Shown piece after piece: positions 1-64,000 of a stretch of 64,000 nt of DNA. The stretch is from NCBI RefSeq assembly GCF_002877365.1, contig NZ_MCWZ01000293.1, positions 1 through 64,000 of the forward strand, in the 5' to 3' direction. Position numbers and translations under genes: made by a program. Origin of the DNA: Vibrio sp. 10N.261.55.A7. Its GTDB lineage: Bacteria; Pseudomonadota; Gammaproteobacteria; Enterobacterales; Vibrionaceae. How positions within the stretch are numbered: position 1 is the first letter of the stretch; each line of letters starts with the position of its first letter. The notes under the pieces are model-generated. The model saw nothing but the letters and a program-made list of their open reading frames with translations, did no database searches and had not been told where the DNA came from.

Positions 1-31
1 AAAGTCGCGATGAACCAATAAAAAGAGCCTA

Positions 32-330
32 AGCTTCAAAGTTGCACTGATTAAGGATGACAGATGACAGATTGTCTGGCGCGTCCGGTAAAATTCCAGC
101 GGCGATTCTCATGTGTCACCTGAGGCGGTGCGATTGGGTTGGTTCAAGATGGCGATATGATTCGATTAGATAGCCAGTCAGGCACCTTAGAAAACTTAAG
201 CGATGCTAGCAAGCGTGAATTGTCTCATATAGACACTGAGATCTCACAGCAAACATGGGGGCGCGATATCTTTGAAGTTATGCGCGAAAACGTTTCTAGT
301 GCTGAACACGGTGCTAGCTTCTTATTCTAG
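32..330 (+). pseudogene. edd: Phosphogluconate dehydratase C-terminal remnant
   Basis: This is a broken 3' end of 6-phosphogluconate dehydratase, the first enzyme of the Entner-Doudoroff pathway. Reading frame by frame, I recover SFKVALI, then the family signature RLSGASGKIPAAI, then HVSPEA-like codons, then GLVQDGDMIRLD and a final part ending in SSAEHGASFLF, in the order expected for Edd. The pieces lie in different frames. A direct 7-bp duplication (atgacag at 57-63 and 64-70) breaks the first junction, a short insertion near 105-110 breaks the second, and stops occur in each frame. Only the last 60 or so codons (139-330) stay open. An intact GntR-type repressor lies downstream, which fits a former gluconate/ED locus. 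The window edge hides whatever remains further 5'; no recognisable Edd is seen in bases 1-31. That it is a remnant is clear; whether a functional copy exists elsewhere cannot be seen. Confidence 0.8.
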
Positions 331-419
331 GTGCTCACCCTATAAGAAAATTTGAGCCTTTCACTCAGCTATTCGTCATGGGAGAGTACTTGATTGCAAA
401 TGCTTAAGTTAAACCGGTT

Positions 420-545
420 TTACTCAGTTTTAATTTACTTTGCGCCAATATGTTACTTAGCGTCAATGTCTTACTTAGCGTCAATTTGCAAAATGTCAGC
501 TTACACAGCTTCAATTTACTTATCTTCAACTTACTGAGCTTTAAT
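420..545. repeat. Degenerate 15-bp tandem array
   Basis: Eight units of a 15-bp motif, consensus TTACTTAGCTTCAAT, begin at 420, 435, 453, 471, 486, 501, 516 and 531. The units at 453-467 and 471-485 are identical; two units are separated from their neighbours by an extra 3 bp, so the period stays a multiple of three. Both strands therefore read as a five-residue periodic peptide (minus strand LSKLK-like, plus strand SFNLL-like). No convincing ribosome-binding site or family match supports a gene here. It fills most of the 391-bp gap between the edd remnant and the next gene. Confidence 0.75.
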
Positions 546-721
546 TTAAAGAGTTCCATATCACATATCCTCATGTTGTGTAGTAACGCCATGGTGATAA
601 AACGCGAATATCGACTGCTGTTAGCGAATTGCTTCCATGGCAAATCCCCTATAAAAGCACCACCTTATAAAACCAGTAAGCATGGCGCTTTTTCAAAGAT
701 GCGTAAAATACTGAACAGTAA

Positions 722-964
722 CTAGCTCCAAGTGTTTAATGCCGCTTCACGGTAATAAGGCACCAAAACAACATAGAGCCTGAATAGGAGCGCTGGGGTT
801 AAGCAACAAACGAAAGCGACGACTAGGCTTTGGCTTGCGAGTAACCCAAAAGAGACCGCTGCTGCGGTACTGAGGATGATAAAGAATAACGCGGTACAAA
901 TTGAGAATGTTTGTCTGTCTGACAGCAAACCGCTAAGGAAATAGAATCGGAAAAATTTCATCAT
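722..964 (-). CDS. Small membrane protein of unknown function
   Basis: An 80-residue protein with an aromatic N-terminus (MMKFFRFYFLSGLL) and two hydrophobic stretches at about residues 21-43 and 47-70, so probably a two-span inner-membrane protein. I do not recognise the family. A good ribosome-binding site, ggag, lies 7 bases before the first of two adjacent ATG codons, which supports it being a real gene. The downstream side is the minisatellite. The gene is convergent with the edd remnant and points the same way as gntR, but 267 bases separate it from gntR, so co-transcription is uncertain. Confidence 0.55.
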   Translation of the reverse strand: MMKFFRFYFLSGLLSDRQTFSICTALFFIILSTAAAVSFGLLASQSLVVAFVCCLTPALLFRLYVVLVPYYREAALNTWS

Positions 965-1231
965 TTAAACGCTCCAACCACTGACTGAGTTCACCTTCAT
1001 ATTACCCCTAAAATTTGGATAAACGAACAAGACAGGCGGTACACTGCGAGAGCCACAGCAAAACGAAATATTTGATAATCACAAGCGAAAAACTGTGAGT
1101 CAATCCAGATTAACAAACAGCAAATAAGCGTACAGTTTATAATATTATTCAATAAGTTAATGGTCATACAATATATTAGACAGCATTGATAACACTGCCT
1201 TATTGCTGCCCAACGCATTCAAAGTAAAGCG

Positions 1232-2239
1232 CTAACTTATGCTTTCACCCGTAGAAATAGTGAACCCAAGATCAAACATCTTTTGTTCAGACGGTTTCCC
1301 CGCTAACGCGTCAATAAGCAGCTCTGCACTCTTTCTTCCAATCTCATATCTCGGAGAGTCCACACTGGTGAGTTTTGGCGTAATGGCTTGACCGATATCG
1401 AGTGCGTTATACCCCACTACGCTGAGCTGATTGGGTACATCGATTCCATGCGATTGCGCGTACATCATCGCCCCTATCGCAATATCATCGTTGGTACAAA
1501 ATACACCATCTAAATTAGGCGTTTGAGTCAACGCTTGCGCAAGCAACTCTCCACCTAACGTGTAGTTAGAGTGCGCTTCCGTCAGAATGCAATTTGGCGT
1601 AAGACTGGCCTCTTTCATCGCTTGCTGATACCCATCCATACGCAGTTGAGTACGGCTATCCAGCCGAGCACCAAAATAGGCGATGTTGGTTTTCCCCGCA
1701 TCGATCATCTGCTTAACCACAGTGTACGACGCTTTCTTATGATCCAACCCAACCACCATATCAATCGCGTTCTCAGGCAACTCCATGGTTTCGACCACAG
1801 GAACCCCCGCGGTTTTTATCATCTGCAAAGTACGTTTCGTATGCTGGGTTTCGGTGAATATCAATCCATCAACCTGATAAGAAAGCAGTGACGCGACCTT
1901 TCTCTCTTCTTCTTCAGGGCTATAACCAATATGAGCAATCAAGGTCTCGTACCCATTGGCTTTAGTGACAGCTTCTATTCCCTCAGCAAAGCTGGCAAAT
2001 ACTTGGTTAGACAAAGATGGCAGCAGTATACCGATCGCCTTACTGGAGGATTTAGACAACATAGCCGGTGCGCGGTTTTGGATATAACCCACCTCCTCAA
2101 TCACTTTCGCGATCTTTTCACGGGTTTTCATCGCTACAGATTCTGGGTTTCTCATGTAGCGAGAAACGGTCATCTTTGTGATGCCGATTTTGTCAGCAAT
2201 ATCTTGAAGTGTTGGGCGGGAATTTTGATCTGTGCTCAT
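1232..2239 (-). CDS. gntR: GntR-type LacI-family gluconate repressor
   Basis: A 335-residue LacI-family regulator. The N-terminal helix-turn-helix covers about residues 10-60 (TLQDIADKIGITKMTVSRYM) with the hinge motif GYIQNRAPAMLS, followed by a periplasmic-binding-protein-like ligand domain (about 65-330). The conserved stretches GILLPSLSNQVFA, DGLIFTE, LDGVFCTNDDIAIGA and LGFTIS closely follow Escherichia coli GntR, the repressor of gluconate uptake and Entner-Doudoroff genes, which is relieved by gluconate. A near-perfect GntR operator sits 19 bases upstream of the start, implying autoregulation. The neighbouring edd is a decayed remnant, so the regulator may now control genes elsewhere. 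The ribosome-binding site is weak. Other GntR/IdnR-like paralogues have similar sequences, but GntR is the best fit. Confidence 0.85.
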   Translation of the reverse strand: MSTDQNSRPTLQDIADKIGITKMTVSRYMRNPESVAMKTREKIAKVIEEVGYIQNRAPAMLSKSSSKAIGILLPSLSNQVFASFAEGIEAVTKANGYETLIAHIGYSPEEEERKVASLLSYQVDGLIFTETQHTKRTLQMIKTAGVPVVETMELPENAIDMVVGLDHKKASYTVVKQMIDAGKTNIAYFGARLDSRTQLRMDGYQQAMKEASLTPNCILTEAHSNYTLGGELLAQALTQTPNLDGVFCTNDDIAIGAMMYAQSHGIDVPNQLSVVGYNALDIGQAITPKLTSVDSPRYEIGRKSAELLIDALAGKPSEQKMFDLGFTISTGESIS

Positions 2240-2257
2240 AAGAAATGGTTTTTTAAA

Positions 2258-2273
2258 ATGTTACTTGTAACAT
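2258..2273. promoter_or_regulatory. GntR-type operator
   Basis: ATGTTACTTGTAACAT is a perfect inverted repeat apart from its central TT. It matches the known GntR/IdnR operator pattern ATGTTA-N4-TAACAT, and it lies just upstream of the gntR start codon, where it would allow autoregulation. Confidence 0.8.
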
Positions 2274-2436
2274 TATCATCAAATTATTCATCGGTCTATG
2301 ACGAACCTTCAATGCTGCAAATGAATAAAAAGAAAGTATCCGCATTAAAATGAATGAGTTAGCGCTCTATTACTCATTTCAAGTGGCTTACCACTGGGCC
2401 TGACTAACTCCAAAACCCAATAAGCAAGTAGAGACT

Positions 2437-2466
2437 AAAAAAGAGCGACCTTAATCGCTCTTTTTC
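2437..2466 (-). terminator. Intrinsic terminator after universal stress gene
   Basis: The stem AAAAAGAGCGA / TCGCTCTTTTT with a six-base loop ends in a T-run when read on the minus strand. It lies about 57 bases beyond the stop codon of the universal stress gene. The A/T flanks make it potentially bidirectional. Confidence 0.8.
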
Positions 2467-2522
2467 GCACAATGCTAATATTGGTGATATTCAAACATTG
2501 GCGATGACTAAGCTCTCACGAG

Positions 2523-3458
2523 TTATCCAATGGGCGAGACAAAGGTCTTCGGTTTCAATGCAACCAATGAACAACTTACTGATTGAAGAATGTTTTCCGC
2601 TGTATTGCCGATCAACACACCAGGAATGCCAGTTCGGGCAATGGTTCCCATAACTAAGACATCAATATCAAGATCGACCGCGCAGCGTGGAATCTCATCG
2701 TCCGCTCTGCCGTGCAGTTGATGGATAATGTTTTCGCCATCAATACCGGATTCTTGAACAAGCCACTTTAATGCACTGTTGTGTTTGACTCGCGCCTGCT
2801 CTCTGTTCTCATCCAGCTCATCACGCGGCATTTTTATCCAGCTTTGGTTGTCGAGATAGTGCTCAAGTTGATACTCCCAGCAAGACACAATATGCAATCG
2901 GCTATCACAACCATCAGCAATAGCACGAGCCGTTTGCAACAACTTAGTGGTTAACTGTTTCTGCTCTTCATCCGTCACATTGGCGTCAATCGCAACGGCT
3001 ACCCTTCTTTTCGTCATTGGCTTATTCGTCGGGCGATTGAGCCAAACAGGAACAGGACATTGACGCAGCAAAGCCATATCAATCGCCTTGAAACCTTCAC
3101 CGTGTTCTCCAATGGGTTCTGCATCTTTCATCACAAGATCAATCCCATGCTCTTGCACATGGCGAATAATTTTGACGGCGGGTTTATCACCACTCTTTAG
3201 GACAATTGGGAAGTCTTCGGAATAGTCGGGCAGTTGATGTTGTTCAATCGTCTCTAGCACATTCTGTTTTAGGGATTGTCTGAGGGACTGCTCATAAGTC
3301 TCGACATAATTCCCCATGTGATCGGGCAACGATGGACAAACAATTAAACCTCTCAGGCTTGCTTGATGATTGGCAGTTAAAAGAATGGATTGACCAAGAG
3401 AGTCTTGATCATCCGTTAAGCCTTGGCTTACGAACAGAACATCTTTGAATTGTTTCAT
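2523..3458 (-). CDS. Tandem-domain universal stress protein (UspE-like)
   Basis: A 311-residue cytoplasmic protein made of two Usp domains, the layout of UspE. Domain 1 (about residues 1-145) has a degenerate nucleotide loop. Domain 2 (about 150-305) ends in VLVMGTIARTGIPGVLIGNTAENIL, which matches the G-x2-G-x9-G(S/T) region of ATP-binding Usp folds and the form seen in UspE proteins. Such proteins help cells survive stress and influence motility and adhesion in enterics. A longer TTG start is possible, but the ggagg Shine-Dalgarno lies inside that extension and 5 bases before the ATG at 3458, so the shorter form is preferred. The gene is monocistronic with a clear terminator downstream and a 7-bp repeat array upstream. 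Confidence 0.85.
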   Translation of the reverse strand: MKQFKDVLFVSQGLTDDQDSLGQSILLTANHQASLRGLIVCPSLPDHMGNYVETYEQSLRQSLKQNVLETIEQHQLPDYSEDFPIVLKSGDKPAVKIIRHVQEHGIDLVMKDAEPIGEHGEGFKAIDMALLRQCPVPVWLNRPTNKPMTKRRVAVAIDANVTDEEQKQLTTKLLQTARAIADGCDSRLHIVSCWEYQLEHYLDNQSWIKMPRDELDENREQARVKHNSALKWLVQESGIDGENIIHQLHGRADDEIPRCAVDLDIDVLVMGTIARTGIPGVLIGNTAENILQSVSCSLVALKPKTFVSPIG

Positions 3459-3636
3459 ACTGACCTCCAATATTCTTTTACTTCAACCCTTCGAGAGTCA
3501 CCTGGTTGCATCCGCATCAATCTCGACTTGTTACGTGTATGTTGCTATAACCAGATTACAGGAACGCCTATAAATCTAACCTGATTTTGGTCAATTTCTG
3601 CTCCGTATCGCCTCGTTCTCGAACCGACTCGATTGA

Positions 3637-3706
3637 GCGATATGCGATATGCGATATTCGATATTCGATATTCGATATTCGATATTCGATATTCGATATT
3701 CGATAT
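3637..3706. repeat. Perfect 7-bp tandem repeat, ten copies
   Basis: Three copies of GCGATAT are followed without a break by seven copies of TCGATAT, ten units in 70 bases. The array lies in the 307-bp space between the divergent universal stress gene (start 3458, minus) and a small plus-strand gene (start 3766). A 7-bp unit is not a multiple of three, so copy-number change would alter promoter spacing rather than a reading frame. TCGA and ATAT are each self-complementary. Confidence 0.95.
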
Positions 3707-3765
3707 TCATAAGCTTTAAAACCAACAGCACTTCTAAACCAGCACAACTAAGATGAAGGAGCACC

Positions 3766-3978
3766 ATGAGAGAATTTTCGATTAGCCGAATCAACACACC
3801 CTTAGGAATATTTCGTCTTAAAGGAAAGATTGAAGATGTCGCTTCTCAGGCAACACTCACCTTCACCCATGTCGACATCATGGGCACCGATGGCTGGGTT
3901 GCATTGGATACGCGAGCAAGCCAAACGTTAGAAGTCATCGAGAAAATAAGGCAGGACGTGATTAACCACCTATCATGA
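3766..3978 (+). CDS. Small hypothetical protein
   Basis: A 70-residue soluble protein starting MREFSISRINTPLGIFRLKG, with no membrane segment or signal peptide. A strong ribosome-binding site (aaggag, 4 bases before ATG) supports expression. The sequence alternates beta-like stretches (GIFRLKGKIE, ATLTFTHVDI, GWVALDT) with a C-terminal helix (LEVIEKIRQDVINHL). I do not recognise the family. The promoter region carries the ten-copy 7-bp repeat, which may affect its transcription (inference). Confidence 0.6.
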   Translation: MREFSISRINTPLGIFRLKGKIEDVASQATLTFTHVDIMGTDGWVALDTRASQTLEVIEKIRQDVINHLS

Positions 3979-4043
3979 CGTCACTCTCCCAAAACATGAA
4001 AACTTTCATAGCGAATAAAAGGCCTGCTAGCGCCAACTGGCGT

Positions 4044-4982
4044 TTATATTGGATCTTTTTTTAAATGCGCCAAACCGAGCTGATGTTTCTCTTTTAAGTA
4101 CTTTTGAAGCACTAAAAAGGTTTCATCTCTCAGCCATCTATGGGCACTGTCTTTCTGATTTTTTGCGTGCCAAAGAAGATAGTAACTGTGGGCGGGCAGA
4201 TTAAATGGTAAGGGCTTGATTTTGATTGGGTGATGATTCGCAAATTCTCCCGCAATATGCAAAGGTGCGGTTACCATTGCCTCCGTTTGGCAGGCCAACT
4301 CTATCGCTGAAGTAAAAGATGGCGTCTTTGCCAGCACAGATCGTTGTCTATTGTGGCTATCAAACTGCTCACCCACGTACTGTTTCATTTCACGGAGTCC
4401 ATGCACCAGAATATGCCTTGCAGAAAAATACGCGTCTAAAGTGATGACACCTTGTGAGAGTGGGTGAGATTCCGAAACGATCACCACGTATTCGTCATCC
4501 ATCAGTTTCTTGCCATAGATGTTTTCGGGAAAGTAATCTAACGTAGTGGCCACTAGCTCGGTCGTACTGTCAGCCAACGCCTGTATCGGCTGGTTTTGCC
4601 ATAGCTGACCATTCAAAGAAGCGTTCGGGGCATGAGACAGTATGTCTTTACAGATTAAGGGAACAATGGACTCTGAAAGAAAGCCCGTGTACGCCAAGAC
4701 AAATTCTCGAGAACAATTCTCAGGGAAGAAGGCCTCTTCGTCATAGAGATCATCTATCGTTTCAAGCAAGGTGGGAAGTTGTTCCAGCAACGCCTGCCCT
4801 TTGGCACTGACCACAAATTGCTTACCTTCGCGAATCAAAATAGGATCATTGAACGCCGTTCTAATTTGGCTCAGGGTACGGCTCATTGCCGATTGAGTAA
4901 CATTCAATTGCTTCGCTGATTCAGTCAAACTGCCCGTTTTCAGTAGCGTGTAAAGAGGGCGAAGCAACTTATAATTGTTCAT
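4044..4982 (-). CDS. LysR-family transcriptional regulator
   Basis: A 312-residue LysR regulator: winged helix-turn-helix at about residues 5-62 (TGSLTESAKQLNVTQSAMSRTLSQIRTAF pattern with the FNDPILIREG wing), linker helix to about 90, then a type-2 periplasmic-binding-like effector domain (about 90-300). The wing sequence DPILIREG and the C-terminal LLWHAKNQKDSAHRWLRD pattern resemble the LeuO/NodD/YidZ-like subgroup. The target is unknown; the next gene downstream on the same strand is more than 500 bases away. The GNAT gene 21 bases upstream on the same strand could be co-transcribed with it. Confidence 0.85.
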   Translation of the reverse strand: MNNYKLLRPLYTLLKTGSLTESAKQLNVTQSAMSRTLSQIRTAFNDPILIREGKQFVVSAKGQALLEQLPTLLETIDDLYDEEAFFPENCSREFVLAYTGFLSESIVPLICKDILSHAPNASLNGQLWQNQPIQALADSTTELVATTLDYFPENIYGKKLMDDEYVVIVSESHPLSQGVITLDAYFSARHILVHGLREMKQYVGEQFDSHNRQRSVLAKTPSFTSAIELACQTEAMVTAPLHIAGEFANHHPIKIKPLPFNLPAHSYYLLWHAKNQKDSAHRWLRDETFLVLQKYLKEKHQLGLAHLKKDPI

Positions 4983-5003
4983 ATCTCATCCTTGAGTCTT
5001 GGC

Positions 5004-5486
5004 TCACAGCTGTTTTAACATCCAAACATCACAACCGTTATGCTCTGTATCTTCAAACGGTTTTGGCAAATGTTCAAATCCAAGGTTTTCATACAATCTC
5101 ACCGCGGAAACCATGTTGGACAAGGTATCGAGATAGCACTGAGTAAAGCCTTGTTCTTTTGCGAACGCCAGGCAATCGAGTGAGAGTCGCTTACCTAAAC
5201 CAAGCCCTCGACTCTCTTCAAGCAAGAACAGCTTCTTGAGTTCGCACGTTTTACCATCATGGCCAAACGGGGCCAATCCACAGCCACCAACCACTTTACC
5301 ATCCAATAGCGCAACCAAATATCGACTACGATTTTGCAGGGTGTAGAAGGTGCTCATACTGTCCACTTCGGCATCTGAAGGCCCAAACCCCTCACCCACA
5401 GCACCATATTCCATACCGACTGCCTTTATCACTCGGCTGAGATCTTCATTGTGTGCCTGCGATACTTCCACTATTTCAAGGTTCAT
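5004..5486 (-). CDS. GNAT-family N-acetyltransferase
   Basis: A 160-residue GNAT acetyltransferase that would transfer acetyl from acetyl-CoA to an amine of unknown identity. The core signature LKKLFLLEESRGLGLGKRL contains the R-G-x-G-x-G/K acetyl-CoA pyrophosphate loop (motif A), and the C-terminal CYLDTLSNMVSAVRLYENLGFEHL is motif B. An upstream start 13 codons earlier is possible, but aggag lies 7 bases before the ATG at 5486, which fixes the start. It precedes the LysR gene by 21 bases on the same strand and may share its transcript. Confidence 0.85.
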   Translation of the reverse strand: MNLEIVEVSQAHNEDLSRVIKAVGMEYGAVGEGFGPSDAEVDSMSTFYTLQNRSRYLVALLDGKVVGGCGLAPFGHDGKTCELKKLFLLEESRGLGLGKRLSLDCLAFAKEQGFTQCYLDTLSNMVSAVRLYENLGFEHLPKPFEDTEHNGCDVWMLKQL

Positions 5487-6212
5487 CACCACTCTCCTAA
5501 AATTTAAATATCCTATTGCGGCCAAAAAGTTGCGGCCAAAAAGGCTTGCACCGCTTAATCGCGAGAAGTCATCCGTTCAAAGGAACGTGCCTTCATACAT
5601 GCTTCAACCAAGCCAGCAATACAAGCCGCGCAAAGAGTAACAAGCAACGAGCACTTCAATCGACCAGCCTTGTTACTCACTTTACTTGCGAAAAACATAC
5701 CTATTCATCAAGCACGTTCCACTATAAGGCGACAGTTGAATGATTAAAAATCACTTTAAATCACAGAATTCATGAAAATATATCATACATAAAATCTCCC
5801 CTCTGACCTCTTAAAACTCATCGATTCCCCTTTCTTTTTTTATCACCACTTTCATTGCCCAATGTTAATGGTCAACAAAAGCCAATGGTTCTCTTCAAAT
5901 GAGAACCTCAGGCCACTCAATCAGACCATCAGTAAAGAACTGAAAAAAACCACGGCAAATCAAAGAAAAAATCGTGAATCAACTGGATCATATGCGTACA
6001 TAGACTAATAATTAAGTTGCATATAAGAAGTGCTAATTTTATTGGGCCTTTACTCGCTGTAAAAAAACCAAGCCTATTTAAGCAAACAGGCCACCCCGGT
6101 ATTACTGGATTCCCAATAAAAAGAGCACTTAAAGAAAATCATTCATGAAATGAATGCAAAACCACTGCTTCTGTCGGTGGTACTGACTATTTTTGATGAT
6201 AAGGAAAGTTTG
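5487..6212. other. Long intergenic region upstream of glutamate decarboxylase
   Basis: These 726 bases hold no gene I can support; short open frames lack ribosome-binding sites. The region is AT-rich towards 5750-6000. A perfect 14-bp tandem duplication (TTGCGGCCAAAAAG, 5516-5529 and 5530-5543) sits just upstream of the GNAT gene. An imperfect hairpin (gcctattt / aaacaggc) lies near 6072-6094. The promoter of the decarboxylase gene should be here, but I cannot assign its boxes. Confidence 0.5.
5516..5543. repeat. Perfect 14-bp tandem duplication
   Basis: TTGCGGCCAAAAAG occurs twice back to back just upstream of the GNAT start codon (30 bases away). It is one of several recent short duplications in this window. 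Confidence 0.9.
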
Positions 6213-7784
6213 ATGGCTAAGGATAATGGAATGTTGCCAGTGTACGGGCGTAAAGAGTTTAAACAAAGTGTCCCTAAATTGCGCATCCCAGAAGAACCAA
6301 TGGCTCCAGAATCGGCATACAGGATGATTCAAGACTCTTTAAATCTTGATGGCAGTCCAGCGCTGAATCTCGCGACCTATGTCAACACCTGGATGGATGA
6401 TTACGCTGAGCGACTCATCAACGAAAACCTCGATAAAAATTTCATTGATCATGAAGAATATCCCCAAAGCTCTTTGATTGAGAAGCGCCTCATCCGAATG
6501 ATGGGCGATATGCTGGGTACCGAGTTTGATCCAGCCGATACCGACCCCGATACCAGCGAAGGCTTTTACGGCTCGGTCACTGTCGGATCTTCTGAAGCGA
6601 TTATGTTAGCGCTGATCGCACACCGTAAGCATTGGCAAAATTGCAGCCGAAAAAACCCCAACCGTAATCCATTAGATCGACCGTTTTTGCTCATGAGTAC
6701 CCACGTGCATGGTTGCTGGGACAAATACTGCCGCTATTACGATGTGGGGGCTTTATATGTCTCAATGAGTGACGATAAGTACACGTTGACGGGTGGCGAT
6801 GTGACAGAGGTTCTTCATTGCAAAATTAAAGACAGCCCGTACCGAAATGAGATCATCAATCTTTGCGAGTACCCAGCGGATTACCTTCCAACTTTAGACG
6901 AGCGAACCGTAGGGGAACTGGTGATGACGGTAGGTTCCATTGCGGGAACCACCTTTACAGGGAATGGTGATGATACCGAAGGTATCGATAACGCAGTCGA
7001 AGCCTATTGCAAAGCCGTTCCTTACACAGATATCCCGATTCATGTTGACGGTGCCAGTGGTGGCTTCATGCTCCCTTTTACCAATCTACGCGCTGAAAAT
7101 ATGGGCCATAAAGCGGCCAAGTTTGACTTCAAACAGACTAAGCGGGTTCGTTCAATTAACGTCTCTAATCATAAGTTTGGAATGGTTTACCCAGGAATGG
7201 GAACGGTCGTATTTCGCGATAAAAATGTCGTCGACCCCGATCTGATTTACAACATTACCTATCTTGGTGGCAGCTTTGTCGACTATACCGTGAATTTCTC
7301 TCGCGGCTCTGGCGTCATTATCAGTCAGTACTACAACTTCCTCAGCTGGGGACGCCAAGGGTATCAAGCGGTATTGGATAACTGCATGGACAACACCGAC
7401 CATCTTATCAACTGCATAACAGACAACCCAACACTCAACCAAATCTTCAGCCCAATCAGCGACAACATTCACTATCCCATTGTGGTGTTCAAACGCGTAG
7501 AACGCGAGGGAGGGTACGCTTGGAACATGCCCGACTTCGCCGACGAAATGCGTGAATATGGCTGGATTATCGCCTCTTATAAGCTGCCGACCACGGATCC
7601 AGAAAAGGCCGATGGTCCTTACGTATTCCGAATCGTAGTTCGACAGGTGATTACCTCGGAGCAAATTGAATCCATGGCCAATCACATGATTACGGTGGTT
7701 GAAGAGCTAGAAAAGCGCGATGAAACAACAGCACAGCCTTTACGTATTCAAAAGCGCAAACCCTATAGAGCATCAAGAATGTAA
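6213..7784 (+). CDS. Glutamate decarboxylase (PLP-dependent)
   Basis: A 523-residue group II pyridoxal-phosphate decarboxylase that should convert L-glutamate to GABA and CO2. The Schiff-base lysine is K321 in SINVSNHKFGMVYPGMG. Segments seen in E. coli GadB are kept: NLATYVNTW (substrate threonine), DKNFIDHEEYPQS (substrate aspartate), VGSSEAIMLAL, HVDGASGGF (the aspartate that pairs with the PLP nitrogen) and VNFSRGSGVIISQYYNFL. At the place of the GadB PLP-stacking glutamine this protein has histidine (THVHGCWDKY), as in many other group II decarboxylases. It is about 55 residues longer than GadB, from insertions in the middle and at the N-terminus. The ATG at 6213 has aagga 7 bases upstream; earlier starts do not. 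It ends 12 bases before the carbon-nitrogen hydrolase gene, so the two are one operon. No glutamate/GABA antiporter is nearby. Confidence 0.85.
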   Translation: MAKDNGMLPVYGRKEFKQSVPKLRIPEEPMAPESAYRMIQDSLNLDGSPALNLATYVNTWMDDYAERLINENLDKNFIDHEEYPQSSLIEKRLIRMMGDMLGTEFDPADTDPDTSEGFYGSVTVGSSEAIMLALIAHRKHWQNCSRKNPNRNPLDRPFLLMSTHVHGCWDKYCRYYDVGALYVSMSDDKYTLTGGDVTEVLHCKIKDSPYRNEIINLCEYPADYLPTLDERTVGELVMTVGSIAGTTFTGNGDDTEGIDNAVEAYCKAVPYTDIPIHVDGASGGFMLPFTNLRAENMGHKAAKFDFKQTKRVRSINVSNHKFGMVYPGMGTVVFRDKNVVDPDLIYNITYLGGSFVDYTVNFSRGSGVIISQYYNFLSWGRQGYQAVLDNCMDNTDHLINCITDNPTLNQIFSPISDNIHYPIVVFKRVEREGGYAWNMPDFADEMREYGWIIASYKLPTTDPEKADGPYVFRIVVRQVITSEQIESMANHMITVVEELEKRDETTAQPLRIQKRKPYRASRM

Positions 7785-7796
7785 AGGAGTCAGTGA

Positions 7797-8876
7797 ATGG
7801 GTATCAATATCGATCAATTAAACAGTCAAGGCAACATGTGCGAATTAGGTGAGACGATCAAGGATTGTCGCTACCCAATGGTCAAAATGTGTCTCACGGG
7901 TACCGATGCGCCCAAATCAGGAGAAGGGCTTCGAATTGCGGTCTATCAAGGAGAAGGGCTAGCCGGCGATCAGAAAGCCATCGACTATAACCTTAAATGC
8001 CTCAAAGAATGGGCCGAAAAAGCGGCCAGTTATCAGGCACAAATACTCGTGCTGCCAGAGCTGTTCCTCTGTGGCTACAATATCTTGCCCGATGACATTC
8101 CCCATGTCGTGCGCACTGAGGCAGAAGTACAAGAACTCGTTGGGCCCATTGCTCGAAAAAATGGACTCGCTATAGTCTGCCCTTATGCGGAAAAAGATCC
8201 GGTGACTGGTGAGCACTACGACACGATCCTAACGCTTGATAAGAGCGGCGAAATTCTTCGCAACTACCGTAAGTGCCACCTTTGGGGAGAAGGAGAGAAA
8301 ACCAATTGGAAATACCCCTATGTCGATCACCCAGAAGAGGCATATCGCCCGTTTAAGGTCAATGGGATCAATGTCGGTCTTCTCAACTGTTATGAGGCAG
8401 AGTTCCCCGAGCTATATCGAATCTATGCACTTCAGGGCACCCAAGTGGTCATCGCTCCAACAGCTGCAGATGTTGGCACCGTCAACGCTGAGGGCGTCTT
8501 TTTTAGCTCTTGGACCTATCCCGATATTTCCAAAACGGCAATTCCCGGCAACGCCTACAGCAATAAGATGTTTGTCGTCTATTCCAACCACTCTATGCGT
8601 CAATTTCGCTCTGACGGCAGTCTCTCTGGCGTCTACTTAGGAAACAGTGCCATCGCTGATCCATATGGTGAATTGCTTGCGCACGCTAATAACATGCCGA
8701 CCTTACTTATCGCAGATTGCGTGCCCAGCAATTACATGCCCACTCACCCTTATGGCGAGAGTGATTACATCAAAGATCGTCGCCCAGAGCTCTATGCAGC
8801 CCTAACCAGAATGGAAGCAAAACTGCCGGATGGGAGTACGTATCACTACCCTAAAAACCCGAATAAACGCTCATAA
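7797..8876 (+). CDS. Carbon-nitrogen hydrolase (nitrilase superfamily)
   Basis: A 359-residue nitrilase-superfamily enzyme that hydrolyses an amide, carbamoyl or nitrile C-N bond. The catalytic triad is visible: E88 (VLPELFLCGYN), K159 (YRKCHLWG) and C198 (LLNCYEAEFPELYR). The PELF and CYEAEFPE forms fit amidases and carbamoylputrescine-like hydrolases better than true nitrilases, but the substrate cannot be told from sequence. An N-terminal extension of about 45 residues precedes the usual start of the fold (LRIAVYQGEG). A strong ribosome-binding site (aaaggag) precedes ATG. It lies 12 bases after glutamate decarboxylase, suggesting that its product or ammonia feeds glutamate/GABA metabolism (inference), and 65 bases before a TorT-like binding protein. 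Confidence 0.85.
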   Translation: MGINIDQLNSQGNMCELGETIKDCRYPMVKMCLTGTDAPKSGEGLRIAVYQGEGLAGDQKAIDYNLKCLKEWAEKAASYQAQILVLPELFLCGYNILPDDIPHVVRTEAEVQELVGPIARKNGLAIVCPYAEKDPVTGEHYDTILTLDKSGEILRNYRKCHLWGEGEKTNWKYPYVDHPEEAYRPFKVNGINVGLLNCYEAEFPELYRIYALQGTQVVIAPTAADVGTVNAEGVFFSSWTYPDISKTAIPGNAYSNKMFVVYSNHSMRQFRSDGSLSGVYLGNSAIADPYGELLAHANNMPTLLIADCVPSNYMPTHPYGESDYIKDRRPELYAALTRMEAKLPDGSTYHYPKNPNKRS

Positions 8877-8941
8877 TAATTCACTGCCAGATCAGTGAGA
8901 TAACGACAGTCAATCGTTGGTACTAATGCTAGGAGAGAAAG

Positions 8942-10063
8942 ATGTTGAATAACACATTATTGAAAAGCACGCTGTGTGCTTCCATTACTTTAAGTCTTTT
9001 CGCCGTACAGAACAGCTTTGCTGAGGAAGTGTCAGTGGGAAGCTACTATGGCAACTATGATGTCACACAAAAAAGTCCTGGCCAGCAGGCTCTGAGCTTG
9101 CGTGGCCCAATCATGGAAACTTGGACACTGCCTGCCGTTCCAGAGAAAAAGCTGCGTATAGGCATCAGTATCCCGCACGTTCAAGATTCTTATTGGCACG
9201 CTGTAAACTACGGGCTCACCAGTGAAGCAGAACGCCTCAATGTTGAGTTTGTGGTGAAAGAAGCAGGCGGCTATTCCTACCTTGATACCCAGCAGCAGCA
9301 ACTGAACGAATTAGTTGAGCTTGGGGTTGATGGCATCATACTCGGCTCCATCAGCTACAGCGGAAATAATGAATTAGTTAAGCAGATCGATACTCAGGGC
9401 ATTCCGATCATTGAAGTAATTAATGATATTGAAGCACAGAGTATCTCAGCAAAATCCATCGTGAGTTTCTATGACATGGGGTATTTGGCGGGGGAGTATG
9501 TCGCCAATGACGCTGAAAAGGCCGGAAAAAATAAGGTCAACGTTGTCTTTCTTCCTGGGCCAAAAAACTCTGGTTGGGCGGATGATTCCTTCACTGGTTT
9601 CCAATCGGCAACCGATTTCTTTCCCGGAGAGATGAGCGTCGTTGCCGTTGAGTGGGGGGACACTTCCGCAAAAGCCCAAGGCGATTTACTTGCTAGCGCG
9701 CTCAAGGCGCACCCAGATGTCGACTACGTGATTGGCAATGCCGTTGCTGCCGAGCTTGCTCCCGAGATTATCGCTCAATCAGGGCAGGATTCAAAAGTCA
9801 TTGGAACCTATATTACTCCGGCACTGTACAAAGGCATTAACAACGGAACCATTGCCGCAGCGCCAGCCGATATGACTGTTGACCAAGCGCGAATCGCCAT
9901 GGGGATGATGGTACGCCTGCTTAAAGACGAAAAACCAGGCACTGACTTCCCGTTCAGAGCCGGACCACTCATTCCGGTACTCAGCAAATCGAACATCACT
10001 GATTATTCTTACGAGAAGCTTTTTGGCCCGAAAGACTATTCAGTGCGCATGGACAATATGTAA
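8942..10063 (+). CDS. TorT-like periplasmic ligand-binding protein
   Basis: A 373-residue periplasmic binding protein. Residues 1-27 form a signal peptide (cleavage near SFA-EE), followed by a type I binding fold of about 310 residues. Conserved parts follow E. coli TorT, which binds trimethylamine N-oxide and passes the signal to the TorS kinase: DSYWHAVNYGL, VKEAGGYSYLDTQQQQLNELVELGVDGIILGS, GIPIIEVIND and VFLPGPKNSGW. No TorS/TorR or reductase gene is near. Instead the next gene is a chemoreceptor with a long helical periplasmic region. A good ribosome-binding site (aggag, 7-8 bases) precedes ATG. The ligand is unknown; the upstream decarboxylase and hydrolase make an amine or amide plausible (inference). 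Confidence 0.85.
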   Translation: MLNNTLLKSTLCASITLSLFAVQNSFAEEVSVGSYYGNYDVTQKSPGQQALSLRGPIMETWTLPAVPEKKLRIGISIPHVQDSYWHAVNYGLTSEAERLNVEFVVKEAGGYSYLDTQQQQLNELVELGVDGIILGSISYSGNNELVKQIDTQGIPIIEVINDIEAQSISAKSIVSFYDMGYLAGEYVANDAEKAGKNKVNVVFLPGPKNSGWADDSFTGFQSATDFFPGEMSVVAVEWGDTSAKAQGDLLASALKAHPDVDYVIGNAVAAELAPEIIAQSGQDSKVIGTYITPALYKGINNGTIAAAPADMTVDQARIAMGMMVRLLKDEKPGTDFPFRAGPLIPVLSKSNITDYSYEKLFGPKDYSVRMDNM

Positions 10064-10065
10064 CG

Positions 10066-10097
10066 AAAAGAAGGCCCTTTGTTTGGGGGCCTTCTTT
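10066..10097 (+). terminator. Intrinsic terminator after TorT-like gene
   Basis: The stem AGAAGGCCC / GGGCCTTCTT with a short T-rich loop is followed by TTTCAT. It begins 3 bases after the stop codon, so the chemoreceptor downstream probably has its own promoter. Confidence 0.85.
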
Positions 10098-10231
10098 CAT
10101 TCGCATAGAAAATCACAACGTTGCGTGTCGCGTCGCTTAATAATCTCAATGGCTTAAAGCGTCGCGATAACCGTTAGAAAAATGAAACTCTATGTGTGTT
10201 GCGAAGGACTTTTCATTTCAAGGAAATACGT

Positions 10232-12172
10232 ATGTCAGTTAGAAAACTAATCATAAGCGGATTTGGATTATTGCTTGTCATAATCTCCGTTATTACGGTT
10301 AAGGGGTACTTATCCGTTGAGAATGCTTCTCTTGGGTTTGTTTCTTATCAAGAGCTTGCTGATGATGCCAATTATGCGTCCAATCTACGATCTCAGCTTC
10401 TAGAAGAGAGCTTGCTGGCGAACAAGTATATTATTTCTGGGAGCAAAGAAGCCTTGGCCGTGTATCAAGATGCGGCGAGTGTTCTTAAACAAAAACTGGA
10501 CGAAACAAGTGGTGAGGTGAGCGATCCAGAACGAATCTCAATATTGACAGACGCAAGAGAGCTTCATGACAGATACATCGGCGCATTCTCTGAAATTGAT
10601 GTACTTCAGAACACACGAGAATTAGAGGCAGCAACGCTCAATACACTGGGTAATGAGCTTCGCACTGCGTTAACTGGCCTTATTGATAACTCATTTAAAA
10701 GCAATAACATCTCAGCGATCTACTACGGTCAAAAAGCCCTTTCCCACGTTCAAGCCGGACGATTGGGTATCGTTAAATTCTTGAGCAATCGCGATAACGC
10801 CGCCGTAGAATCGACTCGCCAAGAATTTAAAGAGTTTGGAAAAGTCTTGCAGGTACTCGTGGGTTTGGTACGAGACCCTCAACAGCGGAAAGTTCTCGTT
10901 CAAGCTCGTAAGGCTGCGAGTCAATATGTGGCCATGACAGACCAACTCGTTAACACCGTTCTTCGCTGGGATGCGGCCATCAATGGCTCAGTGAGTGAAC
11001 TAAGCCCACAACTGATGGCGAAAGCAGAAGCATTCAATAAATCCGTGCAAGATGAACAAGCAAGCCTTGGTCCTGCACTGGCTAAAGTGAATCAAGCCAC
11101 CTCTTGGACCATTCTATCCGTGGGGACAATTGGCCTGATCATCGGGGTCATTGCCGCGGTGATCATCACAAGGGCAATCATTAAACCAATCAAGGCGGTC
11201 ATTAAACAGTTGGCTGACATAGCAGAAGGCGAAGGAGATTTAACCACGCAATTGCCTGTACATGGCGAGGGTGAACTAGCAAAACTGGCCACTAACTTTA
11301 ACTCTTTTGTCGGCAAGATTCGCAATACGGTTGAAGACTTAACGTCGGTCAATAAAGAGCTCGTGGGCTACTCAGAGAACATGGCGGCGATCAGCTTGCA
11401 AACGAGCCAAGGGGTCAACGGGCAACAGGAAAATACCGAACAGGTTGGTTTAGCCATTAATGAAATGAGCATCACGATTCAAGAAGTGGCTCAAAATGCG
11501 AATACCGCGTCAACGGCGACCATTCAGGCAGAGCAGCAGTCTAAGAGTAGTAAGGGAATCATTGGGCATACCATCAATCATATCAATACCTTGGCCGAGC
11601 AGATCAACAAATCAAGCCAAGCCGTACATAGCTTAGAAACAGAAACGGAAACCATCGTGTCTGTGCTTGATGTCATCAAAGGGATAGCGGAACAAACCAA
11701 CCTTCTTGCTCTCAATGCCGCAATTGAGGCAGCACGAGCAGGTGAACAAGGGAGAGGTTTCGCGGTCGTCGCCGATGAGGTAAGGAGCTTAGCTTCTCGT
11801 ACTCAAGAATCTGCGGGTGAAATCGATAGTATGATCGAAGGATTGCGTAAAGAAGTACGTAATACCGTTGAGATGATGAATATCGCTCAAGAGCATGCGA
11901 CATCAGGCGTGGAACAAGCAGAAAAAGGCGGACAAGCGATTGAAGAAGTCGCGAGCTCCATATCCCAAATCACCGAGATGAATAATCTAATAGCATCTGC
12001 AACAGAGCAGCAAGGCGCAGCGGCGAATGAAATCAATACAAGTATTACCAGCATAAGTGGAATCGGCCAAGAAACCTCTCATGGCGCGAGTGAAACCGCC
12101 AGACTGTGTGAATCCACTCAGCAAAAAGCCGCCCACATCAATGAGATTTTAAAACAATTTAAGGTGGCTTAA
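10232..12172 (+). CDS. Methyl-accepting chemotaxis protein, HBM/TorS-like sensor
   Basis: A 646-residue transmembrane chemoreceptor. TM1 is at about residues 5-25 and TM2 at about 290-315, leaving a roughly 260-residue periplasmic region rich in helices. That is about twice the usual four-helix bundle and resembles the helical bimodular (HBM) domain shared by some chemoreceptors and TorS. A HAMP domain follows (about 315-370, [26 protein letters not shown]). The signalling tip [35 protein letters not shown] is intact for CheA/CheW coupling. There is no CheR-tethering pentapeptide at the C-terminus. The ATG at 10232 has aagga 7 bases upstream. Because the gene before it encodes a TorT-like protein, sensing through a periplasmic partner is likely (inference). 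Confidence 0.9.
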
Positions 12173-12180
12173 ACAACGCA

Positions 12181-12248
12181 ACTTAAACATACAAGGCTAC
12201 TTAACATACAAGGGAACTTAACATACAAGGGAACTTGAGCAAATAACG
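12181..12248. repeat. 17-bp tandem repeat downstream of chemoreceptor
   Basis: Two identical 17-bp units, ACTTAACATACAAGGGA at 12199-12215 and 12216-12232, are flanked by a diverged copy on the left (12181-12198) and partial copies on the right. The array starts 8 bases after the chemoreceptor stop codon. No function is evident. Confidence 0.85.
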
Positions 12249-12278
12249 TAACTTAAGCAAACATCAGGCGACAAACAC

Positions 12279-12320
12279 AAAAAAGCCGTGAAAGCAGTTA
12301 ACCCACTCTTCACGGCTTTT
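12279..12320 (-). terminator. Bidirectional intrinsic terminator
   Basis: The stem AAAAGCCGTGAA / TTCACGGCTTTT has T-runs on both strands. It lies 16 bases past the stop of the minus-strand DUF2999 gene and also downstream of the chemoreceptor, so it probably serves both convergent genes. Confidence 0.85.
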
Positions 12321-12336
12321 CAATGCAAAGCGAACA

Positions 12337-12588
12337 CTACTTCTGCAGTTGTTCTTTCGCCGCTTCCACTTTTGTGAAATCTAGACCCAGTTCTTCAACC
12401 GCTTCTTTAATCAAACCTGGATTTTGCATGACTTGTCCCATCAACGCTTGAAGCTTCTCTTGAGGCAAACCTAATTGGCTAATCGTCGCCATGGCTGCTA
12501 GAGGGTTTTGAGTCAGCACTTCAAAAATCTCGCTGATCTGTTGGTCGCTAATATTGTTCTCTTTTAACATCGCGATAATCGGGTTCAT
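12337..12588 (-). CDS. DUF2999 family protein
   Basis: An 83-residue small soluble protein, MNPIIAMLKENNISDQQISEIFEVL..., all helical, with the motif NPLAAMATISQLGLPQEKLQALM and the end VEELGLDFTKVEAAKEQLQK. I recognise it as the DUF2999 family common in Vibrio; the function is unknown. A longer start 12 codons upstream is open, but aaagg lies 7 bases before the ATG at 12588. It is a single-gene unit convergent with the chemoreceptor. Confidence 0.8.
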   Translation of the reverse strand: MNPIIAMLKENNISDQQISEIFEVLTQNPLAAMATISQLGLPQEKLQALMGQVMQNPGLIKEAVEELGLDFTKVEAAKEQLQK

Positions 12589-12929
12589 CACACTACCTTT
12601 AAACACTAAATGAAATGGATGCACAGTCTATCACTGGATTCAGAATGATTGAACTGGGAAGCGCAATCCACGGTATACCTCTTTGCATGAATACGTGGGG
12701 CTAGGCTTTTTGTTCTGCATCACTCTACTATCCGCTAGAGTTTGAATTCGATTTGCTGCGCCACTGAGGCTGACACTGGGCTTATACATTTCGCTCAAAT
12801 GAACATCATTGAACACCTTCAAAAATAAGTTCTGTAACAAGATGCTAATGAGCGGCTACTTTGGTGGTCAGCATTTTCTGATTGAGGTTAAATATCGCCC
12901 TTACTCATCAGCAACGTAGGAAAAATCAA
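12589..12929. other. Intergenic region without recognised gene
   Basis: These 341 bases separate divergent small genes. A 66-codon minus-strand frame at 12640-12840 has no ribosome-binding site and no family resemblance. The region should hold the promoters of both neighbours, but no clear boxes were identified. Confidence 0.5.
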
Positions 12930-13232
12930 GTGAAATCAGTTTGGACGTGGAGTGGAAAATCACTCGGCTATATTGATGGAGAAGATCTCTGGACGAACAA
13001 AGGCAAACACATTGGTAAATTCTACGAAGGCGAGATTTACTGCTCAAAAGGCACTTACATTGGTGAAATCATGGACGGTGAACGATTGATCTATTGCCAA
13101 GAGAAAAAGCACCTGAAGAGTGCGCCATTTAGACCCTACAAAGATCAAGCCACAATCAAAGCCTGTAACGATTTCGCAGGCTACGCTATGTACACTGGGT
13201 ATCAAGGCTTTCCAGATGTAGCTCAAAACTAA
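12930..13232 (+). CDS. Small beta-repeat protein (4-fold beta flower-like)
   Basis: A roughly 100-residue protein with short beta-hairpin repeats: VWTWSGKSLGYIDGEDLWTNKGKHIGKFYEGEIYCSKGTYIGEIMDGE. The repeating G-x-x-(I/L)-G pattern resembles the 4-fold beta flower / GKxxGxI family of small bacterial proteins of unknown function. A GTG at 12930 with agg about 9 bases upstream gives a start right at the domain; a TTG 16 codons earlier is possible but adds an unrelated basic stretch. The C-terminal part (RPYKDQATIKACNDFAGYAMY) looks helical. No neighbours suggest a role. Confidence 0.6.
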   Translation: MKSVWTWSGKSLGYIDGEDLWTNKGKHIGKFYEGEIYCSKGTYIGEIMDGERLIYCQEKKHLKSAPFRPYKDQATIKACNDFAGYAMYTGYQGFPDVAQN

Positions 13233-13366
13233 ACATCAGAAATGGCGAAGTTTGCATCAATACCGCCTTCAAAATTAGGTGGTACGGTGGTCTCTGGCAC
13301 AACTCATAAAAAAGGCGCGCACCAGTTAAGTGAACGCCCATTCTCTTTTTCTTCAATCAGACTAGA

Positions 13367-14458
13367 TTACCAACGGTTACTCTTTTTGCCTGAAAAGCTA
13401 CCCAACACTTCGTTGATCGCAGAATAAGCGATTTTTTCTTGGCTTTCGGTATCCAGCACGTAATCAAGATTCGCTTCTAAGAAACCATCTTTATATGTAA
13501 ATGTGCGCCATTCGTCTTCAATCGCAGAAGTCACTGTGAATGCATTTCCAGTCTTTTTAGTTACCGTCGCAGAAGCTAAAACCTTACAGCGGAATGCTTC
13601 ACCACTTCGCCCTTCATCGCACTCACTGATATCGTACGCATGGACTTCAATATCAAGACCAGCATTCGACATTTCCTGTGAAATAAGCTCAACCACTTCC
13701 GATTCATTTGGCCCATTGCTTCCGAACAACGTAAATCCTAGTGCAATGGCTAAAGCCGCGATGGCGACCACCAGCACAGGTTTACGCTTACGAGTCTCCA
13801 ATGGCTGAACCTTCAGTTTCTGAGTCAGTTGTTCAACGTCGACATGACTGGCTTGTTTTTTTATTTCGTCACCGAAAGAGCGCATTTTTTCCTTATCTAG
13901 GTGAGCCATTGCGTTTTTAATCTCGATAGACTGATAACGACTTTTCAGCTCGCCAAACGAAGGCAAAGCCCCCACGCGAGGTTGATATTTGAAACCAATA
14001 AAAGCAACAATATTGAGCACTAGAGCTGGAGCTGTTAACCAGGCTAACCCTATGTAATCCAGCATATTTCTCTTAATCCCACTAAAGTAGCGGTAGCCAG
14101 ACTGGTTTGTCAAAGCCGCGCAGTAACGTTCAAAGCTCCTGACGGCTGATTCAAGCCCCTTAAAGTCGAGTGCAACATCAACAAATGGCATCGCAATACA
14201 AGCCATCGTGCCAAATGCTAAGGCTATCCTCACGGTTTTCTTTGAACTTCCAATAAAAAACAGCATAGATGCTGGAGCCATTAGAGCGAAAATCAGCCAG
14301 CCAGAGTAGGCATTCGTTAAAGCAAAAGACACACCGTTATCTTCAACAATAGGCAACGTAAGCGCCCATGCAAAAAACAAAGGGAACAACGCATAAACGA
14401 CGTTAACTCTAGTTATGAACCGCAAGCTATCTTGTTCAAGATCCAATCGATTTTCCAT
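13367..14458 (-). CDS. Membrane protein of unknown function
   Basis: A 363-residue protein not recognised as a known family. Hydrophobic spans lie at about residues 17-37, 50-70, 75-95 and 138-158 (IGLAWLTAPALVLNIVAFIGF). A charged, probably cytoplasmic linker follows (about 165-225), then a fifth span at about 226-245 (PVLVVAIAALAIALGFTLF) and a C-terminal domain of about 115 residues with two cysteines (DISECDEG, AFRCKVL) that could form a disulphide if exported. It lies 27 bases after the lipoprotein gene on the same strand, so the two probably form an operon and may work together at the envelope (inference). Confidence 0.65.
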   Translation of the reverse strand: MENRLDLEQDSLRFITRVNVVYALFPLFFAWALTLPIVEDNGVSFALTNAYSGWLIFALMAPASMLFFIGSSKKTVRIALAFGTMACIAMPFVDVALDFKGLESAVRSFERYCAALTNQSGYRYFSGIKRNMLDYIGLAWLTAPALVLNIVAFIGFKYQPRVGALPSFGELKSRYQSIEIKNAMAHLDKEKMRSFGDEIKKQASHVDVEQLTQKLKVQPLETRKRKPVLVVAIAALAIALGFTLFGSNGPNESEVVELISQEMSNAGLDIEVHAYDISECDEGRSGEAFRCKVLASATVTKKTGNAFTVTSAIEDEWRTFTYKDGFLEANLDYVLDTESQEKIAYSAINEVLGSFSGKKSNRW

Positions 14459-14485
14459 TACCGTTATCCAATATTTGTTGAGACA

Positions 14486-15916
14486 TTAAGAACGAGAAAG
14501 CGAAAAGATTTTTTCTTGCGCTTCTTGCTTATTGTTTGGTGCGAAGCGAATTCTGGAATCTAGCTCCAACTTACCCTGTAGCCCGAACGCGCGCTTATCC
14601 CAAAGGTAAACACGATCGCTTTCTTTCGGTTGCTCTTCTGTGCTTGCTAACATGAACAAGATATCTTGCTGTTCAATCTCAGAAGGTAAATCAAACCCAT
14701 CACTTCCCATTCGTACTTGATAACCAATCGAAGCAATATCCCTCATTGCTGCACGCAGATAGACATCATCATAATCATTGTCAAACTTGCTGAAGACGCG
14801 CATGTCTCGGTTGATTTTCATCTGAGGGACATCTTTGTTGTATTTCTTCGCTCGCTTGAATGGTGCTGATTCTAGGTTTACGGTTCGGTCTTGATTGAAC
14901 ATATTGTCGCCAAACTTTTCTAGGCGTCGGTTGAGAGAGCGCAATTCATATTCAAGCTCATTAAAACGTTTACCATGCTTATTTGCGCCTATGATTTTTT
15001 TATCTTTTAGGCTTTTTTCTGTCCTATATCGCTGATTTTCAACAAGCCCAAGTTTGACGTAGTTGTCGCGATTAGCATCTAAACCTTGTTTAGCAAGATC
15101 ATGTATCTTTTGGCCATTTCCCTTGGAAAGAGACCCCATATTTGCTAGAGAATAGTGAAACTTGTGAACACAGATTTTTTCACCCGTAGATGCGGTGATC
15201 TGATGCCCTCTGAACGTCGGTTTGTCTTTACGATTTGGGGAACAAGTATCGCCTTCACGGTACTCTTCTTCATTGGAAAAGTGGATATGTGGCTTGTAGC
15301 CATCAACACTAACAGGCAGTTCATTATCGATAATATACTTCGCGATACTCTTGTTTGTTGTTTCTTTCACTTTTTCAATCGTCGCTAAAAGTTCTTCGTT
15401 TTGCTTGTTAAGGGCGATAATTTTATCGACATCTGGTTTTAAATAAGCATCAAACGCGTCTTTTTTGCTCGTTAATGCATCAATTTCTGCGAAAATCGGC
15501 TTGGCATCTACCAAGATTCGATCAACCGTTAAATCGGTGCGTTTTTTATCCACTTCTTGAAATTTTGTAATATCACCTTTGTAAGCCAACAACCTCATTC
15601 TGAGGCTATCAACGTCAATATCATCAATTTCATTCAGTTCAGTGATGTACTTATCGAGCTGAGCTAATGCGTCTGTTGATTGTGTGAATTCTACAGAAGA
15701 CACCTCATTCATAATGTGACGAAATTTCATCGCTTTTTCACGACGAAACTCAGGATCTAAGTAAGTGCCTTTGACCGATTTAGAGTCAATCACTGTTGCT
15801 GTATAGTCAGAAAAATCTGGAGCATCTGTATGAGATGTGATCTCAATATCATAACCGCAACCAGAAAGGAGTAAAGAAAGTGCTACCGTGGGTAAAGAGT
15901 AATTTATTTTTTTCAT
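14486..15916 (-). CDS. Large lipoprotein of unknown function
   Basis: A 476-residue secreted lipoprotein. The signal peptide ends in a lipobox, LLLSGC, with the acylated cysteine at about residue 20. The residue after it is glycine, not the aspartate of the inner-membrane retention signal, so the outer membrane is likely. The body is charged and largely helical, with probable coiled-coil stretches at about 125-200 (ALNKQNEELLATIEKVKETTNKS) and 310-350 (RFNELEYELRSLNRRLEKF). Two cysteines around residues 225-250 (DTCSPN, EKICVHKF) may pair. I do not recognise the family. It is the first gene of a two-gene operon with the membrane protein downstream, behind a long upstream region with palindromes. 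Confidence 0.7.
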   Translation of the reverse strand: MKKINYSLPTVALSLLLSGCGYDIEITSHTDAPDFSDYTATVIDSKSVKGTYLDPEFRREKAMKFRHIMNEVSSVEFTQSTDALAQLDKYITELNEIDDIDVDSLRMRLLAYKGDITKFQEVDKKRTDLTVDRILVDAKPIFAEIDALTSKKDAFDAYLKPDVDKIIALNKQNEELLATIEKVKETTNKSIAKYIIDNELPVSVDGYKPHIHFSNEEEYREGDTCSPNRKDKPTFRGHQITASTGEKICVHKFHYSLANMGSLSKGNGQKIHDLAKQGLDANRDNYVKLGLVENQRYRTEKSLKDKKIIGANKHGKRFNELEYELRSLNRRLEKFGDNMFNQDRTVNLESAPFKRAKKYNKDVPQMKINRDMRVFSKFDNDYDDVYLRAAMRDIASIGYQVRMGSDGFDLPSEIEQQDILFMLASTEEQPKESDRVYLWDKRAFGLQGKLELDSRIRFAPNNKQEAQEKIFSLSRS

Positions 15917-16029
15917 AGCTAATTGTTTTCATTAAGAAAGACCCTGTCAAAAACAAGCCATTGAGAGCTGTATCCGCATAGTTTCTACCGAGATATATGC
16001 ATAGATCTGGTTTGTGTGCTTGATTTTCT

Positions 16030-16043
16030 CAACGTGAACGTTG
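16030..16043. promoter_or_regulatory. Palindrome CAACGT-GA-ACGTTG
   Basis: A perfect 6-bp inverted repeat with a 2-bp spacer in the 392-bp region between the divergent lipoprotein operon and a LuxR-type regulator. The half-site GAACGTTG recurs at 16215-16222. This is a candidate operator, possibly for the adjacent regulator; no protein is known to bind it. Confidence 0.35.
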
Positions 16044-16063
16044 TTGTTTAAGAGTCAGAATTA

Positions 16064-16079
16064 ATAGGGGTATCCCTAT
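16064..16079. promoter_or_regulatory. Palindrome ATAGGG-GTAT-CCCTAT
   Basis: A second perfect inverted repeat (6-bp arms, 4-bp spacer), 20 bases from the first palindrome in the same divergent region. It is a candidate operator or promoter-proximal hairpin. The rest of the 15917-16308 region holds no gene; aaagaccctgt near 15932 and its inverse acagggtctt near 16236 form a distant inverted pair. Confidence 0.3.
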
Positions 16080-16308
16080 CTAGAAGAGAGCGGAATATAA
16101 CGGCTTAGGTTTCAATCAAACAATCCGAAAAATTACTGCATTACCGTTTCTAGAAAATGATACGGCTATTTAGTAAACAAACAGTGCGGTTTCAGGCAGT
16201 AAATATACTTAAATGAACGTTGTTTTATTGTGTGATACAGGGTCTTCAATGTAGACTCCTTGCGTCTACCAATCACTGCACATCTAGCTGAGAATAAACC
16301 AGTCACCC

Positions 16309-17088
16309 ATGAATACGTACCCGCATATCTTAAGTAAGCAAGTGACTAAGTTAGCAGAAAGCCCGCCAGACCAATTCTATGACACACTCACATTACTGGC
16401 ACAAGATGTGTTAAGAGCGTACGACTTAGATAGGCTGAGTTTATTCCCCTACTCTTCCGTGCTACTTAGCCAAGGCGACTTTTTCTCAACGAGTTTAGAT
16501 GGGTATCATGACTTCTCACACAGGAAGTATGAGGTTGATGATTACAAAAAATATACGCAGATTTTAGAGCATGTGGACAACTACCTTTACTTTACTCATT
16601 TCGACCTATTACAAAGTGACTACAAACCACTCGTAAAACTTCGAGAAGAAGGAATAAAATCTCACGGGATTATCCCACTTTGTGCTTCAGGACAAACCTG
16701 GGGAGCCATCACGGTTGGAAGCTTCAGCCGGTCGAATCTCAACTGGGAAAGCGCTTCTACTGTATCGGAGCTTAAGGCGATTGGAAGCCTGTGGCTATGT
16801 TTCTTGCAACAGTTTAGTGCAATGCAAGCGCATAACCAAAACGGTGGTACGTTCTTAATAAAAGAAAAAGAAAAGCTGCTGTCTTTATCCAAAAAACAAC
16901 GCGAAGTTCTCACGCTTTTAGGCAAAGGGCTCACCGCTCAAGAGTGCGCAGAAAAAATGTTTATCAGTCGTCGAACGGTCGAATCCCACAAGTATCGAAT
17001 ATTGAAAACGCTCGGCGTTAAAACCCACACAGAGCTGGTCCAGCTCACCAATAGGCACGACATCAGCGCTCAACCACCTTCAAGTTAG
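16309..17088 (+). CDS. LuxR-type helix-turn-helix transcriptional regulator
   Basis: A 259-residue regulator with a C-terminal LuxR/GerE helix-turn-helix at about residues 190-250 (LSKKQREVLTLLGKGLTAQECAEKMFISRRTVESHKYRILKTLGV). The N-terminal 170 residues look like a GAF-type sensor domain (HGIIPLCASGQTWGAITVGSF is a typical GAF core strand pair). There is no receiver aspartate pocket and no convincing acyl-homoserine-lactone signature, so the signal is unknown. It is divergent from the lipoprotein/membrane-protein operon across a palindrome-bearing region, making that operon or itself a likely target (inference). Confidence 0.85.
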   Translation: MNTYPHILSKQVTKLAESPPDQFYDTLTLLAQDVLRAYDLDRLSLFPYSSVLLSQGDFFSTSLDGYHDFSHRKYEVDDYKKYTQILEHVDNYLYFTHFDLLQSDYKPLVKLREEGIKSHGIIPLCASGQTWGAITVGSFSRSNLNWESASTVSELKAIGSLWLCFLQQFSAMQAHNQNGGTFLIKEKEKLLSLSKKQREVLTLLGKGLTAQECAEKMFISRRTVESHKYRILKTLGVKTHTELVQLTNRHDISAQPPSS

Positions 17089-17195
17089 ACGTGCTATCAC
17101 GAGTAAAACACGGAACACTTTTCTCTATATTGGTCTGTGTTTCCATGCCTCATTGTTCATTAATCTGTCATTAAGCTAAACAATACAGAGACAAC

Positions 17196-17588
17196 ATGAT
17201 GAGAATTGAGCACCTCGCGATTTGGACTAAGCAACTGGAAGTATTGAAAGCGTTTTACATTCGCTATTTTGGCGCGACGGCGAATGACAAATACCACAAC
17301 CCCAACAAACAGTTCTCATCGTATTTCCTCTCTTTCGATAGTGGCTGCAGACTCGAAATCATGGAAATGCCGAGCGTGCCTGAATCAAAAGACGACTTAT
17401 ATCAGCAGTCGACAGGACTCATCCATTTCGCCATGTCATTAGGGTCTAAAGAGGCCGTGGATGAACTGACGACAAGATTGATGAATGACGGCTATGAGAA
17501 AATTGATGGCCCAAGACGAACGGGCGATGGCTATTACGAAAGCTGTGTCTTTGACCCCGATGGCAACCGTATTGAGCTCACCATCTAG
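17196..17588 (+). CDS. VOC-family (glyoxalase/bleomycin resistance) protein
   Basis: A 130-residue single-repeat vicinal oxygen chelate protein. Candidate metal ligands are H6 (IEHLAIW), E54 (CRLEIMEM), H77 (LIHFAMSLG) and E127 (DPDGNRIELTI). The end DPDGNRIEL is the standard VOC signature. Members include lactoylglutathione lyases and antibiotic-binding proteins; the substrate here is unknown. Two adjacent ATGs (17196 and 17199) are equally plausible starts. A clear terminator follows the stop codon. Confidence 0.85.
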   Translation: MMRIEHLAIWTKQLEVLKAFYIRYFGATANDKYHNPNKQFSSYFLSFDSGCRLEIMEMPSVPESKDDLYQQSTGLIHFAMSLGSKEAVDELTTRLMNDGYEKIDGPRRTGDGYYESCVFDPDGNRIELTI

Positions 17589-17605
17589 CCCTGATTACGC
17601 CATAG

Positions 17606-17633
17606 AAACCTAGATCGCCAATCTAGGTTTTTT
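17606..17633 (+). terminator. Intrinsic terminator after VOC gene
   Basis: The perfect stem AAACCTAGAT / ATCTAGGTTT with a five-base loop is followed by a T-run, 18 bases after the stop codon. Confidence 0.9.
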
Positions 17634-17821
17634 GTCTTTTTACCCCGTTTTCGTAAGACACACTCCCAACGAAGATTTCAACCCCATATTTCCACCAAAT
17701 ATAAAAGTAGACAATAAGTTTCACTTTTGCTTATTTTACAGCTAAATTTGACACTTAATGTTGATTAAAGATAACCATGAATGAATACACTTATCTCAAC
17801 ATAGAGAAAAGGAGTACCACC

Positions 17822-18349
17822 ATGAAAACAATCACTACCGTATTCGCCCTAACCCTCATTGCAGGATCAGCGCACTCATTCGAACTAATGAGCAACGACA
17901 TTCGAGAAGGCCACCCTATGGCGAAGACCTTTGAATATTCAGGTTGGGGATGCGATGGCGACAATGTCTCACCACAACTTGAATGGGAAAACATGCCAGA
18001 CGGAACCAAAAGCATTGCGATTACCGCCTATGATCCTGATGCCCCGACAGGCAGTGGTTTTTGGCATTGGATTGCATACAACATTCCCGTTTCAACGACT
18101 GAACTACGACGTGGCGTCGATCTTGGAAAAATTGGTGGAAAGAGTTTACGCATTGATTATGGTTCATATGGTTTCGGTGGCGCTTGCCCACCAGAAGGAG
18201 ACGGTATGCACCGTTACCAATTTACCGTCTGGGCACTGCCTACCGATAAGTTGAACTTGGGCCCAGATACACCAGCAGCCGTTGCAGGCTTTACTCTTAA
18301 CAAAATAGCGTTGGATAAAGCAACGTTAACCGCCACTTACACGAGATAA
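17822..18349 (+). CDS. YbhB/YbcL-type PEBP family protein, exported
   Basis: A 175-residue phosphatidylethanolamine-binding-protein family member with a signal peptide of about 20 residues (MKTITTVFALTLIAGSAHS), so periplasmic. The PEBP ligand-site motifs are present: DPDAPTGSGFWHWIAYNIP and the GMHRYQFTVWAL strand with its conserved histidine. The bacterial YbhB/YbcL group has no settled function. An upstream in-frame start 15 codons earlier is less likely, because aaaggag lies 8 bases before the ATG at 17822. The AraC regulator gene begins 22 bases downstream, so they are likely co-transcribed. Confidence 0.88.
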   Translation: MKTITTVFALTLIAGSAHSFELMSNDIREGHPMAKTFEYSGWGCDGDNVSPQLEWENMPDGTKSIAITAYDPDAPTGSGFWHWIAYNIPVSTTELRRGVDLGKIGGKSLRIDYGSYGFGGACPPEGDGMHRYQFTVWALPTDKLNLGPDTPAAVAGFTLNKIALDKATLTATYTR

Positions 18350-18370
18350 TTAAACCAATAAGGGGGAGTG

Positions 18371-19150
18371 ATGAATCATCCATACCAAGTGACTGTTTTT
18401 CGAGCAGAAACGCTTCAGAAACTTCGAAACGTAAGAGTCCACTCCCCATGCCTCATTCAAATAATGTCCGGCAGTAAAAGGCTCTACTGGAAAGACACCA
18501 CCGTTGATCTCGCTCAGTCTCAGCTCTTAATAAGCGAAGCCTCTGCGTCTCTGAATTTTGAGAATCTGCCGCAGAAGGGGCTGTTTCAATCTCGAGTATT
18601 CAGTTTTCAATACACCCCTTGTCAATCAATGCTGGAGTTAAGCTTAAATAAAGAGAAAGAGTCAGATTCTCCCATTCTTGCCATGGATAATGCCCTGCTA
18701 AGTTCTCTGAACGCCTTGTTCTCATTTAATCAGTCAGAAATGAGCCAGCAAACGCAAACATTTTGGCTGATGGGCCTCTACCAACAGCTTGCCGAAAAAG
18801 GCTGGCTTCATAAAATGTTCCCAAACCGTCACGCGTCACTCACCCAGAAACTGAGCCAATACCTGTCACACTCGCCTGGGGATGATCACCCGCTTGAATC
18901 CATTGCCGACCGCTTTGCCATGAGTCGCGCCACCATGATGCGTAAGCTGAAACAAGAAGGAACACAGTACCGCGAACTACTGGCCGAAGTTCGGCTTAAC
19001 CATGCATTAAGGCTAATGCAAAATGATCAATACAGTGTCGCGCTCTTGTCTCAACTGTGTGGGTATCAATCGGAAGATCGCTTTAGCCAGCGATTCAAGC
19101 GTAAGTTTGGCCTCACGCCGAAGTCCTACATGAGAACCATCAAGGGCTAA
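18371..19150 (+). CDS. AraC-family transcriptional regulator
   Basis: A 259-residue regulator. The N-terminal half (about 1-150) is a cupin-like ligand domain (CLIQIMSGSKRLYW... typical of the group); the C-terminal AraC/XylS double helix-turn-helix spans about 160-257 (LESIADRFAMSRATMMRKLKQEGTQYRELLAEVRLNHALRLM and CGYQSEDRFSQRFKRKFGLTPKSYMRTIKG). The ATG at 18371 is preceded by aggggg; a GTG three bases earlier is also possible. It follows the PEBP gene closely. An efflux operon starts 186 bases downstream but has its own AraC regulator. Confidence 0.87.
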   Translation: MNHPYQVTVFRAETLQKLRNVRVHSPCLIQIMSGSKRLYWKDTTVDLAQSQLLISEASASLNFENLPQKGLFQSRVFSFQYTPCQSMLELSLNKEKESDSPILAMDNALLSSLNALFSFNQSEMSQQTQTFWLMGLYQQLAEKGWLHKMFPNRHASLTQKLSQYLSHSPGDDHPLESIADRFAMSRATMMRKLKQEGTQYRELLAEVRLNHALRLMQNDQYSVALLSQLCGYQSEDRFSQRFKRKFGLTPKSYMRTIKG

Positions 19151-19335
19151 ACGCTTCTTTCATGTTCTCCTCAATCGTCTTTGATACAAGTCGCCCAAAA
19201 CGGCTGTGATCGCATCAAGATTTCTCAAAGTCGGTTAAGCCCATCCCCGCCAAATTGAAGTCAGCAATCTGAGACACTTTTTTTATACTCATGTGAATGA
19301 TACTTGCTCTAGGTTAATAAACTGGAGCACAGGTA

Positions 19336-20286
19336 GTGCCTATCTCGACTGAATTTACTGTCAAAGCCATCTTGAAGCAGCATAAGAAAAAGGTGACGGT
19401 CACTTGGCTTATTGTCGCACTAGAAAACATGCTATTGGTGCTATTGCCACTGTTCATTGGCTTTGCGATTGATAGCCTAATCATTGGCCAGCTCAAAGAG
19501 CTTTTCATATTGGCGGGTTTGCTGACCATTTTGATTGCTGTCTCTGTTCTTCGTCGCTTTTACGATACTCGCGTGTATGGGGCCATTCGCGTTGAAATAG
19601 GCGATGCGGTCGATAAGCAGATGGTCAGTGACCCACACACTCAACAAGACATCTCAACGCGCAACGCTCGTCTGGACATGTCTCGTGAGTTGGTCGACTT
19701 CCTCGAAAACGATATTCCGCCTTTGATGACGGCGGCCATTCAACTGGTCTCATCCATCGCTATTCTTACGTACTTCCATCTTAATCTTGGCGTCAGTGCC
19801 CTCATTGCAGGCACGGTCATGCTCGTGATCTACGCCCAATTTCATGACTACTTCATTCGCTTGAACCACTCTTTAAACAATCGGATGGAGCACCAAGTCG
19901 ACGCGCTATCACGCCAACCCTATCGGGGCATTCGCCGTCATTTGGAACGAATAAAAACTCGAGAGATCTTGATCTCTGACGCGGAAGCTATCGTCTATGG
20001 TTTGATATTTTTAGTGCTGTTCGGTTTTGTCATTATCAACCTTTGGTTGACGACGCTGATCAGCCAACCTACCGCGGGCGAGATCTTCTCTATCGTGACC
20101 TACTCTATCGAGTTTCTAGAAGCCGCGATCTTGCTGCCCATTACGCTACAAACCTTTTCTCGACTCACTGAGATAAGCCAAAGGCTGAACCAGAAACCAA
20201 CCAACTCTGACGCAGAGAATCCATCTAGCGCTCACCCATCAAATCCAGTCAGCACTCGCAAACCATCACAGGAGACAATGTCATGA
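19336..20286 (+). CDS. ABC-type six-TM protein lacking an ATPase domain
   Basis: A 316-residue inner-membrane protein with about five to six hydrophobic spans (about 22-45, 52-72, 130-150, 155-175, 222-242, 250-275), laid out like the ABC exporter membrane domain (VTWLIVALENMLLVLLPLFIGFAIDSLI is the classic first-helix pattern). No Walker A, signature or Walker B motif is present; the protein stops after about 280 structured residues with a Ser/Pro-rich tail, and no ATPase gene is adjacent. The GTG start at 19336 has ggag 8 bases upstream. The stop overlaps the start of the RND adaptor gene by 4 bases (ATGA), so it is translationally coupled to the efflux pump genes. Its role in an RND operon is unclear. 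Confidence 0.75.
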   Translation: MPISTEFTVKAILKQHKKKVTVTWLIVALENMLLVLLPLFIGFAIDSLIIGQLKELFILAGLLTILIAVSVLRRFYDTRVYGAIRVEIGDAVDKQMVSDPHTQQDISTRNARLDMSRELVDFLENDIPPLMTAAIQLVSSIAILTYFHLNLGVSALIAGTVMLVIYAQFHDYFIRLNHSLNNRMEHQVDALSRQPYRGIRRHLERIKTREILISDAEAIVYGLIFLVLFGFVIINLWLTTLISQPTAGEIFSIVTYSIEFLEAAILLPITLQTFSRLTEISQRLNQKPTNSDAENPSSAHPSNPVSTRKPSQETMS

Positions 20287-21485
20287 AAATAAAATCGAAA
20301 CTGCCAATCCTGTTCAGCGTTTTGTTCATCGCATTCGCTCTGTGGCTGGTTGACTTGCTAGAGCCCGAGCCATCGCCTACGCAAACTGTCCTAACGCAGA
20401 AACAGCCAGTAACCGTGACCAAACCACTTCCTCAACCTCATCAACCGAGCTTAACGTTATTAGGCACAACCAAGGCGCGCTGGCCTGTCGAAATAAAGTC
20501 ACCAACCAATGCAAAAATCGTCTGGATCGACGAGACGCTTGAGCCAGGCAGTTTGATTCATGAGGGGGATGTGCTCGCTAGAATCGACACCACACACCTG
20601 CAATCTGAAGTGGCTCAAACGCGCAGCGCACTGCAACTCGCCAAACTCAACCTTTTGCAGCAACAGCATGAGCAGACGGTCGCACTAAAAATGCTATCAA
20701 AAGAGAACAGCTCTAAGTTCGCCAGAAGAGAGCCGCAAATAGCGTCTGCGAAAGCGGATCTGCTGCAAGCAAAAGAGTCCCTTGCCAGCAGAAAGCAACA
20801 CCTAAATGACGCCACCATCACGGCGCCATTCGATGCCATTATCCTCAGTCGAAGCGTGAGCCCTAGTCAGCAGCTTGATGTGGGAGACTCTCTCTTTACT
20901 TTGGCCAGCAGCGCCAGCTTAGATGTTGCCCTGCCTGTACCAGAACAGCAGTGGAGAACCATCACTTCCGCTCTTAACGCGCCCGATATTTCCATTACAG
21001 ACAAACAAGGAAAAACATGGCCGGCAGACGTGCGCTACATCGCCCCACAAGCGGATACCTCAAGCCGTCAACGCCAAGTGATGCTGTCAGTTCAACATCC
21101 CTACTCAGAGTCACTTCGCCTGTTGCCGAATCAGCAAGTGGAAGTCAACATCTCACTCGATCAGCAAGATTTCGTTGTTCAAGTGCCATTAAGTGCCATT
21201 ACCCGAGACGGGCAGATCTGGACTATCAATGACAGTGATCAGCTTCTCATCGAGCCCATCCGCGTGATTAGCGAAACGCCAGACCACGCCTTCATTACTT
21301 TTAACAATCAGCCTCAAAAACCAAGGTCGGTGGTGAGCTACCCGTTGTTATCCATGATATCCGGTGTTGAAGTGACGCCAGAATATGAATACCAAGTCAG
21401 CGAACACACTCATCAACCTAAAACCAACAGCAATAAAGCGGAAAGCACACTGACTCGCGTTAGTCACACAGAGGAGCCGCAATAA
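20283..21485 (+). CDS. RND efflux periplasmic adaptor (membrane fusion protein)
   Basis: A 400-residue HlyD/AcrA-family adaptor. An N-terminal membrane anchor (about residues 6-25), then a lipoyl half-motif (VKSPTNAKIVWIDETLEPGSLIHEGDVLARID form), a helical hairpin (about 100-165) and the second lipoyl half (ATITAPFDAIILSRSVSPSQQLDVGDSLFTLA) precede the beta-barrel and membrane-proximal domains. It links the inner-membrane pump to an outer-membrane channel. No TolC-like gene is in the operon, so a channel encoded elsewhere must be used. It overlaps the gene before by 4 bases and the pump gene after by 1 base. Confidence 0.9.
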   Translation: MKIKSKLPILFSVLFIAFALWLVDLLEPEPSPTQTVLTQKQPVTVTKPLPQPHQPSLTLLGTTKARWPVEIKSPTNAKIVWIDETLEPGSLIHEGDVLARIDTTHLQSEVAQTRSALQLAKLNLLQQQHEQTVALKMLSKENSSKFARREPQIASAKADLLQAKESLASRKQHLNDATITAPFDAIILSRSVSPSQQLDVGDSLFTLASSASLDVALPVPEQQWRTITSALNAPDISITDKQGKTWPADVRYIAPQADTSSRQRQVMLSVQHPYSESLRLLPNQQVEVNISLDQQDFVVQVPLSAITRDGQIWTINDSDQLLIEPIRVISETPDHAFITFNNQPQKPRSVVSYPLLSMISGVEVTPEYEYQVSEHTHQPKTNSNKAESTLTRVSHTEEPQ

Positions 21486-24400
21486 TGGGCTGGCTAACGA
21501 AATGGTTCATCAACAACCCTGTCGCGGCCAACCTACTGATGGTGGCCATTATTGCTATTGGCGTGCTTTCTATGGGGCAGCTGCGTGTTGAATCTTTTCC
21601 TCAGATTGCGCCTTCTAGCTTAAAGATTCAGGTCGCCTACCCAGGTGGTAGCGCCAAACAAATCGATGAAAGCATCACACAGCGAATTGAAGAGGCCATT
21701 AGCGGCCTAGGTGGTATAAAGCAGATCACCAGTGAATCTACGGCGGGCTTTTCGACGGTAAGGGTGCGAAAGACACCCTCTGCTGATCTAGATACGCTCC
21801 TTGACGACGTAAGAAATCAGGTTAACGCCGTCAGCGGTTTCCCTGTCCATGCCGAAAGACCACAAATCACACGTGATGAATTCACTAACCTTGCCGCCTT
21901 CATCATTATTTCAGCCGAACGCTCTGACAGCGAATTGCAGCCAATCGCGAGACAAGTCGAGCTTGCGCTAAAGAAACACCCCAAGATATCGCAAGTCTCT
22001 AACTGGGGTAGCCGTTCTCCTTTACTCATTATCGAGCCTGATATCAGCAAGATACAAGACCTTGGCCTGAGTTTAGAGCACCTGTCAGAGAAAATTGAGC
22101 AACACTCTCTCGAGGCCAGAACCGGCGAGTTAAAAAGCGCCAAAGGACGCATGACCGTTCGCGGTGATGGCTACGCCGATGACATAACCAAACTGAAATC
22201 GCTAGAGGTATTATCGACAGAATCGGGCAGCATTCAATTGGGTGAAATCGCCAAACTGAGCCGAAGTTATGAAGAAACGGGCGCGATCGTACGCAACAAT
22301 GGTGAAAACGCAATTGCTCTGCTCGTCAGTACACGACAAAGCGACAACCTGTTGCACGTGAGCCAAGCCATTCAAGAGACCTTAGCAGCTCAACGCTCTC
22401 TGCTGCCTAACGACATTTCACTGTCGACAATGGCTGACATGGCGCCTTACATTGAAGATCAGTTGTTTCGATTGGGCGACAACGCGTGGCAAGGCTTGCT
22501 TATCGTCTTAGTTTTACTCGGGCTTTTTCTGGAGTTGAAATTGGCGTTCTGGGTCGCGGTTGGCATTCCAATCGCTCTGTTCGGCACTCTTGGTGCAATG
22601 AATGTGATGAACTACAGCGTCAACGATATTACCTTGTTCGGCTTCATTCTTGTGCTCGGTATTCTCGTCGACGACGCCGTTGTGGTGGGCGAAGCCATTC
22701 ACTCTGAACGCGCAAAACTCTCTCACTCTAAACAAGCGAACGCGCGCGAGGCGGCGTGGAAAGGGGTACATTCAGTCTCGGTTGCCACGGTGTTTGGTGT
22801 GCTTACCACCATAGCCGCGTTCTCACCCATGCTGTGGATCAACAATGATTTCGCCAAGCTATTGGCCGGATTCTCTGCCGTTGTCATCTTTGCTTTGATT
22901 TTTTCGCTGATTGAAAGCAAGTTCATTTTGCCATCGCATTTGGCAGAAATGAGACTGCAACAGAACAAAACAAACATAGTGTCGCGAGTTCAAGGGTATG
23001 CGCAACGCGCCTTAGAGCGTGCGAATATGCACCTTTACAAACCCGTACTCACACTCGCCTTGCGACATAAAGCGGCCTCTCTGCTTAGCTTTATCGCGTT
23101 CATTATTCTGGCGTATGGTATGTGGTCGACTGGCGCGATTCGTAGCGCGATTTTTCCTGAGATACCAGGGCGATACGTGACGGTAAAGCTGACCTTAGAG
23201 GACGGCGCACCGCTGTCACTGCAAGGGCGTGCGTTAGACAAGCTTGAGAAAACAGCCCTCACGCTCAATCAATCGTTGAAAGAAGATTATCAGCTCAGCG
23301 AAGCGCCGTTAATAAACCTGCTCGCATGGTCGGAAGGCTACGGCAATGTTGAAGTCACCGCAGAGCTAACGAGTGAAGCCCTTACCGCGCTGCCGAGCAA
23401 TCAGCTGACCAAGCAATGGCGGGCACTGGTTGGCCAAATCGAGGGCAGTTACTCTCTTGAGTTCACCTCAGCCGAGTCACCTGCCGGTGGCACTTTTGTC
23501 ACCATTTCAGCCACCAATCGCGCTCTCGCTAAGCAAGCGGCATCGGAACTGGCAACGGCTTTGAGCCAGCAATTAGGCGTGGCTGATATCTATGATGATG
23601 GCAAAGGAGGGCAAGAGCAGGTTCGCATTTCACTCAATGCTTACGGGCGTCAGTTGGGATTAACTCAAGATCAAATCGCGCGTCTTGCAGGCAATGCCTT
23701 TGGTCAAAAAGAGATACATCGTTTACTCGATCAGGGGCAAGAGACCAAAGTGATTGTGCGCTACCCGAGCAGCGAGCGAATGACGCAACAGCAGCTCTTT
23801 GACACACCTATCCTTCTCCCTGATGGGCAAACGGTGGCTCTAGGCGACATTGCTACGTTTCAGTTAGAGCGTGAGCCTGAAGTACTCTATCGTCGCAACA
23901 GAGAACAAGTGGTGAATGTGTATTGGAATCAAAACCGTTCGCTACAGTCACCCGAGAAAACCATGCAACACTTAGCCAGCGATATTGAGTCTATAGAGTC
24001 TCGCTATCCTGGAGTGAGTATTAAAGCCGGGGGCGAGTTTGAAGAATTAGGCGAGGTTCAACAAGGCTTCAAATCGGCCATGATACTCACGTTATTGCTG
24101 GTGTACATATTGTTGGCGATTCCACTGAAATCTTACTGGCAACCCCTGATCATTATGGCGGTGATTCCATTTGGGTTTGCAGGCGCTATATTTGGCCATT
24201 ACCTGATGGATCTTCCCATCAGCATTCTTTCCATGTTTGGCATGATGGCCATGACAGGTATCGTCATCAATGATTCATTGGTGCTCATTACCCGCTTCAA
24301 TTCAGAATACCGCGCGGGCGTACCATTAAACCAAGCCCTAATCACCGCAGGAACCAGTCGGATGAGGGCCATTTTCCTCACCACGGTCACCACAGTATGT

Positions 24401-24628
24401 GGCCTACTCCCATTACTGAGTGAAAGCGCAGAGCAAGCGCAGTACCTAAAGCCAGCCGCTGTTTCGCTCGTGTTCGGAGAGATCTTCGCCACGACAGTGA
24501 CTTTAATACTCATCCCTGTTTTGCTCGGAATAACCAGTAAAAAAACAGTGAAAACGACACAAGGCACGCTAAATACGGTCATATCAGCGCCCGATAATAT
24601 AGCGATTCACGCGGAGAGATTGCCATGA
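21485..24628 (+). CDS. RND multidrug efflux pump
   Basis: A 1047-residue AcrB-superfamily transporter of the hydrophobe/amphiphile efflux type, usual length for the family, with 12 transmembrane helices and two large periplasmic loops. The proton-relay aspartate pair is in LVLGILVDDAVVVGEA (TM4), and the second-half counterpart GMMAMTGIVINDSLVLI is present. The N-terminus WFINNPVAANLLMVAIIAIG is typical of the group of smaller RND pumps distinct from AcrB itself. Substrates are unknown. It starts at a TAATG overlap with the adaptor and its end overlaps the AraC regulator start by 4 bases, giving a four-gene translationally coupled operon. Confidence 0.92.
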   Translation: MGWLTKWFINNPVAANLLMVAIIAIGVLSMGQLRVESFPQIAPSSLKIQVAYPGGSAKQIDESITQRIEEAISGLGGIKQITSESTAGFSTVRVRKTPSADLDTLLDDVRNQVNAVSGFPVHAERPQITRDEFTNLAAFIIISAERSDSELQPIARQVELALKKHPKISQVSNWGSRSPLLIIEPDISKIQDLGLSLEHLSEKIEQHSLEARTGELKSAKGRMTVRGDGYADDITKLKSLEVLSTESGSIQLGEIAKLSRSYEETGAIVRNNGENAIALLVSTRQSDNLLHVSQAIQETLAAQRSLLPNDISLSTMADMAPYIEDQLFRLGDNAWQGLLIVLVLLGLFLELKLAFWVAVGIPIALFGTLGAMNVMNYSVNDITLFGFILVLGILVDDAVVVGEAIHSERAKLSHSKQANAREAAWKGVHSVSVATVFGVLTTIAAFSPMLWINNDFAKLLAGFSAVVIFALIFSLIESKFILPSHLAEMRLQQNKTNIVSRVQGYAQRALERANMHLYKPVLTLALRHKAASLLSFIAFIILAYGMWSTGAIRSAIFPEIPGRYVTVKLTLEDGAPLSLQGRALDKLEKTALTLNQSLKEDYQLSEAPLINLLAWSEGYGNVEVTAELTSEALTALPSNQLTKQWRALVGQIEGSYSLEFTSAESPAGGTFVTISATNRALAKQAASELATALSQQLGVADIYDDGKGGQEQVRISLNAYGRQLGLTQDQIARLAGNAFGQKEIHRLLDQGQETKVIVRYPSSERMTQQQLFDTPILLPDGQTVALGDIATFQLEREPEVLYRRNREQVVNVYWNQNRSLQSPEKTMQHLASDIESIESRYPGVSIKAGGEFEELGEVQQGFKSAMILTLLLVYILLAIPLKSYWQPLIIMAVIPFGFAGAIFGHYLMDLPISILSMFGMMAMTGIVINDSLVLITRFNSEYRAGVPLNQALITAGTSRMRAIFLTTVTTVCGLLPLLSESAEQAQYLKPAAVSLVFGEIFATTVTLILIPVLLGITSKKTVKTTQGTLNTVISAPDNIAIHAERLP

Positions 24629-25602
24629 TAAACAGCGTGCAAGTTGCATTTGATTGGGTCAATCGCCATAGTAGAAGACACCTACCTTTGTTGGCTTCTA
24701 CCATGACCAATGCATCCAACGCGCCTTATGTGATCGTGCCTGAATTTTCTCTGCTTGAGACTTTGCCTGCACACCAGAGAAAGCGTTTTGAAACGGCCCT
24801 GCAGTTAATGCATGAGACTTTGGCCGATCAACTCTCATGGGAGCAAATCGCTCAAAAAAGTGCCATTTCTGCTAGCCATTTTCATCGCCAGTTTACCGAG
24901 CTTTTCAATGAAACACCGGGGCAGTACCTAAGCCGATTTCGCTTGCAATATGCCGTCAGTTTATTAATGAGCGACAACGGCACCAATATCACTGAGATTG
25001 CACATGCATCAGGGTATTCCTCATCTCAAGCCATGGCAAAAGCACTCAAACGTGAACTTGGGCTGACCGCCAAAGCCATTCGAAAGATGAGCACATCAGC
25101 GACGCCTCGGGAAACCAATGAGTTATTGAATAAACTCGCCCATCCTGCGGGTGAAAACTCTCTCGAAAACCAACTCGTTCAAGACTTACCTTGCGAGTTG
25201 ATTTGGTACCCTGAGCGAGGCATGAAGAAAGTCGAATACGCCGATTTTGATTGGGATGTCATCTTCGACACTTTAGGAGAAAACTGCACGCACTTGATCA
25301 GCGCAACCCCTATCGCAGAGCTTGAAAAGCAATGGAAAGACATCTCGTACACCATTGGAGACTGGCAAGCCTCGACCGAAGAATATGACCACTATCTCGC
25401 TGAGGGATACTACTTATGTTGCACGGCTTATCTGGTTTCAGATATTGCCTACGGAGAAACAATTGAAAAGCTTTTCGAGTACGCCAAAGAACAAGGTCAC
25501 TCTGTTGATCTTTCGGGCTGTTTAATTGAAATGGTGCTCGATGTAGAGCTTGATATAATGGGTGGCGTTACCTTTATTTTTCAAATTCCGATCAAATCCT
25601 AG
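24625..25602 (+). CDS. AraC-family regulator with C-terminal GyrI-like domain
   Basis: A 325-residue regulator. The AraC double helix-turn-helix is at about residues 60-155 (LSWEQIAQKSAISASHFHRQFTELFNETPGQYLSRFRLQYAVSLL ... IAHASGYSSSQAMAKALKRELG), followed by a roughly 150-residue effector domain (about 185-325) resembling GyrI/SbmC-type small-molecule binding folds seen in Rob and similar efflux activators. It begins within the stop codon of the RND pump gene (ATGA), so it is the last gene of the efflux operon and probably its local regulator (inference). Confidence 0.82.
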   Translation: MINSVQVAFDWVNRHSRRHLPLLASTMTNASNAPYVIVPEFSLLETLPAHQRKRFETALQLMHETLADQLSWEQIAQKSAISASHFHRQFTELFNETPGQYLSRFRLQYAVSLLMSDNGTNITEIAHASGYSSSQAMAKALKRELGLTAKAIRKMSTSATPRETNELLNKLAHPAGENSLENQLVQDLPCELIWYPERGMKKVEYADFDWDVIFDTLGENCTHLISATPIAELEKQWKDISYTIGDWQASTEEYDHYLAEGYYLCCTAYLVSDIAYGETIEKLFEYAKEQGHSVDLSGCLIEMVLDVELDIMGGVTFIFQIPIKS

Positions 25603-25738
25603 CTTTTGCATTTCCTTCTACTCTGAACCTCTTTAAGTACAGCCACTTTGCCCTGCAGCTTTATTGATAGATTACTACGGCAAGTTGTTTTTCTTAATCT
25701 AGACTTATAAACAGCGCTAGAGACATCAGGGAATGATT

Positions 25739-27643
25739 ATGAAACAGCTTGGACTCAAAAAAATACTCCTTTTATCCGTCATGATTTTAGTCGGGCTTTC
25801 CGTTTCTGGGGTCAGCGTCATGCTTTATCTGCAAGAAAAAGAAGCGCTAACTGAGAGTGTAATTAACGAGAGTAAAACCTACGCGGCTTCCAAAGCAGCC
25901 ATTGTTGAAACCATCATCAACGAGAAAGTCGGCGGCATCAGCAAACTCGCGCAACAGTATAAAGACAAAGCATTCAAAGGCTCCCGAGAAGAGCTCATTG
26001 AGCAAACCTTCTTTCTGGCGAATGCCATGAACCTGAACAGCGCGGTGTTGGCCTTTGAAACAGGTGATGCATATTGGAACCAAACCGCGACGGCGTGGCC
26101 CGATCACAAATTTGATGGGGATGTTAAAACGAGCGGATGGTATCAGGATGGACGACGAGCCAACTCCGTGACGGTGACGGAACCGTATTCCGATGAAGAC
26201 AACGTCTTTTGGTTAACCATCATCGAAAAAATTAAGGGCGGAACAATCTCGGTCGATATGAGACTGAATTTCCTCAACGCTCTGGTTAAACAAGAAAATA
26301 GCATGGCCGGATCCACCGCGATGATCTTGAACCAAGACACTACCTTTCTCGCCTCTTCTTTTAATGAAATAACCGCAGGGACAAAAGGCAGTGACGTCGC
26401 CTGGTTCAAACACATTGCCGAACAAGCCGTCAGCAGTGAAAGTGCGCTGGTGGACTATGTTTTGGATGGAAACGACAAGATTCTCTTTTCACACCGAATT
26501 AATGCCGGCGATAAAGATTGGTATTTTGCCATCAGCATCGATAAATCGACTGCTTTTGCCATGTTAGATGAGTCTCGAAACAACGCCATCATGGTTTCTT
26601 TTATCGCCGTTTTGATCAGCATGATCTTGAGTTACTTACTGATTCAAACCCTTTACAAACCCATTCTCGTTCTTAAAGAGACCATTCTTAACCTCTCCAG
26701 CGGCGATGCTGATCTCACCGCCCGTTTAACCGTCGACTCTCATGATGACCTAGGAGACATTGCAAAAGGGGTGAACCAGTTCATTGAAAACCTACAAAAC
26801 ATGATGCTCGAGATCCAAGGCGTCACCACCACACTTCAATCCAATGTTGGACGAATTCGCGAACAATCGGCGCGTAATCGTGACATTTTACAAAATCACG
26901 TAAGTGAAACCGAACAAGTGGTGACCGCAATAGAAGAGATGAATGCCACGGCAGAATCGATGGCAACCGACGCCGCAAACACCGCGGGCTTGACCCAAAA
27001 AGCCAACGACACCAGTACCGAGTCACGTCGAATTGTCGAGCAGTCACAACAGACCGTGTCGGGGCTAATAGAAGACGTCAACCTCTCGGCTGAAAACGTG
27101 CAGAAAATGAATGACGAGACCCAGAGCATTAATGCCATTTTGAGCGTAATTGGAGAAATTGCAGAGCAAACCAATCTACTGGCACTCAACGCAGCCATTG
27201 AGGCGGCACGTGCTGGTGACCAAGGTCGCGGCTTTGCAGTCGTCGCTGACGAGGTACGAAATCTAGCCAGTCGAACCAAAGACAGCACGGAAGAGATAGA
27301 AGGTGCACTCGAGAGTTTATTGAAAGGAACCGATGCCGTGGTGAGATCGATGGACAACACCAAAGCACGTTGTCAGGATACGGCCAATGGCGCGGGTGAA
27401 GTGGCCATCAGCTTAGAAACCATGAGTGATTTTGTGAATGATATAAATGACTTAAGTACGCAAATCGCCACCGCGGCAGAAGAGCAAAGCAGCGTGACTC
27501 AAGAGCTGAGCCGCAACATGACAGCCATCAGTGACATCGTCGGCGAACTCGATGTGAATGGTCAAAACTCACTGAAAGACACAGAAGACGTGTCTGAAAT
27601 GAACGCGCAACTGATGAATATCGTGAATCGATTCAAGATCTGA
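25739..27643 (+). CDS. Methyl-accepting chemotaxis protein, Cache-type sensor
   Basis: A 634-residue chemoreceptor. TM1 at about residues 8-30, periplasmic region about 31-280 with dCache features ([29 protein letters not shown], then [29 protein letters not shown]), TM2 at about 283-305, HAMP about 306-360 and an intact signalling tip ([35 protein letters not shown]). Cache sensors of this kind often bind amino acids or other small metabolites directly. An aggga precedes the ATG at 25739; the ATG six bases earlier overlaps it. It is a single gene with a hairpin terminator after it. The ligand is unknown. Confidence 0.92.
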
Positions 27644-27668
27644 TCGCTCACTCGTAACCCTTCAATCG

Positions 27669-27710
27669 ACTCGTTACGCCGACAGTACGGTGTAACGAGT
27701 TGGCAATTTT
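27669..27710 (+). terminator. Hairpin terminator after Cache chemoreceptor
   Basis: The stem ACTCGTTACGCCG / CGGTGTAACGAGT (one G-T pair) has a short loop and is followed by TTGGCAATTTT. It lies about 25 bases after the stop codon. Confidence 0.75.
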
Positions 27711-27741
27711 AATCCCGTGACGAAGTATCAAATTAAAGTCT

Positions 27742-27851
27742 TCGATACACAGTCATCGATATACAGTCAGCTCTCACTATGCCCTTGCTGTTCATTCGAT
27801 TCCAATACATTGCATTTAAGCACATTACATTTATGCACATGTATTCGAGCA
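27742..27851. repeat. Two short degenerate tandem repeats
   Basis: TCGATACACAGTCA (27742-27755) and TCGATATACAGTCA (27756-27769) are a 14-bp tandem pair with one mismatch. Further on, CATTGCATTTAAGCA (27808-27822), CATTACATTTATGCA (27823-27837) and CATGTATTCGAGCA (27838-27851) form a degenerate 15-bp triplet. Both lie in the gap between the chemoreceptor and a small gene. Confidence 0.75.
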
Positions 27852-27920
27852 CAATAAGACTTGAATCCCTATCCGCTATCTCGTTAAATACCATAAAACA
27901 CCGCCTCATAAGGATCACAC

Positions 27921-28169
27921 GTGTACCTGGTATTGTACTGTCACAACATCGGCAAGACTGATTTCTCATTTTTTGAAACTGAAGACTTTGATAAGGAAGA
28001 GGGTTACATCGTACGCGGCAAATGGCCCAACGAAGAGGCCTTCAGAAAATACCTAGCAACAGAGTTTAATAATATGTCTCAGCTTCATGTTATTGATTTG
28101 ATATCAAAAGGGCATGAAGCTGAAACCTATTCTGCCGAAGATTTGCTTAAGCTTGCGGAAATAGATTAA
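27921..28169 (+). CDS. Small hypothetical protein
   Basis: An 82-residue acidic soluble protein starting (at GTG) YLVLYCHNIGKTDFSFFETEDFD and ending YSAEDLLKLAEID. aagga lies 6 bases before the GTG start, supporting translation. No signal, membrane span or known motif is visible and I do not recognise the family. It is convergent with the RhtB exporter gene, whose stop is only 6 bases away. Confidence 0.6.
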   Translation: MYLVLYCHNIGKTDFSFFETEDFDKEEGYIVRGKWPNEEAFRKYLATEFNNMSQLHVIDLISKGHEAETYSAEDLLKLAEID

Positions 28170-28175
28170 TAAACA

Positions 28176-28790
28176 CTAGATCATAACCACTACTCTGACA
28201 GCAAGAAGGATGAGCACAACACCTGACAAGCGATCAATCATCACTGCTTTTGCTCGAATGTGGTCAATGATGCGAGAGTGTGTCAGTAGCAGCGCTATCA
28301 GCGTGTACCACAAACCATCGAGCAATACTGGGGTTGCCACAATAATGGCCTTTTGGCTGAGTTCATTCCCCACGGCCACAAATTGACTGAATAGAGCCAC
28401 AAAGAACAGTGCGATTTTTGGATTGAGTATTGAGATAAGAAAACCGTCTCTTGCCGATTGAAGCAGTGTGGTTTTTTCTCCTCCCGCTAGCTTCGCGGCA
28501 ACACCACCTTTTGAGCGTAGCGCTTTCACGCCAATGTAAGCGAGGTACGCGGCACCCGCTAGGCTGATGGCTTGAAACAGTAACAAGCTTTGTTGCAATA
28601 CGACCGCCAGGCCAACCAAACTCACGATGGCATAAATGCCAATACCAAACGCATGGGCCCACGCCGTGACGATGCCGTTCGCTCGTCCTCCGGCCAGAGA
28701 GTGCTTTGCGACAACCGCCAAACTCGGCCCTGGCGACATCGCCCCGAGTAAGCAAACGGCAAATAGTGATAACCAAACTGTCAATGTCAT
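28176..28790 (-). CDS. LysE/RhtB-family amino acid exporter
   Basis: A 204-residue inner-membrane exporter with about six hydrophobic spans. The family signature is at the N-terminus, LGAMSPGPSLAVVAKHSLAGGRANG, along with AYLAYIGVKALRS and ISILNPKIALFFVALFSQFV. RhtB-type proteins export homoserine, threonine or similar amino acids; the substrate here is unknown. A LysR gene on the same strand starts 1.0 kb upstream and ends about 100 bases before it; such regulators often control neighbouring exporters (inference). Confidence 0.9.
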   Translation of the reverse strand: MTLTVWLSLFAVCLLGAMSPGPSLAVVAKHSLAGGRANGIVTAWAHAFGIGIYAIVSLVGLAVVLQQSLLLFQAISLAGAAYLAYIGVKALRSKGGVAAKLAGGEKTTLLQSARDGFLISILNPKIALFFVALFSQFVAVGNELSQKAIIVATPVLLDGLWYTLIALLLTHSRIIDHIRAKAVMIDRLSGVVLILLAVRVVVMI

Positions 28791-28891
28791 AGAACCTCTC
28801 CTCTTTGTTGCTAATCTAGCAACAGGTTAGCTATGAATGGAAATCAAAGATAATCATAAAGGCTATGATCTGAATTCATAGCCGTATCAAC

Positions 28892-29797
28892 TCAGTCTCG
28901 AATTGAATATTCAGACCAACTCATGACCGCACGAACTTCCTCTCTTAACCATTTGTGACCAGAGTCGTTATCGTATTTAGGGTGCCACATCAACCAGTAT
29001 TGATGCTGCTCCATATCAAATGGCAAAGACTTGTAGGTTAGAGACCCATGCTTAGTCAAATTATCAGCGATATGCTCAGGCACGATCATCAAGTGTTCGC
29101 TCGAGACCAAACGGTTGATCGCCGCAGAAAAAAACGGCACTTTCAAACTAATGTGACGAGAAACGCCCAACGCTTTTAAAGCGAGATCGGTATTCGAGTC
29201 TTTGTCACCGCCACCTGTGACCTTAATATGCGAGAACTGAAGTAAGTTATCGACGGTGAGCGCGTCTTGCTTGGCGAGAGGATGGGCATCACTCATCAGG
29301 CATACCGAGTAATCTGACCCGATATTGACGCTAGAGACCCCTTCAGGCTTTTTCTGATACATAGACGAGGCTAAATGGATGCCGGTTTCATGCAGCTTTT
29401 CAAGCAAGTCTGGCTGCCACAGTCGATAAGCAATATCTAATTGCGGGGCGTGCTCCCCCAAATGAGAGGCAATGTCTGGCAGCACGTATTGAGCCACATA
29501 ATCGCTGGACGCAAGCACCACTTCACCCTGCCATTCTTTGGCATTAAATGGCTTTTCATCCAAAAAACGATCAAACTCCGACAGCAAGGCATCCAACTTT
29601 TCCTTTAGTGCAACAGCTCGCGGCGTTGCGATCAGTTGATTACCTTGACGCACTAAAAGTGGATCGCCGCATAGCTCTCTCAACTGGGCAAGTTGACGGC
29701 TGACTGCTGATTGGCTGATATGCAGTCTGTCTGCCGCTCGACTGACATGACGCTCTTCGAGCAAAATATGCAATGAACGCAGCAGATTTAGATTCAT
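28892..29797 (-). CDS. LysR-family transcriptional regulator
   Basis: A 301-residue LysR regulator: helix-turn-helix at about residues 1-58 (HVSRAADRLHISQSAVSRQLAQLRELCGDPLLVRQ), linker helix and a type-2 effector-binding domain (about 88-295). The wing DPLLVRQGNQL and the C-terminal YWLMWHPKYDNDSGHKWLREEV match the LeuO/YidZ/NodD-like group, like the regulator at 4.0-5.0 kb. The start may be this ATG or a GTG four codons earlier; neither has a good ribosome-binding site. It is divergent from the Bcr/CflA transporter, but the transporter promoter looks MerR-type rather than LysR-type. Confidence 0.85.
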   Translation of the reverse strand: MNLNLLRSLHILLEERHVSRAADRLHISQSAVSRQLAQLRELCGDPLLVRQGNQLIATPRAVALKEKLDALLSEFDRFLDEKPFNAKEWQGEVVLASSDYVAQYVLPDIASHLGEHAPQLDIAYRLWQPDLLEKLHETGIHLASSMYQKKPEGVSSVNIGSDYSVCLMSDAHPLAKQDALTVDNLLQFSHIKVTGGGDKDSNTDLALKALGVSRHISLKVPFFSAAINRLVSSEHLMIVPEHIADNLTKHGSLTYKSLPFDMEQHQYWLMWHPKYDNDSGHKWLREEVRAVMSWSEYSIRD

Positions 29798-30043
29798 GTT
29801 ATTTAGCACACTCGACTCACTTAACTTCCCTATTAACTGATACTATGTTCGATTCGGTATCCTTTCTTGGTTGTATTCTACCGATTTCGACCAAGATGCC
29901 TACCTCAGTTAACCATCGAGACATTAGCTCAAAAAAGTATCAGAGCAAAACAGCATCAGCTTGCTTCTCACACCATTAATCGAGATCGCGCCATACCAAG
30001 GTTCGTTCGACACGTAACGCCTAAGATTTTTCTCTGTTTCGCA

Positions 30044-30074
30044 TTGACCTTAACCTAGATTGAGGTTTTACACT
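30044..30074 (+). promoter_or_regulatory. MerR-type promoter with 19-bp spacer
   Basis: TTGACC (30044-30049) and TACACT (30069-30074) are separated by exactly 19 bases, the overlong spacing typical of promoters activated by MerR-family proteins. The spacer holds an inverted repeat, AACCT (30052-30056) and AGGTT (30063-30067). It lies about 130 bases upstream of the Bcr/CflA transporter start. The rest of the 409-bp gap (29798-30206) shows nothing else I can assign. No merR-like gene is adjacent. Confidence 0.5.
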
Positions 30075-30206
30075 ACTTTACGTTCAGTCAATATCAACAG
30101 GCTGTCCAACACGATAAAATGACACCGAACAGCGCACGACAACCTTTAATTTCAAATATTTATATCGGTATAGGGCGTTCAAACAAGAATCACGAGACCA
30201 CATATT

Positions 30207-31409
30207 TTGAAAAAAACACAACCCATACTGGGTAAGAACGGCACCCTATTTTTTCTGGTTATCATCAGCGCTTTTCCACCGCTAACGATAGACTTGTATC
30301 TTCCGGCTTTGCCGCAAATGGTCGACGTACTGAACACCAACCAATCGATGGTGAACTTAACGTTGAGCAGCTACTTTGTCACTTACGCCATTGGTTTGCT
30401 TTTCTGGGGGCCGCTCAGTGAGAAGTTTGGGCGTAAACCTATCTTAATGGTTGGCATTGCAGGCTATATCGTGGCAAGCATCTTCTGCGCGTTGGCTGGT
30501 AACATCGAACACCTTATTGGGGCACGCATACTTCAAGCGTTTGCAGGCAGCGCCATTACCGTTGTCGCAACGGCCATTGTTAAAGACCTGTTCGACGGCC
30601 GTGAGCGAGAAAAGATCATGGCGACCATCATGTCGTTGGTCATCATCGCCCCAATGGTTGCCCCTGTTATTGGCGCCTTCTTGCTGCAAGTTGCGTCATG
30701 GCGAATGATGTTTGTCGCCCTGGCGTTGTTCGGCGCGTTTGCTGCAATGCTCGCCTTTTGCTACAAGGAAACGCTAGAAGAGCGTTACCAAGGATCCATG
30801 CTTCGTTCATGGGGGCGACTTGGCGTCGTATTGAAGAACCCAAAGTTCATTGCGCTATTGGCGATTTTTTCAATTCCTCCAATGACGTTGATGGGCTTTC
30901 TAGCGGCAGGATCTTATATCTACATCAATGGATTTGGTCTTACAGAGCAGCAATTTAGTTACGCGTTTGCGTTCAATGCACTCTGCGCATCGTTTGGCCC
31001 AACCATCTATATGAAGTTGTCTCGTCGCGTTCCCGCGCAAACCATCATTTCTCTTTGTTTCGCACTGCTGGCCTTGGCAGGTGTGTTAACCATGACGATA
31101 GGTAACATTTCACCTTGGATTTTTGCGCTGATCGCCGCTCCTGCGACATTGATGGTGATCACCATGCGTGTTCCTGGAACGAACTTAATGCTCAATCAGC
31201 AGAGCCATGACACCGGTTCTGCCGTGGCACTGATTCAGTTTTGCGCCATGATTTGCGGTTCATTGGGCATGTTACTGGTCTCACTTCGACCAGACAGTTT
31301 GATCGAGAATCTAGGGGCGATTCAGCTTATTGTGGGCGTGACTGGCGGGCTACTGTGGTTGCTGGTGAAAAACCGAGCGTTCGTCATCGACAAGTTAGTC
31401 AAAGCCTGA
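30207..31409 (+). CDS. Bcr/CflA-family multidrug efflux MFS transporter
   Basis: A 400-residue major facilitator with 12 predicted spans. DHA1-type features are visible: FPPLTIDLYLPALPQM in TM1 (the Bcr/CflA hallmark), motif A LSEKFGRKPILMVG between TM2 and TM3, and APVIGAFLLQVASWRMMF in TM5 (motif C region). The family exports drugs such as bicyclomycin, chloramphenicol or small metabolites by proton antiport. The start is a TTG at 30207 with only a weak ribosome-binding site. A candidate MerR-type promoter upstream suggests inducible control by a regulator encoded elsewhere (inference). Confidence 0.88.
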   Translation: MKKTQPILGKNGTLFFLVIISAFPPLTIDLYLPALPQMVDVLNTNQSMVNLTLSSYFVTYAIGLLFWGPLSEKFGRKPILMVGIAGYIVASIFCALAGNIEHLIGARILQAFAGSAITVVATAIVKDLFDGREREKIMATIMSLVIIAPMVAPVIGAFLLQVASWRMMFVALALFGAFAAMLAFCYKETLEERYQGSMLRSWGRLGVVLKNPKFIALLAIFSIPPMTLMGFLAAGSYIYINGFGLTEQQFSYAFAFNALCASFGPTIYMKLSRRVPAQTIISLCFALLALAGVLTMTIGNISPWIFALIAAPATLMVITMRVPGTNLMLNQQSHDTGSAVALIQFCAMICGSLGMLLVSLRPDSLIENLGAIQLIVGVTGGLLWLLVKNRAFVIDKLVKA

Positions 31410-31580
31410 TTTTGCGATTCAAGGAGGCGAAAAGCCAACACTGACTCAAGTATTGTCAACGTACTGCCTAACTCAAGTTAGACTCTGCCTACTCGGTCGT
31501 TAGTGATTTAGTACATAAAAGCCGATCGCTGGTTCGACTAAAAGTAAGAGGCTGAGACTGATTGAAAGAAGCGGAGAAGA

Positions 31581-31613
31581 AACTGCTCAGGGACACAGAG
31601 TCCGCTGAGCAGT
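31581..31613 (-). terminator. Intrinsic terminator after DUF2860 gene
   Basis: The long stem CTGCTCAG-GGAC / GTCC-g-CTGAGCAG has a five-base loop. On the minus strand it is followed by TTTCTTC. It lies 11 bases beyond the stop codon. Confidence 0.75.
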
Positions 31614-31623
31614 CAAAGGTTCG

Positions 31624-32592
31624 TTAGAATAGGTAGCTCACACCTGTCCCGACCAGGTAGTCATTTTGGTCATAAAAGTTGATGTTTGAATCGACGTTTC
31701 TGTACCCAGCCAAAATATTAAAACCGACATTTTCCCAGCCTAGAAAACCGATGTATTCATAGGCTAAGTTAAGATCATAGACAAAATCTTTTCGGGTTTG
31801 GCTAAACAGCGAATTCTCAGCGTCGTAATCTGATCGTCCGTAAGCGCCATTCAGTGAAAGGCTGCTTGTGTCATTAATCATCGCCATCGCCGTCATACTT
31901 AGCGTGTACTTATCGAATGCCATCGCCTTTCCATCTGCATCAAACCGATGGTATTCGATAGACGGCATGACAAACACGGATTCACTCAGTGGCACGCCAG
32001 TAGAAACACTGACCAAATAACCACTTCCATCTCTGTTTAGCGCTGCGTTTTTATTGCCTGATAACTCGTTCTCGACATCCTTATCGTAATAGGCAATATC
32101 GCTGTCTATTCCTAATCCTGCGATGTTCTCATACTGCACACGGTAAGCGTTGCCTGATACGTCTGTTTTCTCTCTCGCGGTATTCAGCAAGTAAGGGTCA
32201 GCCCACACTTCACCTTTTGCGACGGTAGGTAGGTACGAAAAAGAGAGAGACGAGTCGCTTCCCAACGCAAACGCGTAGCCAAGCTCCAACGCGAACACAC
32301 CTTCTACAATGTCGTCTCGAGACATACCAAAGAAGACTTGTTGCTGGTCGAAGTTGTAACGTACTTGGCCAAAAGGCGCCGCCATAAAGGACGATTCCGA
32401 TTTACCCGCACTATTTAGGTCACTGATTTTCTCGTCACTTTCCGTACTGAGATTACTTTTGCTGCTTCCATAACCGGCAAGAAAGGAAAGCTCTCCTCCC
32501 CACCCTTGATCACTGAAGCGGCCTTCTTCAGAATCGGCTGCCACTGAATTGCTCATGGCAATGGCAGCCAGTATTAGGTAGCTACTTTTCAT
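31624..32592 (-). CDS. DUF2860 family outer-membrane protein
   Basis: A 322-residue exported protein: signal peptide of about 19 residues (ending SVAA-DS), then a beta-barrel-like body rich in alternating polar and aromatic strands and ending in VGTGVSYLF, a typical C-terminal aromatic outer-membrane targeting signal. Stretches such as GWGGELSFLAGYGSSKSNL, SRDDIVEGVFALELGYAF and TDVSGNAYRVQYENI match the DUF2860 family found in Vibrio, of unknown function. ggacg lies 7 bases before the ATG. It may sit in the regulon of the nearby RstAB-like system, but nothing in the sequence proves that. Confidence 0.8.
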   Translation of the reverse strand: MKSSYLILAAIAMSNSVAADSEEGRFSDQGWGGELSFLAGYGSSKSNLSTESDEKISDLNSAGKSESSFMAAPFGQVRYNFDQQQVFFGMSRDDIVEGVFALELGYAFALGSDSSLSFSYLPTVAKGEVWADPYLLNTAREKTDVSGNAYRVQYENIAGLGIDSDIAYYDKDVENELSGNKNAALNRDGSGYLVSVSTGVPLSESVFVMPSIEYHRFDADGKAMAFDKYTLSMTAMAMINDTSSLSLNGAYGRSDYDAENSLFSQTRKDFVYDLNLAYEYIGFLGWENVGFNILAGYRNVDSNINFYDQNDYLVGTGVSYLF

Positions 32593-32659
32593 TATTAAAC
32601 GTCCATTTATATCGTGTTGGCGACTCTGTCGTGATTCCCCGAAACGGAGAATGAATCAA

Positions 32660-32713
32660 GGAACTAAAGCGTTGCCGCTACGTCGTGACATAGCTGTACA
32701 AGGCTTTAGTTCC
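32660..32713. repeat. Inverted repeat with 11-bp perfect arms
   Basis: GGAACTAAAGC (32660-32670) and GCTTTAGTTCC (32703-32713) are perfect inverted copies 32 bases apart. They lie between the Bor-like gene and the DUF2860 start. There is no T-run on either strand, so an ordinary terminator is doubtful; it could be a leader hairpin or a protein-binding site. Confidence 0.7.
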
Positions 32714-32833
32714 CAATGTTTTATGCTCTGATGCTGTGATTAAGACGCGATGCTGCTTTTATCTCTGGTAACGCGTCTCTCTCACAACTCGTTTTTCTGA
32801 TAACACGGTCATGCACCGACCAAAATGAATCTC

Positions 32834-33121
32834 CTACGCTTTGCAATAAACACGAGCTTCGCGTGGGCTGTATATGCCAAAGGTGACGAATTCCAGCAGA
32901 CCGTTCACAAAGGTTTTTTGAACCTCTACTTTCGCTACTTGATCCGCGCCGTGGCATACCTCAGCAGCGTCCACCTCTTTCTTCTGAGCTAAACCATCAA
33001 TAAAGAAGTGGTGTGATTCGGTGATGGCGGGTTCGCTCTCTTGAGGGGTCATAACAAACGTTTGTTGAGCACAACCAGTCACAGCAAGTGAAAGGGTGGC
33101 GAGAAGTAGTAGCTTTTTCAT
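32834..33121 (-). CDS. Bor/Iss-like lipoprotein
   Basis: A 95-residue lipoprotein with the lipobox AVTGC at about residue 17 followed by AQQTF, and the Bor core SHHFFIDGLAQKKEVDAAEVCHG and FVNGLLEFVTFGIYSPREARVYC. This is close to phage lambda Bor and E. coli Iss, outer-membrane lipoproteins linked to serum resistance in enterics. The two cysteines in the mature part are conserved in the family. There are no phage genes around it, so this is probably a resident homologue rather than prophage cargo. It lies 90 bases downstream of the RstB-like kinase gene on the same strand and could be co-transcribed with it. Confidence 0.85.
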   Translation of the reverse strand: MKKLLLLATLSLAVTGCAQQTFVMTPQESEPAITESHHFFIDGLAQKKEVDAAEVCHGADQVAKVEVQKTFVNGLLEFVTFGIYSPREARVYCKA

Positions 33122-33210
33122 GTTATCTCCTAAACATTGATGTGATTGGGCAGAGCGAAATAACAGCGCTTCTGCCCGCTGGAGATAATTATGTCTTGGT
33201 GACTTTGTAT

Positions 33211-34542
33211 TTACCGTAACGATTTGTCAGCAGGCTCATTACAAACGGGGAAGCTTATTTTGAATAGAGCACCGCCTAAGTGCTCACTGTCACTCACCTC
33301 AATACTGGCATTGTGTTGCTCGCAGATTTTGTCGACAATCGACAGCCCTAATCCGTGGCCGCTTTTGGCTTTGCTTCTAGCCTTGTCTGCGATGTAGAAA
33401 GGGTCAAACAGGTGACTTCTGTGCTCAATGGAAACGCCAGGCCCGTCATCATGCACACTGATACTCACGACGTCTTTTCCCGCTTTAGTTTCGATGAGTA
33501 CTTTGCTTTCGGCGAATTTCAACGCATTACGCACCAGATTATCCAATGCCCGGCCAAGCAGTTTTTTATCGGCGTTCAGCAAAAACGTTTGCTGGCTATC
33601 GGCGCGGTGAACCCGTGAATCTATCTTAAGATCGCTCTCTTTTCCCCAACGCTTTATCGCCTGATTCAGGTAGTCATCGAGTTGAACGGTCTCCAATTCA
33701 AGATCCATTTTGCCACGCTCAAACCGAGCGAAATGAAGCAATTCGTCGACCATTTGTTCCATCTCTTCCGTATCTTCAATGATGCTGTCGACTTTCGTGT
33801 TCTGCTCAGAGTCGAGAGCCGAATCCTTGAGCATTTCAGCCTGCCACTGTATGCGAAAGACAGGCGTACGCAGTTCATGCGCTACGGCATTGGTCAGTGA
33901 ACGATTGCTGTCGATAAGCTGAGAAATTCTCTCTGCCATGAGATTGAATGTCTGACCCATGCTGCCTATCGTTTTACCACCCGAGATGTCAGCGCGGGCA
34001 GAAAAGTCACCCTCAGAGAAGCGCAGTGTGGCTTGCTCTAAACGCTTTACTCGTCGAAAAATAATGAAAAGGTGGCCGAACCCATAGAGCAGAAAACCGA
34101 ACAAAAAGAAGCCCCAAATCAAATTGCTTTCCAGCTCGATTTTTTGTCTTACAAACGATTGTTCGTCGGGCTCATAAAGGTAGGTTTTAGAACTGTCTGT
34201 AAGACGAAACCAAAGCAACCTTTCTTCATCGTGATAAACCATTTTGTCTGCATATTCAGCGAAATAGTTTGCCACGTTATCAGGTAGAGCGTCATTACTC
34301 GAAAACGCCGTGACCTTGCTTCGAGAAGTGGCCACAAATTTATCCATCGCCTCGTGAGCCGCCTCAAGCCCCTGATTGATCGCGATATTGTCGACAAGCT
34401 CTTGATAAGCCTGCGCCTCATAATCGTCTAGAACATAATCGTAATCAGTGTTTAATTGATAAACCGTTACTTCATAGAGAAACAGGCTAAGAATAAAACA
34501 GCTGATCAGGCCAACAATGGATTCGAGATAAATTCGTCGCAT
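33211..34542 (-). CDS. RstB-like sensor histidine kinase
   Basis: A 443-residue membrane kinase. TM1 at about residues 8-28, periplasmic domain about 29-140, TM2 about 141-163, HAMP about 163-215, then a dimerisation domain with phospho-accepting H222 (AVAHELRTPVFRIQWQ) and an ATP-binding domain with N box (LGRALDNLVRNALKFA), G1 (HDDGPGV) and G2 (GHGLGLSIV). The H-box followed by RIQWQAEML and the overall layout match RstB. It pairs with the response regulator gene 98 bases upstream on the same strand. The small periplasmic domain suggests it senses envelope or ionic conditions (family knowledge plus inference). Confidence 0.88.
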   Translation of the reverse strand: MRRIYLESIVGLISCFILSLFLYEVTVYQLNTDYDYVLDDYEAQAYQELVDNIAINQGLEAAHEAMDKFVATSRSKVTAFSSNDALPDNVANYFAEYADKMVYHDEERLLWFRLTDSSKTYLYEPDEQSFVRQKIELESNLIWGFFLFGFLLYGFGHLFIIFRRVKRLEQATLRFSEGDFSARADISGGKTIGSMGQTFNLMAERISQLIDSNRSLTNAVAHELRTPVFRIQWQAEMLKDSALDSEQNTKVDSIIEDTEEMEQMVDELLHFARFERGKMDLELETVQLDDYLNQAIKRWGKESDLKIDSRVHRADSQQTFLLNADKKLLGRALDNLVRNALKFAESKVLIETKAGKDVVSISVHDDGPGVSIEHRSHLFDPFYIADKARSKAKSGHGLGLSIVDKICEQHNASIEVSDSEHLGGALFKISFPVCNEPADKSLR

Positions 34543-34640
34543 GGTTTACTTCTTCCAAGGCTCAGTGTGAGCGTTCATACCGTGATGTACACATAATTAG
34601 GTGCTTAGATTGAGAGGCAGAAGAGACCATCACCACGGCA

Positions 34641-35348
34641 TCATGACTGCCAATTAGTCGAGACAAATTGATACCCCTTGCCCCTCAGTGTCTGGATCTT
34701 TTCTGCGGGCATTTTGTCATCACCGAGCAGTTTTCTCAGCCGTACAATTTTGTTATCCACCGTGCGGTCAAAGCCATCGTACTCAATGCCTCTCAGCGCT
34801 TGAGTCAGGTAATCTCGCGACAGCGCCATATCTGGGTTGCTTGCTAGAATCCACAGAAGGTCAAATTCACTGTCGGTTAGTGGTATGACGGTGCCACCCA
34901 GCTCGCACTTTTTGTACCGGAACTTCAACGTCAGGCGTTCAAAAGTAAGCTGGTCGCCATCATCAGCGACGTCAATCGGACATTCCTGCCGTCTTAACAA
35001 GCTGCGAACCCGAGCTAACAACACTCGAGGTTTTATAGGCTTGGTCACAAAATCATCGGCGCCAGTTTCTAACCCAGCGACATGATCAAAGTCATCATCA
35101 CTCGCCGTTAGCATTAAGATTTTACCCTTGAAGTTGGATCGCGTCTGTCGGCAAATTGTAAGCCCATCGCTTACAGGCAGCATCAGATCAAGCAGCACAA
35201 TATCGGGTTGCTGGGTAAGTATGTACTCCACCGCTTCGCTACCATCACTTAACGTCGCTACTGAAAAATCTTGTTGTACAAAATATTCCTTTAGCATGTG
35301 TTGAAGCTTGGGGTCGTCTTCAACAATCAGCATGTTTTGTTGTGTCAT
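34641..35348 (-). CDS. RstA-like response regulator
   Basis: A 235-residue OmpR-family regulator. The receiver domain (1-120) has the acidic pair EDD at 10-12, the phosphorylation site D54 (VLLDLMLP) and K in DDFVTKPIKP. The winged-helix DNA-binding domain (about 135-232) contains LTDSEFDLLWILASNPDMALSRDYL and LRGIEYDGFDRTVDNKIVRLRKLLGD, the RG-x-x-YDG-x-DR-x-VD signature of RstA-type regulators. It is the first gene of the minus-strand set that continues with the kinase and a Bor-like lipoprotein. It is divergent from a lipoprotein gene across about 160 bases, a plausible target region. Confidence 0.88.
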   Translation of the reverse strand: MTQQNMLIVEDDPKLQHMLKEYFVQQDFSVATLSDGSEAVEYILTQQPDIVLLDLMLPVSDGLTICRQTRSNFKGKILMLTASDDDFDHVAGLETGADDFVTKPIKPRVLLARVRSLLRRQECPIDVADDGDQLTFERLTLKFRYKKCELGGTVIPLTDSEFDLLWILASNPDMALSRDYLTQALRGIEYDGFDRTVDNKIVRLRKLLGDDKMPAEKIQTLRGKGYQFVSTNWQS

Positions 35349-35507
35349 TCCAGCAGTAACCTTCGTTCATCCGTAAATATTCATATGTTATATACAAATA
35401 ACTTTGTCATTATTACCCATACATTCACATACGCCTAGTTACTTATCTACGCATTTAAGCAAGGTACACTGCTGTTATTAAAGTCATTCCAACTCATGAG
35501 GCACAGC

Positions 35508-36125
35508 ATGCCACTACTTAAAACTATGGTTGTCCTTGCGTTATCATTCACCACCATCGCTTGCGTCAACAGTCATCCCAATGCGTTCAAATCTGATTGT
35601 GGGTATTTTGAACTTCAAGGTGATAAACCCCTTTCCTTTATCGCGAAAACTCCGACAGTCGCCACATTGGACGGAGTGATCTGCTCTGGCTCTTTGGATG
35701 CTTTCGACGAATTGATCGCTGAGTTTCCTCGCATTCAAACACTGAATATTAATGTTATTGAAGGCAGCAGTGACGATGAGATAAACCTGCAATTATCCAG
35801 AAAAATACACGACAAAGGCATGAACACTCATCTCAATAAAGGCGCTTTGATCGCAAGTGGGGGCGTGGATCTCTTCCTGTCCGGAAACAAAAGAACTGCG
35901 AGTGATCCTGAGCCTAAAATTGGGGTGCACAGCTGGGGATCAAGCGATGGCATGGAAGGCAGCCTGTTACCTAAATCTCATCCATTGCATGAGGAATACC
36001 TGAGCTACTATCGCTATATCGATATCAATCCAGAATTTTATTGGTATACCCTCCAAGCGGCATCAGCAGAAGACATTCATTGGATGAACGCCTCTGAAAT
36101 AGCAACCTACCATGTATTCAATTAA
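35508..36125 (+). CDS. Lipoprotein with ClpP/crotonase-like fold (COG3904-like)
   Basis: A 205-residue exported lipoprotein. The signal peptide ends in a lipobox (TTIAC, cysteine at about residue 19). The body resembles COG3904-type periplasmic ClpP/crotonase-like proteins: the strand-helix run IQTLNINVIEG, a glycine-rich turn IASGGVDLFLSGNKR at the place of the usual serine-containing oxyanion segment, and KIGVHSWG where GLH/GVH is found in relatives. Whether it is an active hydrolase is unclear. gagg 6 bases before the ATG at 35508 supports this start rather than the ATG four codons earlier. It is divergent from the RstA-like regulator. Confidence 0.6.
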   Translation: MPLLKTMVVLALSFTTIACVNSHPNAFKSDCGYFELQGDKPLSFIAKTPTVATLDGVICSGSLDAFDELIAEFPRIQTLNINVIEGSSDDEINLQLSRKIHDKGMNTHLNKGALIASGGVDLFLSGNKRTASDPEPKIGVHSWGSSDGMEGSLLPKSHPLHEEYLSYYRYIDINPEFYWYTLQAASAEDIHWMNASEIATYHVFN

Positions 36126-36388
36126 AGGGTGGATACTGGTGCAGTGCCTGGCTTGATTATCCATTCAAATCTGGCTTTTTGGTCGCCATGCTAGGCAGTA
36201 GAGAAACACGCCTTAGGATGCTTAATGTTGTGCAGCGCAAAGCCATCGTTTCTCGTCACAATCGACGCTACGATCCGCGCCACATTACACGCTACAAACA
36301 TACGGGTCTGCAATACCGCAAGAATTGAATATTTTTCGCGGCACTGCAGATCTACACTCTCGGAACTCAACGATGTTCAGGGATTAAC

Positions 36389-37795
36389 ATGTCACAGACC
36401 ACTCACACGCACACAGATCCGACTCAAATAGCGGCCACGCAAGCCGAGTCAACTCAAGAACTGGCTCATACGCCGATTGTTCCTCTATTCATTCAAACGG
36501 CTGTACCCATCTGTATTGGGTTGATGATGGCTGGGCTCTACAATGTGGTCGATGGTATTTTCATTGCACGCTGGGTTGGCTCTGAGGCGATAGGTGCCGT
36601 GTCTGCGGTTTTTCCATTGCAGATGCTCATTGCGGCTATTGGCGCGATGATTTCAAGCGGGACAGCGTCGATTCTTACTCGCTCGCTTGGTGAGGGAAAA
36701 ACCCAAGTAGCAGGTATCATTGCAGGCAGTGCCATTGAACTGGCCTCAATCGTCAGCCTAGTTTTCTTCGTTGTAAGCTACTGGTATCTACCGTCTATTC
36801 TTGCGTTTCTATCGGTTCCGGCTCTCTTTTACGATTCGGCCTATGCCTACGCCGCACCGATTACCATGGCCGCTTTTGTGTCGATATTTTTGCCCGTTAT
36901 AACCGATATATTTCGAGCAGAAGGCAAGGTACAGATCATGATGGCATTGATCCTCACCTCGTCGATCCTCAATATCATTCTAGATTTCTTATTCATCGTG
37001 GTCTTTGATTACGGTGTTAAAGGTGCGGCGGCGGCAACGGTATTGGCCCAGTTGACGGCTGTTGGAATTGGAGGGTGGATGTACTTACAAGGTAAGACGC
37101 TAATACGCATTCAATATCGATTCAGTGTTCAACATTGGCGCACCATTGCTTTGCTTGGCGTCCCTATCTTAATGGCACAGCTTAGTATGGGGATTCAAAC
37201 CGGCTTGATTAATTATCAGTTCCACCAGCTTGCCAACGAGGGATGGATCAGTGCTTATGGCATCATTGGCCGCTTGTCTGGTTTTGTTATATTGCCACTG
37301 ATTGCGATGCTCATAGCGTTTCAAACGATTTGTGGTTATAACTTAGGGGCGAATGCGTTAGAAAGGGTAAGCAAGAGTATTAAGGTTGCGCTGATGTTCA
37401 TGACCCTGTACGCCAGCATCATGATGGCCATCATTGTGACGATACCAGAGACATTGATGGGCGTTTTTACCACCGACAGTGACATCATTGGTTATGGCAG
37501 GATGATCGTTTATGCCTCAATATGGGGGCTGCCTTTTGCTGGGTTCACTATGATAGCAACAGGGTACTTTCAAGCAAAAGGTCAGGCAGTCTCCGCAACG
37601 TTTTACAGCAGCTTGAGAGTGGTCCTAGTGATGTCGCCACTGTTACTGATAATGCCCCAATACTGGGGACTTGACGGGATATTCATTGCTATTGTTGTCG
37701 GCGATGTCACCGCGGCGGTCATCACCTTTGCACTGTGTTCGAAAACCTATAAAAGACTCACCCCCAACAGGGAGCCCAAACTCGTCGATGCCTAG
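36389..37795 (+). CDS. MATE-family multidrug efflux protein
   Basis: A 468-residue MATE transporter with 12 predicted spans in two homologous halves. The N-terminal half has PLFIQTAVPICIGLMMAGLYNVVDGIFIARWVG and the second half has LGVPILMAQLSMGIQTGLINYQF. QTICGYNLGANALERVSKSIKVAL and ATGYFQAKGQA are typical DinF/MepA-like stretches. It exports cationic drugs using sodium or proton gradients. The N-terminal 30 residues are an unusual Thr/Gln/His-rich tail. Its end overlaps the next gene, an AraC regulator with a drug-sensing type domain, by 8 bases, suggesting a self-regulated efflux unit (inference). Confidence 0.9.
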   Translation: MSQTTHTHTDPTQIAATQAESTQELAHTPIVPLFIQTAVPICIGLMMAGLYNVVDGIFIARWVGSEAIGAVSAVFPLQMLIAAIGAMISSGTASILTRSLGEGKTQVAGIIAGSAIELASIVSLVFFVVSYWYLPSILAFLSVPALFYDSAYAYAAPITMAAFVSIFLPVITDIFRAEGKVQIMMALILTSSILNIILDFLFIVVFDYGVKGAAAATVLAQLTAVGIGGWMYLQGKTLIRIQYRFSVQHWRTIALLGVPILMAQLSMGIQTGLINYQFHQLANEGWISAYGIIGRLSGFVILPLIAMLIAFQTICGYNLGANALERVSKSIKVALMFMTLYASIMMAIIVTIPETLMGVFTTDSDIIGYGRMIVYASIWGLPFAGFTMIATGYFQAKGQAVSATFYSSLRVVLVMSPLLLIMPQYWGLDGIFIAIVVGDVTAAVITFALCSKTYKRLTPNREPKLVDA

Positions 37796-38783
37796 CCCCA
37801 ACGCCACCTCAAGTTGGAAAACATACCAAGACCGGATTCGTCCGGTGCTTGACTATGTCCACCAGAACCTAGATCAACCGCTCACCTTAGAAAAAGCAGC
37901 AGCAATCAGCCATTTCTCTAAATACCACTTTCAACGTATTTTTAGCGTGATGATCGGTGAAAGCCTAGTTCAATACACAAATAGGCTGAGGCTAGAACGA
38001 GCGGCAAATCTACTTCTTTTTACACAAAACAGTTCTGTCACCGATATCGCCATGACGCTTGGGTTTTCAAGTAGCACCAACTTTACTCGCGCCTTTAAAG
38101 AGCACTTTGGGGTGTCTCCCGTTCAAGTGAAAAAAGGAAAATCGATATCCGATCTCAGCCAAAACCCCACTCAACAATACAACATGGACAAAATGGCGCT
38201 TGGCCATGTGCACACCATGAAGAATCAGGAGCCACAACCTGACAGCATCATTCACCCCTCCCGAATTATTCATCAGCCCAACCAACCTCTATGTATATTA
38301 CGCTCAGAAAGGGGATATCAATTATCCAGCATATTTCAATGTTGGGATGACCTGATGCAATGGAGCATTGAAAACAAAATCGACGATAAAGAGGGGGCCA
38401 TATTTGCCTTATGCCATGACAATCCGATTTTTACCCCTACTGAGAAATGCCGCTATGATGCCGCCATCGTCATCCGAGAGGAGCTAATCAATCAAATACA
38501 AGAACCGTTTCAGCTTGGCGAATTGGAGGGCGGGAAGTACGCTGTTTTTCACTACAAAGGGTCACCCCAAGAGATACAGAAATTCCACTTGAGCCTATAC
38601 GCAAAATGGCTACCATACAGTGGTTATGAACCCGACGGTTTCCCACTGCTTGAGCACTATTATCAACCCTTTAGTGAAGCCCAGTTGGATGAAAACCATC
38701 GGCCCATGGAGCTTGATATTGAGATTAGGCTTAAGGTAAAACCGCTGAATAAGGTGAAACCGTTGAAAAAGATGACGGGTTAA
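37788..38783 (+). CDS. AraC-family regulator with GyrI-like effector domain
   Basis: A 331-residue regulator with the AraC helix-turn-helix pair at about residues 10-110 (LTLEKAAAISHFSKYHFQRIFSVMIGESLVQYTNRLRLERAANLL ... MTLGFSSSTNFTRAFKEHFGVSPVQVKK), then a linker and a C-terminal GyrI-like domain (about 165-320, including EGGKYAVFHYKGSPQEIQKFHLSLYAKWLP). This Rob/SoxS-like N-terminal DNA-binding layout with a GyrI effector domain is common beside efflux pumps. The start at 37788 overlaps the MATE stop by 8 bases; the frame is open further upstream only inside the MATE gene. The C-terminus carries an 18-bp in-frame tandem duplication (38733-38768) encoding KVKPLN/KVKPLK. Confidence 0.85.
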   Translation: MPSPNATSSWKTYQDRIRPVLDYVHQNLDQPLTLEKAAAISHFSKYHFQRIFSVMIGESLVQYTNRLRLERAANLLLFTQNSSVTDIAMTLGFSSSTNFTRAFKEHFGVSPVQVKKGKSISDLSQNPTQQYNMDKMALGHVHTMKNQEPQPDSIIHPSRIIHQPNQPLCILRSERGYQLSSIFQCWDDLMQWSIENKIDDKEGAIFALCHDNPIFTPTEKCRYDAAIVIREELINQIQEPFQLGELEGGKYAVFHYKGSPQEIQKFHLSLYAKWLPYSGYEPDGFPLLEHYYQPFSEAQLDENHRPMELDIEIRLKVKPLNKVKPLKKMTG

Positions 38784-38947
38784 AAGCCAAAGTCATGCTC
38801 ACCTCCTCTACTTAATGCGCGTTAATGCGTATTAATGGCGAACGCCAAAACTCAACACTAACGAAGCATGCACCGCTATTTCAGGTGATTCTCTCGTCAC
38901 TGTTACTCGTTGATCGTGAATTGCTATTAGTGACTCGCTTTCAGTAT

Positions 38948-39556
38948 CTAGTGAATAATGGTTAATTTATACAGTTTCAATGTGAAAGGGCCTTGTTGCT
39001 TGTTCGCCACCAAAAAACCGACCTGACGAATGTGTTCAGACTGAAGCTCAGGCGCATCGGTGATCAATCGCCCGCGAAAAGAGGCTTGAAAATCGAGCAA
39101 CGAAAATGATAGCGTTTGGCGAACGTTAGGTTCAGTCTTGAAGTCATGCTTGTAGGACATACGATAGCCATCATTCAGTACTGCGGCTCTTAATTGATAG
39201 GTAGATCCATCACCTTCTATGTCTATCTCAACTCGGCCCAAGCCACTAGGCAAAGCATTAATAGGCCTGTTTATTGAGGTGAATCCGCCATTGTTTTCCA
39301 GTGATACAACGCCAGAGAAAACACCGTAATTGTCGACCAATGCCATTCTCCCAGCCGATAAACCGCCCATGACGCTGTCATTAGTTACAGACCAACGCGT
39401 CGCTTCATCCTCTTGGGTAAAATCAATCATAAGGCTGCTGTCTCTGTCTTCGAATTGTTGCGAGTGGAGTGCTTCTCGGGTATCTGCCATCGCGGCGTGC
39501 GTTGCTAACAACCCAATGAATAGACTCGCGACGCGTAATAGTGAAGAGCTTTTCAT
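38948..39556 (-). CDS. CIA30-family exported protein
   Basis: A 202-residue protein with a signal peptide (about residues 1-24, ending AAMA-DT). The body matches the CIA30 (complex I intermediate-associated protein 30) / NADH:ubiquinone assembly-like fold: WSVTNDSVMGGLSAGRM, FSGVVSLENNGGFTSI, and YKHDFKTEP. In bacteria the role of periplasmic CIA30 proteins is unknown. It lies 5 bases after the DUF3081 gene on the same strand, so the two form an operon. Confidence 0.82.
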   Translation of the reverse strand: MKSSSLLRVASLFIGLLATHAAMADTREALHSQQFEDRDSSLMIDFTQEDEATRWSVTNDSVMGGLSAGRMALVDNYGVFSGVVSLENNGGFTSINRPINALPSGLGRVEIDIEGDGSTYQLRAAVLNDGYRMSYKHDFKTEPNVRQTLSFSLLDFQASFRGRLITDAPELQSEHIRQVGFLVANKQQGPFTLKLYKLTIIH

Positions 39557-39561
39557 ACGAT

Positions 39562-39834
39562 TTACTCGGCGCTGGAATCAACAAGGCTCATCGATTCACA
39601 CAGCGCATAAAACTCATTCATCGTGTCATCATGCTCGCATCTCACCTCTAAATTACCGTGAAACATCAGAGTGACATCAAGGTCTTTATAAGAGAGCCAA
39701 CAAGTGTAACCATCGTAATCATTCCAAGCTCTGATGCCAGAAAGCTCTCTCACACCCTCGGTATTTGTACCCTGGGTCGATACCAGATCGAAGATGCGTA
39801 AAAAGTCTCTCGTTACCAACCTATGCTTTCTCAT
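39562..39834 (-). CDS. DUF3081-like small protein
   Basis: A 90-residue soluble protein. The core GIRAWNDYDGYTCWLSYKDLDVTLMFHGNLEVRCE fits, from memory, the DUF3081 family of Vibrio-type bacteria; the function is unknown. It lacks a signal peptide, unlike the exported protein encoded by the next gene 5 bases downstream, so the operon joins a cytoplasmic and an exported product. Confidence 0.6.
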   Translation of the reverse strand: MRKHRLVTRDFLRIFDLVSTQGTNTEGVRELSGIRAWNDYDGYTCWLSYKDLDVTLMFHGNLEVRCEHDDTMNEFYALCESMSLVDSSAE

Positions 39835-40064
39835 TTTAAATTCCTTTTGTGGCTAACTGTTAAGTCAATACGTGACTCACTCATCAAAAGATCACATTAA
39901 TCTTCAAGCTTATGCAATCAGAAAAACAATGCGTAGGTGATTGATTTAAAACAAATTAAACAACCAACGCTAGATTGCCCTATTGAACGCGATCAAATTA
40001 ACTCCTCTCTAAATCCAAAATCGAACTATTATTAACAACATTGTAAATTAAACCTGTGTGATGC

Positions 40065-40805
40065 ATGTCTAGAGCCCTGTTTCTCGTTGTCTGGTCTTTG
40101 TTCTCTTTCGATGCCATTGCACAACCGCAATATCGAGTGATTACTGAGGATTTCCGCCCCTTCGCCTACCCCACAGAAAATGGAGAGGTCGATGGAATGT
40201 CATATGAAATCGTCGATTGGCTCTTAGATGACCTAGACATAGGTACTGAAGTCGAGGTTTTACCTTGGAGTCGTGGGATTGGCCTGACAAAAACCAAAGA
40301 AAACCATGTTCTTTTCTCGGTGGCTCGCACGAAAGAGAGAGAAGATTGGTTTAAGTGGGTTGGGCCTTTTTACTCTGATGAAGTCGCCCTCTATCAGCTC
40401 AATGACCCTAAATACCCTTATAAAAAAGACATTAAAAATGAGGGCTCTATACTCGTTGCAAAGGGATACCCTGAAGAAAAAATACTGAGGGACGAAGGGT
40501 ACAAAAATATCATACTTGCCGACAATACGGCGATTGCCATACAGATGTTACTCAAACACAGAGGCGATTACTTTCCTATTGGTCAGGCAGCCCTACCCTG
40601 CTTGTTGGCAAAATACAATCTAGAAGAAGACAGCCTTCGCTCTACAGACATTACCTTGCTTACGTCTCACTTGTACATCGCCATGTCACCCACCACCAGC
40701 GATGAAGAAGTAGAAAGATGGCAGAAGGCACTAGATAAAATAAAGCAAACGAGTCGTTATCAAGATATTGTCGATAACCACTCACACCATTGTGGGAATG
40801 AGTAA
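40065..40805 (+). CDS. Periplasmic amino-acid-type substrate-binding protein
   Basis: A 246-residue SBP_bac_3-type protein with a signal peptide of about 19 residues (ending AIA-QP) and a type-2 periplasmic-binding fold: YRVITEDFRPFAYPTENGEVDGMSYEIVDWLL, SVARTKEREDWFKWVGPFYSDEVALY, and the C-terminal EEVERWQKALDKIKQTSRYQDIV. No ABC permease or ATPase gene is nearby, so this is an orphan of the kind abundant in Vibrio and Shewanella, perhaps serving a receptor or kinase elsewhere (inference). The specific ligand cannot be told. Confidence 0.85.
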   Translation: MSRALFLVVWSLFSFDAIAQPQYRVITEDFRPFAYPTENGEVDGMSYEIVDWLLDDLDIGTEVEVLPWSRGIGLTKTKENHVLFSVARTKEREDWFKWVGPFYSDEVALYQLNDPKYPYKKDIKNEGSILVAKGYPEEKILRDEGYKNIILADNTAIAIQMLLKHRGDYFPIGQAALPCLLAKYNLEEDSLRSTDITLLTSHLYIAMSPTTSDEEVERWQKALDKIKQTSRYQDIVDNHSHHCGNE

Positions 40806-40877
40806 TTTCTTTGTACATAAACCACTTAAACCACTTAAACCAAAAGTGGCTTTGACATGAATGAGAATTCTCTTGCG

Positions 40878-41780
40878 TTATTGTCCTTTCACCCTTGCTG
40901 TTATGAAGTCCACCGCGGCTTTCACTTTAGGCGTCGCATAACTCAGCTTCTGATAAAGCATGTAGACACCAAGGTTTGGGTTCTCGGTGATGTTCAGTGG
41001 TTCGTCAAACACTAACTCAATCAAATCTCCTCGCTCTAAATAGGGCTTCAGTACCCAGCGCGGTAGCATCACAATACCCGCCCCTTCCATCGCTTTTCGG
41101 GCTAACCATTTGCCATTGTTCGTGGTTAACACACTGGGTGCCGATACGTTTTGCCACTCCCCACTGATTTCACTCAGCCACGGCGTCGGCCCAATCGGCG
41201 TTTTAAAATACAGGCCTTTATGATCTTTTAACTCAATGGTTGAATTCGGTACGCCCGCTTTATCCAAATAGGTTTGCGAAGCGGCAGGAATAAAATAGTT
41301 ATCCATTAGGTGGATGGCGACAACACGCTCATCAGGGGCGTAACCGCCTCGAATGGCGATGTCCACATCATCACGATTGAGTTTAGAGAGTTCATCACTG
41401 AGCACGACATCCAACAGCACATCGGGGTAGCGTTCTGAGAATTCATCTAGAATGGGCGTTAGCACCTGATCGCCAAAACCCACCATAGAGCTTATTTTCA
41501 ACACGCCCGTGGGGGTGGTCTGATAATCACGAACCGCTTGATCACTTTGTTCAAGGTGCGCCAAGATCGTATTCACTTGCTGCAGATACTGCTGCCCAAC
41601 CTCTGTGAGAACCACACTTCGCGTTGTACGAGTCAATAACTGCGCGCCAAGGCTCTCTTCTAAATCAGCAATACGACGCGACACCGAAGAAGCCGGCACA
41701 CCAAATCGCTTCGCCGCTACCGTGAAATTCCCCGCCTCAACCGTCGCGGCGAAATACTTTAACGCTCTCAGTTTGTCCAT
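40878..41780 (-). CDS. LysR-family transcriptional regulator
   Basis: A 300-residue LysR regulator: helix-turn-helix at about residues 1-60 (ALKYFAATVEAGNFTVAAKRFGVPASSVSRRIADLEESLGAQLLTRTTRSV), then an effector domain (about 90-295) of the CrgA/DmlR-like group (GVLKISSMVGFGDQVLTPILDEFSERYPDVLLDVVLSD). It is divergent from an NADP-dependent oxidoreductase gene across 192 bases, the classic arrangement of a LysR regulator and its target. The effector is unknown. Confidence 0.9.
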   Translation of the reverse strand: MDKLRALKYFAATVEAGNFTVAAKRFGVPASSVSRRIADLEESLGAQLLTRTTRSVVLTEVGQQYLQQVNTILAHLEQSDQAVRDYQTTPTGVLKISSMVGFGDQVLTPILDEFSERYPDVLLDVVLSDELSKLNRDDVDIAIRGGYAPDERVVAIHLMDNYFIPAASQTYLDKAGVPNSTIELKDHKGLYFKTPIGPTPWLSEISGEWQNVSAPSVLTTNNGKWLARKAMEGAGIVMLPRWVLKPYLERGDLIELVFDEPLNITENPNLGVYMLYQKLSYATPKVKAAVDFITARVKGQ

Positions 41781-41972
41781 ACGTCACCCATTGTTTGAGC
41801 CTGAATCCAGCACCTATGGTTATCCAATACCCTATAGTAACCGTGCAAAGAAAGATATTATTGTCATTAAGGCAACATAGATTCCTTTTTTACCCACTAT
41901 ATACCATCAAAATCATGAGTAATAATGGTTTCATCAGCCAAAACGAATAACCAGAATGAAAAGGAACACCCC

Positions 41973-42971
41973 ATGAGCCAATACACCGAAATCTTGCTAA
42001 CCCAACGTCCAAACAACCGCCCAGTCGGCCCTCACCTATTTGAGGTGCAAACAAAAGACATTCCATCAGCAGGGCCGGGCCAAATTCTCATCAAACAAAC
42101 TCACATGTCATTAGACCCAGCCATGCTTGGTTGGATGAGCCCAGACACAGACAGCTATATTCCACCCGTAGACCTTGGCTCTGTGATGCGCTCAAGCGGA
42201 TTTGGAGAAATCGTTGAATCAAACCACCCTGACTTTACTGTGGGTGACAAAGTCATGGGCATGATGGGTTGGACAGAGTACGCCGTGACAAACGGGCAAG
42301 GCATTAATAAGGTTCAACCGGATATCGACCCAGAAATGGCGCTGTCTATTTTTGCTCTACCAGGGCTCACAGCCACGCAAGGTTTGTTCAACGTTGGTCA
42401 ACCGAAAGCGGGTGAAACGATCGTGGTCACTGGCGCAGCAGGATCCGTAGGCTCTATTGTCGGCCAGCTAGCCAAAGCCGATGGGTTGCGCGTTATTGGT
42501 GTGGTAGGAAGCGATGAAAAAGCCGATTGGATTGTGAATACACTGGGCTTTGATGGCGCAATCAACTATAAGTCTGACGATCTTGAGCAGCAGCTCATCG
42601 ACCTCACACCGAATGGTATTGATCTGTTTTTCGAGAACACGGGCGGCCCAATTCAGCACGCTATTTTCAATCGCATGAATGCCTTTGGCCGTATCATGGT
42701 GTGTGGCATGATCGCCGATTACACGAGCGAGACGCCAGCGCTTGGGCCAAACTGGATCAACATCATCAAGAAACGTATAACGATTCAAGGCTTTACCATG
42801 CCAGATCACTTTGGCGAAGTGCCCGCGCTTTTGGCTAAATTAACGCCTTATGTCATGCAGGGTAAGGTTCAGTACCGAAGCCATGTACTGGATGGTTTAG
42901 AAAGTGCCATGACAGGGTTAAACCTACTCATGACGGGCGACAATAAAGGTAAGCTGATAGTGAAGCTGTAA
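41973..42971 (+). CDS. NADP-dependent medium-chain oxidoreductase (CurA-like)
   Basis: A 332-residue zinc-independent medium-chain dehydrogenase/reductase of the leukotriene-B4-dehydrogenase/CurA/YncB group, reducing activated carbon-carbon double bonds with NADPH. The nucleotide-binding motif is TGAAGSVGSIVGQLAK; the YKSDDLEQQL and FFENTGGPIQHAIFNRM stretches are characteristic. It lacks the zinc ligands of alcohol dehydrogenases. aaagga 7 bases before the ATG at 41973 fixes the start over an in-frame extension. It is divergent from a LysR gene that probably regulates it, and ends in a bidirectional terminator. Confidence 0.9.
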   Translation: MSQYTEILLTQRPNNRPVGPHLFEVQTKDIPSAGPGQILIKQTHMSLDPAMLGWMSPDTDSYIPPVDLGSVMRSSGFGEIVESNHPDFTVGDKVMGMMGWTEYAVTNGQGINKVQPDIDPEMALSIFALPGLTATQGLFNVGQPKAGETIVVTGAAGSVGSIVGQLAKADGLRVIGVVGSDEKADWIVNTLGFDGAINYKSDDLEQQLIDLTPNGIDLFFENTGGPIQHAIFNRMNAFGRIMVCGMIADYTSETPALGPNWINIIKKRITIQGFTMPDHFGEVPALLAKLTPYVMQGKVQYRSHVLDGLESAMTGLNLLMTGDNKGKLIVKL

Positions 42972-42995
42972 TCTGATTTAGCCTTATAAAAACGA

Positions 42996-43029
42996 AAAAG
43001 CGAGAACCCGAATGGTTCTCGCTTTTTTT
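42996..43029. terminator. Bidirectional intrinsic terminator
   Basis: AAAAAGCGAGAACC / GGTTCTCGCTTTTT with a five-base loop, with T-runs on both strands. It sits between the convergent oxidoreductase and DUF1456 genes. Confidence 0.92.
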
Positions 43030-43050
43030 ATTCATTGCCGAGTGATGTGC

Positions 43051-43530
43051 TTACCCAGCGAACTCTTCAGAGTCAGGACGATTGTTAAACTGCACGCCAT
43101 TTAAAAAATCACACAACAGCTGGTCTTCACACTCTTTGTAGTTTTTGTTGTTCGGCTTACGGAAGTACGCGCCAATTTCGTATTTGCTCAGGCTAATGCC
43201 AACAATCTCTAACATATCCAAGACATCTTCTGCTTTCATGTTAAGCGCAATACGCAGCTTCATAAAAATCATGTTGTTGGTTAACGCAACTTCAGGCTTA
43301 GGCTGTTCGCCCTCTTTTTTGCCTCGCTTGACGTTAATAAAGCCATTGAGGAATACCGCTAACTCTTTATCTTTCATTTTAACGCTAGATTTTTCGCTCT
43401 CTTCTTTTAGCCAATCCGCTACCTTATCGTGAGCGACAGTGACGTCTGCTTGCTCGAAAGCTTTGATAATTTGGGCGTTCTTAAGGTTTAACGCGTGCTG
43501 AATACGACGTAAAATTTCGTTGTTAGTCAC
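43051..43530 (-). CDS. DUF1456 (YehS-like) family protein
   Basis: A 159-residue protein with two repeats of the DUF1456 unit. Repeat 1 is NNEILRRIQHALNLKNAQIIKAFEQ (about 3-75) and repeat 2 is TNNMIFMKLRIALNMKAEDVLDMLE (about 84-150). Each ends in an acidic LxxFLNG motif (AVFLNGFINVKRG and CDFLNGVQ). It is a cytoplasmic protein, like E. coli YehS, with no known function. It is alone on its transcript and convergent with the oxidoreductase. Confidence 0.9.
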   Translation of the reverse strand: MTNNEILRRIQHALNLKNAQIIKAFEQADVTVAHDKVADWLKEESEKSSVKMKDKELAVFLNGFINVKRGKKEGEQPKPEVALTNNMIFMKLRIALNMKAEDVLDMLEIVGISLSKYEIGAYFRKPNNKNYKECEDQLLCDFLNGVQFNNRPDSEEFAG

Positions 43531-43806
43531 TAGGGTGTCCTAAAAAGAGTTCTGAGAGTGAATAAACACCCATCAATCTTGCACGATCGACGAGGATCTT
43601 TATTCAATAGTGTAGTTGAAGGCGACTCTAACAGAGAACATCCATTTTCGGTAGGTTTAAAATACCCTAAAGCATCCACTTCCAAGCTCAAGCACACCGT
43701 TCATATACCATTGCATTGGCCAATAATTGTGCGTCCTAATCCACTCAATTTGCACCTTAACAAGAGAGACTTCTCACCCTAAGTAAAAATAAAACCGGCC
43801 TCGCCA

Positions 43807-43838
43807 TTGACCTGTCTATTACTTTATAGTTTAAGGTC
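43807..43838 (+). promoter_or_regulatory. MerR-type promoter of the MerR-methyltransferase gene
   Basis: TTGACC (43807-43812) and TAAGGT (43832-43837) are exactly 19 bases apart. An outer dyad GACCT / AGGTC (43809-43813 and 43834-43838) and an inner CTAT / ATAG lie around the spacer, as in promoters twisted into register by MerR-family activators. It ends 32 bases before the start codon, so autoregulation is likely. The rest of the 340-bp gap (43531-43870) holds no supported gene. Confidence 0.7.
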
Positions 43839-43870
43839 TCTACTCACTTAAATCGATACACGAGGCGTTC

Positions 43871-45046
43871 ATGTCATACCGTATCTCTGAACTCGCAGAC
43901 AAGGTGGGGCTGTCACGTACCGCTCTGCTCTATTATGAAAAGCTTGAACTCATTTCTGGACACAGGTTGAGCAATGGCTACCGAGTTTACGGCGATAAAG
44001 ATGTACAACGAATACGCCTGCTTCAAAAGCTTCAAGCGGGAGGTTTAACACTCAAAGAGTGCAAAGCCTGTTTGGAAGCGAAAGTTGACCGAACATTGCT
44101 TCAGAACCGCCTTAAAACCCTCGACGAAGAGATTGCTCAAAAACAACAATCTCGGCAGTTATTAGCGGCGTTGGTTGGCGAGGGCGATAGCAAGTCTTGG
44201 CACGAAAGTATCGATAAGATTGCGCCAGATGCCCATCTGGATTGGTTAGTTAAGCAGGGCTTCAATCAAAAAGAGGCACTGCGATTAAAATGGTTATCAA
44301 AAGACATGAACGAACACGAACAATACATGGCGGACTTTATGACCGTCTTTGAAACACTTGAACGCTGGGGACCAGGCAGTGAAAGCGATACATTGAAAGC
44401 GTACGCTCACTTACCGTCTAAACCCACCTCGATTTTAGAGATCGGCTGCGGCAATGGGTTATCCACCACCCTCCTAGCCAACCAAGGTGATGCTTCCGTA
44501 ACCGCCGTTGATAACGAAGAATCAGCACTTGCGCGACTGAATGAAACACTCACCCAAAATGGCTTGGCGAATAGAGTGTCGCCCGTTTGCGCCAGTATGA
44601 CAGAGCTACCGTTCAATACAGAAAGCTTCGACCTCATTTGGGCGGAAGGCAGCGCTTACATCATGGGCGTGACCAACGCCTTAAAACAATGGCGCGATCT
44701 TCTTCAACAAGACGGTATGCTCATGATCAGTGATCTTGTTTGGCTAACCGACTCACCGAGTGACGAAACCACAAAATTCTGGGCAGGCGAATACCCTGAC
44801 ATTCAAACCGTTGCGACAAGGCTTGAGCAAATTCGCGCCGCAGGTTATGAGGTTATTGAGCACTTTTCTCTTAGCCAAGATGCATGGAGCAATTACTGGA
44901 AGCCATTGAAAGAACGCGTTGATTCACTGATGCCAGAAATGCCAAACGCAGCAGCGCTGAAAGACATCCGTAAAGAAGTGACTATCTACGAGCGTTACCT
45001 CAACGAGTTCGGTTACCAAATGTTCATTTTAAGAAAACTGGCCTAG
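43871..45046 (+). CDS. MerR-type regulator fused to SAM-dependent methyltransferase
   Basis: A 391-residue fusion. Residues 1-70 are a MerR winged helix-turn-helix (YRISELADKVGLSRTALLYYEKLELI ... NGYRVYGDKDVQRIRLLQKLQAGGL), followed by a dimerisation helix to about 100 (LLQNRLKTLDEEIAQKQQSRQLL). Residues about 155-391 form a class I methyltransferase with motif I ILEIGCGNG at 188-196, an acidic ribose-binding position in VTAVDNEE and motif IV-like FDLIWAEGSAYIMG. The ligand-binding position of a MerR regulator is thus occupied by an enzyme domain. gagg 5 bases before ATG fixes the start. A MerR-type promoter lies just upstream. A second methyltransferase gene starts 9 bases after the stop. 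The product could be a SAM- or substrate-responsive switch (inference). Confidence 0.85.
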   Translation: MSYRISELADKVGLSRTALLYYEKLELISGHRLSNGYRVYGDKDVQRIRLLQKLQAGGLTLKECKACLEAKVDRTLLQNRLKTLDEEIAQKQQSRQLLAALVGEGDSKSWHESIDKIAPDAHLDWLVKQGFNQKEALRLKWLSKDMNEHEQYMADFMTVFETLERWGPGSESDTLKAYAHLPSKPTSILEIGCGNGLSTTLLANQGDASVTAVDNEESALARLNETLTQNGLANRVSPVCASMTELPFNTESFDLIWAEGSAYIMGVTNALKQWRDLLQQDGMLMISDLVWLTDSPSDETTKFWAGEYPDIQTVATRLEQIRAAGYEVIEHFSLSQDAWSNYWKPLKERVDSLMPEMPNAAALKDIRKEVTIYERYLNEFGYQMFILRKLA

Positions 45047-45055
45047 TCTAGACAC

Positions 45056-45664
45056 ATGCACTTATTTGACCGGCTCAATGTCTATCTCTACCACTACAAC
45101 CGCATCAAGGCGTGGTCGGGCAATTTATCTAAGATACAAGGGTGGTCTAGCGACCACTCTCAACAAGCACGCTTTGAGATCATTAAAAGTGCCACCAACT
45201 TTGATGGAAAGAGCGTTCTCGACTTAGGCTGCGGTTATGGGGAGCTGTTTGACTACCTTTCTCAAGATTATCAACTCGCGGCCTACACTGGCGTTGATCA
45301 GCAGCATCAGTTTCTCCGCGTCGCCAAAAAACGGCTCTCTGATACCCAACCTCCTTGCCAATTCGTTCGAGCCGACATCAGCCAATATTCCGCACCAAAT
45401 AGCGACGTCGTCATTGCCAGTGGCTCACTCAATTACCAAAGCCGAGACCCCGAATATCTGACTAAGATGATCAATCGCATGTACGCAATGGCAAGCGACA
45501 TCGTCATCTTTAATCTGTTGGATTCGAGTACTTTCCCCAAACAAAACCTGCTCACTGGCTACAACAAAAAAGGCACCCTCTTTTATTGCAAAACACTGTG
45601 CTCCCAAGTCGAGTTGATCGACGGGTATGCCAATGAAGACTTTACAATTGTGATGCGGAAGTAG
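45056..45664 (+). CDS. Class I SAM-dependent methyltransferase
   Basis: A 202-residue methyltransferase with motif I VLDLGCGYGELFDYL at about residues 56-70, the acidic strand-2 end TGVDQQHQFL and motif VRADISQY; IASGSLNYQ replaces the usual motif IV. The substrate is unknown. It lacks a clear ribosome-binding site but starts 9 bases after the MerR-methyltransferase fusion, so the two are probably one transcript and may be translationally coupled. Confidence 0.85.
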   Translation: MHLFDRLNVYLYHYNRIKAWSGNLSKIQGWSSDHSQQARFEIIKSATNFDGKSVLDLGCGYGELFDYLSQDYQLAAYTGVDQQHQFLRVAKKRLSDTQPPCQFVRADISQYSAPNSDVVIASGSLNYQSRDPEYLTKMINRMYAMASDIVIFNLLDSSTFPKQNLLTGYNKKGTLFYCKTLCSQVELIDGYANEDFTIVMRK

Positions 45665-45761
45665 TCCTCGTTCATCTCCATAACCTTTGAGATAATGAGT
45701 GTTCTATACTCAGGTTTAAGGGCGTCCTATCCAAATCTGAGACCAACGCACTGGAGCATTC

Positions 45762-46538
45762 ATGAGTATTGATGGCTATTTTGAACAACAAGGCCGTGGC
45801 GACCCCATTGTTTTTATTCATGGCTCTTTTGCGAGCACGTCAACATGGAAGAGAATGGTGGAGGTCTTATCAAAAGACCATCACTGCATCTCAATTAAAC
45901 TGCCAGGCCATTGCGGAATGCCGGATCCATTGGATTTTTCATCTCCCACCATCCACACCGAAATCAACATAATCAGAGACACAGTGACGGCTCTCACTGA
46001 CAAACCTGTGCACCTTGTCGGTCACTCTGTAGGGGCGAGCATCGCTTTAGCCATAGCATTAAAAAGCGACCTTAAGTTATCAAAGATGACACTTTTTGAG
46101 CCCGTCTCTATCTGGGTATTGAGGCGAGCCAACAATCTGGCGATGACGCAAAGAGTGGATGATTTCTTGTCTCACTATCGGCAAGACGCTCGGGAGAACA
46201 AACCGTATGTGTGTGGTCAGGTGATTGATTTTTGGGCAGGCAACGGTGCTTTTGATACCTTGCCTTTGTCGATTCAAGATAGCATGCAACCGCTGGTCAA
46301 AAACAACCTTCGTCATTGGGACATGGATATCGCCATAACCAGTACACTCTCCGATTTAGAACAGTGTGAGGTTACCACTCACCTTGTTTATGGCGACCAA
46401 TCGAACCCTGTGGCTGGCGCTGTTTGTGAACAACTCAATGAGTCTCTTCCCAACAGCACCAAGCATGTCATCAAAGGCGCAAACCATTTCTTAGTCACCA
46501 GTCACGTAGAAGAGTGCCTTCGCTATATTCTTGATTAA
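45762..46538 (+). CDS. Alpha/beta-fold hydrolase
   Basis: A 258-residue alpha/beta hydrolase. The oxyanion motif VFIHGSFASTSTWKRM, nucleophile elbow GHSVGA (serine at about residue 90), an acidic residue near VYGDQSNPVAG and the final histidine in IKGANHFLVTSH make up the catalytic set. The substrate is unknown. ggag 8 bases before ATG gives the start. It lies 97 bases after the methyltransferase gene on the same strand; joint transcription is possible. Confidence 0.88.
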   Translation: MSIDGYFEQQGRGDPIVFIHGSFASTSTWKRMVEVLSKDHHCISIKLPGHCGMPDPLDFSSPTIHTEINIIRDTVTALTDKPVHLVGHSVGASIALAIALKSDLKLSKMTLFEPVSIWVLRRANNLAMTQRVDDFLSHYRQDARENKPYVCGQVIDFWAGNGAFDTLPLSIQDSMQPLVKNNLRHWDMDIAITSTLSDLEQCEVTTHLVYGDQSNPVAGAVCEQLNESLPNSTKHVIKGANHFLVTSHVEECLRYILD

Positions 46539-46552
46539 AGCTCTGTCGCGGA

Positions 46553-46972
46553 TTAAACCTGCGCAGCTTCTGGCTTAAAAAAGACTTTTTCTACCACTTT
46601 TTCCATACCCAGAATCAAGAAGATAAGGCCAAAGAAGACAACCACACCATTGAAGTACCCGTCCATTGCGACCGATCCACCAAATAGCGCGCCAATGATT
46701 GCCATCGTCACGAATTTACCGCCAACCAACGAGATATAAGACGTAATGCCTCGGCCAATTTTGTGGATTTTTGCAGACCCTCGTTGTTGCCATTTGCCTG
46801 CGGCAAAACCTTCTAACCAAATAAAGAAACTCAAACACGCCTGTACCAACACACCCACAAGAACGGCAACTTCGACACTATCGACCGTGAACCAAGACCA
46901 GTAGTGATTGGCAGCAAATACAGAAGTAATACCGATAACTGATTTAGTCATAAATGGAACGTTCGATTTCAT
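46553..46972 (-). CDS. Membrane protein of unknown function
   Basis: A 139-residue inner-membrane protein with about four hydrophobic spans (about 8-24, 32-53, 78-100 and 105-122). The polar loop AAGKWQQRGSAKIHKIGRG is basic. I do not recognise a named family. The start has a plausible agaga element upstream. It is convergent with the hydrolase gene, with only 14 bases between the stops. Confidence 0.7.
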   Translation of the reverse strand: MKSNVPFMTKSVIGITSVFAANHYWSWFTVDSVEVAVLVGVLVQACLSFFIWLEGFAAGKWQQRGSAKIHKIGRGITSYISLVGGKFVTMAIIGALFGGSVAMDGYFNGVVVFFGLIFLILGMEKVVEKVFFKPEAAQV

Positions 46973-47246
46973 AGTGTCTCTCTTAATTTATCCCGTAGGA
47001 TGAATAAATGGGTTAATGAAAATATGTGGCTGAAGTCTTTGTTTTGTCTCCTCAGCGAATGAATACAATTCTACGGATTCATGATTTATTAGGTTGCCAT
47101 TTTACGCCACCTTAAGGAAAAACAATCTAGGAGGGCATTAGGTGCACATGGGTAATAATTCAAAATAGGGCACAGAATAAATGTGATAAAGTGAACGAAG
47201 AAGCGTTAGTTACCGTCGACTTTAAAACGGGCAAGGAGAGCAATGG

Positions 47247-48239
47247 ATGAGTGCACACGAGTTTAAGATTCCCGTGATTCAAACCAATTATGCTAGGGTG
47301 CTCGTTCAGGTTTGCTCTGACTTCGGTTTGGATCTGCATAAATTGCTCGAAGAGTCGGGATTACCTGCCGATCTAATGCAATCTGAAAGCGAATTTGTTC
47401 CCTCTGAGTCCATCAAACGGCTGATATTTCTTAGCTCCACACAGCTTGGGGTCAGCAGCTTCGTAGACATTCTAAAGCTGGCGATTGGGCAGAGAATCTT
47501 GCCTGTCATACTGCACCAGTTTACTCGCTACCCAACCATTGGCGATGCCCTTGCTGACGTACAACAAATCTTCCGCAACGACACCCCGAGCAGCAACGTT
47601 TTCTTTGTACAAGAGCACGGTCATCATTGGTTTTGCGTTGATTCTCTTGGTGAAGAAAACCCGTATTACCAGTGGTCTGAGGCATTCGCCATCGTCTATA
47701 TTACGCAGTTGATGACGGCATTACTCAATGAAGATTGGCAGCCTAGCTCCGTTAAAGTGAAAAGCCGTGACATCGACATTGTAAAACAGGTCATTCCCCG
47801 TCGCTGCCGACTGTTTGTCGAGAATGAATACACAGGCGTTCAGATTCCTTCTGAGCTCCTCAGTCTGCCAATTGCGCTCAGCGCTAAAGCACTCAGTGAA
47901 AAACCGGCACTTGTCGAATGGCATACCAGCTTTACCGACACGGTATTTGAGGTGCTAAAGCCTTACGTGCGGGAGCGAGATCTCACCATAGAATATGCGG
48001 CAGAACTGCTCAGCTTCTCGGTTCGCACTCTGCAAAGAAAGCTCACCAAAGAGCGAACCTCTTTTCGGAAGATTCGAGACAACTTGGTGTTCTCTGTCGC
48101 TTGTGAATTGATAGAAGAAGGGCACTCGCTCACCTACGTTGCGAATCAACTCGGGTATTCCGATCTGCCCCATTTTTCTCGAGCCTTTAAGCGTGTTTCC
48201 GGGCTAACGCCCAATGTTTATAAGCTGACAGTGGGGTGA
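47247..48239 (+). CDS. AraC-family regulator, OruR/ArgR-like
   Basis: A 330-residue regulator. The N-terminal arabinose_bd-type domain covers about residues 10-200 (DLHKLLEESGLPADLM with a following SSTQLGVSSFVDIL segment); the AraC helix-turn-helix pair is at about 235-328 (LTIEYAAELLSFSVRTLQRKLTKERTSFRKIRDNLVFSVACELIEEG and QLGYSDLPHFSRAFKRVSGLTPNVYK). Proteins of this layout respond to amino acids, polyhydroxy acids or quaternary amines. aaggag 8 bases before ATG defines the start. It is convergent with the mannosidase gene and alone on its transcript; the target is unknown. Confidence 0.87.
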   Translation: MSAHEFKIPVIQTNYARVLVQVCSDFGLDLHKLLEESGLPADLMQSESEFVPSESIKRLIFLSSTQLGVSSFVDILKLAIGQRILPVILHQFTRYPTIGDALADVQQIFRNDTPSSNVFFVQEHGHHWFCVDSLGEENPYYQWSEAFAIVYITQLMTALLNEDWQPSSVKVKSRDIDIVKQVIPRRCRLFVENEYTGVQIPSELLSLPIALSAKALSEKPALVEWHTSFTDTVFEVLKPYVRERDLTIEYAAELLSFSVRTLQRKLTKERTSFRKIRDNLVFSVACELIEEGHSLTYVANQLGYSDLPHFSRAFKRVSGLTPNVYKLTVG

Positions 48240-48353
48240 CTCCTTATCATAAACGAACGCTCAACTTCATGTGTTAATGTAAAGCACATCGTTGAAACAA
48301 AGACGCCATCAAGAAGGAAGCACAAGTGCTCCCATTCCATCTTGAATTCAACC

Positions 48354-50762
48354 TTATTGCATCAAGTGGTAAACACGTAACGACTGCGCCATTGCATCCG
48401 TGTCGTCGCCCAAAAATTCGATGGTCACAGGTTGGTTAGCAAGTAATGTCACACTTGAATCGCTGAAGCGCCCGTCGGTATCACACTCTAAGTGCACAAA
48501 GAACGCGGGCTTATCGGATACCAACGTAATCTGGTTTCCATCAATAGCAAGATCAACGTTCGCCTTTTCCATCGGCAGTGTTTTGAGCTCGTGAGTGCTG
48601 AACCAAGTATTGCACAGTGCCTCTTCGCCCACTTGCGCCTCAACGTGTAAAAAGCCTGACTTCAATGCTTGCGTATCCAGCCCATCGTCTAAATGCCAAA
48701 CAACGGTATTGCTATCCGCCTCAACGGTTTTTTCAAGTGACCAACGCTGTTTGACCCCTCCTTGCCAATCTACCCATTGCAGCTCACCCGTCATATTGAT
48801 TGGATCTTTGGCATCGTTCAGTAGATGCACACTTAACTGGCCAGTGTGCTCTGAAAACACCAAATGCTGTGGGGCAAAAAAGCGTTTCGCATGGTAATGC
48901 AACTGCTTCCAACGGCCACTGTATTCCAAGCTCGACCAAGAACTCACTGGCCAATTATCGTTTAACTGCCAATACAGCATGCCACGGCACACAGGCGATA
49001 TGGCTCGCCAGTGATCACACGCTGTTTTTATCGCCATCGCCTGCTGCACTTGGCTCAGATACAACATCTGCTCAAACCCAGTTGGGAAGCGAAAATAGCG
49101 GGTAAACATTTCGGTAATAATGCTATTACCGCGCGGATTCTTTTGGTGTTGCTCAAACGTTGGTGACGTAACATTCCAATCTCGCTCTGGCACAAACTGT
49201 TTTGCTTCGGCAAAAGAAGGCCAGGATTGGAAACCAAACTCTGAGCAGAATCTTGGGTTAACGTCTAAATATGCGCTGAATGATTTGCCAGAATGCCACA
49301 CATCCCAAAAATGCATGTCACCTTTGCTGTCGTCATGCCATGCATCACCAAAATCCAACTCGCCATTACAGGGTGAACTTGGCCAGAAACGTCGTGAGGT
49401 GTCCTGTTGGCCTATCACCTGCTCTATCATGCGATTGAGACGATCGTAGTTCACCGTGTATTTCACTTTGTTGTATTTCGATTCGTCATACCAGCCTATT
49501 GCGCCAATCACCTCATTGTCGCCACACCATAACGCAATCGATGGGTGCTCTTTTAACCGTGGGATTTGGAAGCGAAGCTCTTGCTCCACTTCTTTCAAGA
49601 ATTCATCATCGGAAGGGTACAGCGAACAGGCGAACATCATGTCCTGCCAAACCAACAGCCCCAACTCATCACAGAGGTTATAGAAGGTCTCACTTTCATA
49701 TTGCCCGCCTCCCCAGACACGAATCATATTCATGTTCGCATCGACCGCGCTTTGCAGCAGATTACGATAACGGCTTTCAGACTCTTGGCCTGGCATCGCG
49801 TCCACTGGAATCCAGTTTGCGCCTTTGGCATTAACAGGCACACCATTGACGACGAACTCCATCGCAGAGCCACGTTCGTCGGCTTGGTTATTTAGGTTAA
49901 GCTCTCGCAACCCTATCTTGCGGGTGAGTTGCTGCTCGCCACAACGCACAGTGATCGGGTAAAGATGAGACTCTCCATATCCGGCAGGCCACCAGCGCTG
50001 TGGCTGTGTAATGTGAAATTGGCAATGATAATGACCACTTGCGTCAGTCTGAACGGTGCGGCTTTGACCATCTAACTCAACCGTCACCGTTTGCGCTTGC
50101 CCTTCTGATTCCACCTCCACCAATACATCAACCATTACACTGCCATCGGTTTGCCATTGCTGATCCGTAGAGAAATCTTTCAGCCAAAACTGACTCACCA
50201 CATCAAGCTGAATAGGGTCATAGATGCCAGAGACCATCAAACAAATCCCCCAGTCCCAACCCGAATGACACTGAGTTTTTCGGATCAAATTCATGTGTGG
50301 AATCTGGTTATTACCCATAGCGGATGGAATTGGAAACGGCAGGTTTTTGGCCCGTTTTATCCCTTCTAGGTCGACACGCGCGAAGGCTACCCGTATTGAG
50401 TTAGTCCCTTGTTTTAGAAACGGCTTAATATCGACACGTTGCTGAGCAAACATGTTGCTGCAAACAAGTGCTTTCTCATCATTAATGTAAAACGTGGCCA
50501 AGGTATCAACGCGCGTTAGCGTCATCCAGACTTGCTGAGCAGACATGACCGACGTATCCACTTCAAATTCACGTGAAATCTGCCATTCACACTCTTCTAC
50601 CCAACGCACTTTGGATTCGTTGTCAGCCAGATAAGGATTGGGGATTAAATCCGCCTCCAACAGGGCGGTCACGTTGTCACCAGGTAAAGTCATGGGAATA
50701 TGGATATCAGGGCGCTGCGGCGAGGTAAGCCGCCACGTTCCATCAAGTTCAAATTGAGACAT
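48354..50762 (-). CDS. Beta-mannosidase (glycoside hydrolase family 2)
   Basis: An 802-residue GH2 enzyme that should release mannose from beta-mannosides. There is no signal peptide, so it acts in the cytoplasm on imported oligosaccharides. Domain order: sugar-binding jelly roll (about 1-190), immunoglobulin-like domain (about 195-300), TIM barrel (about 300-620) and C-terminal beta domains. The acid/base E417 lies in ALWCGDNEVIGA, and the nucleophile E508 in FCSEFGFQSWPS. The WGGGQYESETFYNLCDELGLLVWQDMMFACS stretch is typical of beta-mannosidases. Mannan-derived mannosides could link it to the mannonate genes 8 kb away (inference). It is divergent from the hydratase gene. Confidence 0.88.
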   Translation of the reverse strand: MSQFELDGTWRLTSPQRPDIHIPMTLPGDNVTALLEADLIPNPYLADNESKVRWVEECEWQISREFEVDTSVMSAQQVWMTLTRVDTLATFYINDEKALVCSNMFAQQRVDIKPFLKQGTNSIRVAFARVDLEGIKRAKNLPFPIPSAMGNNQIPHMNLIRKTQCHSGWDWGICLMVSGIYDPIQLDVVSQFWLKDFSTDQQWQTDGSVMVDVLVEVESEGQAQTVTVELDGQSRTVQTDASGHYHCQFHITQPQRWWPAGYGESHLYPITVRCGEQQLTRKIGLRELNLNNQADERGSAMEFVVNGVPVNAKGANWIPVDAMPGQESESRYRNLLQSAVDANMNMIRVWGGGQYESETFYNLCDELGLLVWQDMMFACSLYPSDDEFLKEVEQELRFQIPRLKEHPSIALWCGDNEVIGAIGWYDESKYNKVKYTVNYDRLNRMIEQVIGQQDTSRRFWPSSPCNGELDFGDAWHDDSKGDMHFWDVWHSGKSFSAYLDVNPRFCSEFGFQSWPSFAEAKQFVPERDWNVTSPTFEQHQKNPRGNSIITEMFTRYFRFPTGFEQMLYLSQVQQAMAIKTACDHWRAISPVCRGMLYWQLNDNWPVSSWSSLEYSGRWKQLHYHAKRFFAPQHLVFSEHTGQLSVHLLNDAKDPINMTGELQWVDWQGGVKQRWSLEKTVEADSNTVVWHLDDGLDTQALKSGFLHVEAQVGEEALCNTWFSTHELKTLPMEKANVDLAIDGNQITLVSDKPAFFVHLECDTDGRFSDSSVTLLANQPVTIEFLGDDTDAMAQSLRVYHLMQ

Positions 50763-51090
50763 AGGGTAGGGCCTTTCGTTATTATTAGAACAGATGACTC
50801 AATGTAATCCTGAGGTGTCCATACAAAAATAAGGGAAATGTCATTTACAGAAAAAATGCGGTCGACTTCACGCTAAATTCGCATCTCAAAAAGCATCGCT
50901 ACCGCTGCTTTATGCGCTTCCTAAATTGGCACGTACTCTCTGATTGAAATGTGACACCAGGGCTTTTGCATCCAAACCACATTCAACATCAATATCTGTC
51001 TCAAATAAGTCGAAACTCAACGAACAAACCTATTCAGAGCAAACAAAGTTCGATAGTATTGAGAAAATTATTCAATATAAGTAATACAAT
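50763..51090. other. Divergent intergenic region
   Basis: These 328 bases separate the mannosidase start from the hydratase start and hold no supported gene. A small inverted repeat TATTGA (51057-51062) / TCAATA (51072-51077) lies just upstream of the hydratase start. No promoter boxes could be assigned with confidence. Confidence 0.45.
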
Positions 51091-51855
51091 ATGACCAATA
51101 AATATCAACAAGCGGCCACAGAGCTGCTTAACCGCCGCGTGGCAGGCACCAAAGCACCACGTATCGAAGCGTCACACCGCCCAAATTCATTAGAAGACGC
51201 ATTACAAGTGCAATCTTCAATGATCGACTTACGTAGCGACAAAGTGGGGGGCTGGAAGTGTCTGCTTCCTCTTGCTGACGATAAGTTTGTTGTTGCCCCT
51301 ATTTTCGCAGACACAGTTCAACAAGGTGAAACCTGTGAGCTGTTTGCTGACAAGCAAGTGGTACGCATCGAACCTGAGATTGCGTTTGTTCTAAACCAAG
51401 ACTTGCCTGCAAACACCGATGGTTACAGTGAAGCGCAAATTAACGAAGCGATTGGTTCGTGCCACATGGCATTAGAGCTGATGCAATCTCGTTTCGCTGA
51501 TGACAGCGGCGCGGAGTTTTTTGAGAAACTTGCTGATGGCTTAGTGAACCAAGGCCTATACGTTGGCCCTGAAATTGATCGTGAAACGGCTTTCAACGCG
51601 TCCACTATCGACATCACAGTGACTCAGCAAGACCAAGTGCAGAAGTTCGCGGGCAAGCACCCAAACACGATGCCAGCAACGCCAATCTACTGGCTAATCA
51701 ACACCATGGTTCGCCGCGGTGTGGACTTCAAAGCAGGTGAAGCGATCATCACGGGTTCTTACTGTGGCATCGTTGAAGTTGAGTTCAACAAAGCAACGAC
51801 CATTCGTTACGAAGGGATTGGCGAATACCAAGTGACGTTTAACGAAAAGCGATAA
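51091..51855 (+). CDS. 2-keto-4-pentenoate hydratase / FAH-superfamily enzyme
   Basis: A 254-residue member of the fumarylacetoacetase-like hydratase/decarboxylase family (MhpD, HpcG, DmpH and DmpE group), acting on 2-oxo-alkenoic acids from meta-cleavage pathways. The divalent-metal E-x-E motif is in VVRIEPEIAFVLNQDL, and the family features GGWKCLLP and VRRGVDFKAGEAIITGSYCGIVEV are present. No other ring-cleavage genes are nearby, so it is probably a stand-alone enzyme for an unknown 2-oxo acid. The start has almost no ribosome-binding site. A terminator follows about 80 bases after the stop. Confidence 0.82.
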   Translation: MTNKYQQAATELLNRRVAGTKAPRIEASHRPNSLEDALQVQSSMIDLRSDKVGGWKCLLPLADDKFVVAPIFADTVQQGETCELFADKQVVRIEPEIAFVLNQDLPANTDGYSEAQINEAIGSCHMALELMQSRFADDSGAEFFEKLADGLVNQGLYVGPEIDRETAFNASTIDITVTQQDQVQKFAGKHPNTMPATPIYWLINTMVRRGVDFKAGEAIITGSYCGIVEVEFNKATTIRYEGIGEYQVTFNEKR

Positions 51856-51933
51856 TCAATAAACGAACTGTGATAAAGGAACAGCGATAAACGACGGATA
51901 GGTTCTCACGCCGTCAGTTAACGTTGAATATGG

Positions 51934-51967
51934 ACCAGCAGATACGTTCGTTATTTGCTGGTTTTTT
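51934..51967 (+). terminator. Intrinsic terminator after hydratase gene
   Basis: ACCAGCA / TGCTGGT closes a hairpin with imperfect pairing inside (gata / ttat), followed by a run of six T. Confidence 0.85.
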
Positions 51968-52070
51968 ACACCCATTTACTCCAAACAGCCCATTCCTCTA
52001 GCACATCCAAGTTGCCCTTGTTACTCACTCACAGTATGGTGTCAGCATTGATGACAAAAGGAATGTTACC

Positions 52071-53594
52071 ATGCTAGCCGATAAGACAGGCACTAGCCCA
52101 AACACCGAAAGTTCGGATGCCCACTCTTCCGTTACGATCCCGTTCGATAACAGCTACTTCAAAGAACTGCCTGGGTTCTATCAGCCACAAGATGCCGAGC
52201 CTGCACCTGAGCCTTCGCTGATAAAATTTAACTATGCACTGGCGCAGTCATTGAATATTGAGGCCGAATCCGCAACGGATCAGCAATTGGCTGAGATATT
52301 TTCCGGCACGCTAAGTCTGGAAGGCTCGAACTCTCTTGCGCAAGCGTACGCAGGGCATCAGTTTGGCAGTTACAACCCACAACTTGGGGATGGTCGCGCG
52401 GTATTGCTTGGCGAGGTGATCAGTAAAAATGGCCATCGACGCGATATTCAATTAAAAGGTTCAGGGCGAACCCCTTTTTCTCGCTCTGGCGATGGCAAAG
52501 CGGCGATTGGCCCAGTATTGCGTGAGTATCTCGTGTCTGAAGCGATGCACGCTTTGAATGTTCCAACAACGCGAGGGCTGGCGGCAGTCACCACGGGTGA
52601 ACAAATCTGGCGAAATCAGGCAGCCATTGGCGCGATCGTCACTCGAACAGCGGCCAGTCACATTCGAGTCGGAACCTTTCAGTTTTTTGCCGCTAACGAA
52701 GAACTAGATAAGGTACAGCAACTGGCCGACTACGTGATTGAGCGTCATTACCCTGCCGCAAAAGAGTCGGATAATCGCTACCTAACCTTGCTAAAACTCA
52801 TCTGTGAAAACCAAGCGAAGCTCGTGTCCAAATGGCAGCTACTTGGCTTTATTCATGGCGTGATGAATACCGATAACACCACCATATCAGGTGAAACCAT
52901 CGATTATGGCCCATGCGCGTTTATGGACAGCTACGATCCTGATACGGTATTCAGCTCTATTGATTCTCAAGGCCGTTACGCCTATCGCAATCAGCCACAC
53001 ATTGCTCAGTGGAATCTCGCGCGACTCGCTGAAACACTGCTTCCACTTATCGCTGAAAACGAAGAAGAGTCTGTCGAACTGGCCACGAATACATTGCATG
53101 AATTTATGGCGCACTATCAAGGCCTGTGGATGGCGGGAATGCGCGCTAAACTAGGCATAACCAATCAAGAAGATGGCGACAACGAACTGATCCAAGAGCT
53201 GTTTGCCCTACTAAACGAACAACATGTCGATTTCACGCTGTTTTTCCGATCGCTTTCCGCTGTCGTCTTAGGTAATGAGAACGACACTCACGCCCTCTTT
53301 AGCCAGCCAGAGGGATGGAATGCATGGAACGAAAAATGGCAACAGCGACTCGAAAGGGATCCAATGTCTGACTCAGAGCGAGCCACTCTGATGAACACGC
53401 ATAACCCTGTCTATATCCCTAGAAACCATAAGGTTGAGGAGATGATCGCAGCGGCCGAGCAAAACAATTATGAGCCTTTTGAACGTATGCTAAAGGTATT
53501 AGAAAATCCGTTTGAGGTTCAGCCTGATTGCGAAGAATACGCACACCCTGCCCCCAACAATTTCGGGCCATATCGAACTTTCTGCGGCACTTAG
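52071..53594 (+). CDS. selO: Protein adenylyltransferase SelO (YdiU/UPF0061)
   Basis: A 507-residue pseudokinase-fold enzyme of the SelO family, which transfers AMP from ATP to protein hydroxyls and takes part in redox stress responses. Family motifs: LAQAYAGHQFGSYNPQLGDGRAVLLGEV, RRDIQLKGSGRTPFSRSGDGKAAIGPVLREYLVSEAMHALNVPTTR-type core, and GFIHGVMNTDNTTISGETIDYGPCAFMD with the active-site aspartates. The C-terminus is TFCGT, with the conserved redox cysteine third from the end, where eukaryotic SelO has selenocysteine. The acidic N-terminal 25 residues are extra. It is a single gene, convergent with a LysE-type exporter. Confidence 0.92.
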   Translation: MLADKTGTSPNTESSDAHSSVTIPFDNSYFKELPGFYQPQDAEPAPEPSLIKFNYALAQSLNIEAESATDQQLAEIFSGTLSLEGSNSLAQAYAGHQFGSYNPQLGDGRAVLLGEVISKNGHRRDIQLKGSGRTPFSRSGDGKAAIGPVLREYLVSEAMHALNVPTTRGLAAVTTGEQIWRNQAAIGAIVTRTAASHIRVGTFQFFAANEELDKVQQLADYVIERHYPAAKESDNRYLTLLKLICENQAKLVSKWQLLGFIHGVMNTDNTTISGETIDYGPCAFMDSYDPDTVFSSIDSQGRYAYRNQPHIAQWNLARLAETLLPLIAENEEESVELATNTLHEFMAHYQGLWMAGMRAKLGITNQEDGDNELIQELFALLNEQHVDFTLFFRSLSAVVLGNENDTHALFSQPEGWNAWNEKWQQRLERDPMSDSERATLMNTHNPVYIPRNHKVEEMIAAAEQNNYEPFERMLKVLENPFEVQPDCEEYAHPAPNNFGPYRTFCGT

Positions 53595-53614
53595 CGGCTT
53601 TATTTCCAGTCAGC

Positions 53615-53652
53615 CAATGTGGCTCTCGCGAATCAATATGGCTCTCGCTAAA
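53615..53652. repeat. 19-bp tandem near-duplicate after selO
   Basis: CAATGTGGCTCTCGCGAAT (53615-53633) is followed directly by CAATATGGCTCTCGCTAAA (53634-53652), 20 bases after the selO stop codon. No function is evident. Confidence 0.8.
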
Positions 53653-53713
53653 CGGAGCCACTAACGCCAACCAATGCACTTCAACCAACCCATGTACGTC
53701 AGCTAACTGATAC

Positions 53714-53752
53714 GATTCGATTAACACTCGCAGTAACGAGGTTAATCGAATC
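53714..53752. terminator. Long hairpin between convergent genes
   Basis: GATTCGATTAAC-a-CTCG pairs with CGAG-GTTAATCGAATC around a six-base loop, giving a stem of about 16 bp. It lies between the convergent selO and LysE-type genes. The following T-tract is weak on both strands, so efficiency is uncertain. A 19-bp tandem near-duplicate (53615-53633, 53634-53652) lies between selO and this hairpin. Confidence 0.65.
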
Positions 53753-53769
53753 TATTTACTTGGCATCGA

Positions 53770-54402
53770 CTAAGCTGCTGATTGCAGCAGCCCTTTAATC
53801 ATTGGGTTGTCCACCACAAGCCACACGCTGACCACTATTAAGCACCCTGCGTAAAACCAATTCAACGATTTCTCGTAGGTTGGGTTGCTGGATACCTTAG
53901 AAATCAGCTCCCCGATGGCTACCCACGCAAAGTGCGTCAAGATATTTAACATCGCCAACCATGCAATAAGTACGACCACCCCATATTCGCCAAACGCTGC
54001 CAATGAAGGCTCAGAGAACAGAGTGAACATCAGAAATACCATTAGCCACCCTTTGCTGTTCAACAACTGGATGATAAGCCCGTCAACAAATCGCAGCTCT
54101 TTCGCTTCATTGTTCACTGTTGATTGGCTCGATTTTAGAAACTTAATCGCCAGGTAAATCAAGTACGCAGAACCGAGCAATTGCATCACGTTCATGACAG
54201 CAGGGTGTGACTGAACCAGCTCACCAAGGCCATAACCGATGATGATCGACTTGATCAAAAACACGCTGTCGACACCGGCTATCAAAGCTATCGAGCGTTT
54301 CACGCCTACTTTCGCACCCGACGCGGCAAACACAATGTTCGCTGGCCCTGGGCTGAATACCAAAGGAAACATCACCCCTAACCACGTCAAAAACAGACTC
54401 AT
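53770..54402 (-). CDS. LysE/RhtB-family exporter
   Basis: A 210-residue inner-membrane exporter with about six spans. The family signature is at the N-terminus, FPLVFSPGPANIVFAASGAKVGVKRSI, with AYLIYLAIKFLKS and IQLLNSKGWLMVFLMFTLF later. Substrates of the family are amino acids or related compounds; this one is unknown. aggag lies 5-6 bases before ATG. An AraC gene on the same strand lies 174 bases upstream and may be its regulator (inference). Confidence 0.88.
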   Translation of the reverse strand: MSLFLTWLGVMFPLVFSPGPANIVFAASGAKVGVKRSIALIAGVDSVFLIKSIIIGYGLGELVQSHPAVMNVMQLLGSAYLIYLAIKFLKSSQSTVNNEAKELRFVDGLIIQLLNSKGWLMVFLMFTLFSEPSLAAFGEYGVVVLIAWLAMLNILTHFAWVAIGELISKVSSNPTYEKSLNWFYAGCLIVVSVWLVVDNPMIKGLLQSAA

Positions 54403-54576
54403 ACACTTCTCCTAAACACTGCAACTCTCCTTTACTAACGAGCAGCCACATTAATCAATCAAGATGAGTCGGTCTTGTACAAAATTGACGTGTTTCATGG
54501 GGAAACGAGAAAGTTTAAAAGTGGACATTCATAGGGTTATGAACGTCATAGCGACAGGTTTGAGCGCTATGGTTCA

Positions 54577-55374
54577 TCAAGGGCAATATTTCGACGGAGA
54601 AACACCAAACGCTTTTTTAAAGTTGCGCGTAAAATGGCTTTGATCGTAAAAGCCACACGCTAATGAAGCATCAACACAACTTGCCCCTTCAGAGAGTAAA
54701 GCCTTCGCCTGATTGACCTTAACCAGAAATAAATACTGATGCGGAGTGACACCAAATGTTGACTTAAAACTTCGAATTAACTGAAATTTTGACAACCCCG
54801 CAATGTGCTCTAGGTCGCTCAATGATGGGTTACCTTCAAAATGATCGCGAAGGTAATCGCGCGCGAGATAACTGCTTTTTTTGCATGATGGTTGCAGCGC
54901 TTCTTCTTTGGCAGAACCGTAGCGCGTGAACAAGGTTTCCAGTGCAGAGAGATAGAAAGACTCTTTACTCAGCTCCAAGGCTGGCTGCTCTAATGATATG
55001 TGTAACTGCCGCAGAGCATCGAATAACGATTCATCATCAATCACTGACTGATCAATAATGGGATTAATCGGCGTGCTGTGGTGAGCAAACTGCTCGATAA
55101 GCTCATCAACATCAAAGTAGAACATACGATACTGCCAGCCTATCGAAGACCCTGAGAATCCAGTATGAACCTCTGCAGGATTAATCGCGACAATCTGTTT
55201 CTGAGGAATAATGAGATTACTGCCGCGATAAAATAGACCTTCGGCACCTTGTTCAATAATGCCTATCGACAGTTCATCATGCCAATGCTTAGAAAATTCG
55301 AAGCTTTCATAGCGTGCAGAAAGAAGCTCAACGCCAGAGAAGGTATCATTACGCCAGATTTTAGAATGTTCCAT
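54577..55374 (-). CDS. AraC-family regulator with cupin domain
   Basis: A 265-residue regulator. The N-terminal AraC-type cupin (about 5-140: HWHDELSIGIIEQGAEGLFYRG and IVAINPAEVHTGF) is followed by the double helix-turn-helix (about 170-262: LSDLEHIAGLSKFQLIRSFKSTFGVTPHQYLFLVKVNQAKALL and CGFYDQSHFTRNFKKAFGVSPSKYCP). This layout is typical of regulators of LysE-type exporters. The ATG at 55374 has ggagg 6 bases upstream; an ATG nine codons further up does not. It lies about 50 bases after the flavodoxin-fold gene on the same strand. Confidence 0.87.
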   Translation of the reverse strand: MEHSKIWRNDTFSGVELLSARYESFEFSKHWHDELSIGIIEQGAEGLFYRGSNLIIPQKQIVAINPAEVHTGFSGSSIGWQYRMFYFDVDELIEQFAHHSTPINPIIDQSVIDDESLFDALRQLHISLEQPALELSKESFYLSALETLFTRYGSAKEEALQPSCKKSSYLARDYLRDHFEGNPSLSDLEHIAGLSKFQLIRSFKSTFGVTPHQYLFLVKVNQAKALLSEGASCVDASLACGFYDQSHFTRNFKKAFGVSPSKYCP

Positions 55375-55425
55375 CCGCTCCCTCCTTGAGCTTATTCCCA
55401 AGCGTTGTTTATAACGCGTTTATGT

Positions 55426-56007
55426 CTAAAACTCAGCCTTTATTTTGCCGATAAAGCGTTCAATCTTATTTGGGCTCGCATCTTCACTTTTGTAAAACGA
55501 GAGCATTTTAAAGCGGCACTTCTTAGCACAAGCCCCCAACAAGGCGATTTTTAGCACCTTTTTCACGGGTTTTCGCAACACAAAAAAATCCACCCACCAC
55601 GGAGAACCCAAAGTCGTCACCACCTTCACCTCTTTTAAATTGTCGAGACATGGCGTGATCGCGCCAAGATCTGAGGCGTGGTTGTAGGCGTGTGTGGGCG
55701 CCCAAACTCGGTCAAACCACCCCTTCAAAATAGCGGGAAAGCCAAACCACCAGGTGGGGAACACCAACACCAGTGACTCTGTGTCTTTTAGCTGTTGAAT
55801 GTCGTCATGGAGCTGAGATGAATCAAACGTTGGCTGGTAATAACTGGAGCGCTCAGAAGCACTGAGAACCGGGTTGAATTGCTCTTCATAGAGGTTTTTT
55901 ACCGTGACCTCATGCCCTTGGGTTTTAAGGTGTTCTATCGTTTGCTCAGCAAGATGGCTGCAAAGGCTATGTTCAAGGGGGTGGGCAAGTACAACTAGGC
56001 ATTTCAC
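55426..56007 (-). CDS. Flavodoxin-fold NAD(P)H oxidoreductase (MdaB/KefF-like)
   Basis: A 193-residue flavodoxin_2 family enzyme: the FMN/FAD-binding start MKCLVVLAHPLEHSLCSHLAEQTIEHL and the flavin loop LVLVFPTWWFGFPAILKGWFDRVW are diagnostic of quinone reductases such as KefF, MdaB and NQO1-like proteins. It would reduce quinones or similar electrophiles with two electrons from NAD(P)H. It is followed by the AraC gene on the same strand and separated from the symporter operon by its terminator. Confidence 0.87.
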   Translation of the reverse strand: MKCLVVLAHPLEHSLCSHLAEQTIEHLKTQGHEVTVKNLYEEQFNPVLSASERSSYYQPTFDSSQLHDDIQQLKDTESLVLVFPTWWFGFPAILKGWFDRVWAPTHAYNHASDLGAITPCLDNLKEVKVVTTLGSPWWVDFFVLRKPVKKVLKIALLGACAKKCRFKMLSFYKSEDASPNKIERFIGKIKAEF

Positions 56008-56136
56008 TGGGGAGTCTTCCTATTCAAGATTGTGGGTTCATTCCTTAAACAGTGTGTCGCAATTTGTTGCTCTATAAGTGAGAAAAGACTCAGAAAGAGC
56101 GTTTTTATTAAAAGGAAGCGAGTGGCCTCTCATAAT

Positions 56137-56180
56137 AAAAAGGCCCTAACATTCCATTGATAGCGAACATTAGAGCCTTA
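56137..56180 (-). terminator. Intrinsic terminator of the mannonate operon
   Basis: On the minus strand AAGGCTCTAATGTTC pairs with GAATGTTAGGGCCTT (G-T pairs and a mismatch tolerated), then TTTTTATTAT follows. It lies 18 bases after the symporter stop codon, closing the ManD-Gfo-symporter transcript. Confidence 0.8.
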
Positions 56181-56197
56181 ATAGGCAGTCGCAGAAA

Positions 56198-57964
56198 CTA
56201 GTTTATCTGTGGCTTCAACTCTTTGGTTATTGACTTGTCAGCACTGCGTTTAAGTAACCAACCTATTGAGAACACCGTCACTGCACAGAGTAAGAAGACA
56301 ACCCTACCCCATAATGGATTAGGAATGGCAACCATAGCCAGTAGGCCTGCGCTCATATACATCACCATTAGACCTAATTTGCTGCGTTGTTCCGTATCCA
56401 CGGCATCATATTCATCTTTTGAAATAATAGGCGTTTCAACATCAGCAAAGAATTTATCCGTCTCTTCTCTGTGAGTATCTTTCTCTTCACGATAAAGCAG
56501 AGAAGTCGAGATAAAGAAGCCCGCTGTAATGAATAGGTGAGCCGCAATAGTGGCTGCAATTCTAAGTTCACCCGCTTCTCGGCGTGTGATTTCTTCAATA
56601 CCAAACCAACCCGCAATCACATCGGCCGTAATCACGCTCGTCATTAACCACGATACGAACATACCGACCACGACCGTTGCCCACGGTGCCCAGCTTGGCG
56701 TGCGCTTAAACAGCATGCCAAAGAACAATGGCACTAACAGCGGTACTTGAATCATGGTTGATACCGACATCATCAGATCAAACAAGCTCATCTCTTTCAG
56801 CGAGCTGAAGAAGAGCGCGACACAAATAACCAATACACCACTAAACAAACTGATGAGTTTACCGATTTTCAATAATTGGCTATCGCTTGTCTCTTTCTTA
56901 GCAAACAGTGGCTGATAGATACTGCGAACAAAAATACCAGAGTTACGATTCAATGCTGAATCCATCGATGACATGGTGGCTGCAAACAAACCCGCCAACA
57001 ACAAACCAACCGTTCCAACTGGCATGATGTTTTTCGCAAACACTAAGTACACCGCATCTGCCGCTTTGCCACCCAGCTGTGGGTACATCGCCGCGGCATC
57101 AGGGTAAAGAATGGCGGCAGCCCATGGTGGAATAAACCAAACAATACTGCCCACACCCATTAACGCAGCAGCAAGCAGTGCCGCTTTTCTTGCGTTGTTG
57201 GTATCTTTCGCATTCAGAAAACGATACGAGTCTTGCATGTTATTGATGCTTTGAAGCTGCTTAACCACAAAGAAAATAAACGCACACACCAATAGCAATG
57301 GGTAGTTCATGTCTGGTCCCATCACGAAACCGCTAGGAAACTCGTTGACGATAACCGTTGGACCACCAACTGCGACAAGGGCGACCACAGCACACGCGAT
57401 AGAGACAACCGCAACGACCAGCGTCTGAAGGAAATCTGACGCCACGACTCCCCATGCTCCTGAAATAACAGACACGATAAGTACTGCTAGTCCTGTCGCG
57501 ATAATGGTGGTGTTCAAATCAGAGTTGAACACCGCACTGGCAAACACACCCAGCGCATTCAGCCATACACCGGCATTAATGAAGCTGAAGATGATCAAAG
57601 CCCAAGAGAAGAACTGCTCATTTTGATGCCCAAAGCGTCGACGAACGCCTTCTGTTGGTGTATCCACTCTCATTTGACGGAAACGGTGAGAGAAGTACAG
57701 GTAGCCAAAGAAATAAGCCAATGTATTGGCTAAAAACACCAAGGTAACGGCAAACCCGTCGGTAAATGCCTTACCAGCCGCACCAGTAAACGTCCACGCA
57801 GAGAACTGAGTCATGAATGCTGTTGATCCCACCATCCACCACAGCATTTTGCCGCCGCCACGAAAATAATCGCTCGTCGAGCGGTTCGCCATTTTCTTGA
57901 AGGCAAAACCGATCCCAACAATTAATGCGAAGTAACCAAAAATAACAAGATATTCGTATATCAT
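56198..57964 (-). CDS. Sodium/solute symporter (SSS family)
   Basis: A 588-residue SSS-family symporter with about 13-14 spans. Family features include FGYFALIVGIGFAFKKMANRSTSDYFRGGGKMLWWMVG, the sodium-site helix MTQFSAWTFTGAAGKAF, and the second-repeat AGLFAATMSSMDSALNRNSGIF. It would import a sugar, sugar acid or similar solute with sodium. A cytoplasmic segment of about 45 residues near 500-545 links the last helices. agg 6-7 bases before ATG. It is the last gene of a three-gene operon after ManD and the Gfo-type dehydrogenase (8-base gap), so its likely cargo is the substrate of those enzymes (inference). Confidence 0.9.
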   Translation of the reverse strand: MIYEYLVIFGYFALIVGIGFAFKKMANRSTSDYFRGGGKMLWWMVGSTAFMTQFSAWTFTGAAGKAFTDGFAVTLVFLANTLAYFFGYLYFSHRFRQMRVDTPTEGVRRRFGHQNEQFFSWALIIFSFINAGVWLNALGVFASAVFNSDLNTTIIATGLAVLIVSVISGAWGVVASDFLQTLVVAVVSIACAVVALVAVGGPTVIVNEFPSGFVMGPDMNYPLLLVCAFIFFVVKQLQSINNMQDSYRFLNAKDTNNARKAALLAAALMGVGSIVWFIPPWAAAILYPDAAAMYPQLGGKAADAVYLVFAKNIMPVGTVGLLLAGLFAATMSSMDSALNRNSGIFVRSIYQPLFAKKETSDSQLLKIGKLISLFSGVLVICVALFFSSLKEMSLFDLMMSVSTMIQVPLLVPLFFGMLFKRTPSWAPWATVVVGMFVSWLMTSVITADVIAGWFGIEEITRREAGELRIAATIAAHLFITAGFFISTSLLYREEKDTHREETDKFFADVETPIISKDEYDAVDTEQRSKLGLMVMYMSAGLLAMVAIPNPLWGRVVFLLCAVTVFSIGWLLKRSADKSITKELKPQIN

Positions 57965-57972
57965 AGTGTCAC

Positions 57973-59118
57973 CTAACGTTTGGAATTCAGAAGATCACTC
58001 ACATCAACCCAGCGATCATTTTTTCTTATTAGATCAATGATTAATTGATAGCGACAGCCGTCTTCAAAGGTTTGGTATCGTTCAACCTCGACACCACTTA
58101 GGTCTTTCACTAATTGGGTCGCAAGGTGAGTCCAGCTGCGTTGTGTTTCACATTCAATATCAGGAAGTTGAACATCAATCTCCTGCGGTAATACCACTTC
58201 ATTCCACTGACCATCCTTCCAAACCGACAATGGGCCGCTGCCATAGTGACCTTTGATGTAAATAGAGCCTTGAGTTCCATGAAAAACGATATGGTCTTCG
58301 CTAAAACGTGGCGTCAAACCACCGTGTTTAAACAACACTGACACGGGTTGAGCCGCTGGCATTCGGCTTTCGATTTGAGCCAGAACCGTATAGGACCACT
58401 CCACGTCGCAATCTCGCCATTCAAGTGATGGGTCTTTAATGTCATCCGGAATGAAATTGCGGCGCTCCATGAAGTTATGGACACCCTTGACAACCGGGGC
58501 TTTCGGCATGTCGTTTCGAACTTCACCATTGATCGAAAGAATGTTTTCTCCGACCACTGACGTCACAATCGACAATAGATGGGTAAAGTTGTTGTTCAAG
58601 CGTCCGCCGCCTGCTTCAGTGCGATGAGACCAGCCAAAAGGAATGTGGCGATCTAGATTGAAATGAGAAATACACTCCACTTCGGTTGGTTCACCTATCA
58701 CGCCGTCTGCAACAAGCTGCTTCGCATGCATGATTTCAGGCATGTAACGAAAGCTCGACGCAAACGCTGTTTTTATGCCTTTCTCTTCGGCTAAACGATA
58801 GATCTCTAACGCCGTTTCGCCGCTCTCGGTCAGTGGCTTATCGCAGAAAATGTGGCAACCAAAGGCTATCGCCTCTTTAATGGCTTCAACATGCGCCCCA
58901 CCAGGAGTGGCAATAGAGACAATGTCGGGTTTGCATAGCTCAAGCGCTAGCCCCCAGTTAGTGCCTGAGTAAGGTATCGCCAACTTTTCAGCGACGTCAG
59001 TCACCACGTGCTCCGTTCTTCCAACGATACCCACCACTTCAGCGCCCGCGTCTCGAAATGCTTTAGCGTGACCTTGACCAGCAAATCCGGTTCCAAATAT
59101 TAATACTGTTTTCTTCAT
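57973..59118 (-). CDS. Gfo/Idh/MocA-family oxidoreductase
   Basis: A 381-residue NAD(P)-dependent sugar or inositol-type dehydrogenase. The Rossmann motif FGTGFAGQGHAKAFRDAGAEVVGIVGR is at residues 7-33, the catalytic-lysine motif CDKPLTESGETALEIY at about 95, and the C-terminal alpha/beta domain follows. Family members oxidise sugars, sugar acids or inositols. aggaa 6 bases before ATG. It lies between the ManD gene (99 bases upstream) and the symporter gene in one operon. It may produce, or interconvert, the hexonate used by ManD, but this is inference. Confidence 0.88.
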   Translation of the reverse strand: MKKTVLIFGTGFAGQGHAKAFRDAGAEVVGIVGRTEHVVTDVAEKLAIPYSGTNWGLALELCKPDIVSIATPGGAHVEAIKEAIAFGCHIFCDKPLTESGETALEIYRLAEEKGIKTAFASSFRYMPEIMHAKQLVADGVIGEPTEVECISHFNLDRHIPFGWSHRTEAGGGRLNNNFTHLLSIVTSVVGENILSINGEVRNDMPKAPVVKGVHNFMERRNFIPDDIKDPSLEWRDCDVEWSYTVLAQIESRMPAAQPVSVLFKHGGLTPRFSEDHIVFHGTQGSIYIKGHYGSGPLSVWKDGQWNEVVLPQEIDVQLPDIECETQRSWTHLATQLVKDLSGVEVERYQTFEDGCRYQLIIDLIRKNDRWVDVSDLLNSKR

Positions 59119-59217
59119 GTACAGTTCCTATCTTTATTATTTGTTCCACTAGTTAACTGCCCACCCTGTTCACATGGGGTGAGTGGGCAGCGTTTATTCG
59201 TTATTGGGGTTGTAGGG

Positions 59218-60435
59218 TTACCAGTGCCAAAGCGTGCCGTCTTCTAGGCGGCTAACAGGTAGGTAAGAGCGTTTATAGGTGTATTTTTCCGCTTCAGTGT
59301 CATCAAACTCAACACCCAATCCTGGCGCATCGCTGACGAGAATCATGCCGTTTTCAAGCTTCATGTCGTGCTTAAAGATCGATTGGCACTCTTCATTGCC
59401 AAATCCGACAAACTCTTGAATCCCAAAGTTATGCGTAGAGATATTGAGGTGCATGTGCGCCGCAAAACAGATTGGGGAAAGATCTGGCGCACCATGTGGG
59501 GCAGTTCGCACGTTATAGACAGCCGCGAAATCTGAGATTTTCTTCATTCCGGTAATACCACCCGCATGGGTAGCCGCAGTGCGAATGTAATCAATCCACT
59601 GATTTTGGATGAGATCTTTGCAATCCCAGATGGTGTTGTAGGTTTCACCTAAGGCAAGCGGTGTCGTTGTATGGTGGCGGATCAGCTTATAGTTCTCTTG
59701 GTTTTCAGCGATCGATGCATCTTCTAGGAATAGAAGATTATAAGGTTCTAGCATCTTGCCTAGCTTTGCTGACTCAATGGGCGTGAGGCGACTGTGAGTG
59801 TCGTGAAGAAATTCAGCTCGGTCGCCAAAACGTTCTTTGGCTTGAGCGAAAAGCTCAGGAACTAACTTGAAGTACTTGCTTGTTGACCACTGCTGCTCTG
59901 GTGGTAATGGTCGATTGCCCTGCAATTCAAAGTAGTCTTTTTTGTCGCCAAGAACCCCATACGTTTCAGACAAACCAGGAATGGCCGATTGCAGGCGAAT
60001 CGCTTTGAATCCTTGTTCGATACACTGCTCTGCTTTGTCTAACGTATCTTCAATGGTTTCGCCATTTGCGTGCGCGTACAAGCTCACGCCATCACGACAT
60101 TTCCCACCTAGAAGTTGATAAACCGGAAGCCCTGCCACTTTTCCTTTGATGTCCCAAAGTGCCATGTCAATCGCGGCAATGGCTGCCATCGTAATTGGAC
60201 CACGACGCCAGTACACGCCCATGTATAGATACTGCCAAATGTCTTCAATGCCGTGTGCATCGCGACCAATTAAACACGGCTTCACATGCTCTTCTAAGTA
60301 CGTCGCTACAGCGAGCTCTCTGCCATTAACGGTTGCGTCGCCTAGACCGTAAACCCCTTCATCGGTGATCACTTTTACTGTGACAAAGTTACGACCTGGA
60401 TTGGTTACAAAAATTTTAATGTCTTCAATTTTCAT
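59218..60435 (-). CDS. manD: D-mannonate dehydratase (ManD, enolase superfamily)
   Basis: A 405-residue enolase-superfamily enzyme that dehydrates D-mannonate (possibly also D-gluconate) to 2-keto-3-deoxy-D-gluconate. The complete ManD active site is visible: R147 and Y159 ([15 protein letters not shown]), D212 and H214 (HDTHSRLTP), metal ligands E238 (FLEDAS) and E264 (ALGETYN), then H314 (APHGAPDLS) and E341. These match the characterised ManD residues with an offset of two. Such completeness argues for catalytic activity rather than a RspA-like silent homologue. The ATG at 60435 with gagag upstream is preferred to a start 11 codons earlier. It is the first gene of the operon, with three LacI-type operators 32-67 bases upstream. 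Confidence 0.87.
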
Positions 60436-60466
60436 TTCAGTTCTCTCTCGTGACAATTTAGCAACC

Positions 60467-60502
60467 AAATCGATTTAGTAAATCGGTTTGGTAAATCGGT
60501 TT
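60467..60502. promoter_or_regulatory. Three LacI-type operators at 13-bp spacing
   Basis: AAATCGATTT (60467-60476, a perfect palindrome), AAATCGGTTT (60480-60489) and AAATCGGTTT (60493-60502) begin exactly 13 bases apart. The A-A-x-C-G-x-T-T core with central CG is the hallmark of LacI-family operators. They lie between the divergent manD operon and the LacI gene, which is the obvious binding protein. Confidence 0.75.
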
Positions 60503-60579
60503 ACTTGCTATCATCTAGATCTGAAGATACAATGTCAACGATCCAATTTTGATCCACTTAACATTTTTAAGAAGCCTGT

Positions 60580-61587
60580 ATGAAGAAAGTAAGAATAGTG
60601 GATGTTGCGACACATGCTGGAGTATCAAAAAGTACCGTGTCTCAATACCTTAATGGCCGTTTTGGCCATATGTCTGCTGAAACAAAACAAAAAATCAAGT
60701 CGGCAATTGAGACACTTAACTACGTTCCCAACCCGATTGCTCGAAGTCTGAAAGTTGAAAAAACCAAGACGATTGGGGTCGTTGTGCGTGATGTCGCGGG
60801 CTATAACACCAGCCGCGTGTTACGAGGGATCGATGACTACTGTAAAAAGCACGATTACAACGTTTTAATTTACAACAGTGACTTTAATGCTGAAGCGGAA
60901 AAACGTGCTTTATTGTCGTTACAACAGATGTGTGTCGATGGCATCATCATTACCTCGTCGGGGCTGAACTCTGAGCTCATCAATCAATTCATTCAAAATA
61001 AGATGCCCGTTGTTCAGTTCCAACTCGAATATACGGATTGTCAAAGCCATATCGTGCTGTCTGATTATCAACAGGCAGCTTTCCAGGCTACGGAATATTT
61101 GATTGAACTTGGTCATAAGAGAATTGCATTTTTTACACAAGAGTTTGGCAGTAGTTTTTCTAGAAAAGCGCGCTATCAAGGTTATCTCGATGCTTTAGAC
61201 AAGCACGGCATTAAAGCGGAACAGGATTTAATGCAACTTTGGGACAGAGAGAATGGGTTTCAACGTTCTCCAATCGATCTCATTCACGGTAAAAATCCCC
61301 CGACGGCTATTTTTACTCAGCACTTAGCCATCACTGCCGATTTACTGATGGTTTTAAATAAGGCGGAAATCGAGATCCCTAAAAAGGTATCGGTACTCGG
61401 TTTTGATGAAATCCCTATGGTGGATCTCTTTAAGGTTCCCATTACAGCCATTAAGCAGGATGCCTACCAAATAGGCGTTGAAACCGCCAAACTCGCGATA
61501 GAAGCCATCATGGGGAAACATGATGACTTACAGCGAAGCATCGTGCCATGCTCACTCATCAAGCGAGACTCCTGCCAGAAGGTTTAG
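60580..61587 (+). CDS. LacI-family regulator of the mannonate operon
   Basis: A 335-residue LacI-family regulator: helix-turn-helix at about residues 4-50 (RIVDVATHAGVSKSTVSQYLNGRFGHMSAETKQKI), hinge helix PNPIARSLK, and a periplasmic-binding-like ligand domain (about 60-330) with GVVVRDVAGYNTSRVLRGIDDYC, LIELGHKRIAF and VSVLGFDEIPMVDLF. The KTKTIGVVVRD start of the ligand domain is similar to KdgR-type regulators of keto-deoxy-gluconate genes. It is divergent from manD across about 144 bases carrying three matching operators, so control of that operon, with a sugar acid or KDG as inducer, is likely (inference). Confidence 0.88.
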   Translation: MKKVRIVDVATHAGVSKSTVSQYLNGRFGHMSAETKQKIKSAIETLNYVPNPIARSLKVEKTKTIGVVVRDVAGYNTSRVLRGIDDYCKKHDYNVLIYNSDFNAEAEKRALLSLQQMCVDGIIITSSGLNSELINQFIQNKMPVVQFQLEYTDCQSHIVLSDYQQAAFQATEYLIELGHKRIAFFTQEFGSSFSRKARYQGYLDALDKHGIKAEQDLMQLWDRENGFQRSPIDLIHGKNPPTAIFTQHLAITADLLMVLNKAEIEIPKKVSVLGFDEIPMVDLFKVPITAIKQDAYQIGVETAKLAIEAIMGKHDDLQRSIVPCSLIKRDSCQKV

Positions 61588-61652
61588 GCATGCAGGCTGC
61601 GCGGTGAAGTACACGGTGATCGCTCGCCGTAGATAAGCACTTATCTAAGACG

Positions 61653-61690
61653 AAAAAAGCAGGAGTGAAAGGTCAATATTCACTCCTGCT
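61653..61690 (-). terminator. Intrinsic terminator of the ectoine operon
   Basis: AGCAGGAGTGAA / TTCACTCCTGCT is a perfect 12-bp stem followed by TTTTTTCG on the minus strand. It lies about 32 bases after the ectC stop codon. Confidence 0.92.
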
Positions 61691-61721
61691 CAATGCGTTT
61701 CTGCTCTGTCAGAGCGATAAC

Positions 61722-62111
61722 TTAATCCGTGATGAGCGGATACACACCATTTTCATCATGGGTTTCTTTGCCTGTGATCGGCGGATTAAACACGCAAGCC
61801 ATAACCATTTCTTTGCCTTTATAGGCTCTTAAATAGTGCTCATCGTGCTTGTCTAGAATGTACAGCGTCCCTGGTTTAATCGGGTAGGTTTCGCCACCCA
61901 CCACTTCGATTTCACCCTCACCACTCATGCAGTACACCGATTCTAAATGGTTCTGATAATGGATGTGAGTCTCGGTATTTTCAAAGATGGTCGTAATATG
62001 GAAAGAGAAGCCCATATTGTCATCTTTGAGCAGCATACGTACGCTTTCCCACGTTTCTGAGGCGACTCTTCGCTCGCTATCTCGGCATTCATCCAACGTT
62101 CTAACAATCAT
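61722..62111 (-). CDS. ectC: L-ectoine synthase
   Basis: A 129-residue cupin enzyme that cyclises N-gamma-acetyl-diaminobutyrate to ectoine, the last step of compatible-solute synthesis. The start [16 protein letters not shown], the cupin strands [23 protein letters not shown] and [31 protein letters not shown], and the C-terminal HDENGVYPL match EctC closely, and the length is normal. The iron-ligand positions (E, Y and H of the cupin) are kept. It is the last gene of the operon, 14 bases after ectB, with a strong terminator behind it. aaggga lies 6 bases before ATG. Confidence 0.95.
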
Positions 62112-62125
62112 TGTACTTCCCTTAA

Positions 62126-63391
62126 TTACGATGCTTTTTTGTAGTGTTTCGCGACAACATGATCAACCGCGTTTTCAAATATGGCTAAGCCTTGGGTAAG
62201 CTCTTCAGACGCGATCGTTAATGGGCAAAAGAACTTCACCACTTCGTCATCAGGGCCAGCGGTTTCAATCACCATGCCGTTTTCAAAACAGGTTTTAGCG
62301 ATGTCACGGGAGAGTTCACCATCGCAACACTCAACACCAATCATCATGCCTCGACCTTTCTGTTGAAGCAGTAACTTAGGATGACGCGTTATACAACGTT
62401 CGATGGTCTGTGACACGGCCTCTGAACACTGCTTAATGTGCGCTTCAAATTCATTCGTTGACCAGTAAACCTCTAACGCTTTGGCTGCTGTCACAAAGGC
62501 GTGATTATTGCCACGGAAGGTGCCGTTGTGTTCACCTGGATTCCAAATATCAAGCTCAGGTTTTAACAGTACTACTGCCATCGGTAACCCGTAGCCACCA
62601 ATAGATTTCGATAGAGTGACAATATCCGGCTTGATGCCCGATGGTTCAAAGCTAAAGAAAGTCCCCGTTCGACCACAGCCCGCCTGAATATCATCAACAA
62701 TCATCAAAATATCGTGACGCTTACAGATCTGGCTAAGACGTTGCAACCATTGCTCAGAGGCAACATTCAAACCGCCCTCACCTTGCACGGTTTCAAGCAG
62801 AACCGCCGCAGGTTTGTCCATGCCAGAAGAGTTATCAAGCAGCATGGTTTCAAAATAGGTGAGGCCATCAATATCCGCATAGCCTTCAAATGGTAGACGG
62901 GTCACATTGTTCAAAGCCATGCCAGAGCCTTGGCGATGATGCTGATTACCCGTGGCCGCTAAAGCGCCAGCCGTACAGCCATGAAAACCATTGGTGAACG
63001 CCACAATTGAGCTACGTTGGGTCACTTTACGCGCCAGTTTCAGCGCCGCTTCAACCGCATTAGTCCCCGTAGGGCCAGTAAATTGAACCTTGTAGTTGAG
63101 GTCGCGAGGACGAAGAATGGTTTGCTCGAAGACCGATAGGAATCGCGCTTTGGCGCTGGAGTGCATATCCAACCCGTGAGTAATGCCGTCCATTTCTATG
63201 TAATCGAGTAGAGCCTGTTTCAGGTTCGGGTTATTGTGGCCATAATTAAGTGATCCTGCACCGGCAAGAAAATCTAAGTAACGATCGCCTTTTTCGGTCT
63301 CAAGCCAGCTCCCTTGTGCTTTTTTAAACATAACGGGAAAGCTGTTTGAGTAAGAACGTACTTTAGACTCTTGCTTGCTAAAAATTTCCAT
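62126..63391 (-). CDS. ectB: Diaminobutyrate-2-oxoglutarate aminotransferase
   Basis: A 421-residue class III PLP aminotransferase making L-2,4-diaminobutyrate from aspartate semialdehyde, the first step of ectoine synthesis. PLP features: [19 protein letters not shown], the aspartate of [19 protein letters not shown], and the Schiff-base lysine in [16 protein letters not shown]. The N-terminus [55 protein letters not shown] is typical of EctB and the length is normal. It lies 11 bases after ectA and 14 before ectC. Confidence 0.95.
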
Positions 63392-63402
63392 AATGTGACC
63401 GT

Positions 63403-63957
63403 TTATTGTCCTTTTCGCTTGGGTTGATTTAATGGGATTCGATACAGTAACTCCGTATCGTGTTTCCCCTTAAAATGTGTTTTTTCATCAAGAAAAGTGC
63501 TGACTTCGCCACGCTGTCCATTGCGTTTATCCAGCTTTCTAAACAGTGCCCATGAGGCATCGTTATCTTTGGTGATGGTTGTTTCGACCGCCTCAATAGT
63601 GCGTAACACGTCTCGACTCATCAACTCGTGCAACATGTTGTAAGCCAGGCCTTTACCTCTGTATCTCGGTGAGACCGCAACTTGCCAGACAAACAAGGTA
63701 TCCGGATCATCCGGCTTTCTGTAACCGGAAATAAAACCCGCAATGTCGCCATCACATCGTGCAATGACACAGGTCTGACTAAAGTGGGTTGATTGAAGAA
63801 AGTTGCAATAAGAGGAGTTAACATCGAGTGGAGGGCAGGCTGCAATCAGGCTATAAATATCATCGCCATCTTCGGCGGAAGGCTCTAAAAACGTCCATGC
63901 TTTATCAAGACCTTCTCCTATCTCTGGGTACATGACCCAAGGTGCTGAACTAATCAT
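63403..63957 (-). CDS. ectA: L-2,4-diaminobutyric acid acetyltransferase
   Basis: A GNAT enzyme of about 185 residues that acetylates diaminobutyrate at the gamma-amine, the second step of ectoine synthesis. EctA features are WVMYPEIGEGLDKAW, CPPLDVNSSYCNFLQSTHFS and the acetyl-CoA loop VAVSPRYRGKGLAYNML, ending FLDEKTHFKGKHDTELLYRIPL. Two starts are possible: ATG at 63957 (MISSAPWVMYP, like other Vibrio EctA) or at 63969. The aaagga lies 1 base before the latter, too close, and 13 before the former, too far, so the start is not settled. It is the first gene of ectABC; the osmotically controlled promoter must lie beyond about 63970, mostly outside the window. Confidence 0.93.
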   Translation of the reverse strand: MISSAPWVMYPEIGEGLDKAWTFLEPSAEDGDDIYSLIAACPPLDVNSSYCNFLQSTHFSQTCVIARCDGDIAGFISGYRKPDDPDTLFVWQVAVSPRYRGKGLAYNMLHELMSRDVLRTIEAVETTITKDNDASWALFRKLDKRNGQRGEVSTFLDEKTHFKGKHDTELLYRIPLNQPKRKGQ

Positions 63958-64000
63958 GTGTAGATACATTTCCTTTGAACTCTAAACATATAATTTGGCA

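What the first reader, a model, noticed from the sequence alone, without database searches (positions are those of the whole stretch)
8942..12172. TorT-like binding protein next to an HBM-type chemoreceptor: possible partner-mediated chemotaxis
Seen: a TorT-like exported binding protein is followed by a chemoreceptor whose periplasmic region is about 260 residues, helix-rich and twice the usual size. Known: TorT delivers its signal to the TorS kinase, whose all-helical sensor is related to HBM domains. No TorS, TorR or TMAO reductase is present. Inference: the TorT fold has been rewired from a kinase to the flagellar chemotaxis system, sensing an amine or amide.
Basis: partly seen in the sequence, partly recalled or inferred. 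Interest (0 to 1): 0.7.

Follow-up and report, generated by a model that had tools for sequence, protein, structure and literature searches.

The report
Binding protein paired with chemotaxis receptor
Four Vibrio species carry a small gene block in which an exported small-molecule catcher sits next to a swimming-control receptor, and a sister version of the same pair is joined to a different signalling enzyme, which suggests a two-part sensor that evolution has plugged into different outputs.

Summary
In detail: 8942-10063 encodes an exported TorT-family binding protein (SBP) and 10232-12172 a chemoreceptor with an all-helical periplasmic domain of about 265 residues. The predicted domain is HBM-type (McpS Z 22.2; TorS Z 16.9). 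The pair is kept with a glutamate-decarboxylase-like gene and an amidase gene in 4 of 227 Vibrio genomes, in three different surroundings. A fifth Vibrio (G073) has the sister SBP overlapping a hybrid histidine kinase whose sensor is the sister of this chemoreceptor domain, followed by a response-regulator diguanylate cyclase. SBP and sensor trees agree, so the pair behaves like a cassette with swapped outputs; partner-mediated chemotaxis is the best reading (inferred, not shown). That TorT itself was rewired is not supported: the SBP does not group with TorS-linked TorTs and its nearest kin is a transporter SBP in a lactam/GABA-catabolism cluster; the family's deep root is unresolved. The host has TorT, TorS and TorA elsewhere. 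A GABA-related amide or lactam is a weak guess for the ligand. Precedents exist (TorT-TorS; PstS-CtpL), so this is a new variant of a known kind.

The parts
6150..7784 (+). PLP-dependent decarboxylase, glutamate-decarboxylase-like (likely start about 6213, MAKDNGML, by comparison with the relatives)
   Evidence: TIGR01788 394.1 bits, cut-off 380.4; PF00282; first gene of the block in 3 other species
7797..8876 (+). carbon-nitrogen hydrolase (amidase/nitrilase superfamily)
   Evidence: PF00795 E 4e-40; best NCBIfam model agmatine_aguB far below cut-off; matches at E<=1e-25 in the same 4 of 223 genus genomes
8942..10063 (+). exported TorT-family substrate-binding protein
   Evidence: trees
10067..10097 (+). 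terminator-like hairpin after the binding-protein gene
   Evidence: RNA fold -20.6 kcal/mol, z -4.75, 0 of 200 shuffles as stable; V. amylolyticus has one too, z -4.67
10232..12172 (+). methyl-accepting chemotaxis protein, 646 aa, ATG start
10307..11101 (+). periplasmic ligand-binding domain, HBM-type fold, six helices
   Evidence: AlphaFold2 mean pLDDT 90.8 on 262 residues; McpS Z 22.2, TorS Z 16.9
11165..11323 (+). HAMP domain
   Evidence: PF00672 (coordinates converted by hand)
11597..12061 (+). MCP signalling domain
   Evidence: PF00015 E 8e-43 (coordinates converted by hand)

Best explanation
The two genes encode a dedicated binding-protein-mediated chemotaxis sensor. The exported TorT-family SBP binds a small neutral or amine-like solute in the periplasm and docks, in its loaded state, on the HBM-type domain of the chemoreceptor, which signals through HAMP and the MCP domain to CheA and the flagellum. 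The SBP-sensor pair is an evolutionary cassette: in a sister lineage the same pair drives a hybrid histidine kinase followed by a response-regulator diguanylate cyclase. The SBP's nearest relative outside the signalling pairs is a transporter SBP in a lactam/GABA-catabolism cluster, not TorT. Shown: gene content, order, conservation, predicted fold class, joint phylogeny. Inferred: physical docking, loss of direct ligand binding by the receptor, ligand class (a GABA-related amide or lactam, perhaps 30%).
For: Conservation: SBP matches at E<=1e-55 in 9 of 227 genus genomes; the 4 closest (own, G523, G097, G001; V. amylolyticus, V. aestivus and V. mexicanus by equal contig lengths) have decarboxylase-amidase-SBP-MCP in the same order, while window and V. 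amylolyticus flanks match no other flank by blastn and only V. aestivus/V. mexicanus share flanks. Cassette: in G073 the SBP (51% identical) overlaps by 4 nt a hybrid kinase whose sensor is 34% identical to this receptor domain (other places at E<=1e-5 in 148 genus genomes are 19-27%), followed by RR-GGDEF. MCP-linked and G073 SBPs form one clade (99/99), and the 4 linked sensors form one against 25 unlinked ones (100/99). Residues nearly fixed in the 25 unlinked domains differ in all 4 linked ones: R15 (24 of 25) to Q, Q28 (25 of 25) to R, N30 (22 of 25) to Q. Fold: McpS Z 22.2, rmsd 1.7 over 230 residues; TorS Z 16.9. Purifying selection against V. amylolyticus: dN/dS 0.038 (sensor), 0.016 (signalling part), dS saturated. 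CheA dimerisation domain in 3 places of the genome. Precedents: PstS-CtpL, 1:1 complex, KD 3.7 uM (PMC4926252, passages), CtpL being HBM-type (PMC6321045, passages); TorT-TorS and LuxP-LuxQ. Ligand: relatives' clusters carry a GABA transaminase, SSADH-like, PxpA-like and biotin-carboxylase-type genes (G789, G136) or caprolactamase-like genes and an aminotransferase (L089).
Against: No interaction, ligand or phenotype is shown. One kinase-linked sister was found, and the MCP lineage is 4 species, so the 4 linked sensors are about two lineages. A strong hairpin separates SBP and MCP genes. In the drafts of V. aestivus (decarboxylase, MCP sensor) and V. mexicanus (amidase, SBP) reading frames are interrupted; sequencing error and decay cannot be told apart here, so only window and V. 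amylolyticus have all four genes uninterrupted. [quoted passage not shown] HBM receptors are associated with direct binding of organic acids (PMC5126104, passages). The helix-1 changes were not mapped on a solved ligand pocket. A divergent SBP without a receptor beside it (L072) fell inside the linked clade, on a long branch. The root of the SBP family is unresolved, so a kinase-linked deep ancestor is not excluded.
Confidence: 0.72

Rival explanations
1. One reading: a canonical TorT was rewired from TorS to a chemoreceptor whose sensor derives from TorS.
For: NF008185 TorT score over cut-off; Pfam TorS_sensor_domain touches 3 of 29 sensors at E<=1, the three MCP-linked ones, E 0.005-0.02; TorS fold Z 16.9; TorS-linked TorTs are not one clade and the family root is unresolved, so a TorS-linked deep ancestor is possible.
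Against: Linked SBPs held with TorS-linked TorTs: p-AU 4.2e-5 (16 TorTs) and 1.8e-47 (17), both groups named after a first tree was seen; nearest kin a transporter SBP, 100/98; position 176/212 is W/G in 16 of 17 TorS-linked rows, W/W in one (L130), F/W in all 9 transporter-labelled rows and in the 4 MCP-linked, Y/W in G073; sensor-TorS profile match 6% against 100% with unlinked HBM-type domains; G073's sensor has no TorS_sensor match at E<=1; own TorT, TorS and TorA persist.
Confidence: 0.1
2. The receptor senses its ligand directly, like McpS or McpK, and the neighbouring SBP has another role; the block is only a co-regulated metabolic unit.
For: HBM receptors bind organic acids directly (PMC5126104, passages); hairpin between the genes.
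Against: The sister SBP overlaps a kinase with the sister sensor; no transporter gene between or next to the block genes in the ORF lists of window, V. amylolyticus, V. aestivus and V. mexicanus (by reading); helix-1 residues conserved in unlinked relatives are replaced.
Confidence: 0.17
3. The SBP has a dual role: it feeds a CUT2 transporter encoded elsewhere and reports to the receptor, as PstS does.
For: Nearest non-signalling relative is a transporter SBP; 4 permease places of family PF02653 in the genome.
Against: No transporter in the block; the permease at C72 has its own SBP-like gene beside it; the surroundings of the other three were not examined.
Confidence: 0.12
4. Chance neighbours in a hitch-hiking island.
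For: Rare, patchy distribution.
Against: Same order in 4 species with three surroundings, agreeing SBP and sensor trees, purifying selection.
Confidence: 0.03

Closest known systems
TorT-TorS (TMAO sensing)
   Same: TorT-family SBP beside a receptor with a double helical-bundle periplasmic domain
   Different: Output is an MCP, not a kinase; SBP groups elsewhere and has F at a position that is W in 17 of 17 TorS-linked rows; sensor below the TorS_sensor cut-off; tor genes are elsewhere in the genome
PstS-CtpL (Pseudomonas aeruginosa phosphate chemotaxis)
   Same: HBM-type chemoreceptor read through an SBP
   Different: pstS lies with the pstABC transporter genes (PMC4926252); here the SBP gene is next to the receptor gene, without a transporter; the SBP family also differs (recalled)
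McpS/McpK HBM chemoreceptors
   Same: Predicted fold (McpS Z 22.2)
   Different: They bind organic acids directly; here residues conserved in related domains are changed and an SBP gene is adjacent
SBP-kinase pairs (LuxP-LuxQ, XylFII-LytS)
   Same: SBP bound by the receptor; genes usually adjacent for kinases, 10 of 11 (PMC11113362)
   Different: Kinase output instead of chemotaxis

Membership tests
TorT (TorS partner) | NF008185 score over cut-off | tested here: met
   279.9 vs 200 bits
TorT (TorS partner) | TIGR02955 equivalog score over cut-off | tested here: not met
   218.9 vs 310 bits
TorT (TorS partner) | Groups with TorS-linked TorT | tested here: not met
   p-AU 4.2e-5 and 1.8e-47; groups named after a first tree
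TorT (TorS partner) | TorS gene adjacent | tested here: not met
   neighbours are amidase and MCP; the one TorS of the genome is on C327
TorT (TorS partner) | Binds TMAO | not testable with these tools
   pocket residue numbers recalled: D42, Y44, W45, Y71 kept; W140 corresponds to F176 here (alignment)
HBM sensor domain | PF16591 match over cut-off in this domain | tested here: not met
   not among the window domain's matches at E<=1; V. mexicanus orthologue 17.9 vs 29.8 bits
HBM sensor domain | PF16591 match in homologues | tested here: met
   26 of 29 alignment members at E<=1; 3 of 9 homologous domains scanned singly are over the cut-off; linked vs unlinked profile match 100%
HBM sensor domain | Two stacked four-helix modules, six helices | tested here: met
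   predicted model: six helices, McpS Z 22.2, rmsd 1.7 over 230
TorS sensor domain | PF21689 over cut-off | tested here: not met
   15.6 vs 27 bits
Chemoreceptor (MCP) | HAMP and MCPsignal domains | tested here: met
SBP-activated chemoreceptor | SBP binds receptor and is needed for taxis | not testable with these tools
   needs binding and taxis assays

The most novel reading that the evidence does not exclude
A self-contained SBP-HBM cassette that senses a GABA-related lactam or amide (for example 2-pyrrolidinone or 4-aminobutanamide) has been plugged into two outputs within one genus, flagellar chemotaxis and a kinase/c-di-GMP relay, the chemotaxis version being packed with a decarboxylase and an amidase that act on the same GABA pool: lactam chemotaxis and a natural output-swap pair.
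Probability: 0.22. Interest if true: 0.75.

Novelty: new variant of a known kind. Interest (0 to 1): 0.55.

Why it matters
[quoted passage not shown] A compact SBP-receptor pair without a transporter, with a kinase-linked sister, is a natural experiment: one input cassette, two outputs. It makes testable how an SBP contact evolves on helical sensors and gives a handle on the ligand of an uncharacterised TorT-family branch.

Tried and rejected
Rejected: TMAO chemotaxis by a plain TorT (tree and marker residues). Rejected: the sensor as a TorS-family domain, although a weak touch remains.

Further SBP-MCP pairs sought: order sample, 19 of 394 genomes with a match at E<=1e-42, 16 of them outside the genus, 8 of those 16 opened with wide flanks, none with an MCP signalling match. 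Class sample, 4 of 369 at E<=1e-50; the three besides the own genome were opened and have transporter genes (G789), a TorS-type kinase (G851) and neither seen (G946). Class search with the sensor profile: 10 of 369 at E<=1e-15; 5 of the 9 others opened, none with a TorT-like match at E<=1e-3. The search for related loci: 17 loci, 3 Vibrio with the MCP; the 14 others have no MCP signalling match in the stretch held (ORF lists printed for 7 of 17).

Profile search of PDB sequences with the sensor alignment: 12 rows, no McpS or TorS chain among them, best 9snn E 1.9e-8, although the fold comparison finds both. Promoter scan: 6 found, shuffles 11.0 on average, so no promoter is claimed; that scan did not list the hairpin. 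dN/dS for SBP and amidase not computable, dS saturated. Papers: no TorT-family SBP with a chemoreceptor seen in the rows listed (20 of 3,329; 20 of 47; 20 of 112; 1, unrelated; 5; 6), nor lactam chemotaxis (10 of 479); the library lacks most subscription papers.

Labels and dropped rows: 'unlinked' sensors means no TorT-like place (E<=1e-20) within 250 kb on the same contig when the place lists are compared by eye; other kinds of SBP were not looked for. All 17 rows labelled TorS have a TorS-type sensor beside them; of 9 rows labelled transporter, L129, L089 and L038 rest on family searches and reading, L133, L134, L091 and L099 on reading ORF starts, L097 and L101 on kinship only. Four sensor hits (L114, L115, L116, L118) were left out of alignment A2 because they looked like another domain type; the V. 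aestivus sensor because its frame is interrupted; many TorT rows were left out of the trees to save space; L072 and L076 (long branches) were and left out. G557 was not opened for neighbours.
Full report
What is there. In the window four genes run in one direction: a glutamate-decarboxylase-like enzyme (6150-7784), a carbon-nitrogen hydrolase (7797-8876), a TorT-family exported binding protein (8942-10063) and a chemoreceptor (10232-12172). The decarboxylase passes the NCBI cut-off for glutamate decarboxylase, 394.1 against 380.4 bits; the amidase is below the cut-off of each of the 8 models listed. The binding protein passes one TorT model and fails another, and its best solved relative is a CUT2-family binding protein, 4yhs, ahead of TorT 3o1h. 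A strong terminator-like hairpin follows the binding-protein gene here and in V. amylolyticus.

The sensor. The chemoreceptor's periplasmic domain does not itself match Pfam's HBM model at E<=1, but 26 of 29 members of its family alignment do, and three of the homologues scanned singly pass the cut-off. AlphaFold2 with 29 sequences gave six helices at mean pLDDT 90.8. Against solved structures the best match is McpS, Z 22.2, rmsd 1.7 over 230 residues; then PilJ 17.3 and TorS 16.9, rmsd 3.0 over 225; for helical bundles Z under about 13 may be chance. So it is HBM-type, with TorS as a fold cousin. By sequence it is not a TorS sensor: 15.6 bits against 27 and hhalign probability 6%, against 100% for the unlinked HBM-type domains of Vibrio. 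A hint remains: of 29 domains only the three MCP-linked ones touch the TorS model at E<=1.

Conservation. The 227 held genomes of the genus were searched with the binding protein: 9 match at E<=1e-55. Four have the block (own, G523, G097, G001); by equal contig lengths these are V. amylolyticus, V. aestivus and V. mexicanus. The amidase is found at E<=1e-25 in the same 4 of 223 genomes. The flanks of the window and of V. amylolyticus match none of the others; V. aestivus and V. mexicanus share theirs. So the block is kept as a unit in three surroundings. In the V. aestivus and V. mexicanus drafts some reading frames are interrupted, which leaves two species with all four genes uninterrupted.

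The sister pair. G073 has the next closest binding protein (51%); its stop overlaps by four bases a 1110-residue hybrid kinase (HAMP, HisKA, HATPase, two receivers, Hpt), followed by a response regulator with GGDEF. The kinase's sensor is 34% identical to the chemoreceptor's, while the other places found in 148 genus genomes at E<=1e-5 are 19-27% apart from the orthologues. In the binding-protein tree the four MCP-linked and the kinase-linked protein form a clade (99/99), and in the sensor tree the linked sensors do (100/99; V. aestivus not included). Agreeing trees on both sides of the pair, with different outputs, are what a conserved protein contact would leave. Positions nearly fixed in 25 unlinked domains are replaced in all 4 linked ones: 15 (R in 24 of 25, here Q), 28 (Q in 25 of 25, here R), 30 (N in 22 of 25, here Q). 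I read this as loss of a direct ligand site, an inference not mapped on a structure; three of the four are near-orthologues.

Origin of the binding protein. Holding the linked proteins with 16 TorS-linked TorTs costs 57.7 log-likelihood units, p-AU 4.2e-5; with all 17, 105.5 units, p-AU 1.8e-47; both groups were named after a first tree. TorS neighbours were checked for all 17. The sister of the linked clade is the transporter SBP of G789 (100/98; 47% identical). The TorS-linked TorTs are not one clade there and the root split is weak (41/16), so the deep history is open. At positions 176 and 212, 16 of 17 TorS-linked rows have W and G and one (L130) W and W; the 9 transporter-labelled rows and the 4 MCP-linked have F and W, G073 Y and W.

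Ligand clues. The G789 SBP sits with an ABC ATPase (by reading) and a CUT2-type permease, a GABA transaminase (TIGR00700 538.7 bits, cut-off 506.65), an SSADH-like protein, a PxpA-type protein and a biotin-carboxylase-type protein. The Vibrio G136 cluster has SSADH and PxpA-type proteins over a cut-off and PxpC-related and biotin-carboxylase genes; G556 and G574 look alike by ORF starts. The Mesorhizobium locus L089 has caprolactamase-like subunits, far below cut-off, and an aminotransferase. ATP-dependent lactamases act on cyclic amides (PMC8453981, passages). This points to lactams or GABA-related amides for this branch and fits a decarboxylase that could make GABA and an amidase, but it is guilt by association.

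Mechanism. I commit to partner-mediated chemotaxis: solute binds SBP; loaded SBP docks on the HBM-type domain; the MCP signals to CheA, whose dimerisation domain is found in three places of the genome. Precedents are PstS on CtpL (PMC4926252, passages), an HBM receptor (PMC6321045; PMC5126104; passages), and TorT on TorS. Adjacent genes are the rule for kinases, 10 of 11, but not for chemoreceptors, 3 of 11 (PMC11113362, passage).

Against it. Nothing physical is shown; one kinase sister only; the hairpin; interrupted frames in two drafts; HBM receptors are associated with direct binding of acids; a long-branch SBP without a receptor (L072) joined the linked clade.

Novelty. Both halves and the principle are known; the combination (TorT-family SBP, HBM-type chemoreceptor, no transporter, kinase-linked sister) was not seen in the rows listed. 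I rate it a new variant of a known kind.

Noticed in passing
L035 9671-15092: Vibrio G073: TorT-family SBP overlapping a hybrid kinase and followed by an RR-GGDEF gene; a probable SBP-driven c-di-GMP switch in its own right.
   Followed up: partly
L038 939-10564; L129 5900-17872: TorT-family SBPs with CUT2-type transporter genes in clusters of PxpA-type, biotin-carboxylase-type, SSADH-type and (L129) GABA-transaminase genes: candidate lactam (2-pyrrolidinone) uptake and degradation clusters.
   Followed up: partly
L001 (G000:C327) and L144 (G000:C21): The host genome has a second TorT divergent from a TorS, and a separate TorA.
   Followed up: yes
L130 3167-7250: G851: an SBP of this family divergent from a kinase with a TorS-type sensor (31% identity) lies apart from the other TorS-linked TorTs in the tree and has W at both marker positions.
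   Followed up: partly
L039 93-13277: In G008 a second SBP plus hybrid kinase pair (LuxP-LuxQ-like by reading and recall) lies a few genes from torT and torS.
   Followed up: no
L086 4274-5850 and 8355-10294; L087 3887-6139: Reading frames of block genes are interrupted in the V. aestivus and V. mexicanus drafts; sequencing error or decay not resolved.
   Followed up: no
L072 6363-11177: A very divergent TorT-like protein lies between a flavin amine oxidase and a pentapeptide-repeat protein, with no receptor or transporter seen beside it.
   Followed up: no
window 25733-27643: A second chemoreceptor in the window, with a dCache match below the cut-off.
   Followed up: no
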